Shown: piece by piece, positions 1 to 64,000 of the stretch
How positions within the stretch are numbered: position 1 is the stretch's first letter
Layout: each line of letters begins with the position of its first letter
Notes under the pieces: model-generated
Told to the model about the DNA's origin: nothing
Seen by the model: the letters and a program-made list of their open reading frames with translations, nothing else
Database searches by the model: none
Program-made: the position numbers and the translations under genes
NCBI RefSeq assembly: GCF_020103725.1
Contig: NZ_JAHXBG010000016.1
Coordinates: 124,001-188,000 of the forward strand
Direction: 5' to 3'
Origin: Hyalangium gracile
Lineage (GTDB): Bacteria; Myxococcota; Myxococcia; Myxococcales; Myxococcaceae
DNA length: 64,000 bases

Positions 1-194
1 GCGAGGCGCGCATCGTCCCTCCCACCTCCCAGAACCAGCTCTCCATCGAAGACGACCTGCGCACGCTCGCGCCAGAGCTGGCCTCTCGGAGCCATGCGGA
101 GGCTACCCGGCTGGCCGAGCAGGCCATCCGCAATCACGACCCGTGCATCTCCTGCGCGACGCACTTCCTCACCCTGAAGGTGGAGCGAGCATGA
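1..194 (+). CDS. NiFe hydrogenase large subunit, C-terminal fragment (group 3-like)
   Basis: Only the last ~63 codons are in the window (frame begins at base 3). The end carries DPCISCATH followed by nine residues, FLTLKVERA. DPCxxC..H is the C-terminal nickel-ligand motif of NiFe hydrogenase large subunits, and the peptide after the His is normally removed by a dedicated endopeptidase after nickel insertion. The DPCxSCxTH style resembles cytoplasmic group 3 enzymes more than membrane-bound group 1, but the subgroup cannot be settled from this fragment. The stop overlaps the ATG of the protease gene (ATGA), so the genes look translationally coupled. Confidence 0.85.
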   Translation, partial: EARIVPPTSQNQLSIEDDLRTLAPELASRSHAEATRLAEQAIRNHDPCISCATHFLTLKVERA

Positions 195-673
195 GCGGGC
201 GGACGCGTGTCATCGGCCTCGGCCAGGCAGCCGCCGGCGATGACCAGGTGGGGCTGGCCGTCATCGAGCACCTGCGCGAGCGCGGCGCTCCCGACGGGGT
301 GGAGCTGCTCACGGCCGCCGAGCCGAGCGCGCTCCTGCCGCTGCTGGAGACCCCCGCGCCGGTGGTGCTGGTGGACGCGGTGCTGGCGGCGCCCCCGGGC
401 GAGGTGCTCGTGCTGGAGCCGGAGGAGCTGGAGCAGCGCGGGCTCTCCACGATGTCGACGCACGGACTCGGAGTGGCGCAGGCGGTGGCGCTGGCGCGGG
501 TGCTGTCTCCCGCGGCGGTGTCCCCGTCCATCCGCATCATCGGCGTGAGCATCTCCCCGCCCGGGCGCTTCCAGCAGGGGCTCTCGCCCGACGTGGCCGC
601 CGCCGTCCCTCGCGCCGCGGAGCACATCCTTCGAACCCTCACCCACTGGAGCCAGGAGCCGCGCCATGCATGA
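191..673 (+). CDS. NiFe hydrogenase maturation endopeptidase (HyaD/HycI/HoxW family)
   Basis: A 160-aa protein starting MSGRTRVIGLGQAAAGDD, chosen at the ATGA overlap with the upstream large-subunit stop rather than an in-frame ATG 48 nt earlier that lies inside that gene. The N-terminal GxGQxxxGDDxxGLAV pattern matches the family motif containing the first nickel-sensing acidic residue. These enzymes read the nickel in the immature large subunit and clip its C-terminal tail. The neighbouring large subunit still encodes such a tail (FLTLKVERA), so this is very likely its cognate protease. The stop overlaps hypA by 8 nt. Confidence 0.9.
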   Translation: MSGRTRVIGLGQAAAGDDQVGLAVIEHLRERGAPDGVELLTAAEPSALLPLLETPAPVVLVDAVLAAPPGEVLVLEPEELEQRGLSTMSTHGLGVAQAVALARVLSPAAVSPSIRIIGVSISPPGRFQQGLSPDVAAAVPRAAEHILRTLTHWSQEPRHA

Positions 674-1007
674 AACGTCGCTTGCCCGCCATGTCCTCGC
701 CGCCGTTCTCCGGCACGCCGAGGACCAGGGAGCCTCTCGCGTGCGAGAGGTGCGCGGTTGGATCGCCGAGACGGAGTCCCTGTCCCCCGAGAGCCTCTCC
801 CTCCACTTCGCCGCCCATGCGCGAGGCACGAAGGCGGAGGGGGCGCAGCTCTTGCTGGAGCTCATCCGAGTGGAGGCGCGGTGCCGGGCCTGTGGCCGCA
901 CCTACGCTCCGGAGCACCACGTGCTGCTGTGTCCGGGCTGCGGCAGCACGGAGGGAGAGGCGCTCCGGCAGACAGGGCTCGCCGTCACCTCCATCGAGGT
1001 GGAGTGA
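666..1007 (+). CDS. hypA: Hydrogenase nickel-insertion protein HypA
   Basis: 113 aa, the normal HypA length. The protein begins MHETSLARHV: the N-terminal MHE supplies the nickel-binding His2 of the family. The second half has the zinc ribbon with two CxxC pairs (CRAC near residue 74 and CPGC near residue 90). HypA delivers nickel to the large-subunit precursor, normally with the GTPase HypB. No hypB follows here; hypF comes next after 13 nt. The gene is part of an unbroken protease-hypA-hypF-hypC-hypD-hypE run. Confidence 0.95.
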   Translation: MHETSLARHVLAAVLRHAEDQGASRVREVRGWIAETESLSPESLSLHFAAHARGTKAEGAQLLLELIRVEARCRACGRTYAPEHHVLLCPGCGSTEGEALRQTGLAVTSIEVE

Positions 1008-1020
1008 GGAGGACTCCGAG

Positions 1021-3321
1021 ATGATCCGGCTGGCCATCACCCTCCGAGGCGTAGTGCAGGGCGTGGGCTTCCGCCCCTTCGTCCACGCCGCCGCCACGGC
1101 TCGGGGGCTTGCGGGCTGGGTCCGCAACCGCACCGACGGCGTCCGCATCGAGGTGGAAGGGCCAGCGCCCAGGGTGGAGGATTTCCGACGCGCCCTCGAA
1201 CGAGAGGCTCCGCCCGCGGCCCGGCTGGAGCGCATCGACGTGGCGGAGCTGCCGCCCCAGCGCGAAGAGGGCTTTCGCATCCTCGACAGCGACCCGAGCG
1301 CACCTCCGCGTCCAAGCGTGCCAGCGGACCTGGCCACCTGCCCGGAATGTCTCGAGGAGCTGGCCTCTCCCCAGGAGCGGCGCTTCCGCTACCCCTTCAC
1401 CAACTGCACGCGCTGCGGGCCTCGGTGGTCGCTCATCGAGTCCCTACCCTATGACAGGGCACGCACCTCCATGCGGGGCTTTGCCCTGTGCGCGGACTGC
1501 GAGGCCGAGTACCGCAACCCGAGGGACAGACGCTTCCATGCCCAGCCCATTGCCTGTCCCACGTGCGGCCCCTCCTTGCGTCTGCTGTCGCCCGAGGGGA
1601 CGCGACTCTCGGAGGGAGGCTCCGCGCTGCGCGAGGCCGTGGCGGGAGTGCTCTCGGGCCGCGTCCTCGCGCTCCAGGGCCTGGGGGGATTCCAGCTCCT
1701 CGTGGACGCCACGAGCTCCGAGGCCGTGGCGCTCCTGAGGGAACGCAAGCGCCGCCCGGAGAAGCCCTTCGCGGTGATGTTCCCGTCGCTCGAGGCCCTG
1801 CGGGCCTCCTGCTCGCCGACACCGGAGGAAGAGGCCCTGCTCACCTCCCCGGCGGCCCCCATCCTGCTACTCCGCAAGCGTCCGCCTGGCCGTGGAAGGG
1901 CGCTCGTGGCCGAGAGGGTCGCTCCGGACAACCCGTGGCTCGGCGCATTGCTGGCCTATACGCCCCTGCACCGGCTGCTGCTCGACGGGGCCGAGCGTCC
2001 TCTCGTGTGCACCAGCGGCAATCTCTCCGACGAGCCGCTCTGCCTCGAGCCGGCTGAAGCCCTGGAGCGCCTGCGCGGAGTCGCCGATCTGTTCCTGGTG
2101 CATGACCGGCCCATCCTCCGCCCGGTCGATGACTCCGTGGCGCGGATGGGGCCAGAAGGCCCCATGGTGCTGCGAAGGGCTCGGGGATACGCGCCCCTCC
2201 CGCTGTCGCTCGGAGCCGACCTCCCCTGCCTGCTGGCGCTCGGGGGGCAGCTGAAGGGAACTGTCGCCCTGAGCACCGGAGACCAGGTGGTGGTGAGCCA
2301 GCACCTGGGAGATCTCGGCTCCGTCGAAGGCTCGCGGCTGCTGGAACGAACAGTGGAGGAACTGCTCCGCCTCTTCGAAGCTCGCCCGGTAGCCGTCGCG
2401 TGTGATCTCCACCCGGACCATGCCTCCACGCGACTGGGCGAGCGGCTCGCCGGAAGCTGGGACGTCCCGCTCCTGCGCGTTCAGCATCACCACGCCCACA
2501 TCGCGGCGTGCATGGCCGAGCACGGGCTGTCCGGTCCGGTGCTCGGGCTCGCCTGGGACGGCGCGGGGCTCGGGACGGATGGCACCTTGTGGGGTGGAGA
2601 GGCGCTGGTCGTCGACGGCTCATGGTTCCAGCGGGTGGCCCACCTGCGTCCCTTCCGTCTGCCCGGAGGAGAGCAGGCCATGCGAGAGCCCCTGAGGGCG
2701 GCGCTCGGCTTGCTCCACGCGCTGGACGGGCCAGCGGGGGCCGCGCACCTCCGAGAAGACTTCACGCCACGCGAGGCGGATGTGCTCGCGGCGATGCTCG
2801 AGCGAGGGATCCACTCGCCGCTCACCACCAGCATGGGCCGGCTGTTCGACGCGGTGGCCGCGCTCTCTGGAGTCCGCTCGCGAGCGGGCTTCGAAGGTCA
2901 GGCGGCCATGGCCCTCGAGTTCGCCGCGGACGAGCAGGAGGCCTTGGAGCCCTACCCGCTGCCGCTCCGGAACGGGGCCCCCTCGGTGGCGGACTGGGGG
3001 CCACTCCTCCGCGCCCTGCTCATGGATCGGACGCGGGGAGCGCCTGCCTCGCTCATGGCGAGCCGCTTCCACGCGGCGCTGGCCTGCCTCGCCGAGGCCA
3101 TCGCGCTACGCGTGGGCCTTCCGCGGGTGGTGCTCTCGGGCGGGTGCTTCCAGAACCTGCGTCTGCTGCGGGACACCCGGGCCCGCCTGCGCGAGCAAGG
3201 CTTCGAGGTGTGGACGCCGCGGCAGTACCCACCCAACGACGGAGGCCTGTCCCTGGGCCAGCTCGCCATCGCGGCGCGCCGGTACGAGGAGGAGCACCAT
3301 GTGTCTCGGCATCCCCGGTGA
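1021..3321 (+). CDS. hypF: Carbamoyltransferase HypF
   Basis: 766 aa from ATG 1021, preceded by a GAGGA ribosome site. Domains in order: acylphosphatase (VQGVGFRPFVH at about residue 15), two zinc-finger repeats of CxxC pairs (about residues 105-180), a YrdC/Sua5-like fold (about 200-370) and a Kae1-like C-terminal half with the HHxAH metal motif (QHHHAHIAACMAEHG near residue 490). HypF converts carbamoyl phosphate to carbamoyl-adenylate and passes the group to the HypE C-terminal Cys, the first step to the cyanide ligands of the active-site iron. The stop lies inside hypC (23-nt overlap). Confidence 0.95.
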   Translation: MIRLAITLRGVVQGVGFRPFVHAAATARGLAGWVRNRTDGVRIEVEGPAPRVEDFRRALEREAPPAARLERIDVAELPPQREEGFRILDSDPSAPPRPSVPADLATCPECLEELASPQERRFRYPFTNCTRCGPRWSLIESLPYDRARTSMRGFALCADCEAEYRNPRDRRFHAQPIACPTCGPSLRLLSPEGTRLSEGGSALREAVAGVLSGRVLALQGLGGFQLLVDATSSEAVALLRERKRRPEKPFAVMFPSLEALRASCSPTPEEEALLTSPAAPILLLRKRPPGRGRALVAERVAPDNPWLGALLAYTPLHRLLLDGAERPLVCTSGNLSDEPLCLEPAEALERLRGVADLFLVHDRPILRPVDDSVARMGPEGPMVLRRARGYAPLPLSLGADLPCLLALGGQLKGTVALSTGDQVVVSQHLGDLGSVEGSRLLERTVEELLRLFEARPVAVACDLHPDHASTRLGERLAGSWDVPLLRVQHHHAHIAACMAEHGLSGPVLGLAWDGAGLGTDGTLWGGEALVVDGSWFQRVAHLRPFRLPGGEQAMREPLRAALGLLHALDGPAGAAHLREDFTPREADVLAAMLERGIHSPLTTSMGRLFDAVAALSGVRSRAGFEGQAAMALEFAADEQEALEPYPLPLRNGAPSVADWGPLLRALLMDRTRGAPASLMASRFHAALACLAEAIALRVGLPRVVLSGGCFQNLRLLRDTRARLREQGFEVWTPRQYPPNDGGLSLGQLAIAARRYEEEHHVSRHPR

Positions 3322-3547
3322 GGTGCTCTCCGCGGTGGAGGGCCCGCTGCGCATGGGCCGGGTGGCCTTCGGCAGGGTCATCAAGGAGGTGTGTCTGGCC
3401 TATGTCCCCGAGGCCCATCCCGGTGACTTCGTCGTGGTGCACGCGGGCTTCGCCATCAGCCGCGTGGATCCAGAGGGAGCGCGGCGAGTCTTCGCCTACC
3501 TGGAGGAGCTCGGCGAGCCAGCCGAGGAGCGCGGGGAGGAGCCATGA
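3299..3547 (+). CDS. hypC: Hydrogenase assembly chaperone HypC
   Basis: 82 aa beginning MCLGIPGEV, the family signature in which Cys2 is used to hold the Fe(CN)2CO fragment and to contact the immature large subunit and HypD. The ATG was chosen because it exposes this Cys2; it overlaps the end of hypF by 23 nt. A second conserved patch, [16 protein letters not shown], follows at about residues 42-57. The stop overlaps the hypD ATG, consistent with stoichiometric HypC-HypD expression. Confidence 0.95.
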
Positions 3548-4659
3548 TGAAGTACGTGGAGGAGTACCGCGGCGCGCGGGAGGCCCACCGGTATGCCCAG
3601 GCGCTCCGCTCGCTCGTGACCCGGCCATGGACGTTGATGGAGGTGTGCGGAGGGCAGACGCACGCCATCGTCCGCTTCGGGATCGACCAGCTCCTCCCGC
3701 CTGGGCTCACCCTGCTCCATGGCCCCGGCTGTCCGGTGTGCGTCACGCCGGTGGCGCTCGTGGACAAGGCGCTGGCCATTGCCTCGCGGCCGGGCGTCCT
3801 CTTCTGCTCGTTCGGGGACATGCTCCGAGTGCCCGGCTCGGAGAAGGATCTGCTCTCCGCCAAGGCCGCGGGCGCGGACGTGCGCATCGTCTACTCGCCC
3901 ATGGACGCGCTGGCCCTGGCCGAGCGGATGCCGGAGCGGCAGGTCGTCTTCTTCGCCGTGGGCTTCGAGACGACGGCGCCCGCGAGCGCCATGGCCGTCC
4001 ACGAGGCCCGGCGGCGCGGGCTGCGCAACTTCTCCCTCCTCTCGGCCCACGTGCTGGTGCCGCCGGCGATGGAGGCCATCCTCGCCAGTCCCGGCCGGCG
4101 CGTGGACGGCTTCCTGGCCGCCGGCCACGTCTGCACCATCATGGGCACGGAGACGTACCAGCCCCTGGTGCGCGCCTACCGCGTGCCCATTGTCGCCACC
4201 GGCTTCGAGCCGGTGGATCTGCTCCAGGGCATCCACATGTGCGTCGCGCAGCTCGAGGAGGGCCGCGCCGACGTGGAGAACCAATACGCCCGCGCCGTGC
4301 GGACGGCCGGCAACGCGCCCGCCCAGGCCATGCTGCACGAGGTGTTCGAGGTGGTGCCCCGCGCGTGGCGAGGCATCGGTCCCATCCCGGCCAGCGGGCT
4401 GGGGCTCCGCGACCGCTACGCGGACTGGGACGCCGAGCGGAAGTTCCGCGTCGCCGAGGTGGGCGGCCGGGAGGACTCGGAGTGCCAGAGCGGCCAGGTG
4501 CTGCGCGGGCTCCTCAAGCCTCCCGAGTGCCCCGCCTTTGGCACCCGCTGCACGCCGGAGACGCCGCTCGGGGCGACGATGGTGTCCTCCGAGGGAGCGT
4601 GCGCCGCCTACTACCGTTACCGGAGGTCCATCGGGCCATGCGCATCGACATCCCCCTGA
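3544..4659 (+). CDS. hypD: Hydrogenase Fe-S assembly protein HypD
   Basis: 371 aa, standard length. It contains the CGGQTHA motif near residue 35 and [10 protein letters not shown] near residue 60, the conserved cysteines that together with HypC bind the Fe(CN)2CO intermediate, plus C-terminal cysteines ([23 protein letters not shown]) expected to ligate the 4Fe-4S cluster. It accepts cyanide from HypE. An alternative ATG directly follows at 3547. It overlaps hypC by 4 nt and hypE by 22 nt. Confidence 0.95.
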
Positions 4660-5684
4660 GCTGTCCCGTGCCGCTGAAGCACTCCACCGTCCAGCTCGCG
4701 CACGGCGGAGGCGGACGCCTCATGCGCCAGCTCATCGAGGAAGTCTTCCTGGAGCCGCTCCCGGCTTCGCCTCTCATGGAGCGCCATGACAGCGCGGTGG
4801 TGCCGCTCGGCGCGGAGCGACTGGCCCTCACGACGGACTCCTACGTGGTGACGCCTCGCTTCTTCCCAGGAGGAGACATCGGCAGGCTCGCGGTCTACGG
4901 GACGGTGAACGACCTGGCCATGGCCGGTGCGCGCCCGCTGTACCTGAGCGCCGGCTTCATCCTGGAGGAAGGACTGGCGCTGGAGGAGCTGCGCCGGGTG
5001 GTGGCCTCCCTGCGCGAGGCGGCCCGCGAGTGCGGTGTGCGGCTCGTCACCGGAGACACGAAGGTGGTGGACCGGGGCAAGGCGGACGGGCTCTTCCTCA
5101 ACACCACGGGCGTGGGGCGCGTCCCCTCGGGGCGCTCCGTCCACCCTCTGCGCGTGCGGCCCGGGGACGTGGTGCTCGTCTCCGGGGACGTGGGGCGCCA
5201 CGGCATCGCCGTGCTCTCGGTGCGCGAGGGGATCGCCTTCGAGACGCCCATCCAGAGCGACTGCGCGCCGCTCACGCCCCTGGTGGAGGCCCTCTTCGAC
5301 GCGGGGGTGGACGTGCACTGCCTGCGAGACACCACGCGCGGAGGGCTGGCCTCCGCCCTCAATGAGATTGCCCTCGATGGCGGAGTAGGGCTCGTGCTGG
5401 AGGAGTCCGCGGTGCCCGTGGACGAAGGCGTCGAGGGAGCGTGCGAGCTGCTCGGCCTGGACCCGCTCTACGTGGCCTGCGAGGGCCGCATGGTGGCCTT
5501 CGTGCCCGCGCCCCAGGCGGAGGCAGCCCTGAAGGCCCTGCGCGGCCACCCGCTCGGCGCGGGAGCGGCCCGCATCGGCCGTGTCACCGAGGCCCATCCC
5601 GGCCAGGTGTCCCTGCGCACGCGGCTCGGCGGACACCGACTGCTGGACCTGCTCTCCGGGGAGCAGCTCCCGCGCATCTGCTGA
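4638..5684 (+). CDS. hypE: Hydrogenase expression/formation protein HypE
   Basis: 348 aa from the ATG at 4638 inside the end of hypD. It belongs to the PurM/ThiL/SelD ATP-binding superfamily: HGGGGRLM near the N-terminus, a central GDTKVVDRG motif and DTTRGGLA near residue 235. It ends in PRIC, the canonical C-terminal motif whose Cys receives the carbamoyl group from HypF and is dehydrated to thiocyanate with ATP. It is the last hyp gene here; about 300 bp of non-coding DNA follows. Confidence 0.95.
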
Positions 5685-5940
5685 GCCCCGCGCTCATCAC
5701 CCGCGCAGCCAGGCACTGCGTGCGTCCCCGTGCTCGCCTCTCAGGGTGACTCCTCGCCCCCACCTCCGGCGCGCAAGCCCTGCGCGGGGATGCAAACCGT
5801 GCGCGGGGAAGAGACCGCCGGCAGGCATCGACCCCACCCAAGGCTCGGGCGGAGGGGCCGTCTCCCGGGCCGCCCTCGGCGGCGTCTCCATGGAGAGGCC
5901 GTGACTATCCAGAAGAGGGAAGAGCACGGGCCGCATGCGC

Positions 5941-5955
5941 TGGACCCGGCCTTGC
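5941..5955 (+). promoter_or_regulatory. Possible sigma-54-type promoter upstream of ppsA
   Basis: In the 304-bp gene-free stretch between hypE and ppsA, the sequence TGGACCCGGCCTTGC has GG and GC exactly 10 nt apart with a good TTGC -12 element but a poor -24 element. A start about 12 nt downstream would leave a short leader containing the ppsA ribosome site (GGAGGGA at about 5975). Sigma-54 promoters are common in myxobacteria, but this is one imperfect match in GC-rich DNA. Nothing else convincing was seen in this gap. Confidence 0.25.
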
Positions 5956-5988
5956 AGTGAGACACAACCCCATGGAGGGAGCACGACC

Positions 5989-8370
5989 ATGGACGTGACG
6001 ATGACGCCGAAGAACGGGCCGCAGGCGAGCGGAGTAGCGGCGGGGTTCCCGAGTGCCCAAGAGGAGGCATCTGATCATGTCATCTGGTTCGAGAAGCTCT
6101 CGCGGGGGGATACGCCCATCGCGGGGGGCAAGGGCGCCAACCTGGGGGAGCTGACCCGGGCGGGCCTGCCCGTGCCGCGGGGCTTCGTCGTCACCGCCAC
6201 GGCCTTCCATGCGTCCCTGGAGTCCATCGGCGCCCAGCTGACGGAGCTGTGGCGGCGCATCGACCCGGACGAGCCGGAGTCGCTCGCCTCCCTGTCCGAG
6301 GAGCTGAAGCAGCTCGTCCGGGCGATCGCGATCCCGGCCCCGGTGCGTGCGGCGATCCTCTCGGCCTACCGGGAGCTGGGGAAGAACCGCGCCGTCGCCG
6401 TCCGCTCGTCCGCCACGTCCGAGGACACCGCCGCCACCTCCTTCGCGGGGATGCACGAGACGTTCACCAACGTCGCCGGTGAGGAGGCGGTGCTCGAGAA
6501 GGTGCGCGAGTGCTGGAGCTCCGCCTACGGACAGCGCGTGGTGGCCTACCGCAAGAGCCAGGGCCTCTCCGAGGAGCCCACCCTCGCGGTGGTGGTGCAG
6601 GAGATGGTGGACTCGGCGCGCTCGGGGGTGATGTTCACCGTGGACCCGGCGAGCGGCAGCCGGGAGCGCCTCATCATCGAAGGGGCCTTCGGCCTGGGCG
6701 AGGTGGTCGTCGGCGGGCAGGTGGAGCCGGACACCTACGTGGTGGACAAGCAGCGCATGCGGGTGCTCGAGGCCCGCATCGGCCACAAGGACTTCAAGAT
6801 CGTCCGCGAGGGCCACGGCCAGGAGCGCCGCGTCGAGCTGTCTGCCGAGGAGGCCGGGCGCCGGGTGCTGAAGGACGAGGAGGTGCTGGAGCTGGCGCGG
6901 CTGGGCATGCGGGTGGAGCAGCACTACGGCTCGCCGCAGGATGTGGAGTGGGCCGAGGAGGGCGGGCGGCTGTACCTCGTCCAGTCTCGCCCCATCACCA
7001 CGCTGTCGGACACCGTGGGGCCGGCGAAGAAGTCCCAGGCCAAGGAGCCCGCGCTCGTCACCGGCCTGGGCGCCTCGCCCGGTGTCGTGTCCGGCCGGGT
7101 GCGCGTGCTGACGAAGCCCGAGGAGGGACGGCACCTGCGCAAGGGAGAGATCCTCGTGGCGCCGATGACGTCTCCGGACTGGGTGCCTACCCTGCGCCGG
7201 GCCGCCGCCATCGTCACCGACAGCGGCGGAATGACGTGCCATGCGGCCATCGTCAGCCGCGAGCTGCGGATCCCCTGCGTGGTGGGCACGCGCGTGGCCA
7301 CCCGGGTGCTCCGCGACGGCGAGGAGATCACCGTGGATGGGGCCACCGGCCAGGTACGCGCGGGGCTGGAGGAAGCCCCCTCAGCCGAGCCCGTGAAGGC
7401 GTCGGTCCAGGGCGCCCCGGCCATGGCGGTGGCCCCCGCGGCTCCCGAGCCGCTGGCCACCCGCCTCTACGTCAACCTGGCCCTGCCCGGACAGGCGAAG
7501 GAGGTGGCGGCGCTGCCGGTGGATGGCGTGGGGCTGCTGCGCGCCGAGTTCATGCTCACGGATGCGCTCGGAGGCGTGCACCCGAAGCGGCTGCTGGCGC
7601 TCGGCAGGCGCCAGGAGTTCGTGGACAAGCTGGCCGCCTCGCTGCTGGAGATCACCCGCCCGTTCCGGCCGCGCCCGGTCATCTACCGGACGACGGACTT
7701 CCGCACCAACGAGTTCCGCGGGCTGGAGGGCGGCGCCGAGTTCGAGCCCACCGAGGCCAACCCGATGATCGGCTACCGCGGCTGCTACCGGTACATCCGC
7801 GAGCCGGAGATCTTCCAGCTCGAGCTGGAGGTGCTGGCCCGGGTGCGCGAGGAGACTCCCAACCTGCACGTGATGATCCCCTTCGTGCGCACGAAGTGGG
7901 AGCTGGAGCGGTGCCTGGAGGCCATCGACGAGAGCCCGCTGGGCCGGCAGCGCGGGCTGGAGCGCTGGGTGATGGCGGAGGTGCCCTCGGTGGTCTACCG
8001 CATCCCCGAGTACGCGCGCATGGGCATCACCGGCGTGTCCATCGGCTCCAACGACTTGACGCAGCTGATGCTGGGCGTGGATCGGGACTCGGAGGTGTGC
8101 GCGGAGCTGTTCGACGAGTCGGACGCGGCGGTGCTGGACGCCATCGTGCGCATCATCCGGGCCAGCCGCGAGGCGGGCATCACCTGCTCCCTGTGCGGCC
8201 AGGCGCCCTCCAACCGTCCCGAGTTCGCCGAGCACCTGGTGCGTGCCGGCATCACCTCCATCTCGGTGGACCCAGGCGCGGTGGGGGCGGCGCGGCGGGT
8301 GATCGCGGCGGCCGAGCGGCGCCTGCTGCTGGAGGCCGCCCGCCAAGGCGGCGCTCCACGTCGGCCTTGA
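5989..8370 (+). CDS. ppsA: Phosphoenolpyruvate synthase (pyruvate, water dikinase)
   Basis: 793 aa, the usual length. The ATG at 5989 follows GGAGGGA. Domain order: PPDK N-terminal ATP-binding domain (about residues 35-345, starting with [10 protein letters not shown]), swivelling PEP-utiliser domain with phospho-His ([14 protein letters not shown], His418), and C-terminal TIM-barrel PEP domain (about 480-780) with [16 protein letters not shown] and the active-site Cys736 in CSLCGQAPS. It makes PEP from pyruvate with ATP giving AMP and phosphate, feeding gluconeogenesis, which fits an amino-acid-using predator. It stands alone and converges on smc with only 10 bp between. Confidence 0.93.
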
Positions 8371-8380
8371 GGGCGACGGC

Positions 8381-11300
8381 TCAGGCCGCCGACGCGTTGT
8401 CGTTGGCGGCCGTGGCCTCGCGGATCTTCACGCTCACCAGCTTGGAGATGCCCGGCTCCTCCATCGTCACGCCGTAGAGCGTGTCGGCCACCTCCATGGT
8501 CCGCTTGTTGTGGGTGATGAGGATGAACTGGGACTGCTTGCTCATCTCCTTCACCATCTCGTTGTAGCGGCCCACGTTGCCCTCATCCAGCGGCGCGTCC
8601 ACCTCGTCCAGGAGGCAGAACGGCGTCGGCTTGATGAGGAAGATGCCGAAGATGAGCGCCACGGCGGTGAGCGCCTTCTCTCCACCGGAGAGCAGGTTGA
8701 CGCTCTGCAGCTTCTTGCCCGGCGGCTGGGCGACGATCTCCACGCCCTGCTCGGCGCCCGGGCCCTCGTTGGTGAGGATGAGGCTGGCCCGCCCGCCGCC
8801 GAACAGCCGCGGGAACACCGCCTGGAACTTCTCGTTCACCACGTCGAAGGTCTGCTTGAAGCGCTCGCGGCTCGTGGCGTCGATGCGGTTGATGGCCTCC
8901 TTGAGCTGCTCCAGCGTGGCCGTCAGGTCCTTCTTCTGGCTCGACAGGAAGTCGAAGCGCTTGGTCAGCTCCGCGTGCTCGTCGATGGCGGTGAGGTTGA
9001 TCTCCCCCATCTTCTCCACCTGGGCGCGCAGATCCTTCAGCTCCTCCTGCGTCTCGGGCGCCAGCGGCGCCAGCAGGTGGTAGTTGTGCAGCTCGTACGC
9101 CAGCTCCACCTGGTGCCGCTCGCGGATGCCCGCGGCCAGGTGCTCCAGCTCCAGGGCGATCTCCCGCTCCTTCAGGGAGATCTGCGACAGGCCCTGCATC
9201 AGCTCGTCCACGCGGCTGCGCAGCTCGCGGAACTGGGTGTCCTGCTCCTTCACCTCGGCGGAGACGGTCGCATGCGCCGCGCGGCGGCCCGCCAGCGTCT
9301 CGGCCGCCAGCAGGTGCTCCTCGGCCCGCTTCGTCCGAGCCGCCTCCGTCTCCTCGATCTTCCGCCGCAGCTCGTCCGAGCGGGTGGTGCCCTCGCCCAC
9401 CGTCACCTGCAGGCGGTGGATGCGCTGCTCCATCTCCTTGCGCTGGGTGATGAGGCTCTCCAGCTCCTTGCGAGCCGACTCACCGCGCTCGCTGCCGGCG
9501 GCCACCTTGATGCGCAGGCCCATCAGCTCCGCGGACGCCGCGTCCGCGCGCTGCTTCAGGGACTCCAGCTCGGCGGAGAGCTGCCGCACGCGCTCCTCGC
9601 GAGTCTCGCGATCCGCCTGCCCGTGAGCCACCTCGCCGCGGCTGTTCTCCTCCTCGTGCACCAGCGCCCCGTGCGAGTGGGCGAACTGCGCCTCATCCGC
9701 CTCCACCGCGGCCAGCCGCTCGCGCACCCGGGCCAGATCCTCGCTGGCCTTGTGGAGATCCTTCTCCTGGCTGGCGAGGTTGAGCTCCTCGGCGTGCTGG
9801 TTCTTCGCCAGCCCCTTGAGGACGCTCTCCGTCTGCCCCATCTGCTTCTGGAGCGTGTAGTGGCGCGTGAGGATCTCGTTGTAGCGCTCCTCCACCCGGG
9901 CCACCTCGCCGGCCAGCTCGGCGATCTCGCGCTTCTTCTGCAGGGCGCCCACGGCCGCGCCCTCGCGTTCACCGCCGGTGAGGGTGCCATCGGCGCGCAC
10001 CACCTCACCCTCCAGGGTGACGAGGGTGCACTGCGGGCCGCCCGCCGCCGCGTAGGCCCGCGCCGAGGCGAGATCCTGGACGATGATGACGTCTCCGAGC
10101 AGCAGCCGCAGCACCGGCTGGAGCGCCTCCTCGCACTTCACCTCCGCGTAGGCGCTGCCCAGCACCCCGGGGCGGCTGAAGTCCGGCTCCACCACCGGCG
10201 GCACGCCATCCAGCAGCGGCACGGGCAGGAAGCTGCCGCGGCCCTCGGAGGCCGTCTTCAGGTACTCCACCAGCTCGAAGCCCTTCTCCCGGCTCTCGAC
10301 GATGACGTGCTGCAGCCGCTCGCCCAGCACCGCCTCCACCGCGCGCTCGAAGCGCGGCGGGGCCGTGAGCACGTCCGCCACCAGGCCGAAGATGCCCTGC
10401 TCGCGGAACTGCTGCCCGGCGCGAGACATCACCGCGCGCACGCCGCGATCGAAGCCCTCGTAGTTCTTCTGCAGCTCCTCCAGCGAGGCGAGCCGGCTGC
10501 GCTTGTCGGCCAGCTCCTCGCGCAGGCTGATGACCTGGATCTCGCTCTCGGCGAACTCGGCGCGGGTGCGCTCCAGGGCCTCTTCCTCGTGCGTCTTGCG
10601 CTCGGCCAGCTCCAGGGCGTTGTGGCGGCTGTCCTCCACCATCTGGAGCACCTGGCTGCGGGCGCGATCCAGCTCCTGCTCCTGGGCGCGCAGCGCCTCG
10701 GCCTCGACGCGGTTCTTCTCGCGGCGGGCCTCCATGTCCGTGCGCTGGCGAGCCAGGTTGACGAGGTTGGACTCGTGGTTGGCCAGCCGGGCCGCCACGG
10801 CCACCAGCGCCGCCCGCTCCTGCTCCAGGCGCAGGGCCACCTCCGTCTGCAGCTGCGTGGCGCGGCGCTGCTCCTCCTGCGCCACCTGCATGGCCACTTC
10901 GTCTTCCTTCCACGCCCCGGCGATGCCCGACAGCTCCGCCTCGCGAGCGGCCATGGTGTCGGCCACCTCGCCCTGACGGGCCAGCAGGATGTGCAGCTCG
11001 CCCTCGGCGGTGGCCACGCGGGCGCTCGTCTCCTCCAGGTCCTTGCGCCAGTAGGCCAGGTCCTGATCGTCGCGCTGCACGGCGCTCTCGAGCGCGTGCA
11101 CCTCGCCAGCCAGCTTCTGCAGGGCGGCGGACTCGGCCTCCAGCTCGACGCGGCGCCGGGTGATGGCCTCCTCCAGCTCGCGCACCCGGTCCACGTTCTC
11201 GCGCTCCTGCGAGGTCATGCTCTCCAGGCGCGTCTGGAGCACCTTCTTCTCGGCCTGCAGCTCCAGGTAGCGGTGCGAGGCGGCGTGCAGATCGATGTCC

Positions 11301-11980
11301 CGCATGCGCGCCTTGAGCTTCTTGTACTTCTCGGCCTTCTTGGCCTGGCGGGCCAGCGTGTCGAGCCGCTTCTCCAGCTCGTTGGTGATGTCGGTGATGC
11401 GCAGGAGGTTGGCCTCGGTGGCCTCCATCTTGCGCTCGGCGGCCTTGCGGCGCGTCTTGTACTTGGTGACGCCGGCGGCCTCCTCGATGATGGAGCGCCG
11501 ATCCTCCGGCTTGCTCGAGACGATGAGGCCCACGCGGCCCTGCTCGATGATGGAGTAGGCCTTGGTGCCCACGCCGGTGCCCAGCAGCAGCTCGGTAATG
11601 TCGAGCAGGCGGCAGACGGCCTTGTTGATGAGGTACTCGGACTCGCCGCTGCGGAACAGGCGCCGGGTGACGGTGATCTCGGGGAAGCCCTGGTACTGGG
11701 GCGCCAGCTGGTCCGTCTCCTCGATGGTGAAGGTGATGGACACCTCCGCCATGGACAGGGGCGGCTTGTTCTCCGAGCCGTTGAAGATGACGTCCTCCAT
11801 GCCGCGGCCACGGAGGTTCTTGGCGCTCTGCTCGCCCATGGCCCAGCGGATGGCGTCCACGACGTTGGACTTGCCGCAGCCGTTGGGGCCGACGATGCCC
11901 GTCACGCCGTCATCGAAGCTGAAGACGCTGCGCTCCATGAAGGACTTGAAGCCGGTGATGTCCAGGCGCTTGATTCGCAT
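8381..11980 (-). CDS. smc: Chromosome segregation protein SMC
   Basis: 1199 aa. The start at 11980 gives MRIKRLDITGFKSF, the normal SMC N-terminus, with AGGAG about 10 nt upstream; a longer frame to 12031 lacks such support. N-terminal head has Walker A (GPNGCGKSNVVDAI, about residue 32). Two long Glu/Lys/Arg-rich coiled coils flank a hinge (about residues 510-640). The C-terminal head has the ABC signature LLSGGEKALTAVAL and Walker B CLLDEVDAPLDE. SMC forms a ring with ScpA/ScpB to organise and segregate the chromosome. Confidence 0.97.
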   Translation of the reverse strand: MRIKRLDITGFKSFMERSVFSFDDGVTGIVGPNGCGKSNVVDAIRWAMGEQSAKNLRGRGMEDVIFNGSENKPPLSMAEVSITFTIEETDQLAPQYQGFPEITVTRRLFRSGESEYLINKAVCRLLDITELLLGTGVGTKAYSIIEQGRVGLIVSSKPEDRRSIIEEAAGVTKYKTRRKAAERKMEATEANLLRITDITNELEKRLDTLARQAKKAEKYKKLKARMRDIDLHAASHRYLELQAEKKVLQTRLESMTSQERENVDRVRELEEAITRRRVELEAESAALQKLAGEVHALESAVQRDDQDLAYWRKDLEETSARVATAEGELHILLARQGEVADTMAAREAELSGIAGAWKEDEVAMQVAQEEQRRATQLQTEVALRLEQERAALVAVAARLANHESNLVNLARQRTDMEARREKNRVEAEALRAQEQELDRARSQVLQMVEDSRHNALELAERKTHEEEALERTRAEFAESEIQVISLREELADKRSRLASLEELQKNYEGFDRGVRAVMSRAGQQFREQGIFGLVADVLTAPPRFERAVEAVLGERLQHVIVESREKGFELVEYLKTASEGRGSFLPVPLLDGVPPVVEPDFSRPGVLGSAYAEVKCEEALQPVLRLLLGDVIIVQDLASARAYAAAGGPQCTLVTLEGEVVRADGTLTGGEREGAAVGALQKKREIAELAGEVARVEERYNEILTRHYTLQKQMGQTESVLKGLAKNQHAEELNLASQEKDLHKASEDLARVRERLAAVEADEAQFAHSHGALVHEEENSRGEVAHGQADRETREERVRQLSAELESLKQRADAASAELMGLRIKVAAGSERGESARKELESLITQRKEMEQRIHRLQVTVGEGTTRSDELRRKIEETEAARTKRAEEHLLAAETLAGRRAAHATVSAEVKEQDTQFRELRSRVDELMQGLSQISLKEREIALELEHLAAGIRERHQVELAYELHNYHLLAPLAPETQEELKDLRAQVEKMGEINLTAIDEHAELTKRFDFLSSQKKDLTATLEQLKEAINRIDATSRERFKQTFDVVNEKFQAVFPRLFGGGRASLILTNEGPGAEQGVEIVAQPPGKKLQSVNLLSGGEKALTAVALIFGIFLIKPTPFCLLDEVDAPLDEGNVGRYNEMVKEMSKQSQFILITHNKRTMEVADTLYGVTMEEPGISKLVSVKIREATAANDNASAA

Positions 11981-12204
11981 CCAACGGGCTCCTGTAGGGC
12001 TTGGTGCGCGAGAAGGGTGAAATCGCTCCAAGGCCGAAAAATCGGCCCCGGAATGTGGTCAGGAGTATCAGTGTGCCGTGACACGATCAAGCGTGACCAT
12101 GCACCGTGTGACCCTACATTCCGAAAGCCGTTTTGTACCGTCAGCGATGGACGGCAAGGGGTTGAAAAGTAAGAGATGCACCCTACCTTCCTGGTGATCT
12201 TTCT
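11981..12204. other. Divergent intergenic region between smc and a secreted-protein gene
   Basis: No gene was recognised. The smc leader holds a 6-bp hairpin (GGCCGA, 4-nt loop, TCGGCC at about 12033-12048). On the minus strand TTGATC (12090-12085) and TACTCC (12067-12062) are spaced by 17 nt, a weak sigma-70-like promoter candidate for smc. AT-richer DNA with a TTGAAA hexamer lies just before the rightward gene, but no good -10 was found. Confidence 0.3.
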
Positions 12205-12218
12205 GGAGGAAGCCTACG
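12205..12218 (+). promoter_or_regulatory. Strong ribosome site followed by an apparent ACG start
   Basis: GGAGGA at 12205-12210 is followed after 5 nt by ACG at 12216. In this frame there is a stop at 12195 and no ATG, GTG or TTG before ATG 12288, yet the codons from 12216 spell a hydrophobic signal-peptide-like segment (YAPLLVLSVLVGAA). The ATG at 12288 has no Shine-Dalgarno sequence and would discard that segment. Either translation begins at ACG or the base has changed from ATG. Confidence 0.5.
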
Positions 12219-12971
12219 TACGCGCCCTTACTCGTCCTCTCGGTCCTCGTAGGAGCAGCGCCCTCGGGTCTACCTGAGCGGTCTGACATGCCCTCCGCGG
12301 CCCCGGCCTGCCCCAACCCCTACTTCCCCTTGGAGGACGGGCTGAAATTGACCTACCGGGCGGGATCCTCGGAGCTGTTGATCTCCACCCGCGAGGTGAC
12401 GTCCACGGCCGAAGGGCAGAAGGGACTCCTGGCGGTGGATCTGAAGGGCCGCAGCGGCCAGACGGAGGCCTTCTGTACCTCGGAGGGAGTGCGCACGGGG
12501 CTCGGCGGCCTGGAGGGGACGCTGCTGTCCGCTTCCGGGATGCAGGTGGAGGTCGTCGCCGCCGAGGGCGTGGCGGTTCCAGCCCCAGCGAACATGGTTC
12601 CGGGCTCGAGCTGGCGCAATTCGCTGTCGGTGAAGATGCAGCCGCCTGCGGGCTCGAAGATGCCGGCCGGGATGGTGTTTGCCAGCACGTTCGACAAGGA
12701 AGCGACCGTCGTCGGCGAGGAGGACGTGACGGTGGGCGCGGGCACCTTCAAGGCGCTGAAGGTGAAGAACCTGACGACGGCGCGGGCAAGCCGCCAGGGC
12801 GCGCAGGGGCGCACCATCGAGAGCTACATCTGGTTCGTGCCCGGGGTGGGCATCGTGAAGGTGGCCACCGGGGGCAACACGGACCTGGAGCTGCTCAAGG
12901 TGGAGCGGCCCGTGACGGCCAAGACGGAGCCGGCGCCGGTGGTGAAGAAGAAGAAGGGCGCGAAGCTCTGA
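12216..12971 (+). CDS. Secreted protein of unknown function, DUF3108/TapB-like fold
   Basis: 251 aa if read from the apparent ACG at 12216; 227 aa from the conservative ATG at 12288. I prefer 12216 because of the strong ribosome site and the hydrophobic N-terminus it reveals. The mature part starts with CPNPYFPLEDG, then beta-rich sequence with a GAGTFKALKVKN segment and ESYIWFVPGVGIVK near the C-terminus, a layout typical of DUF3108/TapB-like periplasmic proteins. It ends in a lysine-rich tail (KKKKGAK). No enzymatic motif was seen. It is monocistronic, divergent from smc. Confidence 0.75.
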   Translation, partial: TYAPLLVLSVLVGAAPSGLPERSDMPSAAPACPNPYFPLEDGLKLTYRAGSSELLISTREVTSTAEGQKGLLAVDLKGRSGQTEAFCTSEGVRTGLGGLEGTLLSASGMQVEVVAAEGVAVPAPANMVPGSSWRNSLSVKMQPPAGSKMPAGMVFASTFDKEATVVGEEDVTVGAGTFKALKVKNLTTARASRQGAQGRTIESYIWFVPGVGIVKVATGGNTDLELLKVERPVTAKTEPAPVVKKKKGAKL

Positions 12972-12990
12972 GACGGAGGCTGCGGGAGGG

Positions 12991-13950
12991 TCACCGCTTC
13001 GAGCGGGACCTGGGTGCCTTGGGGGTCCGAACGGACTTGCTGGCCTTACGAGCCTCGGGCTTGTCCTCGAAGAGTTCCTGCACGGACTCGGCCGTCACGG
13101 CCCTGCGCAGCCAGATCTTGAGCTGCGCCAGATCCTTGCACTCCGCGATTCGCTGGTGGGAGGCGGCATCCACCTGGAGGCCCCGAGCGTCGAGCACTTC
13201 CAGCAGGGCTGCCTGCTCCCCCTTCTCACGCCCCTCCTGAAGGCCCTCCTCGCGCTCGGAGCGGAGCCGGGCGTGGAAGTTGCGCATGAACTCGCTCTGA
13301 AACTCGTACTTGCCGCTCTGCATCAGCGCCTCCAGGGCTCTCCGGGCTGCCTCGCTGAGCGAGGACAAGGCCAGGTCAACGTAAAGGTCCACGCGATCGC
13401 CTTCAAGACCCTTCAACGCCTCCAACACCGTGCGGGCGATGGTCTGGCCGATCTCTTCGTGCCCATGTGCCATGGCGGACAACACCGCCAGTTCCGGGTC
13501 TTCGCGGGCCTCCTGTTCATCCACGAGCACGGGGATGGCATCCGGCCCAGCCACCAGCGGCTGAAGCACGAAGCCCGGGTGGCCCAGCGGAATGGGCTGA
13601 GCACACCAACGGGCTACTGCCGCATCCGGCGCCACCACCAACAGCGCCGTGGGACAGCCCACCCGCGAGCGCAAGCTGGTCAGGTACAGCGGCCACGTCT
13701 TGCGCTTGTCCTCGTCCCGCCACAGTTGCACCTCCACCACGATGGCAAAGACGGGTTTGCCCTCGAGGAGGAGCACCACGAGGTCCGCCCGGTACTCGGT
13801 GGGCACCACCTCGGTGAGCTCGGCGGATTCCACGCGCGCCTCGGAGTAGCGCGGCAGCGGCAGCCCGAGCGCATCTCGCAGCAGCTCGGGCGCCAGCGTG
13901 GGGCGATTTCGGAAGAGGAGCACCAACCCCTCGTGCAGCATCGAAGCCAT
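12991..13950 (-). CDS. PD-(D/E)XK (Rpn/transposase-like) family protein
   Basis: 319 aa. The N-terminal part has RADLVVLLLEGKP followed by AIVVEVQLWRDEDKR, an Asp...Glu-x-Gln arrangement like the restriction-endonuclease fold of Rpn and PD-(D/E)XK transposase-like proteins. A helical middle region is followed by a charged repeat (EEGLQEGREKGEQAALLEVL) and a basic tail (about the last 25 residues). Many myxobacteria carry several such genes; their role is unresolved, and nuclease activity here is inferred only from the motif. No terminal repeats were seen around it, so I do not call it a mobile element. Confidence 0.7.
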   Translation of the reverse strand: MASMLHEGLVLLFRNRPTLAPELLRDALGLPLPRYSEARVESAELTEVVPTEYRADLVVLLLEGKPVFAIVVEVQLWRDEDKRKTWPLYLTSLRSRVGCPTALLVVAPDAAVARWCAQPIPLGHPGFVLQPLVAGPDAIPVLVDEQEAREDPELAVLSAMAHGHEEIGQTIARTVLEALKGLEGDRVDLYVDLALSSLSEAARRALEALMQSGKYEFQSEFMRNFHARLRSEREEGLQEGREKGEQAALLEVLDARGLQVDAASHQRIAECKDLAQLKIWLRRAVTAESVQELFEDKPEARKASKSVRTPKAPRSRSKR

Positions 13951-14102
13951 GGTGCGACACCCTACGCGAGGGGTCTGACCTGACAGGTCTCCAGGCTCGT
14001 TGAGGACGTCCCACGGCAGATGCCCGGGTGCGCTGTCGCCCGCCCTGGCGTAGGCTGGAGTCGGGTGAAGGGAGCAGCTCCCTGCCCTTGCACGAGGCCC
14101 TC

Positions 14103-15509
14103 ATGGAGAGCGCGTCCCCTCCAAGCCCCCCGCCCGCCTTTCTGCCCCTGGGCACGCAGGTGGGCCCCTGGCGCGTGATGGACTGGGCCGGCTGCGGTGT
14201 CCACGGCGCCGTCTACCGCGCCGTTCGCATCGGCGACGAACACGCGGCTCCGGTCGCCCTCAAGCTCGCCATGCTCCCTCGAGATCCTCGCTTCGCTCGC
14301 GAGGCGGAGCTGCTGTCGCGGCAGCATCACCCCCACCTCCCGCGCCTGATCGATCATGGCGAGTGGCAGCATCCGGACGGCACGCTGCATCCATATATAG
14401 CGATGGAGTGGGTGGACGGAGTGCCGCTGTACGACTGGGCACGGCTGTACCGTCCCGACTCGGCACAGGTGCTGCGGCTGCTGGCCCAGGTGGCGCTGGC
14501 GCTCCAGGCGCTCCACACCCAGGAGGCCGTTCACCGCGACGTCAAAGGGGCCAACATCCTGGTCCGGCGCTGGGACGGCCGGGTCTTCCTCACCGACCTC
14601 GGCTCGAGCACCTTCCGTGGCGCGGACACCCTCACGCCACCACCGCTGCCGCCTGGAACTCCGATTTATCGCTCTCCAGAGGCCTGGCAGTTCGCCGCTC
14701 AGCACGAGCGGACAGCCACCACTGCCTACCGCGCCCTGCCAACCGATGACCTGTACGCCCTGGGCGTCACCGCGTGCAGGCTGGTGACGGGCACCTACCC
14801 GGACCTGGGAGAGACGCGAAGAGACGAGCACGGCACCTGGCGCGTGGAGTCCCTGGTCCTTCCCCACGCGCTGTTCTCTGCCCGAGTCGAGCCGCCGCTG
14901 CGCGAGCTGATCCTGCGCATGCTCTCGATGCGCCCCGAGCAGCGAGGCACCGCGGCGCAGCTGGCCCGGGCGATGGAGAGAGCGGCCACGACCCTCACGC
15001 CTGCCCACGTGCCATCCAACGATCGGGCAGACACGTCCTCCTGGCAGCGCTGGCTTACCACTGTGGCCGCAGTGGGAACACTGGCCACCGCGATGCTGTG
15101 GGTGATTGCCGGAACGCCCGAAGTTCCCCTCCGCTCTGCCCCCGGAGGAATCGGAGCATCAGGGCCTGCGGATGCGGGCCCCGTGGGGCTGGGAGAGGCC
15201 GCCGTGTCCGCTTCCACAGAGGATACGCCTGCGCCCTCCGATCCAGGGGCGATGGTTGCGGACACACCTCCCGAGCCGGAGCCAGGACAGGCAAAGCCCG
15301 ATGCGAAGGGACGTTGCCCTCACAAGCAGCAGGTCGCCCTGAACGATGGTTGCTGGATGAAAACCTCCTTCGCGCAGGAGCAGTGCGAGTCAGTCGGCGG
15401 CTCCATGTACCAAGGAGCGTGCTACCTGCCGATCGTTAGCCCCAAACGACGCCCCTCGACCACGGTTCCTACGACGAGGCTTCCCCGGCACCATGAGGGC
15501 GCCGAATAG
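14103..15509 (+). CDS. Transmembrane serine/threonine protein kinase
   Basis: 468 aa from ATG 14103; an in-frame ATG at 14028 would add 25 unconserved residues. The kinase domain (about residues 25-290) shows a glycine loop (GCGVHGAVY), the VALKLA lysine, HRDVKGAN catalytic loop, DLG in place of DFG, and GTPIYRSPEAW activation segment. A single transmembrane helix lies at about residues 320-340, then a Pro/Ala/Glu-rich linker and a small Cys-containing C-terminal region (CPHKQQ...DGCWMK...CESVGG...GACYLP) likely outside the membrane. Substrate unknown. Confidence 0.9.
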   Translation: MESASPPSPPPAFLPLGTQVGPWRVMDWAGCGVHGAVYRAVRIGDEHAAPVALKLAMLPRDPRFAREAELLSRQHHPHLPRLIDHGEWQHPDGTLHPYIAMEWVDGVPLYDWARLYRPDSAQVLRLLAQVALALQALHTQEAVHRDVKGANILVRRWDGRVFLTDLGSSTFRGADTLTPPPLPPGTPIYRSPEAWQFAAQHERTATTAYRALPTDDLYALGVTACRLVTGTYPDLGETRRDEHGTWRVESLVLPHALFSARVEPPLRELILRMLSMRPEQRGTAAQLARAMERAATTLTPAHVPSNDRADTSSWQRWLTTVAAVGTLATAMLWVIAGTPEVPLRSAPGGIGASGPADAGPVGLGEAAVSASTEDTPAPSDPGAMVADTPPEPEPGQAKPDAKGRCPHKQQVALNDGCWMKTSFAQEQCESVGGSMYQGACYLPIVSPKRRPSTTVPTTRLPRHHEGAE

Positions 15510-15609
15510 CCTGAGCGCCAACACAGGCCCGGGGTCCGGGCACTCCGCCCGAACCTGTATGCTTGTAGGACCAGTTTGCACGAAGCGCGCCCGACAGGGG
15601 CAGCATCCA

Positions 15610-16566
15610 TCACTGGAACGGCAGCGAGACGTAGTGCTCGCCCAGCTCCGTCAGGACGCCCGGAGCCTCCAGCAGGCTCGCGAAGCACGGATCGTTCGTC
15701 CACCGGCCGGTGAACCAGGCGTAGCGGAACACGTCCTCACGGCGCTCGCAGACGGCAACCATCTCCGTCATCTGGGCCTTCTGCTTGGCGACCGAGTCGA
15801 TCTGCGCCCCATCGTTCTGCCTGTGGCAGTTGGCGAACTCGGTGACCCAGAACGGCTTGCCGTACTTCTTGAGCCGGTCGAGCTGCTGGGCGAGCCCGTA
15901 GTCGTACCAGTGGAACGCCAGGTAATCGATGCGCGGATCGCGGTTCGCATTGGCCGCGCGGTAGGCCGCATAGAACGCATCCAGCCACACCACCGGGTCC
16001 GAGTAGCCCTGCAGCGTGCCCCACGTCATCGCGGGCCCCACCAGCTTCACGCCGGTGCGCTGGGCGACGGCCTCATACCGGGGCCACAGCTGCGCCGCCT
16101 GCTGCGGCGACATGTTGGCCTGATCGGTGAGGTTGGGCTCGTTGAGCAGCAGCAGGTACTGGACGTGCGGGTTCGCCGCGAGGAAGGCCTCGATGCGCTG
16201 GGCGTCGAAGTTCCCGTTCCACAGCATGGGAATGAAGTCCATGCGGTAGCGAGCCCGGTAGTCCACGGGCACACCGGAATGGGGCTGAGGGCTCCAGTTG
16301 TACCACCAGCTCACGCCCTCGGAGACAGCCGCGAGGTCCGCGGGAGTCGCCAGATCGAAGGCGATCCCCCGCTTGGCGCTCTTACTCGCGTGCGGACTGC
16401 CGCCATCCGGAGGCTCCACCCCTCCGTCCGTCGGCAGAGTGCCGCCATCCGGCGACATCTGGGACCCGGCATCTTCAGACGAAGGGCTACCCGGCTCGGA
16501 GGAGCACGCCCCATACCCCAGCAGCATGAGTACCGCGGCACAGACCGTCGCGATGGACCAGCGCAT
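15610..16566 (-). CDS. Lipoprotein with glycoside hydrolase family 128-like domain
   Basis: 318 aa. N-terminal signal with a Cys at about residue 21 (LLGYGACSSE) followed by an Asp/Gly/Pro/Ser linker typical of myxobacterial lipoproteins. The catalytic part resembles the GH128 (Glyco_hydro_cc) TIM barrel: LLLLNEPNL with Glu143 as likely acid/base and WVTEFANC with Glu243 as likely nucleophile, plus LAFHWYDYG between them. GH128 enzymes cleave beta-1,3-glucans, so a surface glucanase used on fungal or other polysaccharide is plausible. It is 11 bp downstream of the CNNM gene, on the same strand. Confidence 0.8.
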   Translation of the reverse strand: MRWSIATVCAAVLMLLGYGACSSEPGSPSSEDAGSQMSPDGGTLPTDGGVEPPDGGSPHASKSAKRGIAFDLATPADLAAVSEGVSWWYNWSPQPHSGVPVDYRARYRMDFIPMLWNGNFDAQRIEAFLAANPHVQYLLLLNEPNLTDQANMSPQQAAQLWPRYEAVAQRTGVKLVGPAMTWGTLQGYSDPVVWLDAFYAAYRAANANRDPRIDYLAFHWYDYGLAQQLDRLKKYGKPFWVTEFANCHRQNDGAQIDSVAKQKAQMTEMVAVCERREDVFRYAWFTGRWTNDPCFASLLEAPGVLTELGEHYVSLPFQ

Positions 16567-16577
16567 GGGGCTTCACC

Positions 16578-17984
16578 TTACCCCGTCCCGCGCCCGGGAG
16601 AAGACGTAGTCCCCTGGGACACCGCCCCCGCCGCCGAGCCATCCGCCGGAGTCGCCGGGGCCGCCTTGGCCGCCGCCTGCGGCTCCACCGTCACCCGCAC
16701 CACCCGAGGCCCGTCCACCTCGTCCACGAGGATGCGCCACATGTCCAGCTTGAGGCTGTCGCCCTTCTCCGGCACCCGCCCCAGCTTCGTCATCAGGTAG
16801 CCGGCGATCGTCGTCACCTCGCCCTTCTCGTCCTCATCCAGGTCGAAGTTGACGTCCAGCCGCTCCTCCAGGTCATCCAGCTGCGCCGTGCCCGGCAGCT
16901 CGAACCGGCCGCCCGGCAGCGAGCGCACCTCCTCCATCCTCCGGCCCAGCTCCGCCACGTCGCCCACCACCTCGGCCACCACGTCCGCGATGGTCACCAG
17001 CCCCGAAGTGCCTCCGTGCTCGTCCACCACCAGCGCCGTCTGCCGGCGGCGGCGGCGGAACTCCGCCAGCAGCTGCTCCAGCGTCACGTTCTCCGGGATG
17101 AAGAGCACCGGCCGCTGCACCTGGGACAGGGACCGCAGCTCCCCCTTCGACAGCAGGAAGAACAGGTCCTTGGCGTTCACCAGGCCCTCCACCTGGTCCA
17201 GGCTCCCGCGGCACACCGGCAGCCACGTGTGGCCCGCGGCGCGCGCGTCCGCGATGCACTTCTCCAGCGACTCCTCCACGTCCAGGAACTTCACCTGGTT
17301 GCGCGGCACCATCACCTGTCGGGCCGTCTTCTGCGCCATCTCCAGCGCCCGCTCGAGCAGCTCCGCCCGCGAGGTGGTGATGGAGCCCGCCTCCGCCGAG
17401 CTGTGGAGGATGACGCGCAGCTCGTCCTCGCTGTGTGCCTCGTGGGCCTCGCTGGCGGACTCCAGCCCGAACATCCGGAGGATCCGCCGCGCCATCCCGT
17501 TCAGCAGCACGATGGCCGGGTAGAACAGGAAATAGAAGACGTGCATCGGCAGCGCCACGGCCAGCGTGGTGGCCTCCGCGCGCTGGATGGCCAGGCTCTT
17601 GGGCGCCAGCTCTCCGACGATGATGTGCAGGAAGGTGATGATCGCGAACGACAGCGCCACCGCCACGCTGTGCGCCACCGTCTCCCGAGCCGACTCCGGA
17701 ACGAGGCCGGCGACCAGCGGCTCCAGCAGGTGCGCGAACGCCGGCTCACCCAGCCAGCCCAGCCCCAGCGACGCCAGGGTGATGCCGAACTGCGTGGCGG
17801 AGAGGTACGCGTCCAGCTTCTCCACCATCTTCAGCGCCGTGGCCGCCCCCGGCGTCCCCTCGTCCACCAGCGCCTGCAGCCGCGTGGCGCGGATCTTCAC
17901 GATGGCGAACTCCGTCGCCACGAAGAACCCGTTGGCGAACACCAGCAGAATCGCCAACCCCAGGAAGATCCACTCGCTCGCCAT
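16578..17984 (-). CDS. CNNM/CBS-domain hemolysin-family membrane protein
   Basis: 468 aa. Begins with a DUF21/CNNM transmembrane domain (helices within about residues 1-185, including NGFFVATEFAIVKIRATRL). Then follow a paired CBS module (about 205-335, with MVPRNQVKFLDVEESL and LVVDEHGGTSGLVTIAD) and a CorC/HlyC C-terminal domain (about 350-440). Family members are linked to magnesium or other divalent-cation transport; the old hemolysin label is not functional evidence. It starts 3 bp after the stop of the TPR gene upstream, so they are probably co-transcribed. Confidence 0.88.
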   Translation of the reverse strand: MASEWIFLGLAILLVFANGFFVATEFAIVKIRATRLQALVDEGTPGAATALKMVEKLDAYLSATQFGITLASLGLGWLGEPAFAHLLEPLVAGLVPESARETVAHSVAVALSFAIITFLHIIVGELAPKSLAIQRAEATTLAVALPMHVFYFLFYPAIVLLNGMARRILRMFGLESASEAHEAHSEDELRVILHSSAEAGSITTSRAELLERALEMAQKTARQVMVPRNQVKFLDVEESLEKCIADARAAGHTWLPVCRGSLDQVEGLVNAKDLFFLLSKGELRSLSQVQRPVLFIPENVTLEQLLAEFRRRRRQTALVVDEHGGTSGLVTIADVVAEVVGDVAELGRRMEEVRSLPGGRFELPGTAQLDDLEERLDVNFDLDEDEKGEVTTIAGYLMTKLGRVPEKGDSLKLDMWRILVDEVDGPRVVRVTVEPQAAAKAAPATPADGSAAGAVSQGTTSSPGRGTG

Positions 17985-17987
17985 GGC

Positions 17988-18803
17988 TCAGAACAACGCT
18001 TCGAAGTCCGGCTCGCCCTTGAGCGCGTCGAACATCGGATCCGTGGAGAGCCAGCCCAGCACCTTGGGGCGATCCGCCGCCAGCGCCTTCTGGAGGTGCG
18101 TCACCGCGTCCTTGGGGCGCCCCCAGAGCGCGTACAGCGCGGAGAGGTTGTAGTTGAGCAGCAGATCGTCCGCGTTGAGCGCCCGGGCCTTCCCGTAGGC
18201 CCGCTCGGCCTCCGCGTAGAAGCCCTTCTGCGCGTAGCAGATGCCCAGGTCCAGCTGGGCCTCGAAGTTGTCGGGCTCCAGCCGCACCACCTCCTTGAGC
18301 TGGTTGATGGCCGAGCGGTAGTCCCCCTCGTCCATCTGCAGCGCGGCCAGCTCGTGGCGCGGGAAGGCGTCCTGCGGATCCAGCTCGATGGCCGTCTGCA
18401 GCTCGCGCATGGCCTCCTCCACCCGGCCCTGGTCCGCGTAGGTGAGCCCCAGGTTCAGGTGGGCGTCCGGGTACTCCGGATCCAGCTCGATGGCCTCCTT
18501 GTACTCCTCCACCGCCATCTCGGCGGCATGGGTGGAGAGGAAGCAGGCGAGGTTGTAGTGCGCGGTGGCGCTCTCCGGCTCCAGCTTCAGCGCCGTGAGG
18601 TACTCGCCCAGGGCCTCGCGGAAGAGCTTCTTCTCCGCGTACACCGTGGCGAGGTTGTCGTGGGCGTGGGCGGAGTTCGGATCGAGCTCGATCGCCTTCT
18701 TGAACTCCTTGATCGCCTCGTCCAGCCACCCGCGATCCGCCAGCTCGATGCCGCGCGAGTTGTGCTCGTCCGAGAGTGCGATGTTGTCCTTTTCCCGTGC
18801 CAT
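17988..18803 (-). CDS. Tetratricopeptide-repeat protein
   Basis: 271 aa made almost entirely of TPR units: repeated A-x-x-NLA, AHYNLACF, AHLNLGL and LLNYNLSALY patterns with regularly spaced AIELDP phrases. No signal peptide or membrane segment was seen, so it is probably a cytoplasmic interaction scaffold. Its stop is 3 bp from the CNNM start, suggesting one transcription unit, and it is divergent from the CapA-like gene with a 62-bp gap. Confidence 0.85.
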   Translation of the reverse strand: MAREKDNIALSDEHNSRGIELADRGWLDEAIKEFKKAIELDPNSAHAHDNLATVYAEKKLFREALGEYLTALKLEPESATAHYNLACFLSTHAAEMAVEEYKEAIELDPEYPDAHLNLGLTYADQGRVEEAMRELQTAIELDPQDAFPRHELAALQMDEGDYRSAINQLKEVVRLEPDNFEAQLDLGICYAQKGFYAEAERAYGKARALNADDLLLNYNLSALYALWGRPKDAVTHLQKALAADRPKVLGWLSTDPMFDALKGEPDFEALF

Positions 18804-18865
18804 GAATCGGCGGGCAATCTACGCGTCGCCAATCGACGGGCGCAAGGTAGAGTTTCCGTACACTT

Positions 18866-20074
18866 ATGCGCCGCGCCGCCCTTCTGCTCCTGCTGCTCTC
18901 CGCCTGCGCTCGCAGGCCCGTCCCCGAGCCCGAGTCCCCTCCGGGCGCCGCGCCCACCGCGCAGACGTCCGCTCCCCCACCTTCTGCCCCGGCGGATGTC
19001 ACCGGGAAGACATCCGCCAGCCAGGGCCCCCAGCCCGCCGCGCCCCCCCGCCCCGTCACCCTGGTCGTCGGAGGGGATGTGACGGTGGGCTACCACTATG
19101 AGGAGTACTTCGACCAGCAGGTGGCCCAGGGCCGCTCGCGCGAGGAGATGTTCGCCTACGGCTTCAAGGAGGTGAAGGCGGTGGCGGACTCGGCCGACCT
19201 GTTCCTCGTGAACCTGGAGTGTCCCTTCACCGACAGCCTCGACAAGCTGCCGAAGAACTTCAACTTCCGCGCCCGGCCCGAGTTCGTGAACACGCTGCTC
19301 GCAGGCGGCGTGGACCTGGTGAGCCTGGCCAACAACCACATGATGGACTACGGCGCCCAGGGGCTCGTGGACACCCTCATGACGCTCGAGCAGGCGAAGA
19401 TCCCCTACTTCGGCGCGGGCAGGACGCTGGCCGAGGCCCGCCGCCCTGCCCTGCTGACGCTCGGCGGGGTGCGCTTCGCCTTCCTGGGCTACTTCTTCCT
19501 GGGAGACCGCAACATCGAGCCCCGGGCCGTGTACGCCACGGAGACGACGCCCGGAGTGGCCGGCCACCACTCGGACGTGGACGCCATGGAGAGGATGCTG
19601 CGTGAGGACATCCTCGCGGCCAAGGCCCAGGCGGACGTGGTGCTCCCCTTCTTCCACTGGGGCGTGGAGAGCACCTACAACCCCCTGCCATACCAGCTCC
19701 GGCTGGCGCGCGCGGCCATCGAGGCGGGCGCGGCGGGGGTGCTCGGCAGCCACCCGCACGTGCTCCAGGCCATGGAGCTGCACCAGGGCGCCCCGGCCAT
19801 CTACTCGCTGGGCAACTTCGTCTTCGGAGGTAACTGGAACCCGCGAGACAAGCGCAGCGCGCTGCTCAAGGCCCGCTTCTCCCCGGGGGGCTACCTGTCC
19901 AGCGAGATCATCCCACTCAGGACGGACCGCTACCCGGAGTTCCCCATGCAGCCCATCGTCGTCTCCGGCACGGAGGCCGAGGACGTCCTGAAGCTGCTGG
20001 CCACCAGCTCGGCGGCGCTTCCTCGCATGCTGCCCGAGCTGGAGCCCTACCGCCCGGCAAGCCCTCCCCCCTAG
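18866..20074 (+). CDS. CapA-family (PGA_cap) lipoprotein
   Basis: 402 aa. Lipoprotein signal (LLLLLLSACARR), Pro/Ala linker to about residue 65, then a CapA/PGA_cap metallophosphoesterase-like domain: VVGGDVTVGY, FLVNLECPFTD, VSLANNHMMDYG and GSHPHVLQAMEL, closing with YSLGNFVFGG. The family includes CapA/PgsA of poly-gamma-glutamate synthesis, but many homologues have unproven roles in envelope polymer metabolism. No pgsB/pgsC neighbours are present, so a true poly-glutamate function is not supported here. Confidence 0.88.
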   Translation: MRRAALLLLLLSACARRPVPEPESPPGAAPTAQTSAPPPSAPADVTGKTSASQGPQPAAPPRPVTLVVGGDVTVGYHYEEYFDQQVAQGRSREEMFAYGFKEVKAVADSADLFLVNLECPFTDSLDKLPKNFNFRARPEFVNTLLAGGVDLVSLANNHMMDYGAQGLVDTLMTLEQAKIPYFGAGRTLAEARRPALLTLGGVRFAFLGYFFLGDRNIEPRAVYATETTPGVAGHHSDVDAMERMLREDILAAKAQADVVLPFFHWGVESTYNPLPYQLRLARAAIEAGAAGVLGSHPHVLQAMELHQGAPAIYSLGNFVFGGNWNPRDKRSALLKARFSPGGYLSSEIIPLRTDRYPEFPMQPIVVSGTEAEDVLKLLATSSAALPRMLPELEPYRPASPPP

Positions 20075-20101
20075 CTGTCAGGGAGGGCTCGACCCGACGG
20101 A

Positions 20102-20230
20102 CTACTTGTGCCGGGCCTTGTTGCTCTGGCCGCGGACGGCGCGCACGCGGCGGCGCTTCAGGACGGACTTCTTCGTCTTGGCGCGGTTGGACAGCTTCTT
20201 CTTGCTGCGATTTCCCTTCTGGGCGGGCAT
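20102..20230 (-). CDS. Tiny, very basic protein of unknown function
   Basis: 42 aa from the ATG at 20230, with GGAG about 9 nt upstream. Starts MPAQKGNRSKKKLSN and ends NKARHK; 18 of 42 residues are Lys or Arg and there are no acidic residues. Such composition fits an RNA- or ribosome-associated peptide, but I recognise no named family (it does not match bS22/Thx). It is divergent from prfA by about 150 bp. Good codon structure and ribosome site argue it is real; an in-frame upstream extension is less likely. Confidence 0.65.
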   Translation of the reverse strand: MPAQKGNRSKKKLSNRAKTKKSVLKRRRVRAVRGQSNKARHK

Positions 20231-20379
20231 GTTCGAGCACTCCAGTGCAGTTGTTGAGCCGCAGTGTAGCGGCAACGGGCGCCCTTCTTTCACGCTCCTG
20301 CCCAGGCTTCCAAGGAATTTCTTGACGCCCTCCGCCCTTGCCAGCGGGCGGGCAACGGGGCAATACCCCGGGTACGACG

Positions 20380-21470
<1,091 letters not shown>

Positions 21471-21474
<4 letters not shown>

Positions 21475-22349
21475 GCGAGACCTGGACCATCCGCAAGGTC
21501 CTCACCTGGACGACCCAGCACTTCGAGAAGCGCCAGGTGGACGCCCCGCGCCTCACCGCCGAGATCCTCCTGGCGCACGTGCTGAAGACGAGCCGGGTCC
21601 GCCTGTACGTGGACCTGGACCAGCCGCTGGGCAAGGAGGAGCTGGCCTCCTTCCGAGCCCTCATCGAGCGGCGCATGGCCGGCGAGCCCACCCAGTACCT
21701 CACCGGCGTGAAGGAGTTCTACAACCGCTCCTTCAAGGTGGACGCGCGGGTGCTCATCCCCCGCCCGGAGACGGAGCTGCTGGTGGAGGCCGCCCTCCAC
21801 GTGCTGCCCAGGGATGCCCCCAGCCGGGCCCTGGATGTGTGCACCGGCTCCGGCTGCATCGCCATCAGCCTCGCCGCCGAGCGCCCCCAGGCCTCCATCC
21901 TGGCCACGGACGTGTCGCCGGACGCCTGCGCGCTGGCTCGAGAGAACGCCGAGGCGCTGGGGGTGGGCGCTCGCGTCACGGTGGTGCAGGGGGACCTCTT
22001 CGCCCCCGTGCCGGCGGACGCCCGCTTCCAGCTCATCGCCTCCAACCCGCCGTACATCGCCTCGGGGGAGATTCCGGGGCTGTCGGCGGAGGTGCGCCGT
22101 GAGCCCCACCTGGCCCTGGATGGCGGCCAGGACGGGCTGAAGATGGTCCGCCGGGTCATCGAGGGAGCCCGCCGCTACCTGCTGCCTGGCGGCCTCCTTG
22201 CAATGGAGATTGGGGAAACCCAGGGGAGCGCCGTCCGGGAGCTGCTCCAGGCCGCGGGCTTCGAGAACGCGCGCGTGGAGAAGGACCTGGAGCGCAGAGA
22301 TCGCCTGGCATTTGGGACACAGCCTGCGGCCACCGGGCCACAGGGGTGA
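21471..22349 (+). CDS. prmC: Release-factor glutamine N5-methyltransferase PrmC
   Basis: 292 aa beginning at the ATGA overlap with prfA. N-terminal helical RF-recognition domain (about residues 1-85), then a Rossmann methyltransferase domain with a [12 protein letters not shown]-binding loop, acidic LATDVSPDA and the catalytic SNPPYI (about residue 188), which positions the glutamine substrate. It methylates the GGQ glutamine of RF1/RF2. The co-directional murA gene follows after 7 bp. Confidence 0.95.
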
Positions 22350-22356
22350 GACAGAG

Positions 22357-23622
22357 ATGGACAAGATCGTCGTGAAGGGAGGCCCCGCGCTGCACGGGGA
22401 GGTGAAGGTGTCCGGAGCCAAGAATGCCGCGCTCCCCATCCTCGCCTCCTCGCTGCTGGCTGACGGGGTGAGCACCTACCGCAACGTGCCGGACCTGGTG
22501 GACGTGGCCACCATGCTCAAGGTGCTCAACACCATGGGCTGCGAGGCCGAGCGCCTCACCGGTCGGCAGAAGAACGTGTGCCAGGTGGGAGTGGGCGGCA
22601 ACATCACCCCCGAGGCCCCGTACGACCTGGTGAAGACGATGCGGGCGTCCGTGCTGGTGCTCGGGCCCCTGGTGGCCCGCTACGGCCGGGCGCGCGTCTC
22701 CATGCCGGGCGGGTGCGCCATCGGGGCCCGGCCCATCGACCAGCACCTCAAGGGGCTCAAGGCCCTGGGGGCGGAGATCACCCTCACCGAGGGCTACGTG
22801 GAGGCCCGGGCCAAGCACCTCAAGGGCGGCACCGTCAACTTCGACTGCATCACCGTCACCGGCACGGAGAACGTGCTGATGGCGGCGGTGCTGGCCAAGG
22901 GCCGGACGGTCCTGGAGAACTGCGCCCGCGAGCCCGAGGTGGAGGAGCTGGCCCGGGTGCTCAACAAGATGGGGGCGAAGATCGAGGGGGCAGGCACCTC
23001 CGTCATCACCATCGACGGGGTGGACTCCCTGCGGCCGGTGGAGCACTCGATCCTCCCGGACCGCATCGAGGCGGGCACCCTCCTGGTGGCCGCGGCCATC
23101 AGCGGCGGGGACGTCCTGGTGAAGCACGCGGTGCCCGAGCACCTGGAGGCCGTGGTGCTGAAGCTGCGCGAGGCTGGATGCACCATCACCACCGAGAACG
23201 GGGGGATGCGCTGTAAGGCCCCGAAATCCATCCACCCGGTGGACGTGACGACCACCGAGCACCCTGGATTTCCCACGGATATGCAGGCCCAGCTCATGGT
23301 GCTCATGTGTGTGGCCAACGGCACCTCGGTCATCTCGGAGCACATCTTCGAGAACCGCTTCATGCACGTAGCGGAGCTGCACCGGATGGGGGCGGACATC
23401 ACCATCCAGGGTCCCACGGCCGTGGTGAAGGGCGTCAAGAAGCTCTCGGGGGCCCCTGTCATGGCCACCGACTTGAGGGCCAGCGCCTCGCTGATCCTCG
23501 CCGGCCTCCGGGCCGAGGGGCGCACCGAGGTGGCCCGCGTGTACCACCTGGACCGGGGCTACGAGCGGCTCGAACGCAAGCTGCGGGGCCTGGGGGCGGA
23601 CATCCGCCGGATGAAGGCCTGA
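22357..23622 (+). CDS. murA: UDP-N-acetylglucosamine 1-carboxyvinyltransferase
   Basis: 421 aa EPSP-synthase-fold enzyme. Hallmarks are [13 protein letters not shown] near the N-terminus, the [12 protein letters not shown] loop with the fosfomycin-sensitive catalytic Cys120, and [15 protein letters not shown] near the C-terminus. It adds enolpyruvyl from PEP to UDP-GlcNAc, the first committed step in peptidoglycan synthesis. It is probably translated from the prfA-prmC-murA transcript. Confidence 0.96.
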
Positions 23623-23654
23623 AAGTTCGCTGTCAACAGAACCGCCGGTGCTGG

Positions 23655-23684
23655 TTGCATCCTGAAATTTGGGCGCCCTATCAT
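23655..23684 (+). promoter_or_regulatory. Sigma-70-like promoter before the zinc-ribbon gene
   Basis: TTGCAT (23655-23660) and TATCAT (23679-23684) are 18 nt apart in a locally AT-richer patch between murA and the zinc-ribbon gene. The predicted start would give a leader of about 45 nt containing AGGAGA. Inferred from motif match only. Confidence 0.45.
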
Positions 23685-23736
23685 TCTCCAATCCACGGGG
23701 AGCAAGCCTCCCCCTTCCAGGAGAACGAACCGCCCC

Positions 23737-24126
23737 ATGAATTGCCCCGCTTGCAACGTCGAGATGGCCGATCTCGAGGGGGATGATCTCACGTTGCGGA
23801 AGTGTGGAGACTGCGGCGGGCTGTGGATCGACGTCGCCGACCTCAATCGGGTCCTGCTCCACAACAATCTTCCCGGTCTGGAGAGTCAGGGCGGCAAGGT
23901 CGACGCGGAAGCACTCACCGGACAGTGCCCCGAGTGCCAGGTGGATCTCGTACGGATCAACGGTGGTGACCGTCACCACCCCCTGAGCTACGACTCCTGC
24001 GAGTCCTGCGGCGGAATCTTCCTGGAGTCGGAGTTCCAGGACGCCACCGACGTGAAGGTCGCCATGCAGGAGATCGTCGACTTCTTCAAGGCCTTCAGCG
24101 CCAAGAAGAAGACAGCCGCGGGCTGA
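23737..24126 (+). CDS. Zinc-ribbon (zf-TFIIB-type) protein
   Basis: 129 aa with two zinc-ribbon units: CPAC...CGDCGGLWID (residues 3-36) and CPEC...CESCGGIFLE (about 68-95). The CxxC-n-CxxCGGxW/F-D/E pattern is that of the small TFIIB-type zinc-finger family in bacteria, whose members have no settled function. No membrane segment. It has its own likely promoter and ends at a hairpin shared with the convergent gene. Confidence 0.8.
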   Translation: MNCPACNVEMADLEGDDLTLRKCGDCGGLWIDVADLNRVLLHNNLPGLESQGGKVDAEALTGQCPECQVDLVRINGGDRHHPLSYDSCESCGGIFLESEFQDATDVKVAMQEIVDFFKAFSAKKKTAAG

Positions 24127-24136
24127 TCCAGAGCCG

Positions 24137-24156
24137 GAGAGGGCTCGGGCCCTCTC
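24137..24156. terminator. Hairpin between convergent genes
   Basis: GAGAGGGC, loop TCGG, GCCCTCTC: a perfect 8-bp stem with a stable tetraloop, placed 11 bp after the zinc-ribbon stop and 28 bp from the convergent stop. There is no clear T run, so termination is inferred from position and stem. Confidence 0.5.
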
Positions 24157-24184
24157 CTCTCGCCCCGGAGACGGAGCCGCCGGC

Positions 24185-25039
24185 TCAGGGCCGGCTACGG
24201 AAGGGCTCCTTCCACTCTTCCGGCAGATCGCCCTCCAGGGCCAGCGTGTGTCCACCCGACGAGCCCTCCGCCTCTTCCCGGGTGAACTTCACGGAGACCT
24301 TGCCCTTCTTGGGCAGCTCCAGCGACAGCCGCGAATTCGAGGTGGTGTAGGCGCCGGTGAGGACGCTCGGCTCGCCGCCGCCCAGCGGCTCGTGGACGAA
24401 GCGGTACGTCCCATCCACGTAGAAGGAGAGGAAGCGGTCGGCCGCGCCCTCCAGGCCGCCGAACCAGGTGCCCAGCACCTGCGCCTGGCGGGCGTCGTAC
24501 TTCAGGACGGGGGCCAGCTTCGTCCCGTTCAGCGGCTTGCCCCCCGAGTAGAGGATGACGTCCGTAAGGCAGACGGGGGCGCCGGAGTCGGAGCCCGGGA
24601 AGACGTCCTTCACCTCGAGGGTGATCCAGGCGCCGGTGACGGGCGGGTTCAGCGGGATGGTCTGCAGGCCGCGCTTGTCCTCGAGGGTGAAGCCGCGCGC
24701 GGAGTCCTTGCCCTCCAGGGCGATCTTCTTCGCCCGGGGGTGGGTCTTGAAGGCGTCCCGATCCGAGCCGTTGCCGGTGTAGACGCGCACCTCGTCCACG
24801 GTGGCCACGCCCTTGAAGCCGATCGTCATGCCCCGGGGGGCCCCCTCCGCGTCGGAGGCACACCAGACGGTGGTGTCGCGCCCATCGAGCACGTTGAGCG
24901 GGTTGTAGCGCTCGGGGTGGCCGTCCTTGTCCAGGTAGTCGGCGGCCTGGGCATAGCCGACCGAGGCGGGAGGCGCGGCGAAGGCGGTGGGAGCAGAAGC
25001 GGCGAGCAGGAGGCTGGAGAGGACCGGGAGGCTTCGCAT
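24185..25039 (-). CDS. Secreted protein with discoidin-like glycan-binding domain
   Basis: 284 aa. Signal peptide MRSLPVLSSLLLAASAPTAFA with AxA cleavage. Residues about 25-165 look like the NADase-type/discoidin glycan-binding fold: GHPERYNPLNVLDGRDTTVW, VDEVRVYTGNG, and CLTDVILYSGG at its end. The C-terminal part (about 180-284) is beta-rich and includes LGTWFGG...DRFLSFYVDGTYRF, resembling a small lipocalin-like unit. Start chosen at 25039 to give the signal peptide. It is probably an exported binding protein with no catalytic residues recognised. Confidence 0.75.
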   Translation of the reverse strand: MRSLPVLSSLLLAASAPTAFAAPPASVGYAQAADYLDKDGHPERYNPLNVLDGRDTTVWCASDAEGAPRGMTIGFKGVATVDEVRVYTGNGSDRDAFKTHPRAKKIALEGKDSARGFTLEDKRGLQTIPLNPPVTGAWITLEVKDVFPGSDSGAPVCLTDVILYSGGKPLNGTKLAPVLKYDARQAQVLGTWFGGLEGAADRFLSFYVDGTYRFVHEPLGGGEPSVLTGAYTTSNSRLSLELPKKGKVSVKFTREEAEGSSGGHTLALEGDLPEEWKEPFRSRP

Positions 25040-25177
25040 GGCCGTGCATCTTGGATCGGCCCCCGAGGGGCTCACCAGAGCGCAGGGGCTCAGGATGAAA
25101 ACCCGACCCCGCATGTTTGCGGTGCTTGACACCCGGTCCCCACGGGGAAGAGTAGGCGGCCGATGCGAGGGAACGCG

Positions 25178-27109
25178 ATGCGACGTCTGGGCTGGATTGC
25201 TGTGTGCGCGGTGCTGGCCGGCTGCCCCAAGGGGAAGGACGAGGTGGCCGACGCGGGACCGGTGGACGCCGGCCCGGATGTCTTGAGCGAGAAGGAGCCC
25301 AACGAGCGGCCGGATCAGGCGCTGGCGCTGACTCGGGACGCGGTGGTGAGCGCGGCGCTCTCGGCCGACCCGGCGAAGGGGGACGAGGACTGGTACCGGC
25401 TGGCGCCCCCGGCCGCGCGGACGGCGGACATCACCGTGTCGGGCATCCCGGGCGGAGATGTGGTCATCGAGGTGTACGACCGGGACCGCAACCGGCTGGC
25501 GGGGGTGAACAGCGAGGGCGAGGGCAAGCCGGAGCACTTCCCCAACCTCTTCGTCGAGGGCGAGCGCTTCGTGCGAGTGGCCTCGGCGCGCAAGGGCAGC
25601 GGCGGCTCATACACCCTGACGCTGGCCTACCGGCGCCCCAACGACGGCGAGGAGCGCGAGCCCAATGATCGGGCCGTGGACTCGACGGCGCTGACGCTCG
25701 GGCAGACGGTGGCGGCCTACATCGGCCACGCGGGAGATGAGGACTGGTACCGGATCGAATTGCCCACGCCGGAGCCGAGCACCCCGGCCCCTGATCCTGG
25801 CGAGGAAGCGCCTCTGCCGCCGCCTCCCACGCCGGCTCCGACGCCCACGGAGGGGACCGCCCCCACGCCGACAGAGGGGACTCCTCCCGCTGCGGCTGAG
25901 GGCACTCCGCCCTCCCCTGCTCCCGAGGGTTCGGCGCCCACCGCGGAGGGCTCCACGCCGCCCCCGGAGGGGACTCCCCCGGCCAGCCCCACCGGAACGC
26001 CGGGGGCCGTGGCCCAGACAGGAGACGCCGGCACCCCCGCCGCGCCTCCGGAGCCTCCGGGACTGGCGCTGAAGATCGAGCTGTCCGCCATCGAGGGCGT
26101 GCGGCCGGAGCTGGCGGTGCTCTCGGCGGCGGAGGCGCCGCTGTTCTCCCTGCGCGGCAAGGAGGGCGAGGCGCTGGCGCTGCGCAACATCGGCGTGCGC
26201 TCCACGGACAAGGTCGTCTACGTGGTGGTGAAGAGCAGCTGGGTGGGCACGGGCAAGGACGCGAAGCGCACCTACAACGCGACGAACCCGTACACGCTCT
26301 CGGTGTCACTGGAGGAGGCGGGAGCCAACGCGGAGCTGGAGCCCAATGACGAGCTCTACAAGGCGACGCCGATGAGCGGCTCGGGCTTCAAGGAGGGCTT
26401 CCTCGCGCCCAAGAGCGACGTGGACTACTACGTGCTGCGCACGACGGAGCCCATGCTGGCGAAGGTGGAGGTGTCCGGGGTGGAGCGGCTGGACCTGGTG
26501 CTGTCGGCGGTGGACGCGCCAGCGGGCGACGGGGCGCAGGAGACGGTGACGCTGAGGGCGAACGACGGCGCGCTGAAGGAGCCGGAGCGCCTGAACAACG
26601 TGTCCTGCAGCGGCAGCTGCTACTTCAAGGTGGAGGGGGCGTCGCGGAAGGTGGAGGGCAAGTGGGTGAAGGACTTCGAGAACGCGGACCAGCCCTACCG
26701 CATCACCGTCAGCGCGGTGCCGGACAACGGCAGCGAGGAGCGCGAGCCGAACAACACCGTGGACCGGGGCATGGAGCTCTCGCTGGGCAAGGCGGTGCGA
26801 GGCACGGTCTACCCGCTGAAGGACGTGGACTACTACCGGCTGGACCTGACGGATCGACCGGTGCGCACGGCGCTTCGGGCGACGCTGCTGGGCATCCTGA
26901 AGGTGGACGTGGCGCTGTACCTGCACCGGGTGGGCGAGGACGGCAAGCTGGCGCTCATGCAGACCTCCGATCGCGCCAAGGGCGACCAGCCGGAGACCAT
27001 CCGCTACAGCGCCGAGCCGGGGGTGTACGTGCTGGAGGTGCGCGACGTGAAGAACCGCGAGTCGAACTTCCAGGACCCGTACCAGCTGACGGTGGAGGAA
27101 GGGGAGTAG
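25178..27109 (+). CDS. PPC-repeat lipoprotein with Pro/Thr-rich insert
   Basis: 643 aa from ATG 25178 (GAGGGA six bases upstream; an ATG 15 nt earlier is possible). Lipobox VLAGCPK. Four EPN-type motifs (KEPNERPD, REPNDRAV, LEPNDELY, REPNNTVD at about residues 40, 160, 388 and 523) each open a beta-sandwich unit with DEDWYR or DVDYYR, the pattern of bacterial pre-peptidase C-terminal (PPC) domains. Between units two and three lies a repetitive Pro/Thr/Glu/Gly stretch (about residues 200-295). No protease domain is present, so it is probably a surface structural or binding lipoprotein. Confidence 0.8.
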   Translation: MRRLGWIAVCAVLAGCPKGKDEVADAGPVDAGPDVLSEKEPNERPDQALALTRDAVVSAALSADPAKGDEDWYRLAPPAARTADITVSGIPGGDVVIEVYDRDRNRLAGVNSEGEGKPEHFPNLFVEGERFVRVASARKGSGGSYTLTLAYRRPNDGEEREPNDRAVDSTALTLGQTVAAYIGHAGDEDWYRIELPTPEPSTPAPDPGEEAPLPPPPTPAPTPTEGTAPTPTEGTPPAAAEGTPPSPAPEGSAPTAEGSTPPPEGTPPASPTGTPGAVAQTGDAGTPAAPPEPPGLALKIELSAIEGVRPELAVLSAAEAPLFSLRGKEGEALALRNIGVRSTDKVVYVVVKSSWVGTGKDAKRTYNATNPYTLSVSLEEAGANAELEPNDELYKATPMSGSGFKEGFLAPKSDVDYYVLRTTEPMLAKVEVSGVERLDLVLSAVDAPAGDGAQETVTLRANDGALKEPERLNNVSCSGSCYFKVEGASRKVEGKWVKDFENADQPYRITVSAVPDNGSEEREPNNTVDRGMELSLGKAVRGTVYPLKDVDYYRLDLTDRPVRTALRATLLGILKVDVALYLHRVGEDGKLALMQTSDRAKGDQPETIRYSAEPGVYVLEVRDVKNRESNFQDPYQLTVEEGE

Positions 27110-27136
27110 CCGAGCGGACTCGGGCGTCACTTCTCG

Positions 27137-27165
27137 TTGACAAGGTCGAGCGAGGCCCCTACCTT
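27137..27165 (+). promoter_or_regulatory. Promoter of the tRNA-Gly gene
   Basis: A consensus -35 TTGACA (27137-27142), 17-nt spacer and -10 TACCTT (27160-27165), ending 15 nt before the tRNA 5' end. This is the best sigma-70 match seen in the window and fits a stable-RNA gene. Confidence 0.8.
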
Positions 27166-27180
27166 GGGCTCGCTTCGGTC

Positions 27181-27253
27181 GCGGTGGTAGCTCAGTTGGT
27201 AGAGCACGAGCTTCCCAAGCTCGGGGTCGCGGGTTCGAATCCCGTCCGCCGCT
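27181..27253 (+). tRNA. tRNA-Gly (anticodon CCC)
   Basis: 73 nt fold cleanly: acceptor GCGGTGG pairs with CCGCCGC (one G-U), D stem GCTC/GAGC with loop AGTTGGTA, anticodon stem CGAGC/GCTCG around TTCCCAA, variable loop GGGTC, and T arm GCGGG-TTCGAAT-CCCGT. Anticodon CCC at 27214-27216 reads GGG. CCA is not encoded. It has its own promoter and a strong terminator 5 bp downstream. Confidence 0.96.
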
Positions 27254-27258
27254 CAACA

Positions 27259-27300
27259 AAAGGCCGGTAGTTCCTAGGGAAACCAGGGACTACCGGCCTT
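27259..27300. terminator. Strong rho-independent terminator after tRNA-Gly
   Basis: AAGGCCGGTAGT and ACTACCGGCCTT form a perfect 12-bp stem around an 18-nt loop, followed by AGTGTTTTAT. It begins 5 bp after the tRNA and ends 6 bp before the stop of the convergent protease gene, so it probably terminates both transcripts. Confidence 0.85.
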
Positions 27301-27306
27301 AGTGTT

Positions 27307-28185
27307 TTATGGCGCCCCAGGAGCATCCGCCTGGGTGTCCTCGCGGATGATCCTCTCGAGCCACTCCCGATTCCTGGGGAAGACCGTGCTCGTGAAGGCC
27401 GAGTAGACGGGCGCACTGCCTCCACGATTGACACCCACGAGAAGCGGGCTCTTGCCTCCTCGAGGCCACTCGAAGCACGGCCCCCCACTGTCACCCTCGT
27501 ACGCATGAACCCCTGGCTGCGTGACCGTCAAGACCTCGCCCTCCACCCGGGCAATCTCCGTTCGTCCGAAGTGGCGATCTCCAATCTTCTTCTTCCGCAT
27601 GTCGGCGTACCCGAAGCCCACCAGGACGACTCTCCGGCCCACGGCGACGGTCTTCCGGGCCAGTTCGACGCTCCTGACTCCCTGAACCGCATTCTCCAGG
27701 TGGATGACAGCCAGATCGGATTCCGCCGAGACGAGCGCTCCATTGCCGTCATAGAGGAGCCTGAGCCCTGGATGAGGCTCGACCTTGATTCCGACGTAAT
27801 CTCTCGGAGAACCGGGCTGCCCATAGAGAACCGTCTGCACGGTCAGCCGATCCAGGCACATGGACCCGTCGATCAGCGTCCCTGGCTCGCCGGCCTCTAG
27901 CACCCACGGTTTCTCCATGCACACGCAATGCGCCGCCGTGAGGACACGCCGAGGACTGATGAGCACTCCGCTGCAGGTCGCTATCGCTGAACCATTCGAG
28001 GGCAACGTGAGCAGCACGGTGTTCGGGTAGATGTTGCCCGAGTCCAGCTTTCCTCCCAGGACATAGGGATGCTCCGAGGGAGTGCCCTCTAAAGGAGCAT
28101 GCGATTTCGCTCCGGAGTTGCTCGCGCACGCACCGCAAATGACCAACAGCACCATGAGGCTCAACAGTCTCGGGTGAGGATGCAT
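27307..28185 (-). CDS. Trypsin-like (S1) serine protease, exported
   Basis: 292 aa from ATG 28185. N-terminal hydrophobic signal (LLSLMVLLVICGACAS), perhaps a lipoprotein signal though the lipobox is weak. Chymotrypsin-fold triad visible: VLTAAHCVC (His), SDLAVIHLE (Asp) and YEGDSGGPCF (Ser). VLGGKL near residue 45 takes the place of the usual activation-site IVGG. Downstream of a paralogous protease gene on the same strand (50-bp gap), so both may be made from one transcript. Target proteins unknown. Confidence 0.85.
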   Translation of the reverse strand: MHPHPRLLSLMVLLVICGACASNSGAKSHAPLEGTPSEHPYVLGGKLDSGNIYPNTVLLTLPSNGSAIATCSGVLISPRRVLTAAHCVCMEKPWVLEAGEPGTLIDGSMCLDRLTVQTVLYGQPGSPRDYVGIKVEPHPGLRLLYDGNGALVSAESDLAVIHLENAVQGVRSVELARKTVAVGRRVVLVGFGYADMRKKKIGDRHFGRTEIARVEGEVLTVTQPGVHAYEGDSGGPCFEWPRGGKSPLLVGVNRGGSAPVYSAFTSTVFPRNREWLERIIREDTQADAPGAP

Positions 28186-28235
28186 CGGATCAGGCACCTT
28201 TGAGCCAGCGATGCCGCCTGAAGCCTCCAGGCTCA

Positions 28236-29225
28236 TCATCTGGGGTTGACGGAGCGAATCGCGGCGCGGAGCCAGTCGAGGTAGGGGTGAAGGCTGGTGA
28301 AGGTCGGCTCTCCTCCCAATCCCCTACCCGACACGCCAATGAGGACCGGCCCTCCCGAGCTCTCCCGCACACAAGGCCCGCCGCTGGACCCTCGATAGAG
28401 GTCGCGCTTCGGTTGCTCGTAGAGGACCCAGCCACTGCCCACATCCATGAACCTGGCGACCTTGTAGCGCGTGAAGCGCCGCTGCCGCGCCACCCCGCCG
28501 AGGGACTCGTCGAAGGTACCGCCGATCATCACGAAGCTCTCGCCTGCCTGAACGTCTTCGTCCGCGAGCGGGAGCGGAGAGAATGTCTCCTCGACAGAAG
28601 CCTCCAGGAGAATGAGGGCGAGATCCCCACGACTGGACTCCACCTGGCCTTGGGCATCGAGCACCACCTCCAGAGCAGGATGCGGCCGGACTTCCACGCC
28701 TTTGTGGAGCCGACTCCCGCTTCCGGGTGGAGGCGTGTCCGCTCCCGCTGGCGCATAGATCATCGTGGTCACGGCCGGACTGCCTGAGCAGGAGGTTCCG
28801 TCGATGATGAACCTGCCCGGCTTGTCCGCAGTGGAAGCGGGTCTGCGCACGCAAACACAGTGCCCCGCGGTCAGCACGAGGCGAGGGCTGAGAAGCACTC
28901 CACTGCAGAGCCCATGAATGCCCGCTTCCGTGGGCTCGGTGGTCTCGATATCGACGGCGGCGGAGTACCGGTTCACCTTGTCCAACATCCCCGCCAGCTC
29001 GAGGTAATTCAGTCTGGCAGGCTGAGGGAATTCCGGCGGCAGGGCGCCTCCTGCATCCTCCAGCGCGAGAGCACCGGCGTCACCGGGAGTCGCGCCCCCT
29101 CCCGCATCCGCTGGCGCTGGCTCCTTGCGGTTCTGGCACCCCAGTGCGGCGAACTGCATGCCCAGTACCAGGAGCATGGGGGCACACGTGGGCAGCCTGC
29201 CGGGCAGCTTGTGGGGAGTGGGCAT
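28236..29225 (-). CDS. Trypsin-like (S1) serine protease lipoprotein
   Basis: 329 aa from ATG 29225. Lipobox-like FAALGCQN near residue 28, then an Ala/Gly/Asp linker. Catalytic motifs: VLTAGHCVC (His), RGDLALILLE (Asp) and YRGSSGGPC (Ser). Here the residue before the Ser is Ser instead of the usual Asp in GDSGGP; that Asp normally forms the activation salt bridge, so activation or specificity may differ. It is a diverged paralogue of the next gene downstream. Confidence 0.85.
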   Translation of the reverse strand: MPTPHKLPGRLPTCAPMLLVLGMQFAALGCQNRKEPAPADAGGGATPGDAGALALEDAGGALPPEFPQPARLNYLELAGMLDKVNRYSAAVDIETTEPTEAGIHGLCSGVLLSPRLVLTAGHCVCVRRPASTADKPGRFIIDGTSCSGSPAVTTMIYAPAGADTPPPGSGSRLHKGVEVRPHPALEVVLDAQGQVESSRGDLALILLEASVEETFSPLPLADEDVQAGESFVMIGGTFDESLGGVARQRRFTRYKVARFMDVGSGWVLYEQPKRDLYRGSSGGPCVRESSGGPVLIGVSGRGLGGEPTFTSLHPYLDWLRAAIRSVNPR

Positions 29226-29353
29226 GAACCGATCTTGATGGGAACCACCGTAGTCAGGGGCCCAAGGTCCGACAAGCACAGCGGATCTCCTCGTGTTTCC
29301 AGGGCCTTCCCGAAGGCCTTGACTGAACACAGTTTCAGGTCCACCTTGATCAG

Positions 29354-30382
29354 GTGAAGCCGCGTCCCGTCTCCAATCCGCCCAACCCCTGGGCGAGCAC
29401 CGAGGTGGAGTACCTCGACGAGATCCCGCCCTCGCGGCTCGAGGTGCTGGAGGATCACACCCGCGAGATCCTCACGCACAACAGCAGCCCGGACGTGGGC
29501 TTCTCCTGGAGCGTCAACCCGTACCGTGGCTGCATGCACGCCTGCGCCTACTGCTACGCGCGCCCCGGCCACGAGTACCTCAGCATGGGCGCCGGCACGG
29601 ACTTCGAGACGCGCATCGTCGTGAAGCCCCACGCTCCGGAGCTGCTCCGCGAAGCCTTCGATCGCCCTCGCTGGAAGGGCGAGCCCATCGTCTTCAGCGG
29701 CGTCACCGACTGCTATCAGCCGCTCGAGGCCTCGATGCGGCTCACCCGCCGCTGCCTGGAGGTCTGCGCCGAGTACCGCAACCCCGTGGGCATCATCACC
29801 AAGGGCGTGCTCATCGAGCGCGATCTCGACGTGCTCCAGACCCTGGCGCGAGAGGCCCGGCTCTGGGTGGGCATCAGCCTGCCCTTCCACAACCCGGAGC
29901 TGGCGCGAGCGATGGAGCCCTACGTGGCCACGCCGAAGCGGCGCCTGCAGGCCATCGAGCGGCTCGCCGCGGCGGGTATCGACGTGACGGTGTCCGTGGC
30001 GCCCATCATCCCGGGCCTCAATGACGAGGACATCGCCAAGGTGCTCACCGCCGCGCGAGAGGCCGGCGCCACCCGCGCCTTCTACACCCTGCTGCGCCTG
30101 CCCGGCCCCGTGAAGGCAGTCTTCGAGGAGCGCCTGCGCGAGAAGCTCCCCCTGCGCGCCGAGCGGGTGCTGCACCGCATCCGGGAGACGCGCGGCGGTG
30201 TGCTGTCCGACTCGCGCTTCAACCACCGCATGCGCGGCGAGGGGCTCTACGCGGAGACCATCGAGCGCCTCTTCGACACCACGGCGCGCAAGGTCGGCAT
30301 GCGCATGGCCTTCATGACGGAGAGCGCGCCCACCACCTTCCAGCGGCCGGCGCGCCCCTCCGCTCAGCTCAGCCTCTTCTAG
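29354..30382 (+). CDS. Radical SAM protein, PA0069/SplB-like family
   Basis: 342 aa from a GTG start. The cluster-binding motif is GCMHACAYCYAR (CxxxCxxC) near residue 62, preceded by SVNPYRG, the hallmark of the SPL-related PA0069 family. The conserved VFSGVTDCYQPLE follows near residue 112 and KGVLIERDLDVL near 150. Members resemble spore photoproduct lyase but the substrate is unknown. It overlaps the convergent chalcone-isomerase-like gene by 4 nt. Confidence 0.87.
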   Translation: MKPRPVSNPPNPWASTEVEYLDEIPPSRLEVLEDHTREILTHNSSPDVGFSWSVNPYRGCMHACAYCYARPGHEYLSMGAGTDFETRIVVKPHAPELLREAFDRPRWKGEPIVFSGVTDCYQPLEASMRLTRRCLEVCAEYRNPVGIITKGVLIERDLDVLQTLAREARLWVGISLPFHNPELARAMEPYVATPKRRLQAIERLAAAGIDVTVSVAPIIPGLNDEDIAKVLTAAREAGATRAFYTLLRLPGPVKAVFEERLREKLPLRAERVLHRIRETRGGVLSDSRFNHRMRGEGLYAETIERLFDTTARKVGMRMAFMTESAPTTFQRPARPSAQLSLF

Positions 30383-30945
30383 TCCTCCTTGCCGAGCATC
30401 CCGTCCCGGAGGCCGTCGTCCACCGGGTTGCTGCCGAGCCACACGCCGAAGAGGGCATCCGCGAAGTCCTTGCCCTCGAGCAACAGCTCCTTTCCGCCCT
30501 GGCTCCGCACCTGGGTGCCCTTGCCCGGCACGTAGGTGATCAGCAGATCATCCCCCTTCTTCAGATCCGGGATGGCCGCGTTGAGTTTGTCCAGCCGCTC
30601 CTTCAGCGCCGGCAGCTGCGCCTTGTTGTTCTTCGTCACGCCGTCGGTGATGGCCTCGGTGATCTTCGCCTTCTCCAGGTCGCGCAGCATGCTCATGCGG
30701 ACGACCTTGATCTGATCCGAGCTGAGCACCTCCGAGCCCACCTTGGACGGCGTCTCCAGGTACAGCCCCGCGGCGTAGACCTTGAAGACCATCTTCTTGC
30801 GAAGGCCCGTGCCGTTGAGCTTCAGCTCCTTGCCCTCGACCGTGAGGGTCTCGGGGAACTTCACCCCCGCTACCTCCTTGTCCTTGGCCAGGGCGGGCAG
30901 CGCGAGGGTAAGGGACAGCACCAGAGCGGACAGTGTCGCTTTCAT
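30379..30945 (-). CDS. Chalcone isomerase-like exported protein
   Basis: 188 aa with a clear signal peptide (MKATLSALVLSLTLALPALA) and GGAGGA before the ATG. The body fits the Chalcone_3 family: GTGLRKKMVFKVYAAGLYLE, then KVVRMSMLRD and a C-terminal LFGVWLGSNPVDDGLRDGML. These bacterial proteins bind fatty-acid-like ligands in related structures; isomerase activity is not implied. It may be periplasmic. Confidence 0.85.
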   Translation of the reverse strand: MKATLSALVLSLTLALPALAKDKEVAGVKFPETLTVEGKELKLNGTGLRKKMVFKVYAAGLYLETPSKVGSEVLSSDQIKVVRMSMLRDLEKAKITEAITDGVTKNNKAQLPALKERLDKLNAAIPDLKKGDDLLITYVPGKGTQVRSQGGKELLLEGKDFADALFGVWLGSNPVDDGLRDGMLGKED

Positions 30946-31049
30946 GGACTCCTCCCGACGGGGTAGGCCCCCAGGTGTAAGCCAGCCGGGAGCGCCCGTC
31001 GAGACTCGGACGCTCCCCGCCAGGAGGAATTCAGCCCGCCTCGGGCGCC

Positions 31050-32138
31050 CTACCCGTGCTTCTGGACGAACTGGTCCATGAAGGAGACCAGCGCCTTCAC
31101 GTTGTCCACCGTCACCGCGTTGTAGAGCGACACGCGGATGCCGCCCGTGCTGCGGTGCCCCTTGAGCCCCACCATGCCCGCCTTCTTCGCCTCGGACACG
31201 AAGGTGTCGTTCAGCGCCTCCGTCGGCAGCTGGAACACCACGTTCATGTACGAGCGCGAGCCCTTCTCCACCGGCGCCCGGTAGAAGTCCGCGTGGCGAT
31301 CGATTGCGCCGTAGAGCAGGTCGCCCTTCTCTCGGTTCCACTGCTCGATCTGCTTCAGGCCTCCCACGTCCTTGATCCACGCCAGCACGTTGCGGCACAG
31401 GTAGATCGCGAAGGTGGGCGGCGTGTTGTACAGCGAGTTGTTCTCCGCGTACGTCGTGTAGCGGAAGATCTTCGGGATGTCCTGGCGCCCCCGGGCCATG
31501 AACTCCTTGTCCACCACGATGAGGACGATCCCCGAGGGCCCCACGTTCTTCTGCGCGCCCGCGTAGATGAACGCGAACCTGCTCACGTCGATGGGCTTCC
31601 ACAGCAGATCCGAGCTCATGTCCGCCACCAGCGGCACGCGGCCCACCTCCGGGAACGTGTGCCACTGCGTCCCGTAGATGGTGTTGTTGCTCGTCATGTG
31701 GACGTACGTGGCGGCCGGATCCAGCTGCAGCTCCGCCTGCGCCGGGACGCGCGTGTAGCGCTTCTCCTTGTTGATCGCCGTGGCCGCGATGCGCGGCTTG
31801 CCGTAGTACCGGGCCTCGTCCAGCGCCTTCTCGCTCCACACCCCCGTCATCAGGTAGTCGGCCGAGGCCTCCGGGGTGAGGTAGTTCATCGGCACCTGCG
31901 CGAACTGCTGCGAGGCGCCTCCCTGCAGGAAGAGCACCTGGTGCGTCGGCGGGATGGCCAGCAGCTCGGTCAGCAGGGAGATGGCCTCGTTGTGGACGGC
32001 CTCGTACTCCTTGCCCCGGTGGCTGTGCTCCATGATAGACATGCCAGAACCCTGGAAATCCAGCAATTCCTCCCGCGCCCGCTCCAGTGCCGGCAAGGGC
32101 AGGCCGGCGGGACCGGCATTGAAGTTGATGACGCGCAT
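31050..32138 (-). CDS. serC: Phosphoserine aminotransferase
   Basis: 362 aa, usual length. Starts [14 protein letters not shown], has the [11 protein letters not shown] substrate segment, [12 protein letters not shown] phosphate-binding region and the PLP lysine in [12 protein letters not shown] (about residue 198). The C-terminus has [17 protein letters not shown] with the substrate-binding arginine. It converts 3-phosphohydroxypyruvate and glutamate to phosphoserine in serine biosynthesis. Divergent from the ECF sigma operon. Confidence 0.95.
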
Positions 32139-32268
32139 GGCAGTGTCCTTCTAGGAAGTGAACGGCGCCGCCATTCTCTCCTACGGCCTGTCGGGGGCCA
32201 GCAGGAAAGCGGGGGATGTCTGACATGTGGCGGTGGCCGACCGGACGCTCCGGGGGTCAGGAGGACAG

Positions 32269-32844
32269 GTGGGTTCCTCTGAGGAACTGACACAGTGGGT
32301 GCGGCGGGCCGCCCGTGGGGAGGAGTCCGCCTTTGGAGAGCTTTATCGGCGCACGAGGCCTCTGGTGGCTCGGCTGACGGCCGGGTTCGCCACGCTGGAT
32401 GCGGACGAGGTGGAAGACGTGATTCAGGAGACTTACGTCCGAGCGTTCAAGGCGCTCCCGAGGCTCAAGGAAGTCTCGGCGTTCGAGGCGTGGCTCCTGT
32501 CCATCGCGCGCAACCGCGCGCGCACCCGCCTGGAGCGCAAGAGCCACCTGCGACGGCTGGAGGAGGAGACCCAGGATCCCCAGCCCGAGGCCGTGCCCGC
32601 CATGCCGGAGGCGCTCCAGGTGGAGCGGGACATCGCCGTGGTGCGTCAACTCATCGCCGAGCTGCCGGACGGCGAGGAGAAGAAGACCGTGCAGCTCTTC
32701 TACCTGGAGGGAGAGCTGTCCGCGCGGGAGATCGCCGAGAAGCTCGGCGTGGGCAAGAGCGCGGTGACCATGCGGCTGGAGCGATTCCGGGCGCGCATCA
32801 AGCGTGAGCTGCTCCGGCGCGTCCTCGCCGGGCGCTGGGAGTAA
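32269..32844 (+). CDS. ECF-type sigma-70 factor
   Basis: 191 aa from GTG 32269, chosen because AGGAGG lies just upstream; a GTG at 32227 would add 14 residues. Sigma2 region (about 10-80) has FGELYRRTRPLV and DVIQETYVRAFKAL; sigma4 (about 125-185) has YLEGELSAREIAEKLGVGKSAVTMRLERFRAR split by helix-turn-helix spacing. No C-terminal extension. The next gene, 3 bp downstream, looks like its anti-sigma factor, so activity is probably controlled by sequestration at the membrane. Confidence 0.9.
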   Translation: MGSSEELTQWVRRAARGEESAFGELYRRTRPLVARLTAGFATLDADEVEDVIQETYVRAFKALPRLKEVSAFEAWLLSIARNRARTRLERKSHLRRLEEETQDPQPEAVPAMPEALQVERDIAVVRQLIAELPDGEEKKTVQLFYLEGELSAREIAEKLGVGKSAVTMRLERFRARIKRELLRRVLAGRWE

Positions 32845-32847
32845 GTC

Positions 32848-33639
32848 ATGAAGCACAAGCACCTCGACGCCCATGCGTTGAAAGCGCTGTCGGCCCGGGA
32901 CCCGGAGGCGGTGGCCTACTTCCGCGAGCACCTGGCCGCGCCGTGCGACGCGTGCGAGGAGTTCCTCGTCCAGGCCCCCGACACGGACCTGCTCGACGGG
33001 CAGCTGGACTCGCTCCTGCTCGGCCTGGCGCCGCCCCGGCAGGCCACGCTGGATGAGGTGGGCTGGATGCGCCTCAAGCGCCAGCTGCGCGCGCCTCGCC
33101 AGCTCGGACGGTGGGCCGGCGTGGCGGGTGCGCTGGCGGCCTGCTTGCTCGCGCTGGTGTTCGTGCCGCGGCTGATGGCGCCCCCCTCGCAGCCGGCGTG
33201 GAGCGGCGTGAAGGGCTCGAGCCGCATCAGCCTGGAGCTGGTCGCGGCGGCGCGGGGCGCGGACGGCCAGCTGCGGCGCCTGGACTCGGGCGCGCCGGTG
33301 TCGCCGGACGACGTGCTGCTGCTGCGCTACCACTCCACCGAGGCCGGCAGCGCCCTGCTCTTCCAGCAGGTGGACAGCGGTGCCCCCGAGCTGCTCGGCA
33401 GCTTCTCGCTGGAGGCCGGGACGCACGATCTGGCCGGCCCGCAGGGCCTCACCGGGGTGAGCCTGTCGGGCGAACAGGGCCCCGTGACGCTGTGGCTGGT
33501 GGCCTCGCCAGCAGGTGAGGAATTGTCGCCAGATGAAGTCCAGACCTCGCTGAAAGGAGGAGCACCTGCCCGGGAGGACAACCCGATGTCCACGGCCAGG
33601 TTCGACGTCTTCGTCGAGAACGGCCAGAATCAGCGCTGA
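32848..33639 (+). CDS. Putative membrane anti-sigma factor
   Basis: 263 aa. The cytoplasmic N-terminus has HLAAPCDACEEF, a near match (His-x4-Cys-x2-Cys) to the zinc-associated anti-sigma motif. One transmembrane helix (GVAGALAACLLALVFVP, about residues 92-110) is followed by a beta-rich outer domain of about 150 residues with no recognised family. Position 3 bp after an ECF sigma gene and 2 bp before the caspase gene supports the anti-sigma role, which is inferred. Confidence 0.7.
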   Translation: MKHKHLDAHALKALSARDPEAVAYFREHLAAPCDACEEFLVQAPDTDLLDGQLDSLLLGLAPPRQATLDEVGWMRLKRQLRAPRQLGRWAGVAGALAACLLALVFVPRLMAPPSQPAWSGVKGSSRISLELVAAARGADGQLRRLDSGAPVSPDDVLLLRYHSTEAGSALLFQQVDSGAPELLGSFSLEAGTHDLAGPQGLTGVSLSGEQGPVTLWLVASPAGEELSPDEVQTSLKGGAPAREDNPMSTARFDVFVENGQNQR

Positions 33640-33641
33640 AC

Positions 33642-35282
33642 GTGAAGCGCTTCTTCCTCATTCTGCTGGGAGCCCTCGCGGCTTGTGCCGGCCCGTCCGC
33701 CCATGAGAAGGGCGGACTGGTCCCGCTCAAGCTCGACGAGGCTGCGTTGTCCAATGCCTACGCACCGCGACGCATCGCGCTGCTGGTGGGCATCTCCGAG
33801 TTCCAGGATCCGCAGTGGAGGAATCTGCGCTACTCGTCGAAGGACGCGCAGGATCTCGCCACCGCGCTGAAGGATCCGGCGCGTGGGCACTTCGATCAGG
33901 TGCGCCTGCTCACGCGGCGGGAGGAGACGACACGCGCATCCATCGTCGCGGCGATCCGCGAGCTCCAGAAGGAGGCCACGCGGCCGGACGACGTGGTGGT
34001 GGTGTACTTCTCCGCGCACGGCACGCTGTCGCGCGATGGGCAGGGCGAGCTCAGGCGCTACCTGGTCACCCACGACTCCTCGTACCAGTCCATTCCGCAG
34101 ACGGCGCTGTCCATGGACGTGCTGAAGGCGGAGTTCGACAAGCTGCCCAGCCGGCGCCGGCTCATGGTGCTGGCCACCTGTCACAGCGGCAGCGGCAAGT
34201 CGCTGCTGCCCAAGGAGCTGGAGACGGAGCTGGCCGGCATCAAGTCCGGCTTCTACGCGCGCCCCCTGGAGGAGGCCAGCCGCGCCTCCATGGTCTTCGC
34301 CGCCTGCGACTGGGGCGAGACGGCCCGCGAGGACGAGGGGCTGCGCAACGACATCTATACGCACTTCCTCATCGAGGGCCTGAGCGGCACAGCCGACCGC
34401 AACGCGGACGGCGCCGTCACCGCCACCGAGGCGCATGACTTCGCGCGCCGCCGCACCTTCGCCTTCACCCAGGGGCGCCAGCGCCCGTCCGCGGAGATCC
34501 TCGAGGTGGGCGCCGATCCGGTGGTGCTCTCCGGCCGCATCGATCGCCTGGGCCGCCCGGAGCTGTTCTCGTACAACCCGCGGCTGGATGGCTTCACCCT
34601 CAAGGTGGACGGCGAGCCGCGCGCGGAGCTGCCTGGAGGCGCCGCCGTGGTGCCGGGCCGCCGCACCGTGGAGCTGACCAAGGGCGACTCGGTGCTCATC
34701 CGCCGGGAGCTGGAGGTGGCCGTGGGCGAGCGGCTCCCGCTGGAGCAGCTGCTGTCGGACGCCTTCCCCAGCCGCTCCCTCGCGCTGATGGGCGGCATGT
34801 TCTCGTTCGTGGACGGCCGCAGCCGCACGGAGCTGCTGCCCGCCTCTCCCGAGGTGGGCCTGGTGCTGCGCCTGGAGGACCGGCCGCTGCAGGACTTCGG
34901 ACTCCTGTTGGATGTCAGCGGCAGCCGCGGCCGCCGCACCCTCGAGCTCGTCCCCGGCTCCCAGGTTCCCTTCGTCTACACCCGCCTCACCGCGGGTGTG
35001 GGAATGCCCTACCTGTGGCGCTGGGACAAGCTGACGCTCTTCGGTGGGCCGCGCGTGGCCGCTCTGTACCTGGGGCGGTCCTTTGAAGTGGACGCCTTCA
35101 CGGGCGGACAGCACTACTTCACCGTCAGCCCTGGCGTGGTAGGTGGCCTCGTGTGGCGCCTGGGCGAGCGGCTGGAGCTGACTGCCCAGGCGCAGTTGAT
35201 GCTCACGTACGTCGTGGTGGATGGGCGGGGTCAGGCGGTGGGATTCACCGGCGGCCAGGCCGGCATGGGGTACCGCTTCTGA
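33642..35282 (+). CDS. Caspase-like (C14) lipoprotein with PEGA-like and barrel-like C-terminus
   Basis: 546 aa from GTG 33642. Lipobox LGALAACAG. Caspase domain (about 40-300) with catalytic dyad YFSAHGT (His126) and LATCHSGSG (Cys180). Near its end DRNADGAVTATE fits an EF-hand-type calcium loop. A PEGA-like segment follows (GFTLKVDGEPRAELPGG). The last ~150 residues alternate polar and hydrophobic positions, rich in Gly/aromatic, ending GYRF, as in outer-membrane strands. Probably an envelope-anchored cysteine peptidase; substrate unknown. Third gene of the sigma operon. Confidence 0.8.
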   Translation: MKRFFLILLGALAACAGPSAHEKGGLVPLKLDEAALSNAYAPRRIALLVGISEFQDPQWRNLRYSSKDAQDLATALKDPARGHFDQVRLLTRREETTRASIVAAIRELQKEATRPDDVVVVYFSAHGTLSRDGQGELRRYLVTHDSSYQSIPQTALSMDVLKAEFDKLPSRRRLMVLATCHSGSGKSLLPKELETELAGIKSGFYARPLEEASRASMVFAACDWGETAREDEGLRNDIYTHFLIEGLSGTADRNADGAVTATEAHDFARRRTFAFTQGRQRPSAEILEVGADPVVLSGRIDRLGRPELFSYNPRLDGFTLKVDGEPRAELPGGAAVVPGRRTVELTKGDSVLIRRELEVAVGERLPLEQLLSDAFPSRSLALMGGMFSFVDGRSRTELLPASPEVGLVLRLEDRPLQDFGLLLDVSGSRGRRTLELVPGSQVPFVYTRLTAGVGMPYLWRWDKLTLFGGPRVAALYLGRSFEVDAFTGGQHYFTVSPGVVGGLVWRLGERLELTAQAQLMLTYVVVDGRGQAVGFTGGQAGMGYRF

Positions 35283-36343
35283 TGCACCACAGACTGCACA
35301 TCGCGATGGCTGTCGTCCTCGGGGCGCTGGGTACAGGCGGGTGCGGCGGGCTGGCGAATGAACCCTTCCTGTTCGGGACGGTGAGCGGACGGCTCGTCGG
35401 AGCCGACGCGTCCGTGGCGCGTGTGTCCGTCCTGGGCAAGCCCGAGCTGAGCAGCACCGTGAAGGGGGATGGCTCCTTCACGATCGAGCGAGTCCCCGCG
35501 GGCGCCGCCGAGCTGTTCATCATCGCCTCGGCGACGAAGACGCTGCGTCAGCCCCTGATCGTCCAGGGCGGGCAGTCCGTGTCGCTGGGCGAGCTGGAGC
35601 CGAAGGAGGCCAGCTTCCTGTCGGTGCGCGTCAAGTCGCCCGACAACGAGCGGGTGACCGAAGGCCGGCTGGTCTTGGAAGGTACTCCCTCGGAGCAGAG
35701 CCTGGACGACAAGGGGCGGGCGGAGGTCGGCCCGCTGCCAGACGGCTGCTACTCGCTGCTCGTGTCGGCCAGGAGCTTTCCGGACGTGAGCTCCGAGACG
35801 TGCGTGAGCGCCGGCGAGAAGAAGGAAGTGAAGATCAACCTCTCCGAGCCGAGCGGCGGGTGCGCGACCACGGGATGCGTGGACGACTACCAGTGCGCGC
35901 AGAGCGGCCGGTGCGTCGAGTGCCTCGAGGACACACACTGCGGCCCGGGCCTCTCCTGCCGTGGCTTCCGGTGCGAGGGCGGGCCGCTCTGCACGCCGTG
36001 CACCGGGGACTGGACGTGCCAGGCTGGCTCGAGCTGCCAGGCGCTGCCCGAGGGCAACGCGTGCGTGGGTCGGTGCGGCAACGGCGAGACGTGCAAGGGC
36101 GGCTTCACGTGCCAGAGCGGCCGCTGCATGCCCAACTCGGCGCAGTTCTCCGGGTGCGGCGGCTACCGTGGGGTCGGCGCCTCCTGCGGGACGGATGATG
36201 CGATCTGCCGCGGCATGGGCATCATCGAGGGCGCCTGTGTCGAGGGCACCTGCACCCTGCGGTGCAAGTCCGACGACGAGTGCCCGGAGGGGTATTCCTG
36301 CAAGGGCGGCTCCGGCGGCAAGGCGTGCCGGCTGGAGAACTGA
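35282..36343 (+). CDS. Cysteine-rich lipoprotein with carboxypeptidase-regulatory-like domain
   Basis: 353 aa; its ATG shares one base with the stop of the caspase gene (TGATG). Lipoprotein signal LGTGGCGG. Residues about 25-200 are beta-rich, with a GDGSFTIERVPAG phrase typical of carboxypeptidase-regulatory-like (transthyretin-fold) domains. The rest (about 205-350) has over 20 cysteines in repeating CxxxxxCxxxxxC spacing (CVECLEDTHCGPGLSC), like the Cys-rich repeats common in myxobacterial surface proteins. Fourth and last gene of the ECF sigma operon. Confidence 0.78.
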   Translation: MHHRLHIAMAVVLGALGTGGCGGLANEPFLFGTVSGRLVGADASVARVSVLGKPELSSTVKGDGSFTIERVPAGAAELFIIASATKTLRQPLIVQGGQSVSLGELEPKEASFLSVRVKSPDNERVTEGRLVLEGTPSEQSLDDKGRAEVGPLPDGCYSLLVSARSFPDVSSETCVSAGEKKEVKINLSEPSGGCATTGCVDDYQCAQSGRCVECLEDTHCGPGLSCRGFRCEGGPLCTPCTGDWTCQAGSSCQALPEGNACVGRCGNGETCKGGFTCQSGRCMPNSAQFSGCGGYRGVGASCGTDDAICRGMGIIEGACVEGTCTLRCKSDDECPEGYSCKGGSGGKACRLEN

Positions 36344-36355
36344 CCGCGGGAGCGG

Positions 36356-37069
36356 CTACGGCGCGAGGACGAGCCCCTCGCGAGCGCAGGCTTCCACGGC
36401 CTTTCGCACCTCGATCTCCGCTACGCCCGTCGCCGCCGCCACGGCCTGCGTCGAGAGCCCCTCCACCGCCATCTTCAGCACCAGCAGCGTGCGCTCCTGG
36501 GCCGCCGCGAACCAGGTGTTGAGCTCCCGCGGGTGCCGCCACAGCAGCGCCATCTCGTCACCCGCGGCGGGAGCCGACGCCCTGCCCCGCTGACGCACGA
36601 AGGCGCAGAGCTGGAACGGGTGCTGGAGCACCGTGAGCGTGGGGTTCACCGTGAGCCGCTCCACGCGCTCCGGCACCTGCTCCTCCGAGGCGTACACCGC
36701 CCAGTCGGCCCACTCGAAGCGCGCGAGCGCGGGGACGAACTCCGGCAGCCCTCGCGCCTGCGCCACGTCCGCCACGAAGGCGGGGAAGGCCTCGCCCATG
36801 CGGTTCATCTCGTAGTGACGCCCGGGGCGCGTGGCGGTGTACGTCTCCACCAGCTGCTCCCAGCGCTCGGGCCCGACGCTCTCCTGGGTGATGGGGAAGA
36901 GCTTCTCGAGCGCGCCACGCACGTGCCCGCGCACGAACCGGCCATAGATGGCCACGCGCGAGGGCGCCGCGTCCCAGCCCGGGTGCGCGGCGCGCAATTG
37001 CTCCACGCTGGAGCCGCCGCCCAGGTAGTCCGCCATCGAGTCGAAGAAGTGCCGCAGCCCGGGCTTCAT
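36356..37069 (-). CDS. DUF2063-family MNIO partner protein (HvfC/BufC-like)
   Basis: 237 aa from ATG 37069, overlapping the MNIO gene by 4 nt. The N-terminal helical domain (MKPGLRHFFDSMADYL, then RVAIYGRFVRGHVRGALEKLFPITQ) is the HvfC/BufC-type DUF2063 domain. In known systems this protein binds the RiPP precursor and delivers it to the MNIO oxidase. The C-terminal half ends in a winged-helix-like part (GLSTQAVAAATGVAEIEV). Function here is inferred from the family and the intact precursor-MNIO-DUF2063 order. Confidence 0.85.
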   Translation of the reverse strand: MKPGLRHFFDSMADYLGGGSSVEQLRAAHPGWDAAPSRVAIYGRFVRGHVRGALEKLFPITQESVGPERWEQLVETYTATRPGRHYEMNRMGEAFPAFVADVAQARGLPEFVPALARFEWADWAVYASEEQVPERVERLTVNPTLTVLQHPFQLCAFVRQRGRASAPAAGDEMALLWRHPRELNTWFAAAQERTLLVLKMAVEGLSTQAVAAATGVAEIEVRKAVEACAREGLVLAP

Positions 37070-37911
37070 CGCGCCACCTCCCGCAGCACGGCGCGCGCCT
37101 GATCGGCCTGATCCAGCACCGCCTCCATGGATGGGATGTCCTGATCCCACTCGATCAGCGTGGACACCGGCCCGGTGCGCTCCAGCACGTAGCGGTAGAG
37201 CGACCAGACCTCGTCGCAGACCGGCGCCCCGTGCGTGTCGATGATGACGTCCGGGTAGCGCTCGTGGCCCGCCAGGTGGATCTGCACCACGCGCTCCAGG
37301 GGCAGCGCGTCCACGAAGGCCCGCGGGTCATACCCGTGGTTCTGAGCGTTGACGTAGATGTTGTTCACGTCCAGCAGCAGCCCGCAGTCGGCCTGCTCGA
37401 CCACGTGCCGCAGGAAGGCGGCCTCCTCCAGCGTGCCGCCCGGCATGCGCGCGTAGTAGCTGGGGTTCTCCAGCAGGAAGGGGCGCCCCACCCGCGCCAT
37501 CACCTCGCGCACGCGCGGCACCACGTACTCGACCGCCTCCTCGTTGAAGGGCAGCGGGAGCAGATCATGCAGGTGGATGCCCCCCAGCCGCGAGTAGCAC
37601 AGGTGATCCGAGAAGAAGGGCGCGTCCACCCTCCGCACGAGCGCCCCGAGCCGGGTGACGTAGTCCTCGTCCAGCGGATCCGGCCCGCCGATGTTCAGCC
37701 CCACGCCGTGCGGCAGCACCGTCCAGCGCTCGGCGCACGCGTCCAGGGCCCGCTGCGAGCGGCCGCCCAGGGTGAGGAAGTTCTCGGGGATGATCTCCAG
37801 CCAGTCGAGCGCCCGCTCGGTGCGCGGCAGGGCCTCGTAGAAGCCGCGGCGCAGGCCGATGCCGGCTCCCAGGGGGGTGAGTCCATGCCTCTGCGCGTAG
37901 CTCTGGGACAC
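37066..37911 (-). CDS. Multinuclear non-heme iron oxidase, DUF692 (HvfB/BufB-like)
   Basis: 281 aa from GTG 37911 (GAGGA seven bases upstream). A GTG at 37941 is in frame but lies at the foot of a terminator-like hairpin, so I favour the later start. TIM-barrel MNIO with typical metal-ligand segments: SDHLCYS, FLLENPSYYA, LLLDVNNIYVNAQNHG, IHLAGHE and IDTHGAPV. These enzymes oxidise precursor cysteines, for example to oxazolone-thioamide groups, making copper-binding peptides. The precursor gene lies 81 bp upstream. Confidence 0.9.
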   Translation of the reverse strand: MSQSYAQRHGLTPLGAGIGLRRGFYEALPRTERALDWLEIIPENFLTLGGRSQRALDACAERWTVLPHGVGLNIGGPDPLDEDYVTRLGALVRRVDAPFFSDHLCYSRLGGIHLHDLLPLPFNEEAVEYVVPRVREVMARVGRPFLLENPSYYARMPGGTLEEAAFLRHVVEQADCGLLLDVNNIYVNAQNHGYDPRAFVDALPLERVVQIHLAGHERYPDVIIDTHGAPVCDEVWSLYRYVLERTGPVSTLIEWDQDIPSMEAVLDQADQARAVLREVAR

Positions 37912-37930
37912 GTGGAGATCCTCTGACAGG

Positions 37931-37972
37931 GAAAACAACACGGGCGGCGGGAAGTCTCCTCCCCACCGCCCG
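37931..37972 (-). terminator. Terminator-like attenuator between precursor and MNIO genes
   Basis: On the minus strand GGGCGGTGGG and CCCGCCGCCC form a 10-bp stem (one G-U) around GAGGAGACTT, followed directly by TGTTGTTTT. This is a good intrinsic terminator, placed about 20 bp after the precursor stop and just before the MNIO gene. Partial read-through would make precursor mRNA abundant and modifying-enzyme mRNA scarce, common in RiPP clusters. Confidence 0.65.
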
Positions 37973-37991
37973 CGTCAGCTACGGCAAGTGA

Positions 37992-38228
37992 CTACTTGTT
38001 GCCGCTGCAGGAACCGGAGCCGCACTTGCCCTCGCCGCCCTTCTCCTGGGTGGCGGCGGGGGTGCCGGCCGCGTCGGTGCCCTCGGGCGCCTTCTGGCCG
38101 CTGCACTGGGAGTCAGCGCCCTTGGCCTCGGTGGCGGCGCCCTCGGAGGCCTTGTTGGACGCACAGCCGGTGGCCAGCGCGCCGAGAGAGAGGGTACCGA
38201 CGATGGCAGCCAGAGCCTTGACGTTCAT
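37992..38228 (-). CDS. Cysteine-containing RiPP precursor (HvfA/bufferin-like), lipoprotein-type signal
   Basis: 78 aa. N-terminal signal MNVKALAAIVGTLSLGALATGC: ATGC fits a lipobox, unusual beside the signal-peptidase-I leaders expected of bufferins. The rest is Ala/Gly/Glu-rich with three cysteines after the signal: SQCSG mid-way and GEGKCGSGSCSG at the C-terminus. EGKCG matches the modified repeat of HvfA-type copper metallophores. With MNIO and DUF2063 genes immediately downstream it is the likely substrate. Its leader has AAAGGA and a tandem repeat. Confidence 0.8.
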   Translation of the reverse strand: MNVKALAAIVGTLSLGALATGCASNKASEGAATEAKGADSQCSGQKAPEGTDAAGTPAATQEKGGEGKCGSGSCSGNK

Positions 38229-38250
38229 GGATGATTCCTTTCGGAACTGC

Positions 38251-38278
38251 GTTGGGGGTACTGCGTTGAGGGTACTGC
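38251..38278. repeat. Two tandem 14-bp repeats in the precursor-gene leader
   Basis: GTTGGGGGTACTGC (38251-38264) is followed directly by GTTGAGGGTACTGC (38265-38278), one mismatch, with a partial third copy (ACTGC) at 38246-38250. They lie 22-50 bp upstream of the precursor ATG on the minus strand, in the 61-bp gap after the yceI-like gene. They could be an operator, or a duplication with no role. Confidence 0.6.
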
Positions 38279-38289
38279 TCTGAGTCCTA

Positions 38290-38928
38290 CTACAGCTTGA
38301 ACTGCGTGGAGCCCCAGGCGTCGACGGAGACTTCGGCGGTCTCGCCAACCTTGAGGATCAACGCCTCCGTCCGCTTGATGCCGTAGGCCTCCAGCGGAAT
38401 GCGGAACCTGGCGCGCACGCGGAGCAGATCGCCCGGAGCGCGATTCTTCGTCTCGGCGCTCTCCTGGAAGTAGACGGTGGTGACCTCCACCGGCTCCTCG
38501 CGCGTCACGCCATGAATGGTGAACCGGCCCTTCGTCTGGACCTTCAAGGGCTTGCCGTTCTCGAGGGCCGCGGGCAGCGCCACGTCCTTGAACTCGAAGA
38601 CGATGTCCGGGTACTTCGCCGCGTCCAGCCAGCGATCATTCTGGAGGTGCCCGTCACGCGCCTCGTTGCCCGTCTTCAGCGAGCTGACCGGGACGGAGAA
38701 CTTCCCCGTGGCCTTGCCGTTCTGCACCACCACCGAGCCCTTCACCGAGTTGGACAGGCCGTTGATGACCTCCAGCGGCGCGTCGAGCATGAAGGTGACG
38801 GTGTCGCGGTGGCTCTCATCATTGAAGTTGAAGGTCTGGGTGCCGGCGGCGGGCGCGGGCCTGGCCTGCGCGCCCGCGATCAGGGGCATCAGGGTGACGA
38901 GCATCAGCACTGAGGAACGGACGAACAT
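38290..38928 (-). CDS. YceI-family exported protein
   Basis: 212 aa with signal peptide ending LIAGAQA. The lipocalin-like YceI pattern is clear: FNFNDESHRDTVTFMLDAPLEV, then LKTGNEARDGHLQNDRWLDA and FTIHGVTREEPVEV, ending in VSVDAWG. YceI proteins bind polyisoprenoid-like lipids in the periplasm. It is upstream of and co-directional with the RiPP precursor gene, so may share its transcript, but a functional link is only positional. Confidence 0.88.
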   Translation of the reverse strand: MFVRSSVLMLVTLMPLIAGAQARPAPAAGTQTFNFNDESHRDTVTFMLDAPLEVINGLSNSVKGSVVVQNGKATGKFSVPVSSLKTGNEARDGHLQNDRWLDAAKYPDIVFEFKDVALPAALENGKPLKVQTKGRFTIHGVTREEPVEVTTVYFQESAETKNRAPGDLLRVRARFRIPLEAYGIKRTEALILKVGETAEVSVDAWGSTQFKL

Positions 38929-39026
38929 GGGAGCCTCTCTTCTACGGATGACGGGAGCACCGTGGATGCATGTTCTACGCAGAGGCCACCTCAGCGGTTA
39001 CGGGCCGGAATCTTCCGCCGCGTCTA

Positions 39027-40454
39027 CTACTGCGCGCTGCTGGCGCTCTGTCCGTCCAGTGCCTCACGCAACAGGCTGTCCCGAGCCGGTTGAAGCTTGA
39101 CGCCGCCCGGGGTGGGCGTCACGCCGAGTTCTTCTAGCAAACCTTCAAGCCCTGCAAAAGCCGAACGATGGAGTTCCTCGTCCAGGATCCGCTGGAACAG
39201 GGGGCCTCCGGCCACCGCGTCCACCGCCGCCCCATAGGCCCCTACAGTGGCGGTGGATCCTTGCGTGGCCAACAATTCCAGGACGTGATCCAGCCCGCGC
39301 GCGTTGCCCGTGGCGCGTCGCAGCTCCACGTCGATGCGCAGGGCCAGGAACGCGCCCACCCAGTAGATGCCCGGCGGCTGGCTCTCGTCGATCATCTCCT
39401 GCGTGGTGCGCCCGTCGGCCTGCTCGCGGCCACGGCGGAAGCCCTTCACCAGCTCGTGCCAGGCGCGCTCGGCGGACTGTCTGCCGGAGCGGGCGCGCGC
39501 CACCTCCGTGAGATAGGTGGCCAGCCCCTCGGAGATCCAGGGCGTGCGCGGAAGGATCGTCGGGTGGGTCAGGTGCAAGAGCTCGTGGAGGGCCACCCAG
39601 TCGCCCACGAGCGCGGCGGGCGTGGTGTCCTGCCCCACCAGCAAGGCGACGCTTGGAGGAGAGCTCCACAGCACCATGCCGAAGACGTTGGCCTCGGCGC
39701 GGCCCGGCACGGGGTAGACGACGACGCTGACGCGCGGGTGCGGGAAGTTGCGCCGGATCGTCCGCACCTCCTCGCCCGTCTGCCGGAGCCACTCGCAGAT
39801 CTGCGCATCCGTGAGGTGCGACATCCGTCCGACGATGGCCACATCCATCACCGCGTCCGTGAGCCGACTCTGGCAGCGCCGCCCACCGAAGCCGTGAACG
39901 CCCGAGTCCACGAGATCCTCGGCGGTGAGGCGATACAGCCCTCCGGGCCCGGCCTGCCATGGCAGCAGCGCCTCCACGCCCTGCACCGACAGCTCCACCC
40001 GCAGCCTGGGATCCGCCACGCGCGGGCGCATCAGCCAGGAGCGCCCGGTGACGAGCCAGTCGTCCCCCTGCCCCAGGCCGCCGGAGAAGCTCCACCAGCG
40101 TCCGCGGCCACGCGCTCCCAGCGGATAGTGGTAGCGCAGGAAGCGTGTGTTGGCCGGCACGCTCATGCCCTTCTCGCGCACAGGCAGCGCGCGGGCGTGC
40201 CCCGACTCGCTGTAGGCCCAGAGGGTCTCCACGGCGCCGTCCTGGGTGAAGAGGAACTCTCGCGGCGCGTTGTGGACGAGCACCACCTCCACGTCGAGCC
40301 CATGAGTGGGCTCGCGCGTATAGGTGACGTTGTAGCGCAGGCTCGAGGCCTCGCTCGTGGCGGCGGACGGACGCACGGCCTCCCTGCGACAGGAGGCCAG
40401 CCCCACGGCGAGGACGCTCAGGCACAGCCAGTGGACAGCGGGCCGCCCCGACAT
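39027..40454 (-). CDS. Peptidase-MA-like metalloprotease lipoprotein
   Basis: 475 aa. Lipobox AVGLASCRR. Beta-rich N-terminal half with VTYTREPTHGLDVEVVL (about 45-60), resembling M61-type N-terminal sequence. The catalytic part has HELLH (His290, Glu291, His294) and 15 residues later Glu309 in WISEGLATYL, the HExxH...EG pattern of the Peptidase_MA-like gluzincins. Its ATG shares one base with the stop of the DUF1015 gene (TGATG), so the two are translationally coupled. Substrate unknown. Confidence 0.8.
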   Translation of the reverse strand: MSGRPAVHWLCLSVLAVGLASCRREAVRPSAATSEASSLRYNVTYTREPTHGLDVEVVLVHNAPREFLFTQDGAVETLWAYSESGHARALPVREKGMSVPANTRFLRYHYPLGARGRGRWWSFSGGLGQGDDWLVTGRSWLMRPRVADPRLRVELSVQGVEALLPWQAGPGGLYRLTAEDLVDSGVHGFGGRRCQSRLTDAVMDVAIVGRMSHLTDAQICEWLRQTGEEVRTIRRNFPHPRVSVVVYPVPGRAEANVFGMVLWSSPPSVALLVGQDTTPAALVGDWVALHELLHLTHPTILPRTPWISEGLATYLTEVARARSGRQSAERAWHELVKGFRRGREQADGRTTQEMIDESQPPGIYWVGAFLALRIDVELRRATGNARGLDHVLELLATQGSTATVGAYGAAVDAVAGGPLFQRILDEELHRSAFAGLEGLLEELGVTPTPGGVKLQPARDSLLREALDGQSASSAQ

Positions 40455-41671
40455 CAGAACAGGTGCAGCACCAGCCCGCTGCGCAGCTTGGGCTCGAACC
40501 ACGTGGACTTGGGCGGCATGATCTCGCCCGCGTCCGCGATGGCCATGAGCTGATCCAGGCTCGTCGGGAAGAGCGAGAAGGCCACCTTCCACGCGCCGCC
40601 GTCCACCAGCCGCTCCAGCTCCTCCATGCCGCGGATGCCGCCGACGAAGTGGATGCGCGAGTCCTTGCGCGGATCGCCGATGCCCAGCAGCGGCTCCAGC
40701 ACGTTGCGCTGGAGGATCGTCACGTCCAGCACGCCCGTGGGCGTCTGCTCGAACGTCCCCGGCTTCGAGGACAGCTGGTACCACTTGCCGCCCAGGTACA
40801 TACCGAACTGGTGCACCTGCCCCGGCTTCTTCTGGGCGCCCTGCTTCACGTCGAAGCGCTCGCCCAGCCGCCGCAGCAGCTCCTCCGGCGACAGCCCGCG
40901 CAGGTCCTTCACCACGCGGTTGTAGTCGAGGATCTGCATCTGATCGTGCGGGAAGATCACCGCGAGGAACCGGTCATGCCCGCCGCCCTCGCCCCGCTTC
41001 TGGCGCAGCGCGTGAACGCGCGAGGCCGCCGCCGAGCGGTGGTGCCCATCCGCGATGTAGAGCGCCGGCACGGCGCGGAAGGCCTCCCGCAGCCGGGCGT
41101 TGAGCTCGCCGCGCACCACCCAGAAGGTGTGGCCGATGCCGTCCTCGGTGGTGAAGTCGTACTCGGGCGCGCCGCGCGTGCCCTCCTCCACCAGCGCGCC
41201 AATGGCCGACGAGGCGCGGTAGGTGAGGAACACGGGCTCGTCATTGCCGCCCAGATCGTCCACGTGCCGCGTGCGGTCGTCCTCCTTGTCCGCGCGCGTC
41301 AGCTCGTGCTTCTTGATGCGGCCGGCGTCGTACTCCTCCACGCTCGCGGCGGCCACCACGCCCGTCTGCACGTGCGAGCCCATCTTCTGCCGGTACAGGT
41401 AGAAGCACGGCTCGGCCTCCTGCCGCAGCCAGCCCTCGCGCTGGAAGAGGGCCAGGTTCTCACGGCCCTTGGCGTACACCTCGTCCGCGTGCTCGTCCGT
41501 GCCGGGCGGCAGATCGATCTCCGGCCGGGAGACGCGGAAGAAGCTGTGAACGTTGCCCTTCGCGTACGCGCGGGCCTCTTCGGCGTTCACCACGTCATAA
41601 GGAGGTGCTACGAGCTTCTGCGCCAGTTCCTTCGGGGGGCGGAGGCCACGGAAGGGACGGAGTTCGGCCAA
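40454..41671 (-). CDS. DUF1015 family protein
   Basis: 405 aa starting at a TTG (MAELRPFRGLRPPKE) with GGAG eight bases upstream. Hallmarks of DUF1015 (PF06245): VAPPYDVVNAEEARAYA, then FYLYRQKMG, ALYIADGHHRSAAASR and ending with HFVGGIRG and MPPKSTWFEPKLRSGLV. The family is widespread and often near serine-biosynthesis genes, possibly acting on a small phosphorylated or amino acid substrate; biochemical role is unproven. First gene of a two-gene unit with the metalloprotease. Confidence 0.88.
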   Translation of the reverse strand: MAELRPFRGLRPPKELAQKLVAPPYDVVNAEEARAYAKGNVHSFFRVSRPEIDLPPGTDEHADEVYAKGRENLALFQREGWLRQEAEPCFYLYRQKMGSHVQTGVVAAASVEEYDAGRIKKHELTRADKEDDRTRHVDDLGGNDEPVFLTYRASSAIGALVEEGTRGAPEYDFTTEDGIGHTFWVVRGELNARLREAFRAVPALYIADGHHRSAAASRVHALRQKRGEGGGHDRFLAVIFPHDQMQILDYNRVVKDLRGLSPEELLRRLGERFDVKQGAQKKPGQVHQFGMYLGGKWYQLSSKPGTFEQTPTGVLDVTILQRNVLEPLLGIGDPRKDSRIHFVGGIRGMEELERLVDGGAWKVAFSLFPTSLDQLMAIADAGEIMPPKSTWFEPKLRSGLVLHLF

Positions 41672-41942
41672 GGAGTCGCTCCAAGTTCAGGGTCCGGCCC
41701 GGAGGCTGGCCCAAAGCCCCGGGCGATGCGAGCCTCATCTCGCCCATCTGTTTTTTCCATGGCGCACCGTGTCAGTAAAACGTTGACACCCAAAGCAGGA
41801 GCCAGCGGAGCACCCACCGCCTGTGCGCATGTAAGCCCCTGTAAATACGTCTACTTTCGGGAGATTGAACGTTCCGGGACTGTTGGAGGCCTGCTCGTTC
41901 GTTGCCCCTCTGACAGGGCCGCTCCCCTCCTGAAACGTTGAT

Positions 41943-41966
41943 TGCAAATCGGTAAATCGGTTTGCA
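41943..41966 (+). promoter_or_regulatory. Candidate operator upstream of the ScfR/RamB-like regulator
   Basis: The 353-bp gap between DUF1015 and the regulator gene holds TGCAAA (41943-41948) and TTTGCA (41961-41966) as an inverted repeat with a 12-bp centre, overlapping two direct copies of AAATCGGT. It is about 60 bp upstream of the regulator ATG. As I recall, RamB-type regulators bind TTTGC-containing sites, so autoregulation is a reasonable inference. Nothing else was recognised in the gap. Confidence 0.5.
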
Positions 41967-42024
41967 GAGTGGCCTCGAGCATGGCGGGTGCGGGCCTGAG
42001 CGCCCCGCCGTGTAGGACAAGGTA

Positions 42025-43608
42025 ATGAACGAAAATGCTCTCAACGCCAACGTGGGCCTGAAGCTCCGGGGCCTGCGGCTGGCGCGCAACATCAAGCAGA
42101 CGGATGCGGCGAAGGAACTGGGGGTGTCGCCGGCGTACCTGAACCTGATCGAGAAGGGCAAGCGGGTGATGCCCTTCCCGCTCCTGTGGAAGGCGCTGCG
42201 CTACTTCGACCAGGATCCGGAGCAGTTCATGTCCTCGCTGGGCGAGGGCCGAGTGGACGAGGCGCTGGCGAAGCTGTTGGACGAGCCTTTGCTCAAGAGC
42301 CTGGACATCGACTCGGAGTCGCTCCAGAGCCTGTCGGCGGAGCCGAAGCTGGCGGGCACGGTGGCCGCGCTGTTCAACCTCTACAAGAACACGCGCACGC
42401 AGCTGGAGAACGTGCTGGCGCAGCTGTCCAACGAGGAGCGCACGCGCACCCAGTCCAATGACGGGCCGGGCGTGCGCTATGACTACTCGCCCTTCGACGA
42501 GGTGAGTGACTTCCTGGAGTCCCACCGCAACTACTTCCCCGAGCTGGAGGAGCAGGCGGACGCGCTGCGGCGGGACTTGAAGCTGGAGCGGGTGCTGACC
42601 AGCGCCCAGCTCATCCGCCTGCTGGAGGAGCGCTTCGGCTTCCAGGTGGGGTTCGAGCGCGGCCCGAGCGGCTCGTCGGTGGTGCGGCGGCTGGATCTGG
42701 ACGAGCAGACCCTCACGCTGTCGCCGGACCTGACGGAGCAGCCGCTGAAGTTCCAGATCGCCACCTCCATCGGGCTGCTGCTGATGGACCGCTCGAAGCT
42801 GGTGGAGCGCATCGTCGGCGCCGGGCGCACGCGCCACGCGGAGACGCAGCGGCTCATCAAGGTGAACCTGGCCAACTACTTCGCCGGCGCGCTGATGCTG
42901 CCCTACGGGGACTTCTTCAAGGAGGTGGAGCGCACGCGCTACGACGTGGAGCTGCTCTCCAGCATCTTCGGCACCACGTACGAGACGGTGGCGCACCGGC
43001 TGTGCAACCTCTCGGACCCCAAGCGCATGGGGCTGCCGTTCCACTTCCTGCGAGCGGACATCGCCGGCAACATCTCCAAGCGCTACAGCGGCACGGGGCT
43101 GAAGTTCGCCACGGGCGGCGGCTCGTGCGGCAAGTGGGCCGTGCACCTGGCCTTCCTCAACCCGGGCCAGCTCACGCGGCAGTACTCGATGATGCCGGAC
43201 GGGGCCACGTACTTCTGCTTCGCCAAGGTGCAGCTGCAGCCCATCGAGGGCTCCATCGTGAAGGGCACGGCGTACTCCATCGGCCTGGGCACCCACGCGG
43301 AGAACGCGAAGTACCTGGCCTACGGGCTGCCGACGAACGACCTGCGCAAGGACGCGGTGGCCACGGGCATCACCTGCCGCTTCTGCGAGCGGACCGACTG
43401 CAACCAGCGCGCGGCGGCCAGCTACCGCTTCGCCTTCGCCTTCGACGAGTACACGAAGAAGGACTGCTTCTTCTCGCCGCTGCTGGTGCACGAGAAGAAC
43501 GACAAGGGCGAGCGCGGGGAGAACGGCGAAAGGAATGGGGCCGATAAGAACGGCCGACAGGAACTGCTGGACAAGCAGGCCCGGCGCCGTAACAAGAGCG
43601 AGTCATGA
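42025..43608 (+). CDS. ScfR/RamB-like XRE-family short-chain fatty acyl regulator
   Basis: 527 aa. N-terminal XRE helix-turn-helix (about 10-70, KQTDAAKELGVSPAYLNLIEKGKR). The middle part is IrrE/ImmA-like (about 200-320) but shows no HExxH zinc site. The C-terminal DUF2083-type domain has CRFCERTDC (Cys451, Cys454, Cys459). This architecture is that of RamB and related regulators of acetate, propionate and glyoxylate metabolism responding to short acyl-CoA. The last ~40 residues are highly charged. Overlaps the downstream TPR gene by 4 nt. Confidence 0.85.
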   Translation: MNENALNANVGLKLRGLRLARNIKQTDAAKELGVSPAYLNLIEKGKRVMPFPLLWKALRYFDQDPEQFMSSLGEGRVDEALAKLLDEPLLKSLDIDSESLQSLSAEPKLAGTVAALFNLYKNTRTQLENVLAQLSNEERTRTQSNDGPGVRYDYSPFDEVSDFLESHRNYFPELEEQADALRRDLKLERVLTSAQLIRLLEERFGFQVGFERGPSGSSVVRRLDLDEQTLTLSPDLTEQPLKFQIATSIGLLLMDRSKLVERIVGAGRTRHAETQRLIKVNLANYFAGALMLPYGDFFKEVERTRYDVELLSSIFGTTYETVAHRLCNLSDPKRMGLPFHFLRADIAGNISKRYSGTGLKFATGGGSCGKWAVHLAFLNPGQLTRQYSMMPDGATYFCFAKVQLQPIEGSIVKGTAYSIGLGTHAENAKYLAYGLPTNDLRKDAVATGITCRFCERTDCNQRAAASYRFAFAFDEYTKKDCFFSPLLVHEKNDKGERGENGERNGADKNGRQELLDKQARRRNKSES

Positions 43609-44477
43609 GCCTGTCGGACACCGAACGCGCCCACATCGAGACCGCCCTCCAGAAGCAGCGAGACGCGCTGGCCACCCTGCGCTTCACCGGCAGCCCGGCG
43701 GAGGTGGCCCAGGGCCTCATCCAGCTGGCCGAGCTGCACGGCATGCTCGAGGACCACGCCGCCAGCCGTAAGCACTACGAGGAGGCGCTGAGCCTGTTCC
43801 GGACGGCGCACCACAAGCAGGGCCAGGCCCAGGCGCTGTACGGGCTGGGCGTGGCGCGCGCGCAGTTCGAGGACCACAAGGGCGCCATCGAGTGGATCGC
43901 CCAGGCCGCGGCCCTCTACAACGAGGTGAAGGACAAGGAGGGCGAGGCCCTGTGCCGCGCCTGCATCGGCGAGAGCCTGCGCGCGCTGGGCCACCGCGAC
44001 GGCGCCGAGGAGAAGTACCAGGAGGCGCTCATCCTCTTCCGGCAGACGCGCAACACGGACCGGGTGGCCGCGCTGCTGATGGACATCGGCGACCTCCGCA
44101 TGGAGGCCGGTGACTACAAGCGCGCCCGCGAGCGCTTCCTGGAGGCGCTGACGATCCTGGAGAAGAAGGGCGACGAGCCGGAGCCGCTGGCGCTCTGCCA
44201 GCTCCTGCTGGGTGAGGCGGAGGGGCTGCTCGGCAACCACGACGCGGCCCGGCCGCACCTGCTCGAGGCGGTGGAGCTGTACTCGCAGTTGCACGATCAC
44301 GTCTTCGAGGCCCGGGCCCGGTGGGACCTGGGCATCGCCTGCTTCCAGCAGAAGGACCTGGCCGCGGCGAAGGAGCAGTTCGAGGCCGTGCTGCCGCTCT
44401 ACGAGGAGCAGGGCCGCGCCGACGAGGCGGAGAAGGTGCGCAAGGTGCTCGCGCACTTCGCCACCCGCAGCGCGTGA
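43605..44477 (+). CDS. Tetratricopeptide-repeat protein
   Basis: 290 aa of consecutive TPR units (AQALYGLGVARAQFEDHKGA, AALLMDIGDLRMEAGDY, ARWDLGIACFQQKDL). No signal or membrane helix. Its ATG overlaps the stop of the regulator (ATGA), so the two are made together. It may be an adaptor for the regulator, but nothing in the sequence shows this. Confidence 0.85.
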   Translation: MSLSDTERAHIETALQKQRDALATLRFTGSPAEVAQGLIQLAELHGMLEDHAASRKHYEEALSLFRTAHHKQGQAQALYGLGVARAQFEDHKGAIEWIAQAAALYNEVKDKEGEALCRACIGESLRALGHRDGAEEKYQEALILFRQTRNTDRVAALLMDIGDLRMEAGDYKRARERFLEALTILEKKGDEPEPLALCQLLLGEAEGLLGNHDAARPHLLEAVELYSQLHDHVFEARARWDLGIACFQQKDLAAAKEQFEAVLPLYEEQGRADEAEKVRKVLAHFATRSA

Positions 44478-44478
44478 C

Positions 44479-44913
44479 TCAGGCGCTGATGCCGGCACCC
44501 ACCGCGATGGCCAGCAGCCCGAGCACGCCCGCGGCGTAGAGCGTGTAGCGCCACTCGCCGCGCAGCCCGAGCATGGTGCCAGCCACCACCAGCCGCGCCA
44601 CCGGCGTCACCAGCAGCAGCGAGGCCGCGCCCTTGCGCAGGGTGTCGATGGCCACGTGCACCGCCTCGGACTGGGGCAGCACCTCCAGGCCCAGCGACGC
44701 GAGGAACATGCTGCCGCTGATCAGCGCGCCGCCTCGGAGGATGCGGGCGATCCACCGCTCCCCCGCCATCGCGCGTCCGAGCCTCGCCGGGGCCTGCGCG
44801 GGCACCGCCGCTGGAGTCTCCGTCTCCGTCACCACCGCGTTCGCCTTGGCCACCGCCTCCATGGGCGGAGGCGTCGGTGCCGCGGCCTCGCTCACTTCCA
44901 CACGCTCGGCCAC
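44479..44913 (-). CDS. DUF1634 family membrane protein
   Basis: 144 aa from GTG 44913, with a purine-rich GGGAGGGGAGGG ribosome region. The first ~45 residues are Ala/Pro/Glu-rich; then come three hydrophobic helices (GGALISGSMFLASLGL; SLLLVTPVARLVVAG; LYAAGVLGLLAIAVGAGI) matching DUF1634. It overlaps the TauE/SafE gene by 22 nt. DUF1634 genes regularly sit next to TauE/SafE genes and the products probably form a complex. Confidence 0.85.
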   Translation of the reverse strand: MAERVEVSEAAAPTPPPMEAVAKANAVVTETETPAAVPAQAPARLGRAMAGERWIARILRGGALISGSMFLASLGLEVLPQSEAVHVAIDTLRKGAASLLLVTPVARLVVAGTMLGLRGEWRYTLYAAGVLGLLAIAVGAGISA

Positions 44914-45671
44914 AGTCCCTCCCCTCCCTTCCAGAACATCTGCGTCGCCACCAGGAGCAGCACCAGGGCGAAGAGCTTCTTGAGCACCGCCGTGGGCACG
45001 CGCGGCATCAGCCGGCTCCCGAGATAGGCCCCCCCGAGCACGCCCACGATCAGGGGCGAGACGAGCGCCAGCTTCACGTGTCCGCGCCAGGCGTAGGAGG
45101 CCACGCTCGCGGCCCCCGTCACGCCGATCATCAGGTTGCTCGTGGCGCTGGCCACCTTGAAGGGCACCCGCATCCCATAGCTCATCAGCGGCACCTTCAG
45201 CGGCCCGCCGCCGACACCCAGCAGCGCCGACAGCCCGCCCGCCACGAACGAGCCGGAGACGCCCAGCGGGTAGTTCACCGGGGTGTACCCCGTCGTCACC
45301 GGCTCCTCGCGGCGCGAGCGCACCAGGAGGATCTGCAGGGCGACATAGAGGGTGAAGAAGCCGAACACCACCGCGACCATGGCCGGAGCCAGGTAGGCCG
45401 CCACCAGGCCTCCGGCGATGGCGCCGACCACGGTGGCCAGCTCCAGCGAGAGCCCCAGGCGGATGTCACTCAGGCGGTTGTCCACGTAGCTGGCCGCGGA
45501 GGCGCACGAGCTGGCCACCACGCACATGAGGCTCGCGGGCACCGCCTCCTCCAGCGGCAGGTGGAAGCCGAACACCAGCGCCGGCACCAACACCACCCCA
45601 CCGCCGATACCGAGCAGCGCGCCCGTCAGGCCCGCGAGACCACCCGCGGCGATGAGGAGGAAGACCGTCAT
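44892..45671 (-). CDS. TauE/SafE-family anion permease
   Basis: 259 aa, seven or eight hydrophobic helices. It contains the paired family motifs GLTGALLGIGGGVVLVPAL near the N-terminus and GGLSALLGVGGGPLKVPLM near the middle, the two inverted halves of TauE/SafE exporters. Substrates in the family include sulfite, sulfonates and organic acids; no neighbour here indicates which. It is the upstream partner of the DUF1634 gene. Confidence 0.88.
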   Translation of the reverse strand: MTVFLLIAAGGLAGLTGALLGIGGGVVLVPALVFGFHLPLEEAVPASLMCVVASSCASAASYVDNRLSDIRLGLSLELATVVGAIAGGLVAAYLAPAMVAVVFGFFTLYVALQILLVRSRREEPVTTGYTPVNYPLGVSGSFVAGGLSALLGVGGGPLKVPLMSYGMRVPFKVASATSNLMIGVTGAASVASYAWRGHVKLALVSPLIVGVLGGAYLGSRLMPRVPTAVLKKLFALVLLLVATQMFWKGGEGLWPSVWK

Positions 45672-45820
45672 TCTCCAGGAGGATAGGGGCGCGATCCGGG
45701 TTCGGATAGCGGCATTCCCCCTGGCCCCCAGTGCTCGCCTGGTCGGCCGCTGACCTCGAGCTCGCCTCTTGGACTCGAGGCCAGCGCGAACGTTCGGCAG
45801 CGGGCAACGCAGACGCCGGA

Positions 45821-46714
45821 TCAGGCGGCGTAGGCGCCGATGGTGCCCTCGGGGAACTCCTCGAGAAAACGCGCGCGCGTACGCGGCGTGAACGTGCCGC
45901 GAGTCATGTAGGCCAGCAGGCGACGGAGGATGCTTCGCGTCTGCTCCAGCGCGGCGTCCACCTCGGCGGCGAAGTCGAAGCCGTCATGCCGGTACAGCTC
46001 GTGGAAGCTCAGCTGCGAGTAGGCCGGCAGCGCTCGGGTCCGCCCCAGCGGGCTGGAGAGCACCATCCCCATGAGGTAGAGCCCCCGCACCCACCCGTCC
46101 ACCTGCGCCTTCGTGGGAGCCTGCCCCACCCGCTCCTGCGAGGACAGCCGGACGAGCTCGTAGATGCCGCGGCCGATGCCCCGGTAGGGAAAGCTGGCGC
46201 TCTTGATGACCTGGAAGCGCTCGCGCAGGCGCGGGGTGCCGAGGATCTCCATGCCGTGCAGCTCGCGCAGATAGAAGAGCGTCTGCGCCCACTCGAGCTG
46301 CCGGTGGGCGTCCAGCACCGACTCCTCCTTGCGCTTGTGGCGCGCCACGAGCCGATCCACCTCCGGGTGCAGCCGCCGATCCAGGCACAGGTGCGTGAAG
46401 TAGCCGGCCAGCACCGCCAGGCCGGGCTCGGTGCCCACCAGGGCGCCGGTGGCCACCAGCTCGCCCATCTTCAGCCCCAGCCCCACGGGCGCGCGCTCGT
46501 GGTACAGCCGCGCGAAGGGCGGCAGATCCTTCTCGGGCAGCAGCGCCGACAGGCCGCCCCGTAGCCCCTCGCAGACCGGTAGATCCGGCAGCGCCGCGCC
46601 GAAGCGGGCATAGGGCAGATCCTCGGCAAGGGCCCGTGCGATGTCGGGTGGCAGGTTGCCCGGGTGGGCGGCGAGCTGCTCGATGGCGGTCAGGTGCAGC
46701 AGCAGCGTGGGCAT
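45821..46714 (-). CDS. Zinc-dependent phospholipase C-like family protein
   Basis: 297 aa, mostly helical. MPTLLLHLTAIEQLA at the N-terminus, ARFGAALPDLPV near residue 37, YHERAP near residue 70, and LAGYFTHLCLDRRLHPEVDRLV near residue 105 give the scattered His/Asp pattern of zinc-dependent PLC-like proteins. No signal peptide, so probably cytoplasmic. Activity unproven. It is divergent from pepA. Confidence 0.7.
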   Translation of the reverse strand: MPTLLLHLTAIEQLAAHPGNLPPDIARALAEDLPYARFGAALPDLPVCEGLRGGLSALLPEKDLPPFARLYHERAPVGLGLKMGELVATGALVGTEPGLAVLAGYFTHLCLDRRLHPEVDRLVARHKRKEESVLDAHRQLEWAQTLFYLRELHGMEILGTPRLRERFQVIKSASFPYRGIGRGIYELVRLSSQERVGQAPTKAQVDGWVRGLYLMGMVLSSPLGRTRALPAYSQLSFHELYRHDGFDFAAEVDAALEQTRSILRRLLAYMTRGTFTPRTRARFLEEFPEGTIGAYAA

Positions 46715-46773
46715 ACGCGGTAAGAGCTACCCAGCGCGACGCGTCAATGCAACGTTCACGTGAAGCCGAAGCT

Positions 46774-46801
46774 TTGAGACCAACAAGGGCGGCGCTACAG
46801 T
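46774..46801 (+). promoter_or_regulatory. Possible sigma-70 promoter of pepA
   Basis: TTGAGA (46774-46779), 16-nt spacer, TACAGT (46796-46801), about 40 nt before the pepA ATG. The spacing is slightly short; the match is moderate. Confidence 0.4.
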
Positions 46802-46840
46802 CCGCGCCGTTTTTCCTACCCCCAGGAGTACATCCTCACC

Positions 46841-48442
<1,602 letters not shown>

Positions 48443-48461
48443 GAGCCGCTGTACGCCGGAT

Positions 48462-48487
48462 GGGGTGAGGACCTCGCGCCTCACCCC
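48462..48487. terminator. Hairpin between convergent pepA and lipoprotein genes
   Basis: GGGGTGAGG and CCTCACCCC form a perfect 9-bp stem with an 8-nt loop, 19 bp after the pepA stop and 11 bp before the opposite stop. There is no clear T run; the call rests on position and symmetry. Confidence 0.55.
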
Positions 48488-48498
48488 TCCGTGCCAGA

Positions 48499-49098
48499 CT
48501 AGCCGCGCTCCGGAATGGGACGCACGGCGCCGAAGAGGGCCTCCACGCTGCGCGTGACGTCCTCCGACGAGGACTCCGCCGGCCACGTGGCGAGCATCAT
48601 GAAGACCCGGCCAGGGCTGCCCTCCGTCACCGCCACGCGGCCGTACACGTCCTCGCCCACCTGGAAGTTGAAGCCCACCGCGCTGTCGGACAGCGGGAGC
48701 GGCTCCGGATCCGAGGCGACGAAGCCCGGCTGCTCGCGCAGGCCCTGGTTCAGCCGCTCGGCGAACTGGGTGGGAGTGGCCACGGCGGGAGCCACCTGGA
48801 GCACCACCTGGGCGCCGCTGGTGCGGTGCTTGAGGACGACGGGGATGGCCATCCCCTCGGGAGAGTTCTGCTCCTCCGTCTCGTCGAGCTGCCACTCCGC
48901 GGTGGGCCGGACGATCTCGAAGCCCAGATCCTCATCCACGTAGCGGCGCGTCGAGGAGGCGTGGTCCTCCGCGGCCAGGGTGGCCTTCGCGGCCTGCGCC
49001 TCCTGAGCCACCCGCGGCCCCTTCACCGAGGAGCGCGAGGCCCCACACGCCGTGCACAGCGCCACCACGCCCAAGCCCAGCCAACCCAACCGACCCAT
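48499..49098 (-). CDS. Lipoprotein of unknown function
   Basis: 199 aa from ATG 49098 with a Gly-rich ribosome region (GTGGGG); an in-frame ATG at 49140 would bury the signal. Lipobox VALCTACGAS. The mature part (about 55-190) has RRYVDEDLGFEIVRPTAEWQL and FAERLNQGLREQPGF, resembling PsbP/MOG1-like periplasmic folds found in bacterial lipoproteins. No catalytic motif. Confidence 0.75.
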   Translation of the reverse strand: MGRLGWLGLGVVALCTACGASRSSVKGPRVAQEAQAAKATLAAEDHASSTRRYVDEDLGFEIVRPTAEWQLDETEEQNSPEGMAIPVVLKHRTSGAQVVLQVAPAVATPTQFAERLNQGLREQPGFVASDPEPLPLSDSAVGFNFQVGEDVYGRVAVTEGSPGRVFMMLATWPAESSSEDVTRSVEALFGAVRPIPERG

Positions 49099-49188
49099 GT
49101 CCCCACCCCCAACCCCAAGCCTGATCGCAAACGTGGGCACGGGCCGCGTGTGCGGCCAGTGGGGCTGTCGTGGGAGGTGGGCCTCCTG

Positions 49189-49914
49189 TCAGGCGGCGGA
49201 AACTTCGTCGGCGATCGCCCGGGCGGCGGCCACCGGATCCACCGCGGTGTGCACGGGTCGGCCGACCACGAGCAGATCCCCTCCGGCCCGGATCGCGAAG
49301 GCCGGCGTCTCCGCGCGGGCCTGGTCCCCCTTCTCCGCGCCCGCGGGCCGGATGCCCGGGGTGCACAGGAAGGGCGAGGGACCGAGCAGGCGACGCAGGC
49401 CCTCCGCCTCGCGAGGCGAGCACACCAGGCCATCCACCCCGGCGTCCACGGCGAGCCGCGCCAGCCGCTGGGCCGCCGCCTCCGGAGTGCCGGTGAGCCC
49501 CACCGCCGCCACGTCCTCGGCGGACAGCGAGGTGAGCACCGTCACCGCCAGCACCCTGGGAGGCGCGTGGCCCTGGGCCCTGGCGCCCTCGCGAGCGCCG
49601 CGCACCGCGGCCTCGAGCATGGCCTTGCCGCCCGCCGCATGGACGGTGAGCAGCGCCACTCCGAGCGCTCCGGCGCGAGCGGCCGCCAGCTCCACGGTGT
49701 TGGGGATGTCGTGCAGCTTCAGATCGAGGAACACCTTGGCGCCGAGCTTCTGGAACGCCGCCACGGCCGCCGGGCCATGCTCGACGAAGAGCGAGAGCCC
49801 CACCTTGGCGTAGCCCATGTGCGGCGCCACCCGCGAGTACAAGGAGAGGCCCTGCTCCAGCGGCAGATCCGCGGCGAGGGCGAGCCGCTCACGGGCGGCG
49901 GGAGAAGTGCTCAC
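49189..49914 (-). CDS. pyrF: Orotidine 5'-phosphate decarboxylase
   Basis: 241 aa from GTG 49914, preceded by GGAAGGA. Signature [13 protein letters not shown] (about residue 60) with the Lys/Asp catalytic tetrad, TVHAAGG, and phosphate-binding [12 protein letters not shown] near the C-terminus. It makes UMP, the last step in de novo pyrimidine synthesis. Its GTG overlaps the TGA of the DUF4388 gene (GTGA). Confidence 0.94.
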
Positions 49915-51161
49915 GTCAGTCCTTCCTGGAGGGCGCGGTAGGTCAGCGCCAGCTGGTCCGCGAGATCCTTCGGTAGCACGTTCTGCGCGGAGAAGAGCGC
50001 ATAGGACACGAACGCGTCGAGCGCCTCCAAGGTCAGCGCGCGAGAGAGCGCCTCGTCTCCGCACGCCACGTTGCGGCGGATCTGCTCCACGTCCACGCGG
50101 CCCTCCGCGTCGAGCAGCACGCTGGCATACGCGTCCTCCAGCCCCGCGGGAGGCGACTTGAGGAAGCCCTGGAACATGCCCACGTCGCGGCCCATCTCCT
50201 GGACGGCGCGGAACACCAGCGAGAGCAGCAGGTTGTAGCGCTCCTCGGGGCCGAGCATCTCCGAGGCCATCATGTCCATCGTGGCCGAGGGCTCGGCCTT
50301 CGGCTGGGGTGGCGGCGCCTCGGGCTCGACGACGAGCGAGCCCCCGCGCACGCGCTCCTCCACCCAGGTGAAGAAGGCGTGGAGGCTGCCCTCGTACGCG
50401 GCGCGCAGCTCCTTCAACGTCACGCCCGGCCGGGCCTTGGCGGCCAGCGCCTCCTCTCCCGGCGCGAAGCCGCCCTTGCCCACCCGCAGCCGCAGGTCAT
50501 CCGGGAACTGGCGGCGCAGCCGGTTGGTCGCCTCGCCGCGCTTGATGCCCTGGATGACGAGATCCTTGGTGCGCTCGGGCAGCTTGACGACGTCGCTCAC
50601 CGGCGCCTGGGCCTCCAGGAAGAGGAAGCTGCCCTCCATCATCTCGAAGAGGTTCAGCACCACCTCGCGCACCAGGAACGTCATGGCGTTGTAGAGGTTG
50701 GCCTCGGAGACCATCTCCTCGGTGGTGAGCACCTGGCCGATGCGCCGCGTGGGCGTCACCAGGCTCACCGCGCGGGTGAGCTGATCCGAGGTGAGCAGCC
50801 CGAGCTGCACGAGCGCGGCGCCCAGCCGCTCGTAGCGCTCGGTGGAGGTGGCGAACACCACCTGCCCGTCCCGGAACGTCACCGTGCGGCGCAGCGGCCC
50901 GTGCTGGACGATGAGCTGTCCGCTGCGGATGCCCGACAGGACGTAGGAGAAGACATCCTCCATGAAGAGCGAGCCCAGATTGCCGGCGAAGAAGCCGATC
51001 AGATCCGGTGGCTCTCTGAGGAGGATCATCCCTTCGGGCGAGTGAAAATGCGCCGCGTAGGGACGGGTCGGCGACATGCCGACGGTGAGCGGCCGCTCGA
51101 GCTCGAGAGCGGCCGACTCACCGGTGATGCGAGGAGTGGCTTTGGGGCGTGGAGGTGCCAC
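49911..51161 (-). CDS. DUF4388 (PATAN) domain protein
   Basis: 416 aa from GTG 51161. The N-terminal ~100 residues fit the DUF4388/PATAN domain ([32 protein letters not shown]), a module common in myxobacterial and cyanobacterial signalling proteins. Residues 105-200 continue with [21 protein letters not shown], a type II secretion GspE-N-like segment. The remainder is helical with no known domain. Role unknown; regulatory scaffold is likely. Translationally coupled to pyrF. Confidence 0.8.
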
Positions 51162-51170
51162 GCTTCCAGT

Positions 51171-52265
51171 CTACTTCTTCTTCTTCAGCTCGGAATCGAT
51201 GATGGTCTTGAATTCCTCGGCGGGCACCGCGCCCGACAGGACGATGCCGTTGATGAAGAAGGCTGGGGTCCCGCTGACCCCCACCTTCTCGCCATCGGCC
51301 ATGTCCTTCTTGACCAGCTCGGCCTTCTTGCCGGAGTCCAGGCACTCGTTGAAGCGAGCGGTGTCCAGGCCGAGGTCCGCGGCGTGCTTCTTCAGGTCAT
51401 CCACCGTGAGCGCCTGCTGATTGGCGAACAGCTTGTCGTGGTACTCCCAGAACTTGTTCTGGTCCGCGGCGCACGCGGAGGCCTCGGCGGCCTTGGGCGC
51501 CTCCTTGTGGAAGCTCAGCGGGAAGTGGCGGAACACCAGGCGGACCTGGTCGCCGTAGCTCTTCACCACCTCGTCCACGGTGTTCTTGGCGCGGCTGCAG
51601 AACGGGCACTGGAAGTCGCTGAACTCCACGATGGTGACCGGAGCGTTCTCCGGGCCCTTCGACGGACCGGTGGCCGCCACCTGCACGCGCTTCTCGGGCA
51701 GGGAGATCTGCACGTCCGCCTTGCTCTTCAGGTCGGTGAACAGGGCCTGCGCCTTCTCGCGCCGGGTCTGCTCGGTGAGCATCTTGACGATCTCGGGCTT
51801 GACCTGCTCCACCGTCACCTCGGGGGGCAGCTGGCCGGAGGCCTTGGCCTGCTCGAAGATCTTCTTGATCTCGTCGTCGCCCGGCTGGGCGACCTTGTCC
51901 TCCACCTCGGCCTTGAGCAGCGCGTCCTCGTTGGCCAGGCCGCGCTTCTTGGCCTCCGCCTGCACGAGCTTCTCGATCACGTAGCCCTCGAGGCCGCGCT
52001 TGATCATCTCCTGCTTGCGCTTCTCGAGGTCCATCAGCTGCGGCCCGATGCGGCCAGCGAGCTCACCGTAGGTGACCTTCTGCTCGGCGCCATCCACCTT
52101 GTAGGTGGCGACGACCTGCTCCGGAGGCAGATCGCACTGAGCCCCGGAGGCGCCAGCGGCGGTGGTGGTGGGATTGGCCGCGGGCGTCGTCTGCTTGTTG
52201 CAGCCGGCGGCGAAAGAGGCCGCCAGGAGCGCGGCAAGGACAATTCGGGAGGGACGCATGGACAT
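51171..52265 (-). CDS. DsbA-like thioredoxin-fold lipoprotein
   Basis: 364 aa. Lipobox SFAAGCNK. The middle (about 50-175) resembles a SurA/PpiC-type N-terminal helical domain (GLEGYVIEKLVQAEAKKRGL). The C-terminal DsbA domain has active-site CPFC (Cys220, Cys223) and the cis-Pro loop VGVSGTPAFFING. A periplasmic disulfide oxidoreductase is likely. It is 9 bp upstream of the DUF4388 gene on the same strand. Confidence 0.88.
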   Translation of the reverse strand: MSMRPSRIVLAALLAASFAAGCNKQTTPAANPTTTAAGASGAQCDLPPEQVVATYKVDGAEQKVTYGELAGRIGPQLMDLEKRKQEMIKRGLEGYVIEKLVQAEAKKRGLANEDALLKAEVEDKVAQPGDDEIKKIFEQAKASGQLPPEVTVEQVKPEIVKMLTEQTRREKAQALFTDLKSKADVQISLPEKRVQVAATGPSKGPENAPVTIVEFSDFQCPFCSRAKNTVDEVVKSYGDQVRLVFRHFPLSFHKEAPKAAEASACAADQNKFWEYHDKLFANQQALTVDDLKKHAADLGLDTARFNECLDSGKKAELVKKDMADGEKVGVSGTPAFFINGIVLSGAVPAEEFKTIIDSELKKKK

Positions 52266-52317
52266 GGGTCCGGCGTCTTAATCGAGGTGTCCAGTGCCTC
52301 GCAAAAGAAACTTCCGA

Positions 52318-53262
52318 TCAGGCGACCAGCGGCTCCAGGTCCCGTCCGCTCGCCAGCTCGGGCAGGCGCACCTCTGCTCGCTCCACGTCCGCCGGCCGGC
52401 CCTGGACGAGCTCGTAGCAGCTCGGGTCCGACAGCACCTTCTGCACCAGCTTGTGGTTGAGCGCGTGCCCCGTCTTGAACACCTTCAGGTGGCCGATGAC
52501 GGGCCGCCCGAAGAGGGACACGTCCCCGATGGCGTCGAGGATCTTGTGCCGCACGAACTCGTCCGGGAAGCGCAGCCCGTCCGGGTTGAGGATGGAGGAC
52601 TCGTCCACGACGATGGCGTTGTCCAGCGAGCCGCCGCGCGCCAGCCCCAGCTTCTTGAGCATCTCCACGTCCCGCAGGAAGCCGAAGGTGCGCGCGCGGG
52701 AGATCTCCCCGGAGAAGCAGCGGTCGCTCAGCTCGAGCTCGAAGGACTGGCTGGAGATGAGCGGGTGCTTGAAGTCGATGGTGCAGCTGACGCCGAAGCG
52801 GCGGGCGGGGACCAGCGAGGCCTCCTTGTCGCCCTCCGTCACGGTGACGGGCTTCTTGATGACCAGGTAGCTGCGCCGCCCCTCCAGCTCGCGCACGCCC
52901 ACGCTCGTCACCATCTGCACGAAGTGCTCGGCGCTGCCGTCCATGACGGGCACCTCGGGGCCATCCAGCTCCACGCGCACGTTGTCGATGCCCAGCCCCG
53001 CCAGCGCCGACAGCAGGTGCTCCACCGTGCCCACCTTCACGCCGTCCTTGCCCAGGGTGGTGGCCAGCGCGGTGTCCACCACGAACTCGGAGCGCGCCGG
53101 GATGGCGACCTGCCCCGCCAGGTCCGTGCGGACGAAGACGATGCCGTGATCGGCCGGAGCCGGCCACAGCGTGAGGTTCACCGGAACGCCCGAGTGGAGC
53201 CCTACGCCCTTGCAGGAGACGGGCTCTGAGATGGTGCGCTGGTAGTCGGGGAACAAAGGCAT
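52318..53262 (-). CDS. lpxC: UDP-3-O-acyl-N-acetylglucosamine deacetylase
   Basis: 314 aa with GAGAGGCG before the ATG. Zinc and catalytic motifs: VGTVEHLLSALAGLGIDN, RHKILDAIGD and KTGHALNHKL, plus SRARTFGF. LpxC commits UDP-acyl-GlcNAc to lipid A synthesis, confirming an LPS-bearing Gram-negative envelope. Single gene with a long (439 bp) upstream gap. Confidence 0.96.
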   Translation of the reverse strand: MPLFPDYQRTISEPVSCKGVGLHSGVPVNLTLWPAPADHGIVFVRTDLAGQVAIPARSEFVVDTALATTLGKDGVKVGTVEHLLSALAGLGIDNVRVELDGPEVPVMDGSAEHFVQMVTSVGVRELEGRRSYLVIKKPVTVTEGDKEASLVPARRFGVSCTIDFKHPLISSQSFELELSDRCFSGEISRARTFGFLRDVEMLKKLGLARGGSLDNAIVVDESSILNPDGLRFPDEFVRHKILDAIGDVSLFGRPVIGHLKVFKTGHALNHKLVQKVLSDPSCYELVQGRPADVERAEVRLPELASGRDLEPLVA

Positions 53263-53701
53263 TGCGGTGTCGCCTCTCTCACGCTGCTCGCTACGGCCTG
53301 TCTTACCGCCCGGGCCCTGGCTACGGGCCCGAAACGTTCACTTCTGGATCTGAAACGCCGCACTGACGAGAGCAAGCCCCATGCCACCCTGCCTGTAACC
53401 CCACCCATTCCAACGTGCCGCAGGGATTCCACTCAAACCCCTGAAACTCCAGGGATTTCTCCCATCCTGGCGCAGCGACTGCGTGCTGCGCGCGGCCTTC
53501 CCCCTCAACTCACTGGGTCCCTCCGCCCCCGACCGTGACATCCGTGTCCGGAAATCCTCGCCCAGACACCCCGGACTTGTGACCTGGTGGACACCTGCCC
53601 GTGATGCAATGCGGCGGGTCCATAGCGCAAGGGACCGGTTGGAGGCAATCGCTCCTCCAGTTGGGAGCCCCAGCACTGGGAGTGATTCGCGAGGGAAGCG
53701 C
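53263..53701. other. Long gap upstream of lpxC with no recognised gene
   Basis: 439 bp. Short frames exist on both strands but none looks like a protein: no ribosome sites, no family resemblance, low coding character. Two CAGGGATT boxes occur about 50 bp apart (near 53411 and 53450). It must hold the lpxC promoter, but I could not identify it. Confidence 0.4.
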
Positions 53702-55192
53702 TCAGCGGCTGGCGGGCGCCAGGAAGCGATCCCGGAGGGCCTCGGCTTCTTTGCGATCAAAGGATCGGCCCTGGAGGGCGACGCGGCGGCTGACCGAGGT
53801 GAAGGTGTGCTCCAGCGTCGGCGTGAACTGGCGAAGGTCCTCGGCGAGCCGCTGGCGGATGCTGGGGCCCTCGGGCGGCCAGGGCAGCTCCACGAGGAGC
53901 GCGGCGAAGCGGTCGAAGGCCTCGTAGTCCGAGTAGCGCAGCAGCTGGTAGCTCACGTCCTGGAAGTAGCTCAGGAAGGACTTGAAGGCCGAGAGGGCCG
54001 CCTCCGCGGCGGCCACATCCTCCGAGCGCAGCGCCAGCTCGGTGCCGCGGCACAGCTGGCCGAAGACCCACAGATCCTTGCGCAGGCGCCAGGCCATGGA
54101 CTCCTGGGCCACCAGCTGCTGGAAGGCCTCCTCGCCGGTGGCGGCTCCGGGCTCGAGCGCCTCCACCAGGGCCACCACCTGGGCGCGGAAGAGCGCGGTG
54201 AAGGCGATGGCGGCCTTCATGGGCGCGTCCGGATGGGCCTCCAGATCGACGAGCACCTCGCGGGCGATGCGGTTGGTCTCCTTGGCGATGTCCCGCGCGG
54301 CGCGGAGGCTGGCGGCCTTCAGGCGCTTGGGGCCCACCTGGGTGGCCAGCTCGTTGCGAAGGAAGCCCATCAGGCTCACGGCCTCGCTGCGCACCAGGGC
54401 GAGCACCACGCGCGCGCGCCGGGGCGTGGAGTCGTCCCCCTCCCGGCCCACATAGGAGAGGTAGCGCAGCAGGCGGAAGAGGCCGAGGAAGGCGACGGTG
54501 AAGGGAGCGCGGATGTCCTGCGGCTGGCTGGCGAGCAGCTCGAGGACGCGCACCGAGCGGAGACGGTCGTACTCGATGCGGAACTCGAGCGGCCGGAAGG
54601 GGCGGAAGTAGCGGTTGAGGACGATCTCCCGCAGGGCCAGGTTGCCCACGTCGGTGAAGAGGGCCAGGCCGCACACGGGCAGCTTGAGCAGGTGATCGAT
54701 GAGGTTGCGCAGGGACTCGAAGGCCTCGCGCAGGACGAAGAGGCTCTCCTGGGGGGTCTCCTGGTCGAGCTCCTCCTCGATGAAGGCGCGGCGGACGCGG
54801 TCATCGGCGAGCTGGGTCTCCACGTACTTGCGGAAGACGCGCTTGGAGTCCGAGTCCGGATCCAGCAGGCGGCGGCCGATGCGGATGGCGCGGTGGATGG
54901 CGTCGCGGACGTCCTCGAGCTCCTCGTGGAAGTCCCGGGTGACGAGGGGGCGCTCCTGGGAGTCCACCACCACGTTGTGGAGGTTGAAGTAGCGCTCCAC
55001 GCCACGCAGGAGCATCTCGAACTCGAAGAGCTGCTCCTCGCGGCCCTCGATGCTGACGCCGCGCAGCCAGCGCTCGCGCTCGGCGAGGACGCCGACACGG
55101 GAGCCCTGCGAGGTGCGTACCAGATCCGCGTAGAAGTCCCGGGCGACGCGGGGCGTCGTCTGGGAAGGCTCCTTCGCGCGTACCTGGCTCAT
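53702..55192 (-). CDS. Conserved-looking helical protein of unknown function
   Basis: 496 aa. Predicted largely alpha-helical and charged, with no signal peptide, membrane helix or catalytic motif that I recognise. Segments such as FHEELEDVRDAIHRAIRIGRR and HEVYL-free helices dominate; there is one short hydrophobic patch (LPVCGLALF). Strong GC3 pattern and a clean start support it as a real gene. It begins 16 bp after the ruvB stop, on the same strand, so may be co-transcribed. Confidence 0.75.
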   Translation of the reverse strand: MSQVRAKEPSQTTPRVARDFYADLVRTSQGSRVGVLAERERWLRGVSIEGREEQLFEFEMLLRGVERYFNLHNVVVDSQERPLVTRDFHEELEDVRDAIHRAIRIGRRLLDPDSDSKRVFRKYVETQLADDRVRRAFIEEELDQETPQESLFVLREAFESLRNLIDHLLKLPVCGLALFTDVGNLALREIVLNRYFRPFRPLEFRIEYDRLRSVRVLELLASQPQDIRAPFTVAFLGLFRLLRYLSYVGREGDDSTPRRARVVLALVRSEAVSLMGFLRNELATQVGPKRLKAASLRAARDIAKETNRIAREVLVDLEAHPDAPMKAAIAFTALFRAQVVALVEALEPGAATGEEAFQQLVAQESMAWRLRKDLWVFGQLCRGTELALRSEDVAAAEAALSAFKSFLSYFQDVSYQLLRYSDYEAFDRFAALLVELPWPPEGPSIRQRLAEDLRQFTPTLEHTFTSVSRRVALQGRSFDRKEAEALRDRFLAPASR

Positions 55193-55208
55193 CGTGGGGA
55201 GATCCCTA

Positions 55209-56243
55209 TCAGAAGAGGCTGCCCTGAGGTGAGGCGGGAGGGGGGGCCTTCTTGAAATAACCGTAGGCTCGGTGGGTGGCCATGCGGCCTCGGGGGGTGC
55301 GCTGGAGGAAGCCTTCTTGGAGCAGGAAGGGCTCGTACACGTCCTCGATGGTGTCGCGCTGCTCGCCCACGCTGGCGGCGATGGTCTCCACGCCCACCGG
55401 GCCGCCGCCGAACTTCTCGATGATGGTCAGCAGGATCTTCCGATCCATGGCGTCCAGGCCGCTGGCGTCCACCCCGAGCCGATCCAGCGAGCTACGGGCC
55501 AGCTCCTGGGTGATGCGGCCCTCGCCCTCCACCTGGGCGAAGTCTCGCAGCCGGCGCAGCAGGCGGTTGGCGATGCGGGGCGTGCCGCGCGAGCGGGTGG
55601 CCATCTCCTTGCTGGCGTCGCGGTCCAGGGGGATGCCGAGGATGCGCGCCGAGCGGTTGAGGATGAGCTCCAGGTGCCTGGGCTCGTAGTACTCCAGGCG
55701 CTCCTGGATCTGGAACCTGTCCCGGAGCGGTGAGGTGAGGAGGCCCGTGCGGGTGGTGGCGCCGATGAGGGTGAAGGGCGGCAGATCGATCTTCATCGCT
55801 CGGGCGGCGGGGCCCGTGTCGATGGTGATGTCCAGCCGGAAGTCCTCCATGGCGGGGTAGAGATACTCCTCGACGGCGGCGTTGAGGCGGTGGATCTCGT
55901 CGATGAAGAGGACGTCGCGCTCGTTGAGGTTGGTGAGCAGGCCGGCCAGGTCGCCCTTGCGCTCGAGCGCGGGGCCGCTGGTGACGTGGATGCCCACGCC
56001 GAGCTCGGAGGCGATGATGTGGGCCAGCGACGTCTTGCCCAGGCCGGGAGGCCCGGAGAACAGGCAGTGGTCGAGCGCGTCCTTCCGGTGGCCCGCGGCG
56101 CGCACGTAGACCTTGAGCTTCTCGACGACGGCGTCCTGCCCCACGTACTCCTCGAAGGTGCGGGGTCGGAGCGAGGCCTCCAGGCGGACGTCATCCCCCA
56201 GGGCCTCCTCGGACAGCGTCTCGGACTTGCGCTTCGTAGCCAT
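55209..56243 (-). CDS. ruvB: Holliday junction branch-migration helicase RuvB
   Basis: 344 aa from ATG 56243; an ATG at 56288 lacks ribosome-site spacing. Starts with [18 protein letters not shown], then [13 protein letters not shown], Walker [13 protein letters not shown], Walker [29 protein letters not shown] sensor region and the C-terminal RTPRGRMAT winged-helix end. It drives branch migration with RuvA. ruvA and ruvC are not adjacent. Divergent from the dehydrogenase gene. Confidence 0.96.
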
Positions 56244-56343
56244 TGCAGTGTTCACCCTACCAAGAACGGCGCGTGTGTCGTCGTCCATCTCCCGGGGATA
56301 GACTCGCGCGCCACACAGGCTGGCTGGCCAGGGAGCGCACGAC

Positions 56344-57582
56344 GTGAAGGGTCTCGTCTTCGATCTGTCCATCCCCAAGTACGTGCTCGCCAAGGGGATC
56401 GGAGGGCTGTACCCGAAGGTGCACTACGGCGCGGGGAGCTGTCTGTCGCTGCGGGAGTTGCCCTCCCCCACTCCGCCGGGCCCCGAGTGGGTCCGCCTGC
56501 GGCCGCTGCTGGCGGGCCTGTGCGGCTCGGACATGTCGACCTTCTTCTTCAAGGCCAGTCCCCAGCTGGAGCCTTTCAATAGCTTCCCGGCGGTGCTGGG
56601 GCACGAGATCCTCGCCGAGGTGACGGCGCTGGGCCCCGAGACGCGAGTCGTGGAGGTGGGACAGCGCGTGGCGGTGAACCCGCTGCTGCCCTGTCGCCTG
56701 CGGGGCATCCAGCCGGCGTGCAAGCCGTGCGCATCGGGCCAGGAGAACGGGTGCGAGCGGACGGCGGACGGCTGCCTGGCGGCAGGGCAGATGCTCGGCT
56801 ACCAGAAGGACCTGCCGGGAGGAATGGGCACGGAGATGGTGGCCCACCCGTCGCAGCTCCACGTGGTGCCGCAGGTGGTGTCGAACAAGGCCGGAGTGCT
56901 GGTGGAGCCGCTGGCGGTGAGCCTGCACGCGGTGCTCAAGGCCGGGCTGAAGGACGAGGACCGGGTGCTGGTGATTGGCGGCGGGCCGGTGGCGTTCGCG
57001 GCGCTGTGGGCCATCCGGGCGCTGGGGCACCGCAGCCACGTGACGCTGCTGGCGACGGAGGAGTACCAGCTGAAGCTCGCCCGGCAGCTCGGGGCGGATG
57101 AGGCGTTCCGGGTGCGGGATGACGAGACGGAGGCCCAGGAGGTGGCCCGGGTGACGGGGGCGCGGGTGTACAAGCCGGTCATCGGGCCGGTGGCGCTGAC
57201 GGGGGGCTTCGAGGTGACGATCGACTGCATCGGGAGCGCGGCGTCGGTGCAGGACTCGCTGAGGTACACGCGGGCGCTGGGCCGGGTGGTGCTGGTGGGA
57301 GCGGCGGGCATCCTGGAGCGGGTGGACTGGACCACGGTGTGGCGTAATGAACTGACGCTGCTCGGTTCCTACGTGTACGGGCCAGAGAGCTTCCGGGGGG
57401 AGCGCAAGCACACGTTCGATCTGGTACTGGAGCTGCTGGCCCGCCGGGAGGGACCGGATCCATCCGTGCTCGTCACCCACACCTTCCCTCTCTCCCGATA
57501 CCAGGAAGCGATCGAGGCAAACCTGGCTCGTGGGCGCTACCAGTCCGTGAAGACGGCTTTCGACCTGACGGTGACCGCATGA
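56344..57582 (+). CDS. Zinc-type medium-chain alcohol dehydrogenase
   Basis: 412 aa from GTG 56344. MDR fold: catalytic-zinc Cys in [18 protein letters not shown], the structural-zinc region with Cys residues ([13 protein letters not shown]), and a Rossmann-type [16 protein letters not shown]. Longer than the usual ~350 aa because of an N-terminal segment ([16 protein letters not shown]). Substrate unknown. Overlaps the MBL-fold gene by 4 nt. Confidence 0.87.
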
Positions 57583-58652
57583 CTTCGACCTTTCGACCCC
57601 TCCCCTCCCTCGCCGAGGCCCGTGCCGAGCGCGTGCCTGGACTCCGCCTGCAGCAGCTGCGCCGCGCGACGTTGGAAGCGCGCGAGGCCTTCGTGGCAGG
57701 CGGGCCAGTGGCCGCGGTGGCCACGTGCGACCTCATCACGTTCCCGTACCCGACGCAGTTCGCGTTCAGCGGGGCGGCGCTGTCTCCGGCGCCGTACGTG
57801 ATGATGACGAACCGGATGCAGGTGGTTCAGTTCATGGAGGACGGGGAGCGGCGCACGCTGCTCTTCAACCCGAGCGACTACGAACGCGGGTACGCGGCGC
57901 CCTTCTACCGGAGCCTGCGCGAGCGCTACGGGAACTTCGTCTCGGACAAGGTGATGTCCACGCGGCACGGCTCGGTGCAGAGCCACCTGGCGGCGCTGGG
58001 GCTGACGCCGGAGGACGTGGACTACCTGGCCTTCGACCACCTGCACATCCAGGACGTGCGGGGGTGGCTTGGAGGCGATGGGACGTCGGCGTACTTCCCG
58101 AGGGCGAAGCTGCTGGTGCAGCGGGCCGAGTGGGAGGGCGCGAGGAACCTGCATCCGATGCAGGAGGTCTGGTACGTGCCGAACGGCACGGCGGGAGTGC
58201 CCGAGGACCGGGTGATTCTGCTGGATGGGGATGTGTGGCTGGGGCCGGGAGCGGCGATCCTGTCCACGCCGGGGCATACCTTGGGGAATATGTCCCTGGC
58301 GGTGGCGACGGACCGCGAGGTGTTCGTGGTGAGCGAGAACGGTGTGGCGACGGAGAGCTACACGCCGCTGCAGTCCGGCATCCCAGGCGTGCGGAGCTTC
58401 GCCGAGCACATGGGGCTGGAGGTGGTGCTCAACGGCAACACGCGCGAGCACTCGCTGGACCAGTACTCGTCGATGGTGGTGGAGAAGCTGTTCGCCGGGC
58501 CGTCGATGGTGGAGGGGGCGTACGTGAACTTCCACCCGTCCTCGCTACTGACGACGTCGATCCTGGCGCCGGGCCTGTCACCCACGGTGGTGCTGCCCGC
58601 GCCGAACTTCGGTGACGTGCGCCCGTCCGCTACGGCACGACGGGCTGCATGA
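57579..58652 (+). CDS. MBL-fold metallohydrolase-like protein
   Basis: 357 aa, ATG in the ATGA overlap with the dehydrogenase. Beta-lactamase-like layout: LAFDHLHIQDVRGWLG in the place of the HxHxDH motif, STPGHTLGNMSLAV, and a late His (NTREHSL). The first motif keeps D-H-x-H-x-x-D rather than the standard HxHxDH, so metal binding may be altered. Coupled translation suggests it works in the same pathway as the dehydrogenase. Confidence 0.78.
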   Translation: MTSTFRPLPSLAEARAERVPGLRLQQLRRATLEAREAFVAGGPVAAVATCDLITFPYPTQFAFSGAALSPAPYVMMTNRMQVVQFMEDGERRTLLFNPSDYERGYAAPFYRSLRERYGNFVSDKVMSTRHGSVQSHLAALGLTPEDVDYLAFDHLHIQDVRGWLGGDGTSAYFPRAKLLVQRAEWEGARNLHPMQEVWYVPNGTAGVPEDRVILLDGDVWLGPGAAILSTPGHTLGNMSLAVATDREVFVVSENGVATESYTPLQSGIPGVRSFAEHMGLEVVLNGNTREHSLDQYSSMVVEKLFAGPSMVEGAYVNFHPSSLLTTSILAPGLSPTVVLPAPNFGDVRPSATARRAA

Positions 58653-58721
58653 GAAGACGAGTGGATACGCCGCTCCTTTGTGCGCCGCATCTCTTCGGTG
58701 CCTATGACGCAGACACTTCCC

Positions 58722-59366
58722 TCACCGCGCGGCCCCGATGACTTGAGCTACCCACTCGCGGCTTTCCTCGGTATTGAGCAACCGGTCGAACTGACCAGAG
58801 GACATCGCCGCAACCAGGGCTCGGTCACGGGCAACGACATCCAGAACACTCCTTGGGAATGGCAACCGGATGCGACCGTCCAAACTGAACTCAGGGGCCG
58901 CCACCGCTCGCTCCAAGTATGTTGAGAATACCGAGAGGAATGCATCCACGTTGGAGGCGACAGGCAATACTTCATCTCCCTCATAACCATTGATGAAGAT
59001 GACGGGCTGAATGCCACTTGCATCCGCTAGAGGCGGAACAGTCGCCAGGTAGTATGCCAGGAGCGGAATCTGTCCAAACACGAGCGAGGACGCGTAGGGC
59101 TCGTCCCCAAGCATTCGCATCCCCTCGTTGATACGTCGAACCACATTGTCAATATCTCGAAATGGATAGATCTGAAAATCCCCAAGCATGGCTCCGCTCA
59201 TTTCCGCATAGAGCCTAGACAAGAGGGGATCGAAGGGTTGTCCTAGGAATCCTTCGCCGGGCGCAGGCACGGTTCCTTCTGGAGGAAGAATCTCTACAGG
59301 AAGGCCATGCTGCTGGCAGACCGCCTTCAATCTCTCGAGACCGACCCATTCGAATTGCGGCTTCAC
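58722..59366 (-). CDS. SMI1/KNR4 (SUKH)-like protein, candidate immunity protein
   Basis: 214 aa from GTG 59366, GAGGG upstream. The body (FDPLLSRLYAEMSGAMLG, FQIYPFRDID, SLVFGQIPLLAYYLATVP, LPVASNVDAFLSVFSTYLE) resembles SUKH/SMI1 proteins, many of which are immunity factors against secreted toxins. It is visibly AT-richer than its neighbours, with codons such as TAT, GAA and ATT, suggesting acquisition. It lies 70 bp downstream of the C39-like peptidase gene on the same strand. Confidence 0.7.
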   Translation of the reverse strand: MKPQFEWVGLERLKAVCQQHGLPVEILPPEGTVPAPGEGFLGQPFDPLLSRLYAEMSGAMLGDFQIYPFRDIDNVVRRINEGMRMLGDEPYASSLVFGQIPLLAYYLATVPPLADASGIQPVIFINGYEGDEVLPVASNVDAFLSVFSTYLERAVAAPEFSLDGRIRLPFPRSVLDVVARDRALVAAMSSGQFDRLLNTEESREWVAQVIGAAR

Positions 59367-59436
59367 GGAACCCTCACCAAACGACGAAGGGCCACCCCCC
59401 TCGGGCAGCCCCTCAAGACAGCATCGCTCCCGCCCC

Positions 59437-60813
59437 CTACTGCTGCGTCGAGTTCGCGGGCGGGTTGTAGGTGATCTGCAGCACCTCGCCCGTGCTCACG
59501 TTCTGGTCCCCCATGTACTTGACCATGTCCTCGGCGCTCACCTCGATGGGCTGGTTCGCCATCGGGTCCATCACGAGGAACTTGTCCGTCTCCGGGTTGT
59601 AGCCCACCACCGACACGAAGTGCCCCCCGTTGAAGACGTCATTGCCCCGGTACAGGGCGTCCATCCCCGCCTCGTCGCCCCACCCCGTGTCCGGGTTGCC
59701 CGCCACCACGAACGCCGTGTGGTTGTCCCCATTCATGAAGGCCAACCGCATCTTGTCCACGTCCGCCTCGCGCGAGCCGTTCCACTCGTTCTTCCACACC
59801 TCCACCTGTACGCCCGCCTCCTGCATCGCCTGCGTCGTCAGCGCCTTGTAGATGCCTCCCGGCGTCGAGTAGTCGGTGTCCGCCGTCCCCTTGGCCCCGG
59901 CCTCGCGCAGGCTCATCGTCGACGCGAACCCATCCGCCTCGCTCACGCCCTGCAGGCTCCAGCCCGGCACTCCCAGGTAGCTCAGCCCCATGTTCGCCGA
60001 CGCGTAGCCGCAGTTCTGGTTCCCGTCCCCGTCCGTGTCCCCCCACATCTGGTTGATGAAGTGGTTGCCCGCCTCCGCCTGCGCCGCCGCGTAGTCCGGC
60101 GGCGTGAACATGTTCGTCCCCTGCTCGTTCAGGATGCGGATGCGGCCCTCCCGATCCATCACCAGGCTGCCGTTCTCGAAGTTCTGCACCGTCGAGCCGT
60201 CCAGCCGCATCATCGCCGCCGACGTGGGCAGCCCCAGCTGCTCCCCGTAGAAGCTGGCCGCCTCCGCGAACAGTGGCTGCTGGAGCGTCGCCGTGCCGTT
60301 CGGATCGAAGTGCCCGTCCGTCCGCGGCATGCCGTAGCCGGGCCGGGGATGCGGATGCGTCATCATCTCCAGCGTGGCGTTGTCCACGATGCCCGTCACC
60401 TCCAGCCCGTTGTCCCGCTGGAACTGCTCGACGGCCGCGCGCGTCTCGTCCCCGTAGAAGCCGTAGGACCGTCCATCCATCTCCATGTAGCCGAGCCGAT
60501 CCAGGAACCGCTGGACCACCTCCACGCCGTGCGGCGCGCTGTTCTCCGGCCCCACCGGATCCTGCGTCTGCCCCTCCACCCCGATGTTGATGTCCGTCAG
60601 CGTCGAGGCCAGCGGCTCCCCCGCCGGTGCCCCGGGGTACGACTGGCCCGGGACTCCTCCTCCCTGCTGCGCTCGCACGTTCGCCGCGAAGGTGTCCGTC
60701 GCCTGCCGGACCGTGTTGACCGTGTCCTGCACTGCCTTCACGGGGTCTCCCCCACTGCGGGCCAGCGCGTTGACACCGAAGCCAATGAGCTTGGGAATGA
60801 TGGTGTTCGACAT
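59437..60813 (-). CDS. C39-like cysteine peptidase with peptidoglycan-binding domain
   Basis: 458 aa from ATG 60813 (GGGGGAC upstream). No classical signal peptide; the first ~95 residues are low-complexity. PG_binding_1-like domain at about 95-155 (VVQRFLDRLGYME...YGDETRAAVEQFQ). The peptidase part shows Cys268 in NQNCGYASANMG, His398 in GGHFVSVVGYN and Asp416 in VMDPMA, the Cys-His-Asp order of C39/papain-like enzymes; DTDGDGNQN before the Cys looks calcium-binding. It may cut peptidoglycan peptides or proteins. Followed by a SUKH-like gene. Confidence 0.75.
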   Translation of the reverse strand: MSNTIIPKLIGFGVNALARSGGDPVKAVQDTVNTVRQATDTFAANVRAQQGGGVPGQSYPGAPAGEPLASTLTDINIGVEGQTQDPVGPENSAPHGVEVVQRFLDRLGYMEMDGRSYGFYGDETRAAVEQFQRDNGLEVTGIVDNATLEMMTHPHPRPGYGMPRTDGHFDPNGTATLQQPLFAEAASFYGEQLGLPTSAAMMRLDGSTVQNFENGSLVMDREGRIRILNEQGTNMFTPPDYAAAQAEAGNHFINQMWGDTDGDGNQNCGYASANMGLSYLGVPGWSLQGVSEADGFASTMSLREAGAKGTADTDYSTPGGIYKALTTQAMQEAGVQVEVWKNEWNGSREADVDKMRLAFMNGDNHTAFVVAGNPDTGWGDEAGMDALYRGNDVFNGGHFVSVVGYNPETDKFLVMDPMANQPIEVSAEDMVKYMGDQNVSTGEVLQITYNPPANSTQQ

Positions 60814-61035
60814 GACGTCCCCCTGGGGGCACGAAGCGAGCCCCCGCGTAGTGGAACACATCATCCTCGAAATGTTTCAGGGTTCCACTGACCGTATGGG
60901 TCGTCCGTAACCGGGGTACCTCCCAGGCCATCACCCCCAGTCTCGGTTGACCGGGAGCCTCCAGGGGAGCCATCCAACCCCCGAGGGCTCACACAAGCCC
61001 CCCATCCGGGCCTCCCTGGTGCTATCTGTCCCGCC

Positions 61036-64000
61036 ATGGCTCAGCCCCTCTTCGCCACGGTCCCCAACGAGATCGACTTCCCCGCCGACGAGCGCCGCAT
61101 CCTTGCCTTCTGGAAGGAGCGCAAGATCTTCGAGCAGACGCTCCAGGGCCGGGACTCCGCCCCCGTCTTCGTCTTCTACGAGGGCCCGCCCACCGCCAAC
61201 GGCCTGCCCCACAACGGCCACGTCCTCACCCGCGTCATCAAGGACCTGTTCCCCCGCTACAAGACCATGCGCGGGTTCCGCGTCCCCCGGAAGGCCGGCT
61301 GGGACACCCACGGCCTGCCCGTCGAGGTGGAAGTCGAGAAGGAGCTCCGCATCCACGGCAAGGCCGAGATCGAGCGCTACGGCGTCGAGCCCTTCACCCA
61401 GCGCTGCATCGAGTCCGTCTTCCGCTACACCAACGAGTGGGAGCGCCTCACCGAGCGCATCGGCTTCTGGGTCGACCTCCAGGAGGCCTACGTCACCTAC
61501 CACCGCAGCTACGTGGAGAGCGTCTGGTGGGCGCTCGCCGAGCTGTTCCGCAAGGGCCTGCTCTACCAGGGCCACAAGATCGTCTGGTGGTGGCCCCAGG
61601 GCGGCACCGCGCTCAGCTCCGGCGAAGTCGGCATGGGCTACCGCACCGTCGATGACCCCAGCGCCTATGTCGCCTTCCCCCTGAGGGGCTCGCCCGACAC
61701 CGCGCTCCTCATCTGGACCACCACGCCCTGGACGCTCCCGTCCAACATGTACGCCGCCGTCAACCCCAACGTCGACTACGTCACCGTCGACGCCGGCGAG
61801 CGCAAGCTCATCATCGCCGCCGCCCTGCGCGACGAGCTCGCCAAGAAGCTCAAGAAGGACCTGCCCATCCTCGAGACCCAGAAGGGCAGCCAGCTCGTCG
61901 GCCGCCGCTACTTCCCGCCCTTCGACGTCTACTTCCAGCGCGCCGGCTCCACCGAGCTGCCCCTCAAGGCTGGTGGCTCCGACTCGCCCGCCTGGCGCGT
62001 CATCGCCGCGGACTTCGTCACCCTCACCAGCGGCACCGGCATCGTCCACATCGCCCCCGCCTTCGGCGAGGACGACTACGAGGCCTTCCGCCACGAGCGC
62101 ACCCGCTTCACCAGGCCCGACGCCCTGGAGATGTTCTGCGCCATCCGCACGGACGGCACCTTCTCCGAGGACTTCCCCGGCCTCACCGGCAAGTTCGTCA
62201 AGGACGCCGACAAGGACATCACCCGCACCCTCAAGGAGCGCGGCCTGATGGTGCTCGTGGAGCAGTACCGCCACGAGTACCCGTTCTGCTGGCGCGCCGA
62301 TGACGACCCGCTCATCCAGTTCGCTCGCCCCGCCTGGTACATCCGCACCACGTCCGTGAAGGACCAGGCCATCGCCAACAACCGCGCCGTCAACTGGGTC
62401 CCCGACCACATCAAGGAGGGCCGCTTCGGCGACTTCCTCGCCAACAACGTGGACTGGGCCCTGTCTCGCGAGCGCTACTGGGGCACCGCCCTGCCCCTGT
62501 GGATCCACTCGGAGACCGGTGAGGTGGAGGCCATCCCCTCCCTCCAGGCCCTGCGCGAGAAGCCCGGCAACAACGTCGCCGCCGTCGAGGCCGAGCTCAA
62601 GGCCTTCATGGCCAACAAGCCCGGCGCCTCCAGCACCGAGCACCTCATCGTCCACAAGCCCTGGGTCGACAAGATCACCTACGAGAAGCCCGGCACCCCT
62701 GGCCGCTTCGCCCGCGTGCCCGAGGTCATCGATGTGTGGTTCGACTCGGGGTGCATGCCCTTCGCGCAGTGGGGCTACCCCCACGCCCCGGGCTCCAAGG
62801 AGAAGTTCACCCAGGCCTTCCCCGCCGACTTCATCTCCGAGGCCATCGACCAGACGCGCGGCTGGTTCTACTCGCTGCTGATGATCAGCACGCTCGTCTT
62901 CGACGAGGAGACCCAGAAGCGCCTGGGCATCACCCCGCCTCGCGGCTGGCCGCACCCGTACAAGAGCTGCATCGTGCTCGGCCACGTCGGTGACAAGGAG
63001 GGCAAGAAGGAGTCCAAGTCCAAGGGCAACTACACCCCGCCCGAGATCATCCTCGACGAGGTCCGCATGGACTTCGCCGTGCTCGATGACAAGGCCGCGG
63101 GCGTCCCTGGCGTCGCGGGCGAGGCGCTCATCGCTCGCGAGGACCTCGAGGGCCTGGACCTCCAGGAAGGCGCCAAGGTGCAGGTGTTCCGTCCCGACCA
63201 GCCCGCCACCGCCCTCACCCTCACCCTCAAGGTCCACAAGAAGCTCAAGCGGCGCGTGCTGCTGCTCGCGAAGAAGGACCTCGAGGCCCTGGGCGTGGCG
63301 CCCTCGGCCAAGGGGGCGGACGTGATGCCCGTGGAGGTGCCCCGGCTGGCGGCCTCCGAGCGCGTGTCGGTCAAGGACCCCGCCAGCAAGGCTCCCGGCG
63401 CGGACGCGTTCCGCTGGTTCTTCTTCGCCGCCAGCCCCACCTGGTCCAACACGCGCCACTCGCTCAGCAACGTGCGGCTCCTGCAGAAGGACTTCCAGGT
63501 CAAGCTGCGCAACGTCTACTCGTTCTTCACCATCTACGCGAACATCGACGGCTTCTCGCCCGCCAACGGCAACCCCGACTCCTCCGAGGTGCCGTGGCTC
63601 GCCATCCGCAAGAGCCAGGGCTGGCGCGATCCCAAGTCCCGCACCGTGCTCGACCGGTGGATCCTCTCCGAGGTCCAGCTCGCCCTGCGCGACGTCGCCC
63701 GCTCGCTCGACACCTACCAGGTGTATGAGGCCGCCCAGCGGCTGGTGGCGCTCGTGGATGCGCTCTCCAACTGGTACCTGCGCCGCTCGCGCGACCGCTT
63801 CTGGGCGCCCGGTCTGGAGCAGGACAAGCTCGACGCGTACTACACCCTGTACGACGCGCTCACGACGATTGCCGCCATGGCGGCGCCCTTCGTCCCCTTC
63901 TTCGCCGACGAGATGTGGATCAACCTCGTGCGCCGCCCCTGGCCGACGTCCCAGCCGGAGAGCGTGCACCTGGGCCGCTTCCCCGATCCCGACGAGCGCC
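61036..64000 (+). CDS. ileS: Isoleucyl-tRNA synthetase (C-terminus beyond window)
   Basis: 988 codons are visible from ATG 61036; the gene continues past 64000. Class I motifs: HNGH at residues 59-62 (in the HIGH position), GWDTHGLPVEVEVEKEL, and KESKS (residues 658-662) as the KMSKS loop with Glu for Met. VIDVWFDSGCMPFAQWGYP marks the editing/catalytic boundary. The sequence pattern suits the eukaryote-like type 2 IleRS. Unusually, about 110 residues separate the KESKS-KGN loop from GADAFRW (Gly788), normally about 15. Confidence 0.95.
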   Translation, partial: MAQPLFATVPNEIDFPADERRILAFWKERKIFEQTLQGRDSAPVFVFYEGPPTANGLPHNGHVLTRVIKDLFPRYKTMRGFRVPRKAGWDTHGLPVEVEVEKELRIHGKAEIERYGVEPFTQRCIESVFRYTNEWERLTERIGFWVDLQEAYVTYHRSYVESVWWALAELFRKGLLYQGHKIVWWWPQGGTALSSGEVGMGYRTVDDPSAYVAFPLRGSPDTALLIWTTTPWTLPSNMYAAVNPNVDYVTVDAGERKLIIAAALRDELAKKLKKDLPILETQKGSQLVGRRYFPPFDVYFQRAGSTELPLKAGGSDSPAWRVIAADFVTLTSGTGIVHIAPAFGEDDYEAFRHERTRFTRPDALEMFCAIRTDGTFSEDFPGLTGKFVKDADKDITRTLKERGLMVLVEQYRHEYPFCWRADDDPLIQFARPAWYIRTTSVKDQAIANNRAVNWVPDHIKEGRFGDFLANNVDWALSRERYWGTALPLWIHSETGEVEAIPSLQALREKPGNNVAAVEAELKAFMANKPGASSTEHLIVHKPWVDKITYEKPGTPGRFARVPEVIDVWFDSGCMPFAQWGYPHAPGSKEKFTQAFPADFISEAIDQTRGWFYSLLMISTLVFDEETQKRLGITPPRGWPHPYKSCIVLGHVGDKEGKKESKSKGNYTPPEIILDEVRMDFAVLDDKAAGVPGVAGEALIAREDLEGLDLQEGAKVQVFRPDQPATALTLTLKVHKKLKRRVLLLAKKDLEALGVAPSAKGADVMPVEVPRLAASERVSVKDPASKAPGADAFRWFFFAASPTWSNTRHSLSNVRLLQKDFQVKLRNVYSFFTIYANIDGFSPANGNPDSSEVPWLAIRKSQGWRDPKSRTVLDRWILSEVQLALRDVARSLDTYQVYEAAQRLVALVDALSNWYLRRSRDRFWAPGLEQDKLDAYYTLYDALTTIAAMAAPFVPFFADEMWINLVRRPWPTSQPESVHLGRFPDPDER

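Follow-up and report, generated by a model that had tools for sequence, protein, structure and literature searches.

MNIO-DUF2063 clusters have been described as among the most populous RiPP classes. They include the captophorins, thiooxazole metallophores represented by HvfABC and FonABC, for which FonB Arg15 and Arg16 were reported to recognise Glu at position 1 of the core; FonBC modified a FonA peptide with two repeats and left a single-repeat peptide unmodified (PMC13097082). The same paper calls it unclear if the mature product stays a single polypeptide or undergoes proteolysis (PMC13097082). NedA, a lipidated oxazolin with EGKCG motifs, was produced and analysed from NedABC with a shift of −4 Da per motif and was both tri-acylated and modified in E. 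coli (PMC12636315), and approximately 16 % of the Buf2 bufferins are predicted lipoproteins (PMC12452194). As lipidated MNIO RiPPs have thus already been reported, lipidation alone is not new, and the "new subtype" that a sequence-only reading of the present DNA had derived from lipid anchoring is pre-empted by NedA and Buf2.

The locus described here lies on the minus strand of a 64,000-nucleotide stretch of the Hyalangium gracile genome (11.7 Mb in 81 contigs), referred to as the window throughout. In 5'→3' order, the operon encodes a DUF1015 protein, an M61-like peptidase, a YceI protein, a Cys precursor, an MNIO and a DUF2063 protein (Table 1), with start and stop codons overlapping at the DUF1015/M61-like and the MNIO/DUF2063 (ATGA) junctions. 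The sequence-only reading had placed precursor, DUF692/MNIO and DUF2063 side by side between positions 36356 and 38228, which open reading frames and Pfam matches (347 and 56.7 bits) bear out, and its assignment to the bufferin/oxazolin kind of MNIO-RiPP cluster, with a precursor of lipoprotein type, is supported by conservation of the precursor beside MNIO across Myxococcaceae. Its description of the cluster as compact had to be given up, as the operon reaches upstream past that span and the M61-like peptidase, the YceI gene, a promoter-like element and a hairpin also belong to it. The DUF1015 protein, by comparison, is probably a mere operon neighbour. The reported lack of an adjacent DoxX gene holds, all five DoxX matches of the genome sitting on other contigs, and an Rfam search of the region gave no match. 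The closest MNIO relatives stem from a Myxococcaceae MAG (92 % identity) and Hyalangium versicolor (89 %). The operon is also present in a record labelled Comamonas sp. KCTC 72670 (BNCN01000006.1), which nests among Myxococcus with an MNIO identity of 84 % and is probably a mislabelled or contaminated assembly. Just past the cluster, window positions 32227–36343 on the plus strand encode an ECF sigma factor, a candidate anti-sigma factor, a caspase-like lipoprotein and a Cys-rich protein, the gene for the latter converging on the downstream end of the operon; this group is retained in several relatives.

Table 1. Features of the operon in the window (positions in the window; all on the minus strand).
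Feature	Position	Strand	Evidence and remarks
DUF1015 protein	40454..41671	-	stop overlaps M61-like start; adjoins cluster in only some relatives
M61-like gluzincin metallopeptidase, lipobox GLASC, HELLH-x14-E	39027..40454	-	motif, fold, co-conservation
ECF promoter-like element GTAACC-N16-CGTA	38976..39001	-	ends 47 bases 5' of YceI start codon
YceI-family secreted protein, 212 aa	38290..38928	-	80 bits PF04264
RiPP precursor lipoprotein (probable), 78 aa, ATG start	37992..38228	-	MNVKALAAIVGTLSLGALATGC(22) ... EGKC(69)GSGSC(74)SGNK
Lipobox Cys22 codon (LATGC, +2 Ala), predicted SPII cleavage/lipidation site	38163..38165	-	conservation
C-terminal core EGKCGSGSCSGNK, two Cys, C-x4-C spacing	37995..38033	-	C-x4-C in 35/36 homologues
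Hairpin between precursor stop and MNIO start, read as partial intrinsic terminator	37936..37977	-	covariation, z −4.4
MNIO (DUF692/PF05114) peptide oxidase	37066..37914	-	ORF opens 37941, likelier GTG start 37914; 347 bits PF05114
DUF2063 partner (PME1, RRE-type substrate presenter)	36356..37069	-	56.7 bits PF09836; ATG overlaps MNIO stop

The precursor gene, whose ATG (38228) is directly preceded by GAAAGGAA, encodes four Cys residues at positions 22 (lipobox), 42, 69 (in EGKCG) and 74, and not two or three as first counted, leaving three after lipidation. EGKCG, GSCSG and the ATGC lipobox are all present as had been read from the sequence. The statement that EGKCG occurs only once is correct for the exact motif and understates the core, since C74 lies in a degenerate second unit: within EGKCGSGSCSG, the unit SGSCS is degenerate and the five-residue repeat spacing C69–C74 is retained. 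As the cores of near relatives are multi-repeat, with three or four copies of EGKCG (elsewhere EGSCG, EHGCG or similar), we read EGKCG-SGSCS as a core of two units, the second of them degenerate. Across 36 distinct precursor sequences, the lipobox Cys is found in 35, mostly as ATGC and nearly always with Ala at +2, and the same number end in the C-x4-C core. The remaining sequence comes from a MAG labelled Planctomycetota; its leader is longer and carries an MTGC lipobox, and its repeat is longer too. Core alignment shows Gly after the first Cys in 23 and Glu at −3 in 17 of 24 precursors. The leader is conserved at 86 % per column and the linker is variable; outside leader and core the precursor evolves fast (pN/pS 0.82–0.89 versus 0.2–0.27 for the MNIO). 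Pfam profiles, including DUF2282, did not match the precursor, and NCBIfam returned no HvfA match and lipoprotein matches below threshold only.

With its lipobox Cys following a positively charged hydrophobic leader, the precursor is probably a lipoprotein, and acylation is predicted. Signal-peptidase-I type leaders do occur in the sister clusters L107–L109 and L111, so that the lipobox might have arisen by chance in an Ala-rich signal peptide cut by signal peptidase I to give a soluble product as in ordinary oxazolins. We regard this as highly improbable: every member of the clade has Cys at the lipobox position, in contrast to the variable linker that follows, and a lipobox on the M61-like peptidase accompanies that of the precursor, none being recognisable in the sister type.

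Precursor homologues occur in 16 of 59 related genomes, which are exactly those with an MNIO at least 76 % identical, and in none of the 43 others; co-occurrence in 16/16 versus 0/43 is an association beyond chance. Homologous precursors next to MNIO genes, on which the sequence-only reading had staked its case, were thus found in related genomes: 17 of the 24 matches lie directly before MNIO, 7 are away from any MNIO, and several genomes hold such extra, distant copies. One stand-alone copy in Hyalangium versicolor (L078:6215-10807, G006:C24) sits directly upstream of genes for ExbB, ExbD, TonB and an outer-membrane efflux protein, hinting at a link of the precursor to envelope transport. The 7 copies off MNIO loci, together with the sub-threshold NCBIfam lipoprotein matches, could mean that the precursor acts as an unmodified Cys lipoprotein, with the stand-alone copies as the functional form and modification incidental. 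This appears very unlikely given the clade MNIO in every precursor genome, the predominant position directly before it, and a core with mostly Glu at −3 and Gly at +1 as in known MNIO substrates (PMC13097082).

The MNIO assignment, backed by relatives with solved structures as well, is consistent at residue level: the columns of metal-ligand-type His, Asp, Glu and Asn and the catalytic-base Asp are invariant in the alignment. A GLRR motif equivalent to FonB Arg15/Arg16 is retained in the lipobox clade, whereas bufferin-type enzymes carry GLRA or GLRP, and the window enzyme has Gln where FonB has Phe250. It scores narrowly above the NCBIfam cut-off for BufB (318.4 versus 310 bits) and below that for HvfB (288 versus 360 bits). 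A tree of 78 enzymes places it inside a well-supported group from 19 lipobox-type clusters, with the enzymes of L107–L109 and L111 as sister group. Both, together with one EGKCG oxazolin enzyme whose position is uncertain owing to its long branch, are split from the bufferin enzymes with support of 100/99. As relatives were sampled with peptide patterns from the window MNIO, the set of matches is biased towards motifs such as IEWDQDIP. A second MNIO in the same genome (L083, G000:C10:277000-288000, approximately 3821–5595) is preceded by a gene for a 296-residue membrane protein, probably of the known TIGR04222 type, with the Gly/Cys-rich tail SSCGGDSDGGGGGCGGCGGGGD.

For the DUF2063 protein, an AF2 model (pLDDT 90.6) matched 3dee (NGO1945) best in the PDB, followed by TglI of TglHI. 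Neither the DUF2063 nor the M61-like protein had a phmmer match among PDB sequences, the relatives named here for both coming from their folds alone. The DUF2063 protein also scores 77 bits against the N-terminal part of SbtM, a thio(seleno)oxazole radical SAM maturase (TIGR04082), above its HvfC score, and SbtM-type and DUF2063-type maturation systems may share a substrate-binding domain.

In the M61-like peptidase, the zinc-site residues H290, E291, H294 and E309 are invariant across 18 homologues, and its model (pLDDT 89) has 7xyo, an M61 peptidase from Myxococcus fulvus, as top PDB match (E 1.3e-18). The window protein stays under the Pfam PF05299 cut-off of 22 bits (19.3 bits), which the homologues of L108 and L109 exceed (28.6 and 28.8 bits). 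An M61-like protein is held by 70 of the 147 genomes of the class, and all 70 also hold MNIO. In 62 of them both genes lie at most 5 kb apart and always on the same strand (peptidase upstream in 57, downstream in 5), and in the other 8 they lie on different contigs. One could argue that the peptidase is an unrelated neighbour held by general gene-order conservation, since an HTH regulator and DUF1015 are likewise retained in close relatives and 6 of 63 genomes with clade MNIO lack the M61-like gene. The peptidase, however, stays with MNIO in altered orders: in five genomes it follows DUF2063, in L107 it is divergent, and in L105 it persists although the remaining neighbours are absent. The two orders, the divergent case and the persistence in L105 argue against mere gene-order inertia and make an unrelated neighbour an unlikely explanation. 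Wherever the precursor has a lipobox so does the peptidase, and in the sister type (L108, L109) both have signal-peptidase-I-like leaders, although this matching is essentially one phylogenetic contrast and we do not present it as proof. Most plausibly, the lipid-anchored M61-like peptidase would trim, release or turn over the modified peptide.

The YceI-precursor pairing holds even where the two genes sit apart from MNIO (L074–L076). A distant Deltaproteobacteria MAG has a lipobox-type cluster in which a YceI-like gene (L110:6646-7158, 33 % identity) follows DUF2063, the gene order being changed. Upstream of 23 of 37 precursor genes, stand-alone copies included, we found the element GTAACC-N16-CGTA, with 0.0019 occurrences expected per 900-base window; its strict form is absent upstream of the other 14. 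In three Stigmatella-type genomes it precedes a YceI-precursor pair off MNIO (L074–L076), and the precursor at the MNIO locus is without it. An experimentally supported sigma-F site of Caulobacter, GTAACC-N16-CGAA, drives DUF2282-DUF692-DUF2063-DoxX operons under chromate (PMC3511200), and an RpoE7 site of S. meliloti precedes a DUF692-DUF2063 operon (PMC6180224). The likeness to both systems is a GTAAC(C)-N16-CG promoter at DUF692-DUF2063 operons; relative to the Caulobacter site the −35 is identical and the −10 is CGTA instead of CGAA, and the precursor type of these systems differs from that of the window.

Scanning the genome for GTAACC-N16/17-CGTA returned 9 sites compared to 14 for the reversed control, so that the element outside the operon is indistinguishable from chance. 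No sigma gene was recognised beside these genomic sites, and NrsF gave a single weak match in the genome. Two candidate regulators were weighed. The ECF sigma gene at window positions 32227–32844 has no GTAAC-type element near it and its link to the operon is positional only; CorE, the copper sigma factor of M. xanthus, was considered as well, and the cognate sigma factor for the operon was not found.

Between precursor and MNIO lies a hairpin that is retained in nearly all Myxococcaceae relatives, with 93 % of cells paired. It shows two-sided compensatory changes at 5 pairs and a covariation score reached by none of 500 shuffles. Its pattern occurs as a single copy in the 11.7-Mb genome, for which reason a repeat element was rejected. 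The stand-alone YceI-precursor pair in L075 carries the same hairpin with a six-T tail, corresponding to a full-terminator form, while the T run in the window is imperfect and weaker. Terminator-like sites as such are not enriched in the region (3, near the shuffled mean of 2.0). The weaker T run in the operon suggests partial termination, yielding more precursor than enzyme.

We consider it likely that the cluster is related to the captophorins, with a lipid-anchored product, and that it counts neither as a true oxazolin nor as a bufferin cluster. It would work as follows; the chemistry of each step is inferred from relatives. An ECF-type sigma factor would probably transcribe YceI and precursor from GTAACC-N16-CGTA, and the hairpin would stop most transcripts after the precursor and let some continue through MNIO-DUF2063, so that peptide would be plentiful and enzyme scarce. 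The MNIO, an iron enzyme, would receive the precursor from the DUF2063 protein in the cytoplasm and oxidise core C69 and probably C74, most likely to 5-thiooxazoles. The modified peptide would then be exported, lipidated at Cys22 and cut by signal peptidase II, and because of Ala at +2 the lipopeptide should go to the outer membrane, where by analogy it would bind a soft metal, probably copper. There the co-conserved lipid-anchored M61-like peptidase may act on the peptide from outside, with trimming, release or turnover as the most plausible outcomes. The captophorin reading is weakened by the two repeats that FonBC needed, as the second unit in the window is degenerate. Further points against the overall reading are Gln at the place of FonB Phe250, the fast evolution of the precursor outside leader and core, the imperfect T run, the 14 precursors lacking the strict promoter element and the lack of an adjoining copper gene.

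The same modified lipopeptide might serve in redox or sulfur stress or handle other metals such as gold, chromate or cadmium rather than store copper, which is what the sigma-F resemblance points to. YceI is not known as a copper protein, and no copper transporter or other copper gene was seen adjoining the operon. The Caulobacter sigma-F operons with DUF692/DUF2063 respond to chromate and cadmium, and metal resistance there required neither sigma-F nor the DUF692 genes (PMC3511200). Characterised MNIO-PME1 products, on the other hand, all generally bind copper (PMC13097082) and bufferins boost growth under copper stress (PMC12452194), leading us to regard a non-copper role as a possible, though rather doubtful, alternative to the captophorin-like copper peptide. 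Extending the latter, we tentatively propose that a surface M61-type peptidase matures, releases or recycles lipid-anchored thiooxazole metallophores, that one MNIO/DUF2063 pair serves scattered precursors, and that a sigma-F-like ECF regulon ties them into an envelope metal-buffering system specific to myxobacteria, a combination that is conceivable and still falls short of probable.

In the literature searched, M61, YceI, a covarying hairpin or a promoter element of this kind was not found for MNIO clusters, and no paper combined MNIO and YceI. The main text of the MNIO landscape paper mentions neither "peptidase" nor "M61"; the window precursor family may be listed in published supplementary tables. 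Where a metallopeptidase is genetically linked to the cluster, as in this clade, it becomes possible to test if the product is proteolysed. Together, the lipid anchor and the probable location at the outer membrane suggest that this predatory bacterium buffers metal at its cell surface, and the conserved promoter element could lead to the regulon and its inducing signal.

Compared to known systems, the cluster shares the precursor-MNIO-DUF2063 order and an MNIO over the BufB cut-off with the bufferins Buf1/Buf2 (PMC12452194), but its precursor has no DUF2282 and its MNIO does not group with the bufferin enzymes in the tree. "CxxxxC" precursors (PMC12452194; cluster X, PMC12636315) likewise combine a signal or lipoprotein leader and C-x4-C with an adjoining MNIO. 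Lactamase_B_2, reported for 54 % of these clusters, was not seen at the window; the two precursor types may be identical. NedABC of Neisseria dentiae resembles the window in its SPII-type precursor, EGKCG core and MNIO with a DUF2063-type partner, and differs in having three EGKCG repeats instead of one exact and one degenerate unit, and no M61-like peptidase, YceI, hairpin or promoter is described for it in the text consulted (PMC12636315). Of the oxazolin features, repeated EGKCG and scores above the HvfA and HvfB profile cut-offs are missing. From HvfABC/FonABC (PMC13097082) the window is distinguished by these cut-offs, Gln for Phe250, the lipobox leader, the lack of DoxX and the short core. 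It shares with these captophorins the Lys-Cys type core, Arg15/Arg16 and the defining gene content, namely an MNIO with conserved ligands and catalytic Asp and a DUF2063 (PME1) gene in the same operon, and 5-thiooxazoles on the core Cys residues and copper binding would, by analogy, be expected for its product.
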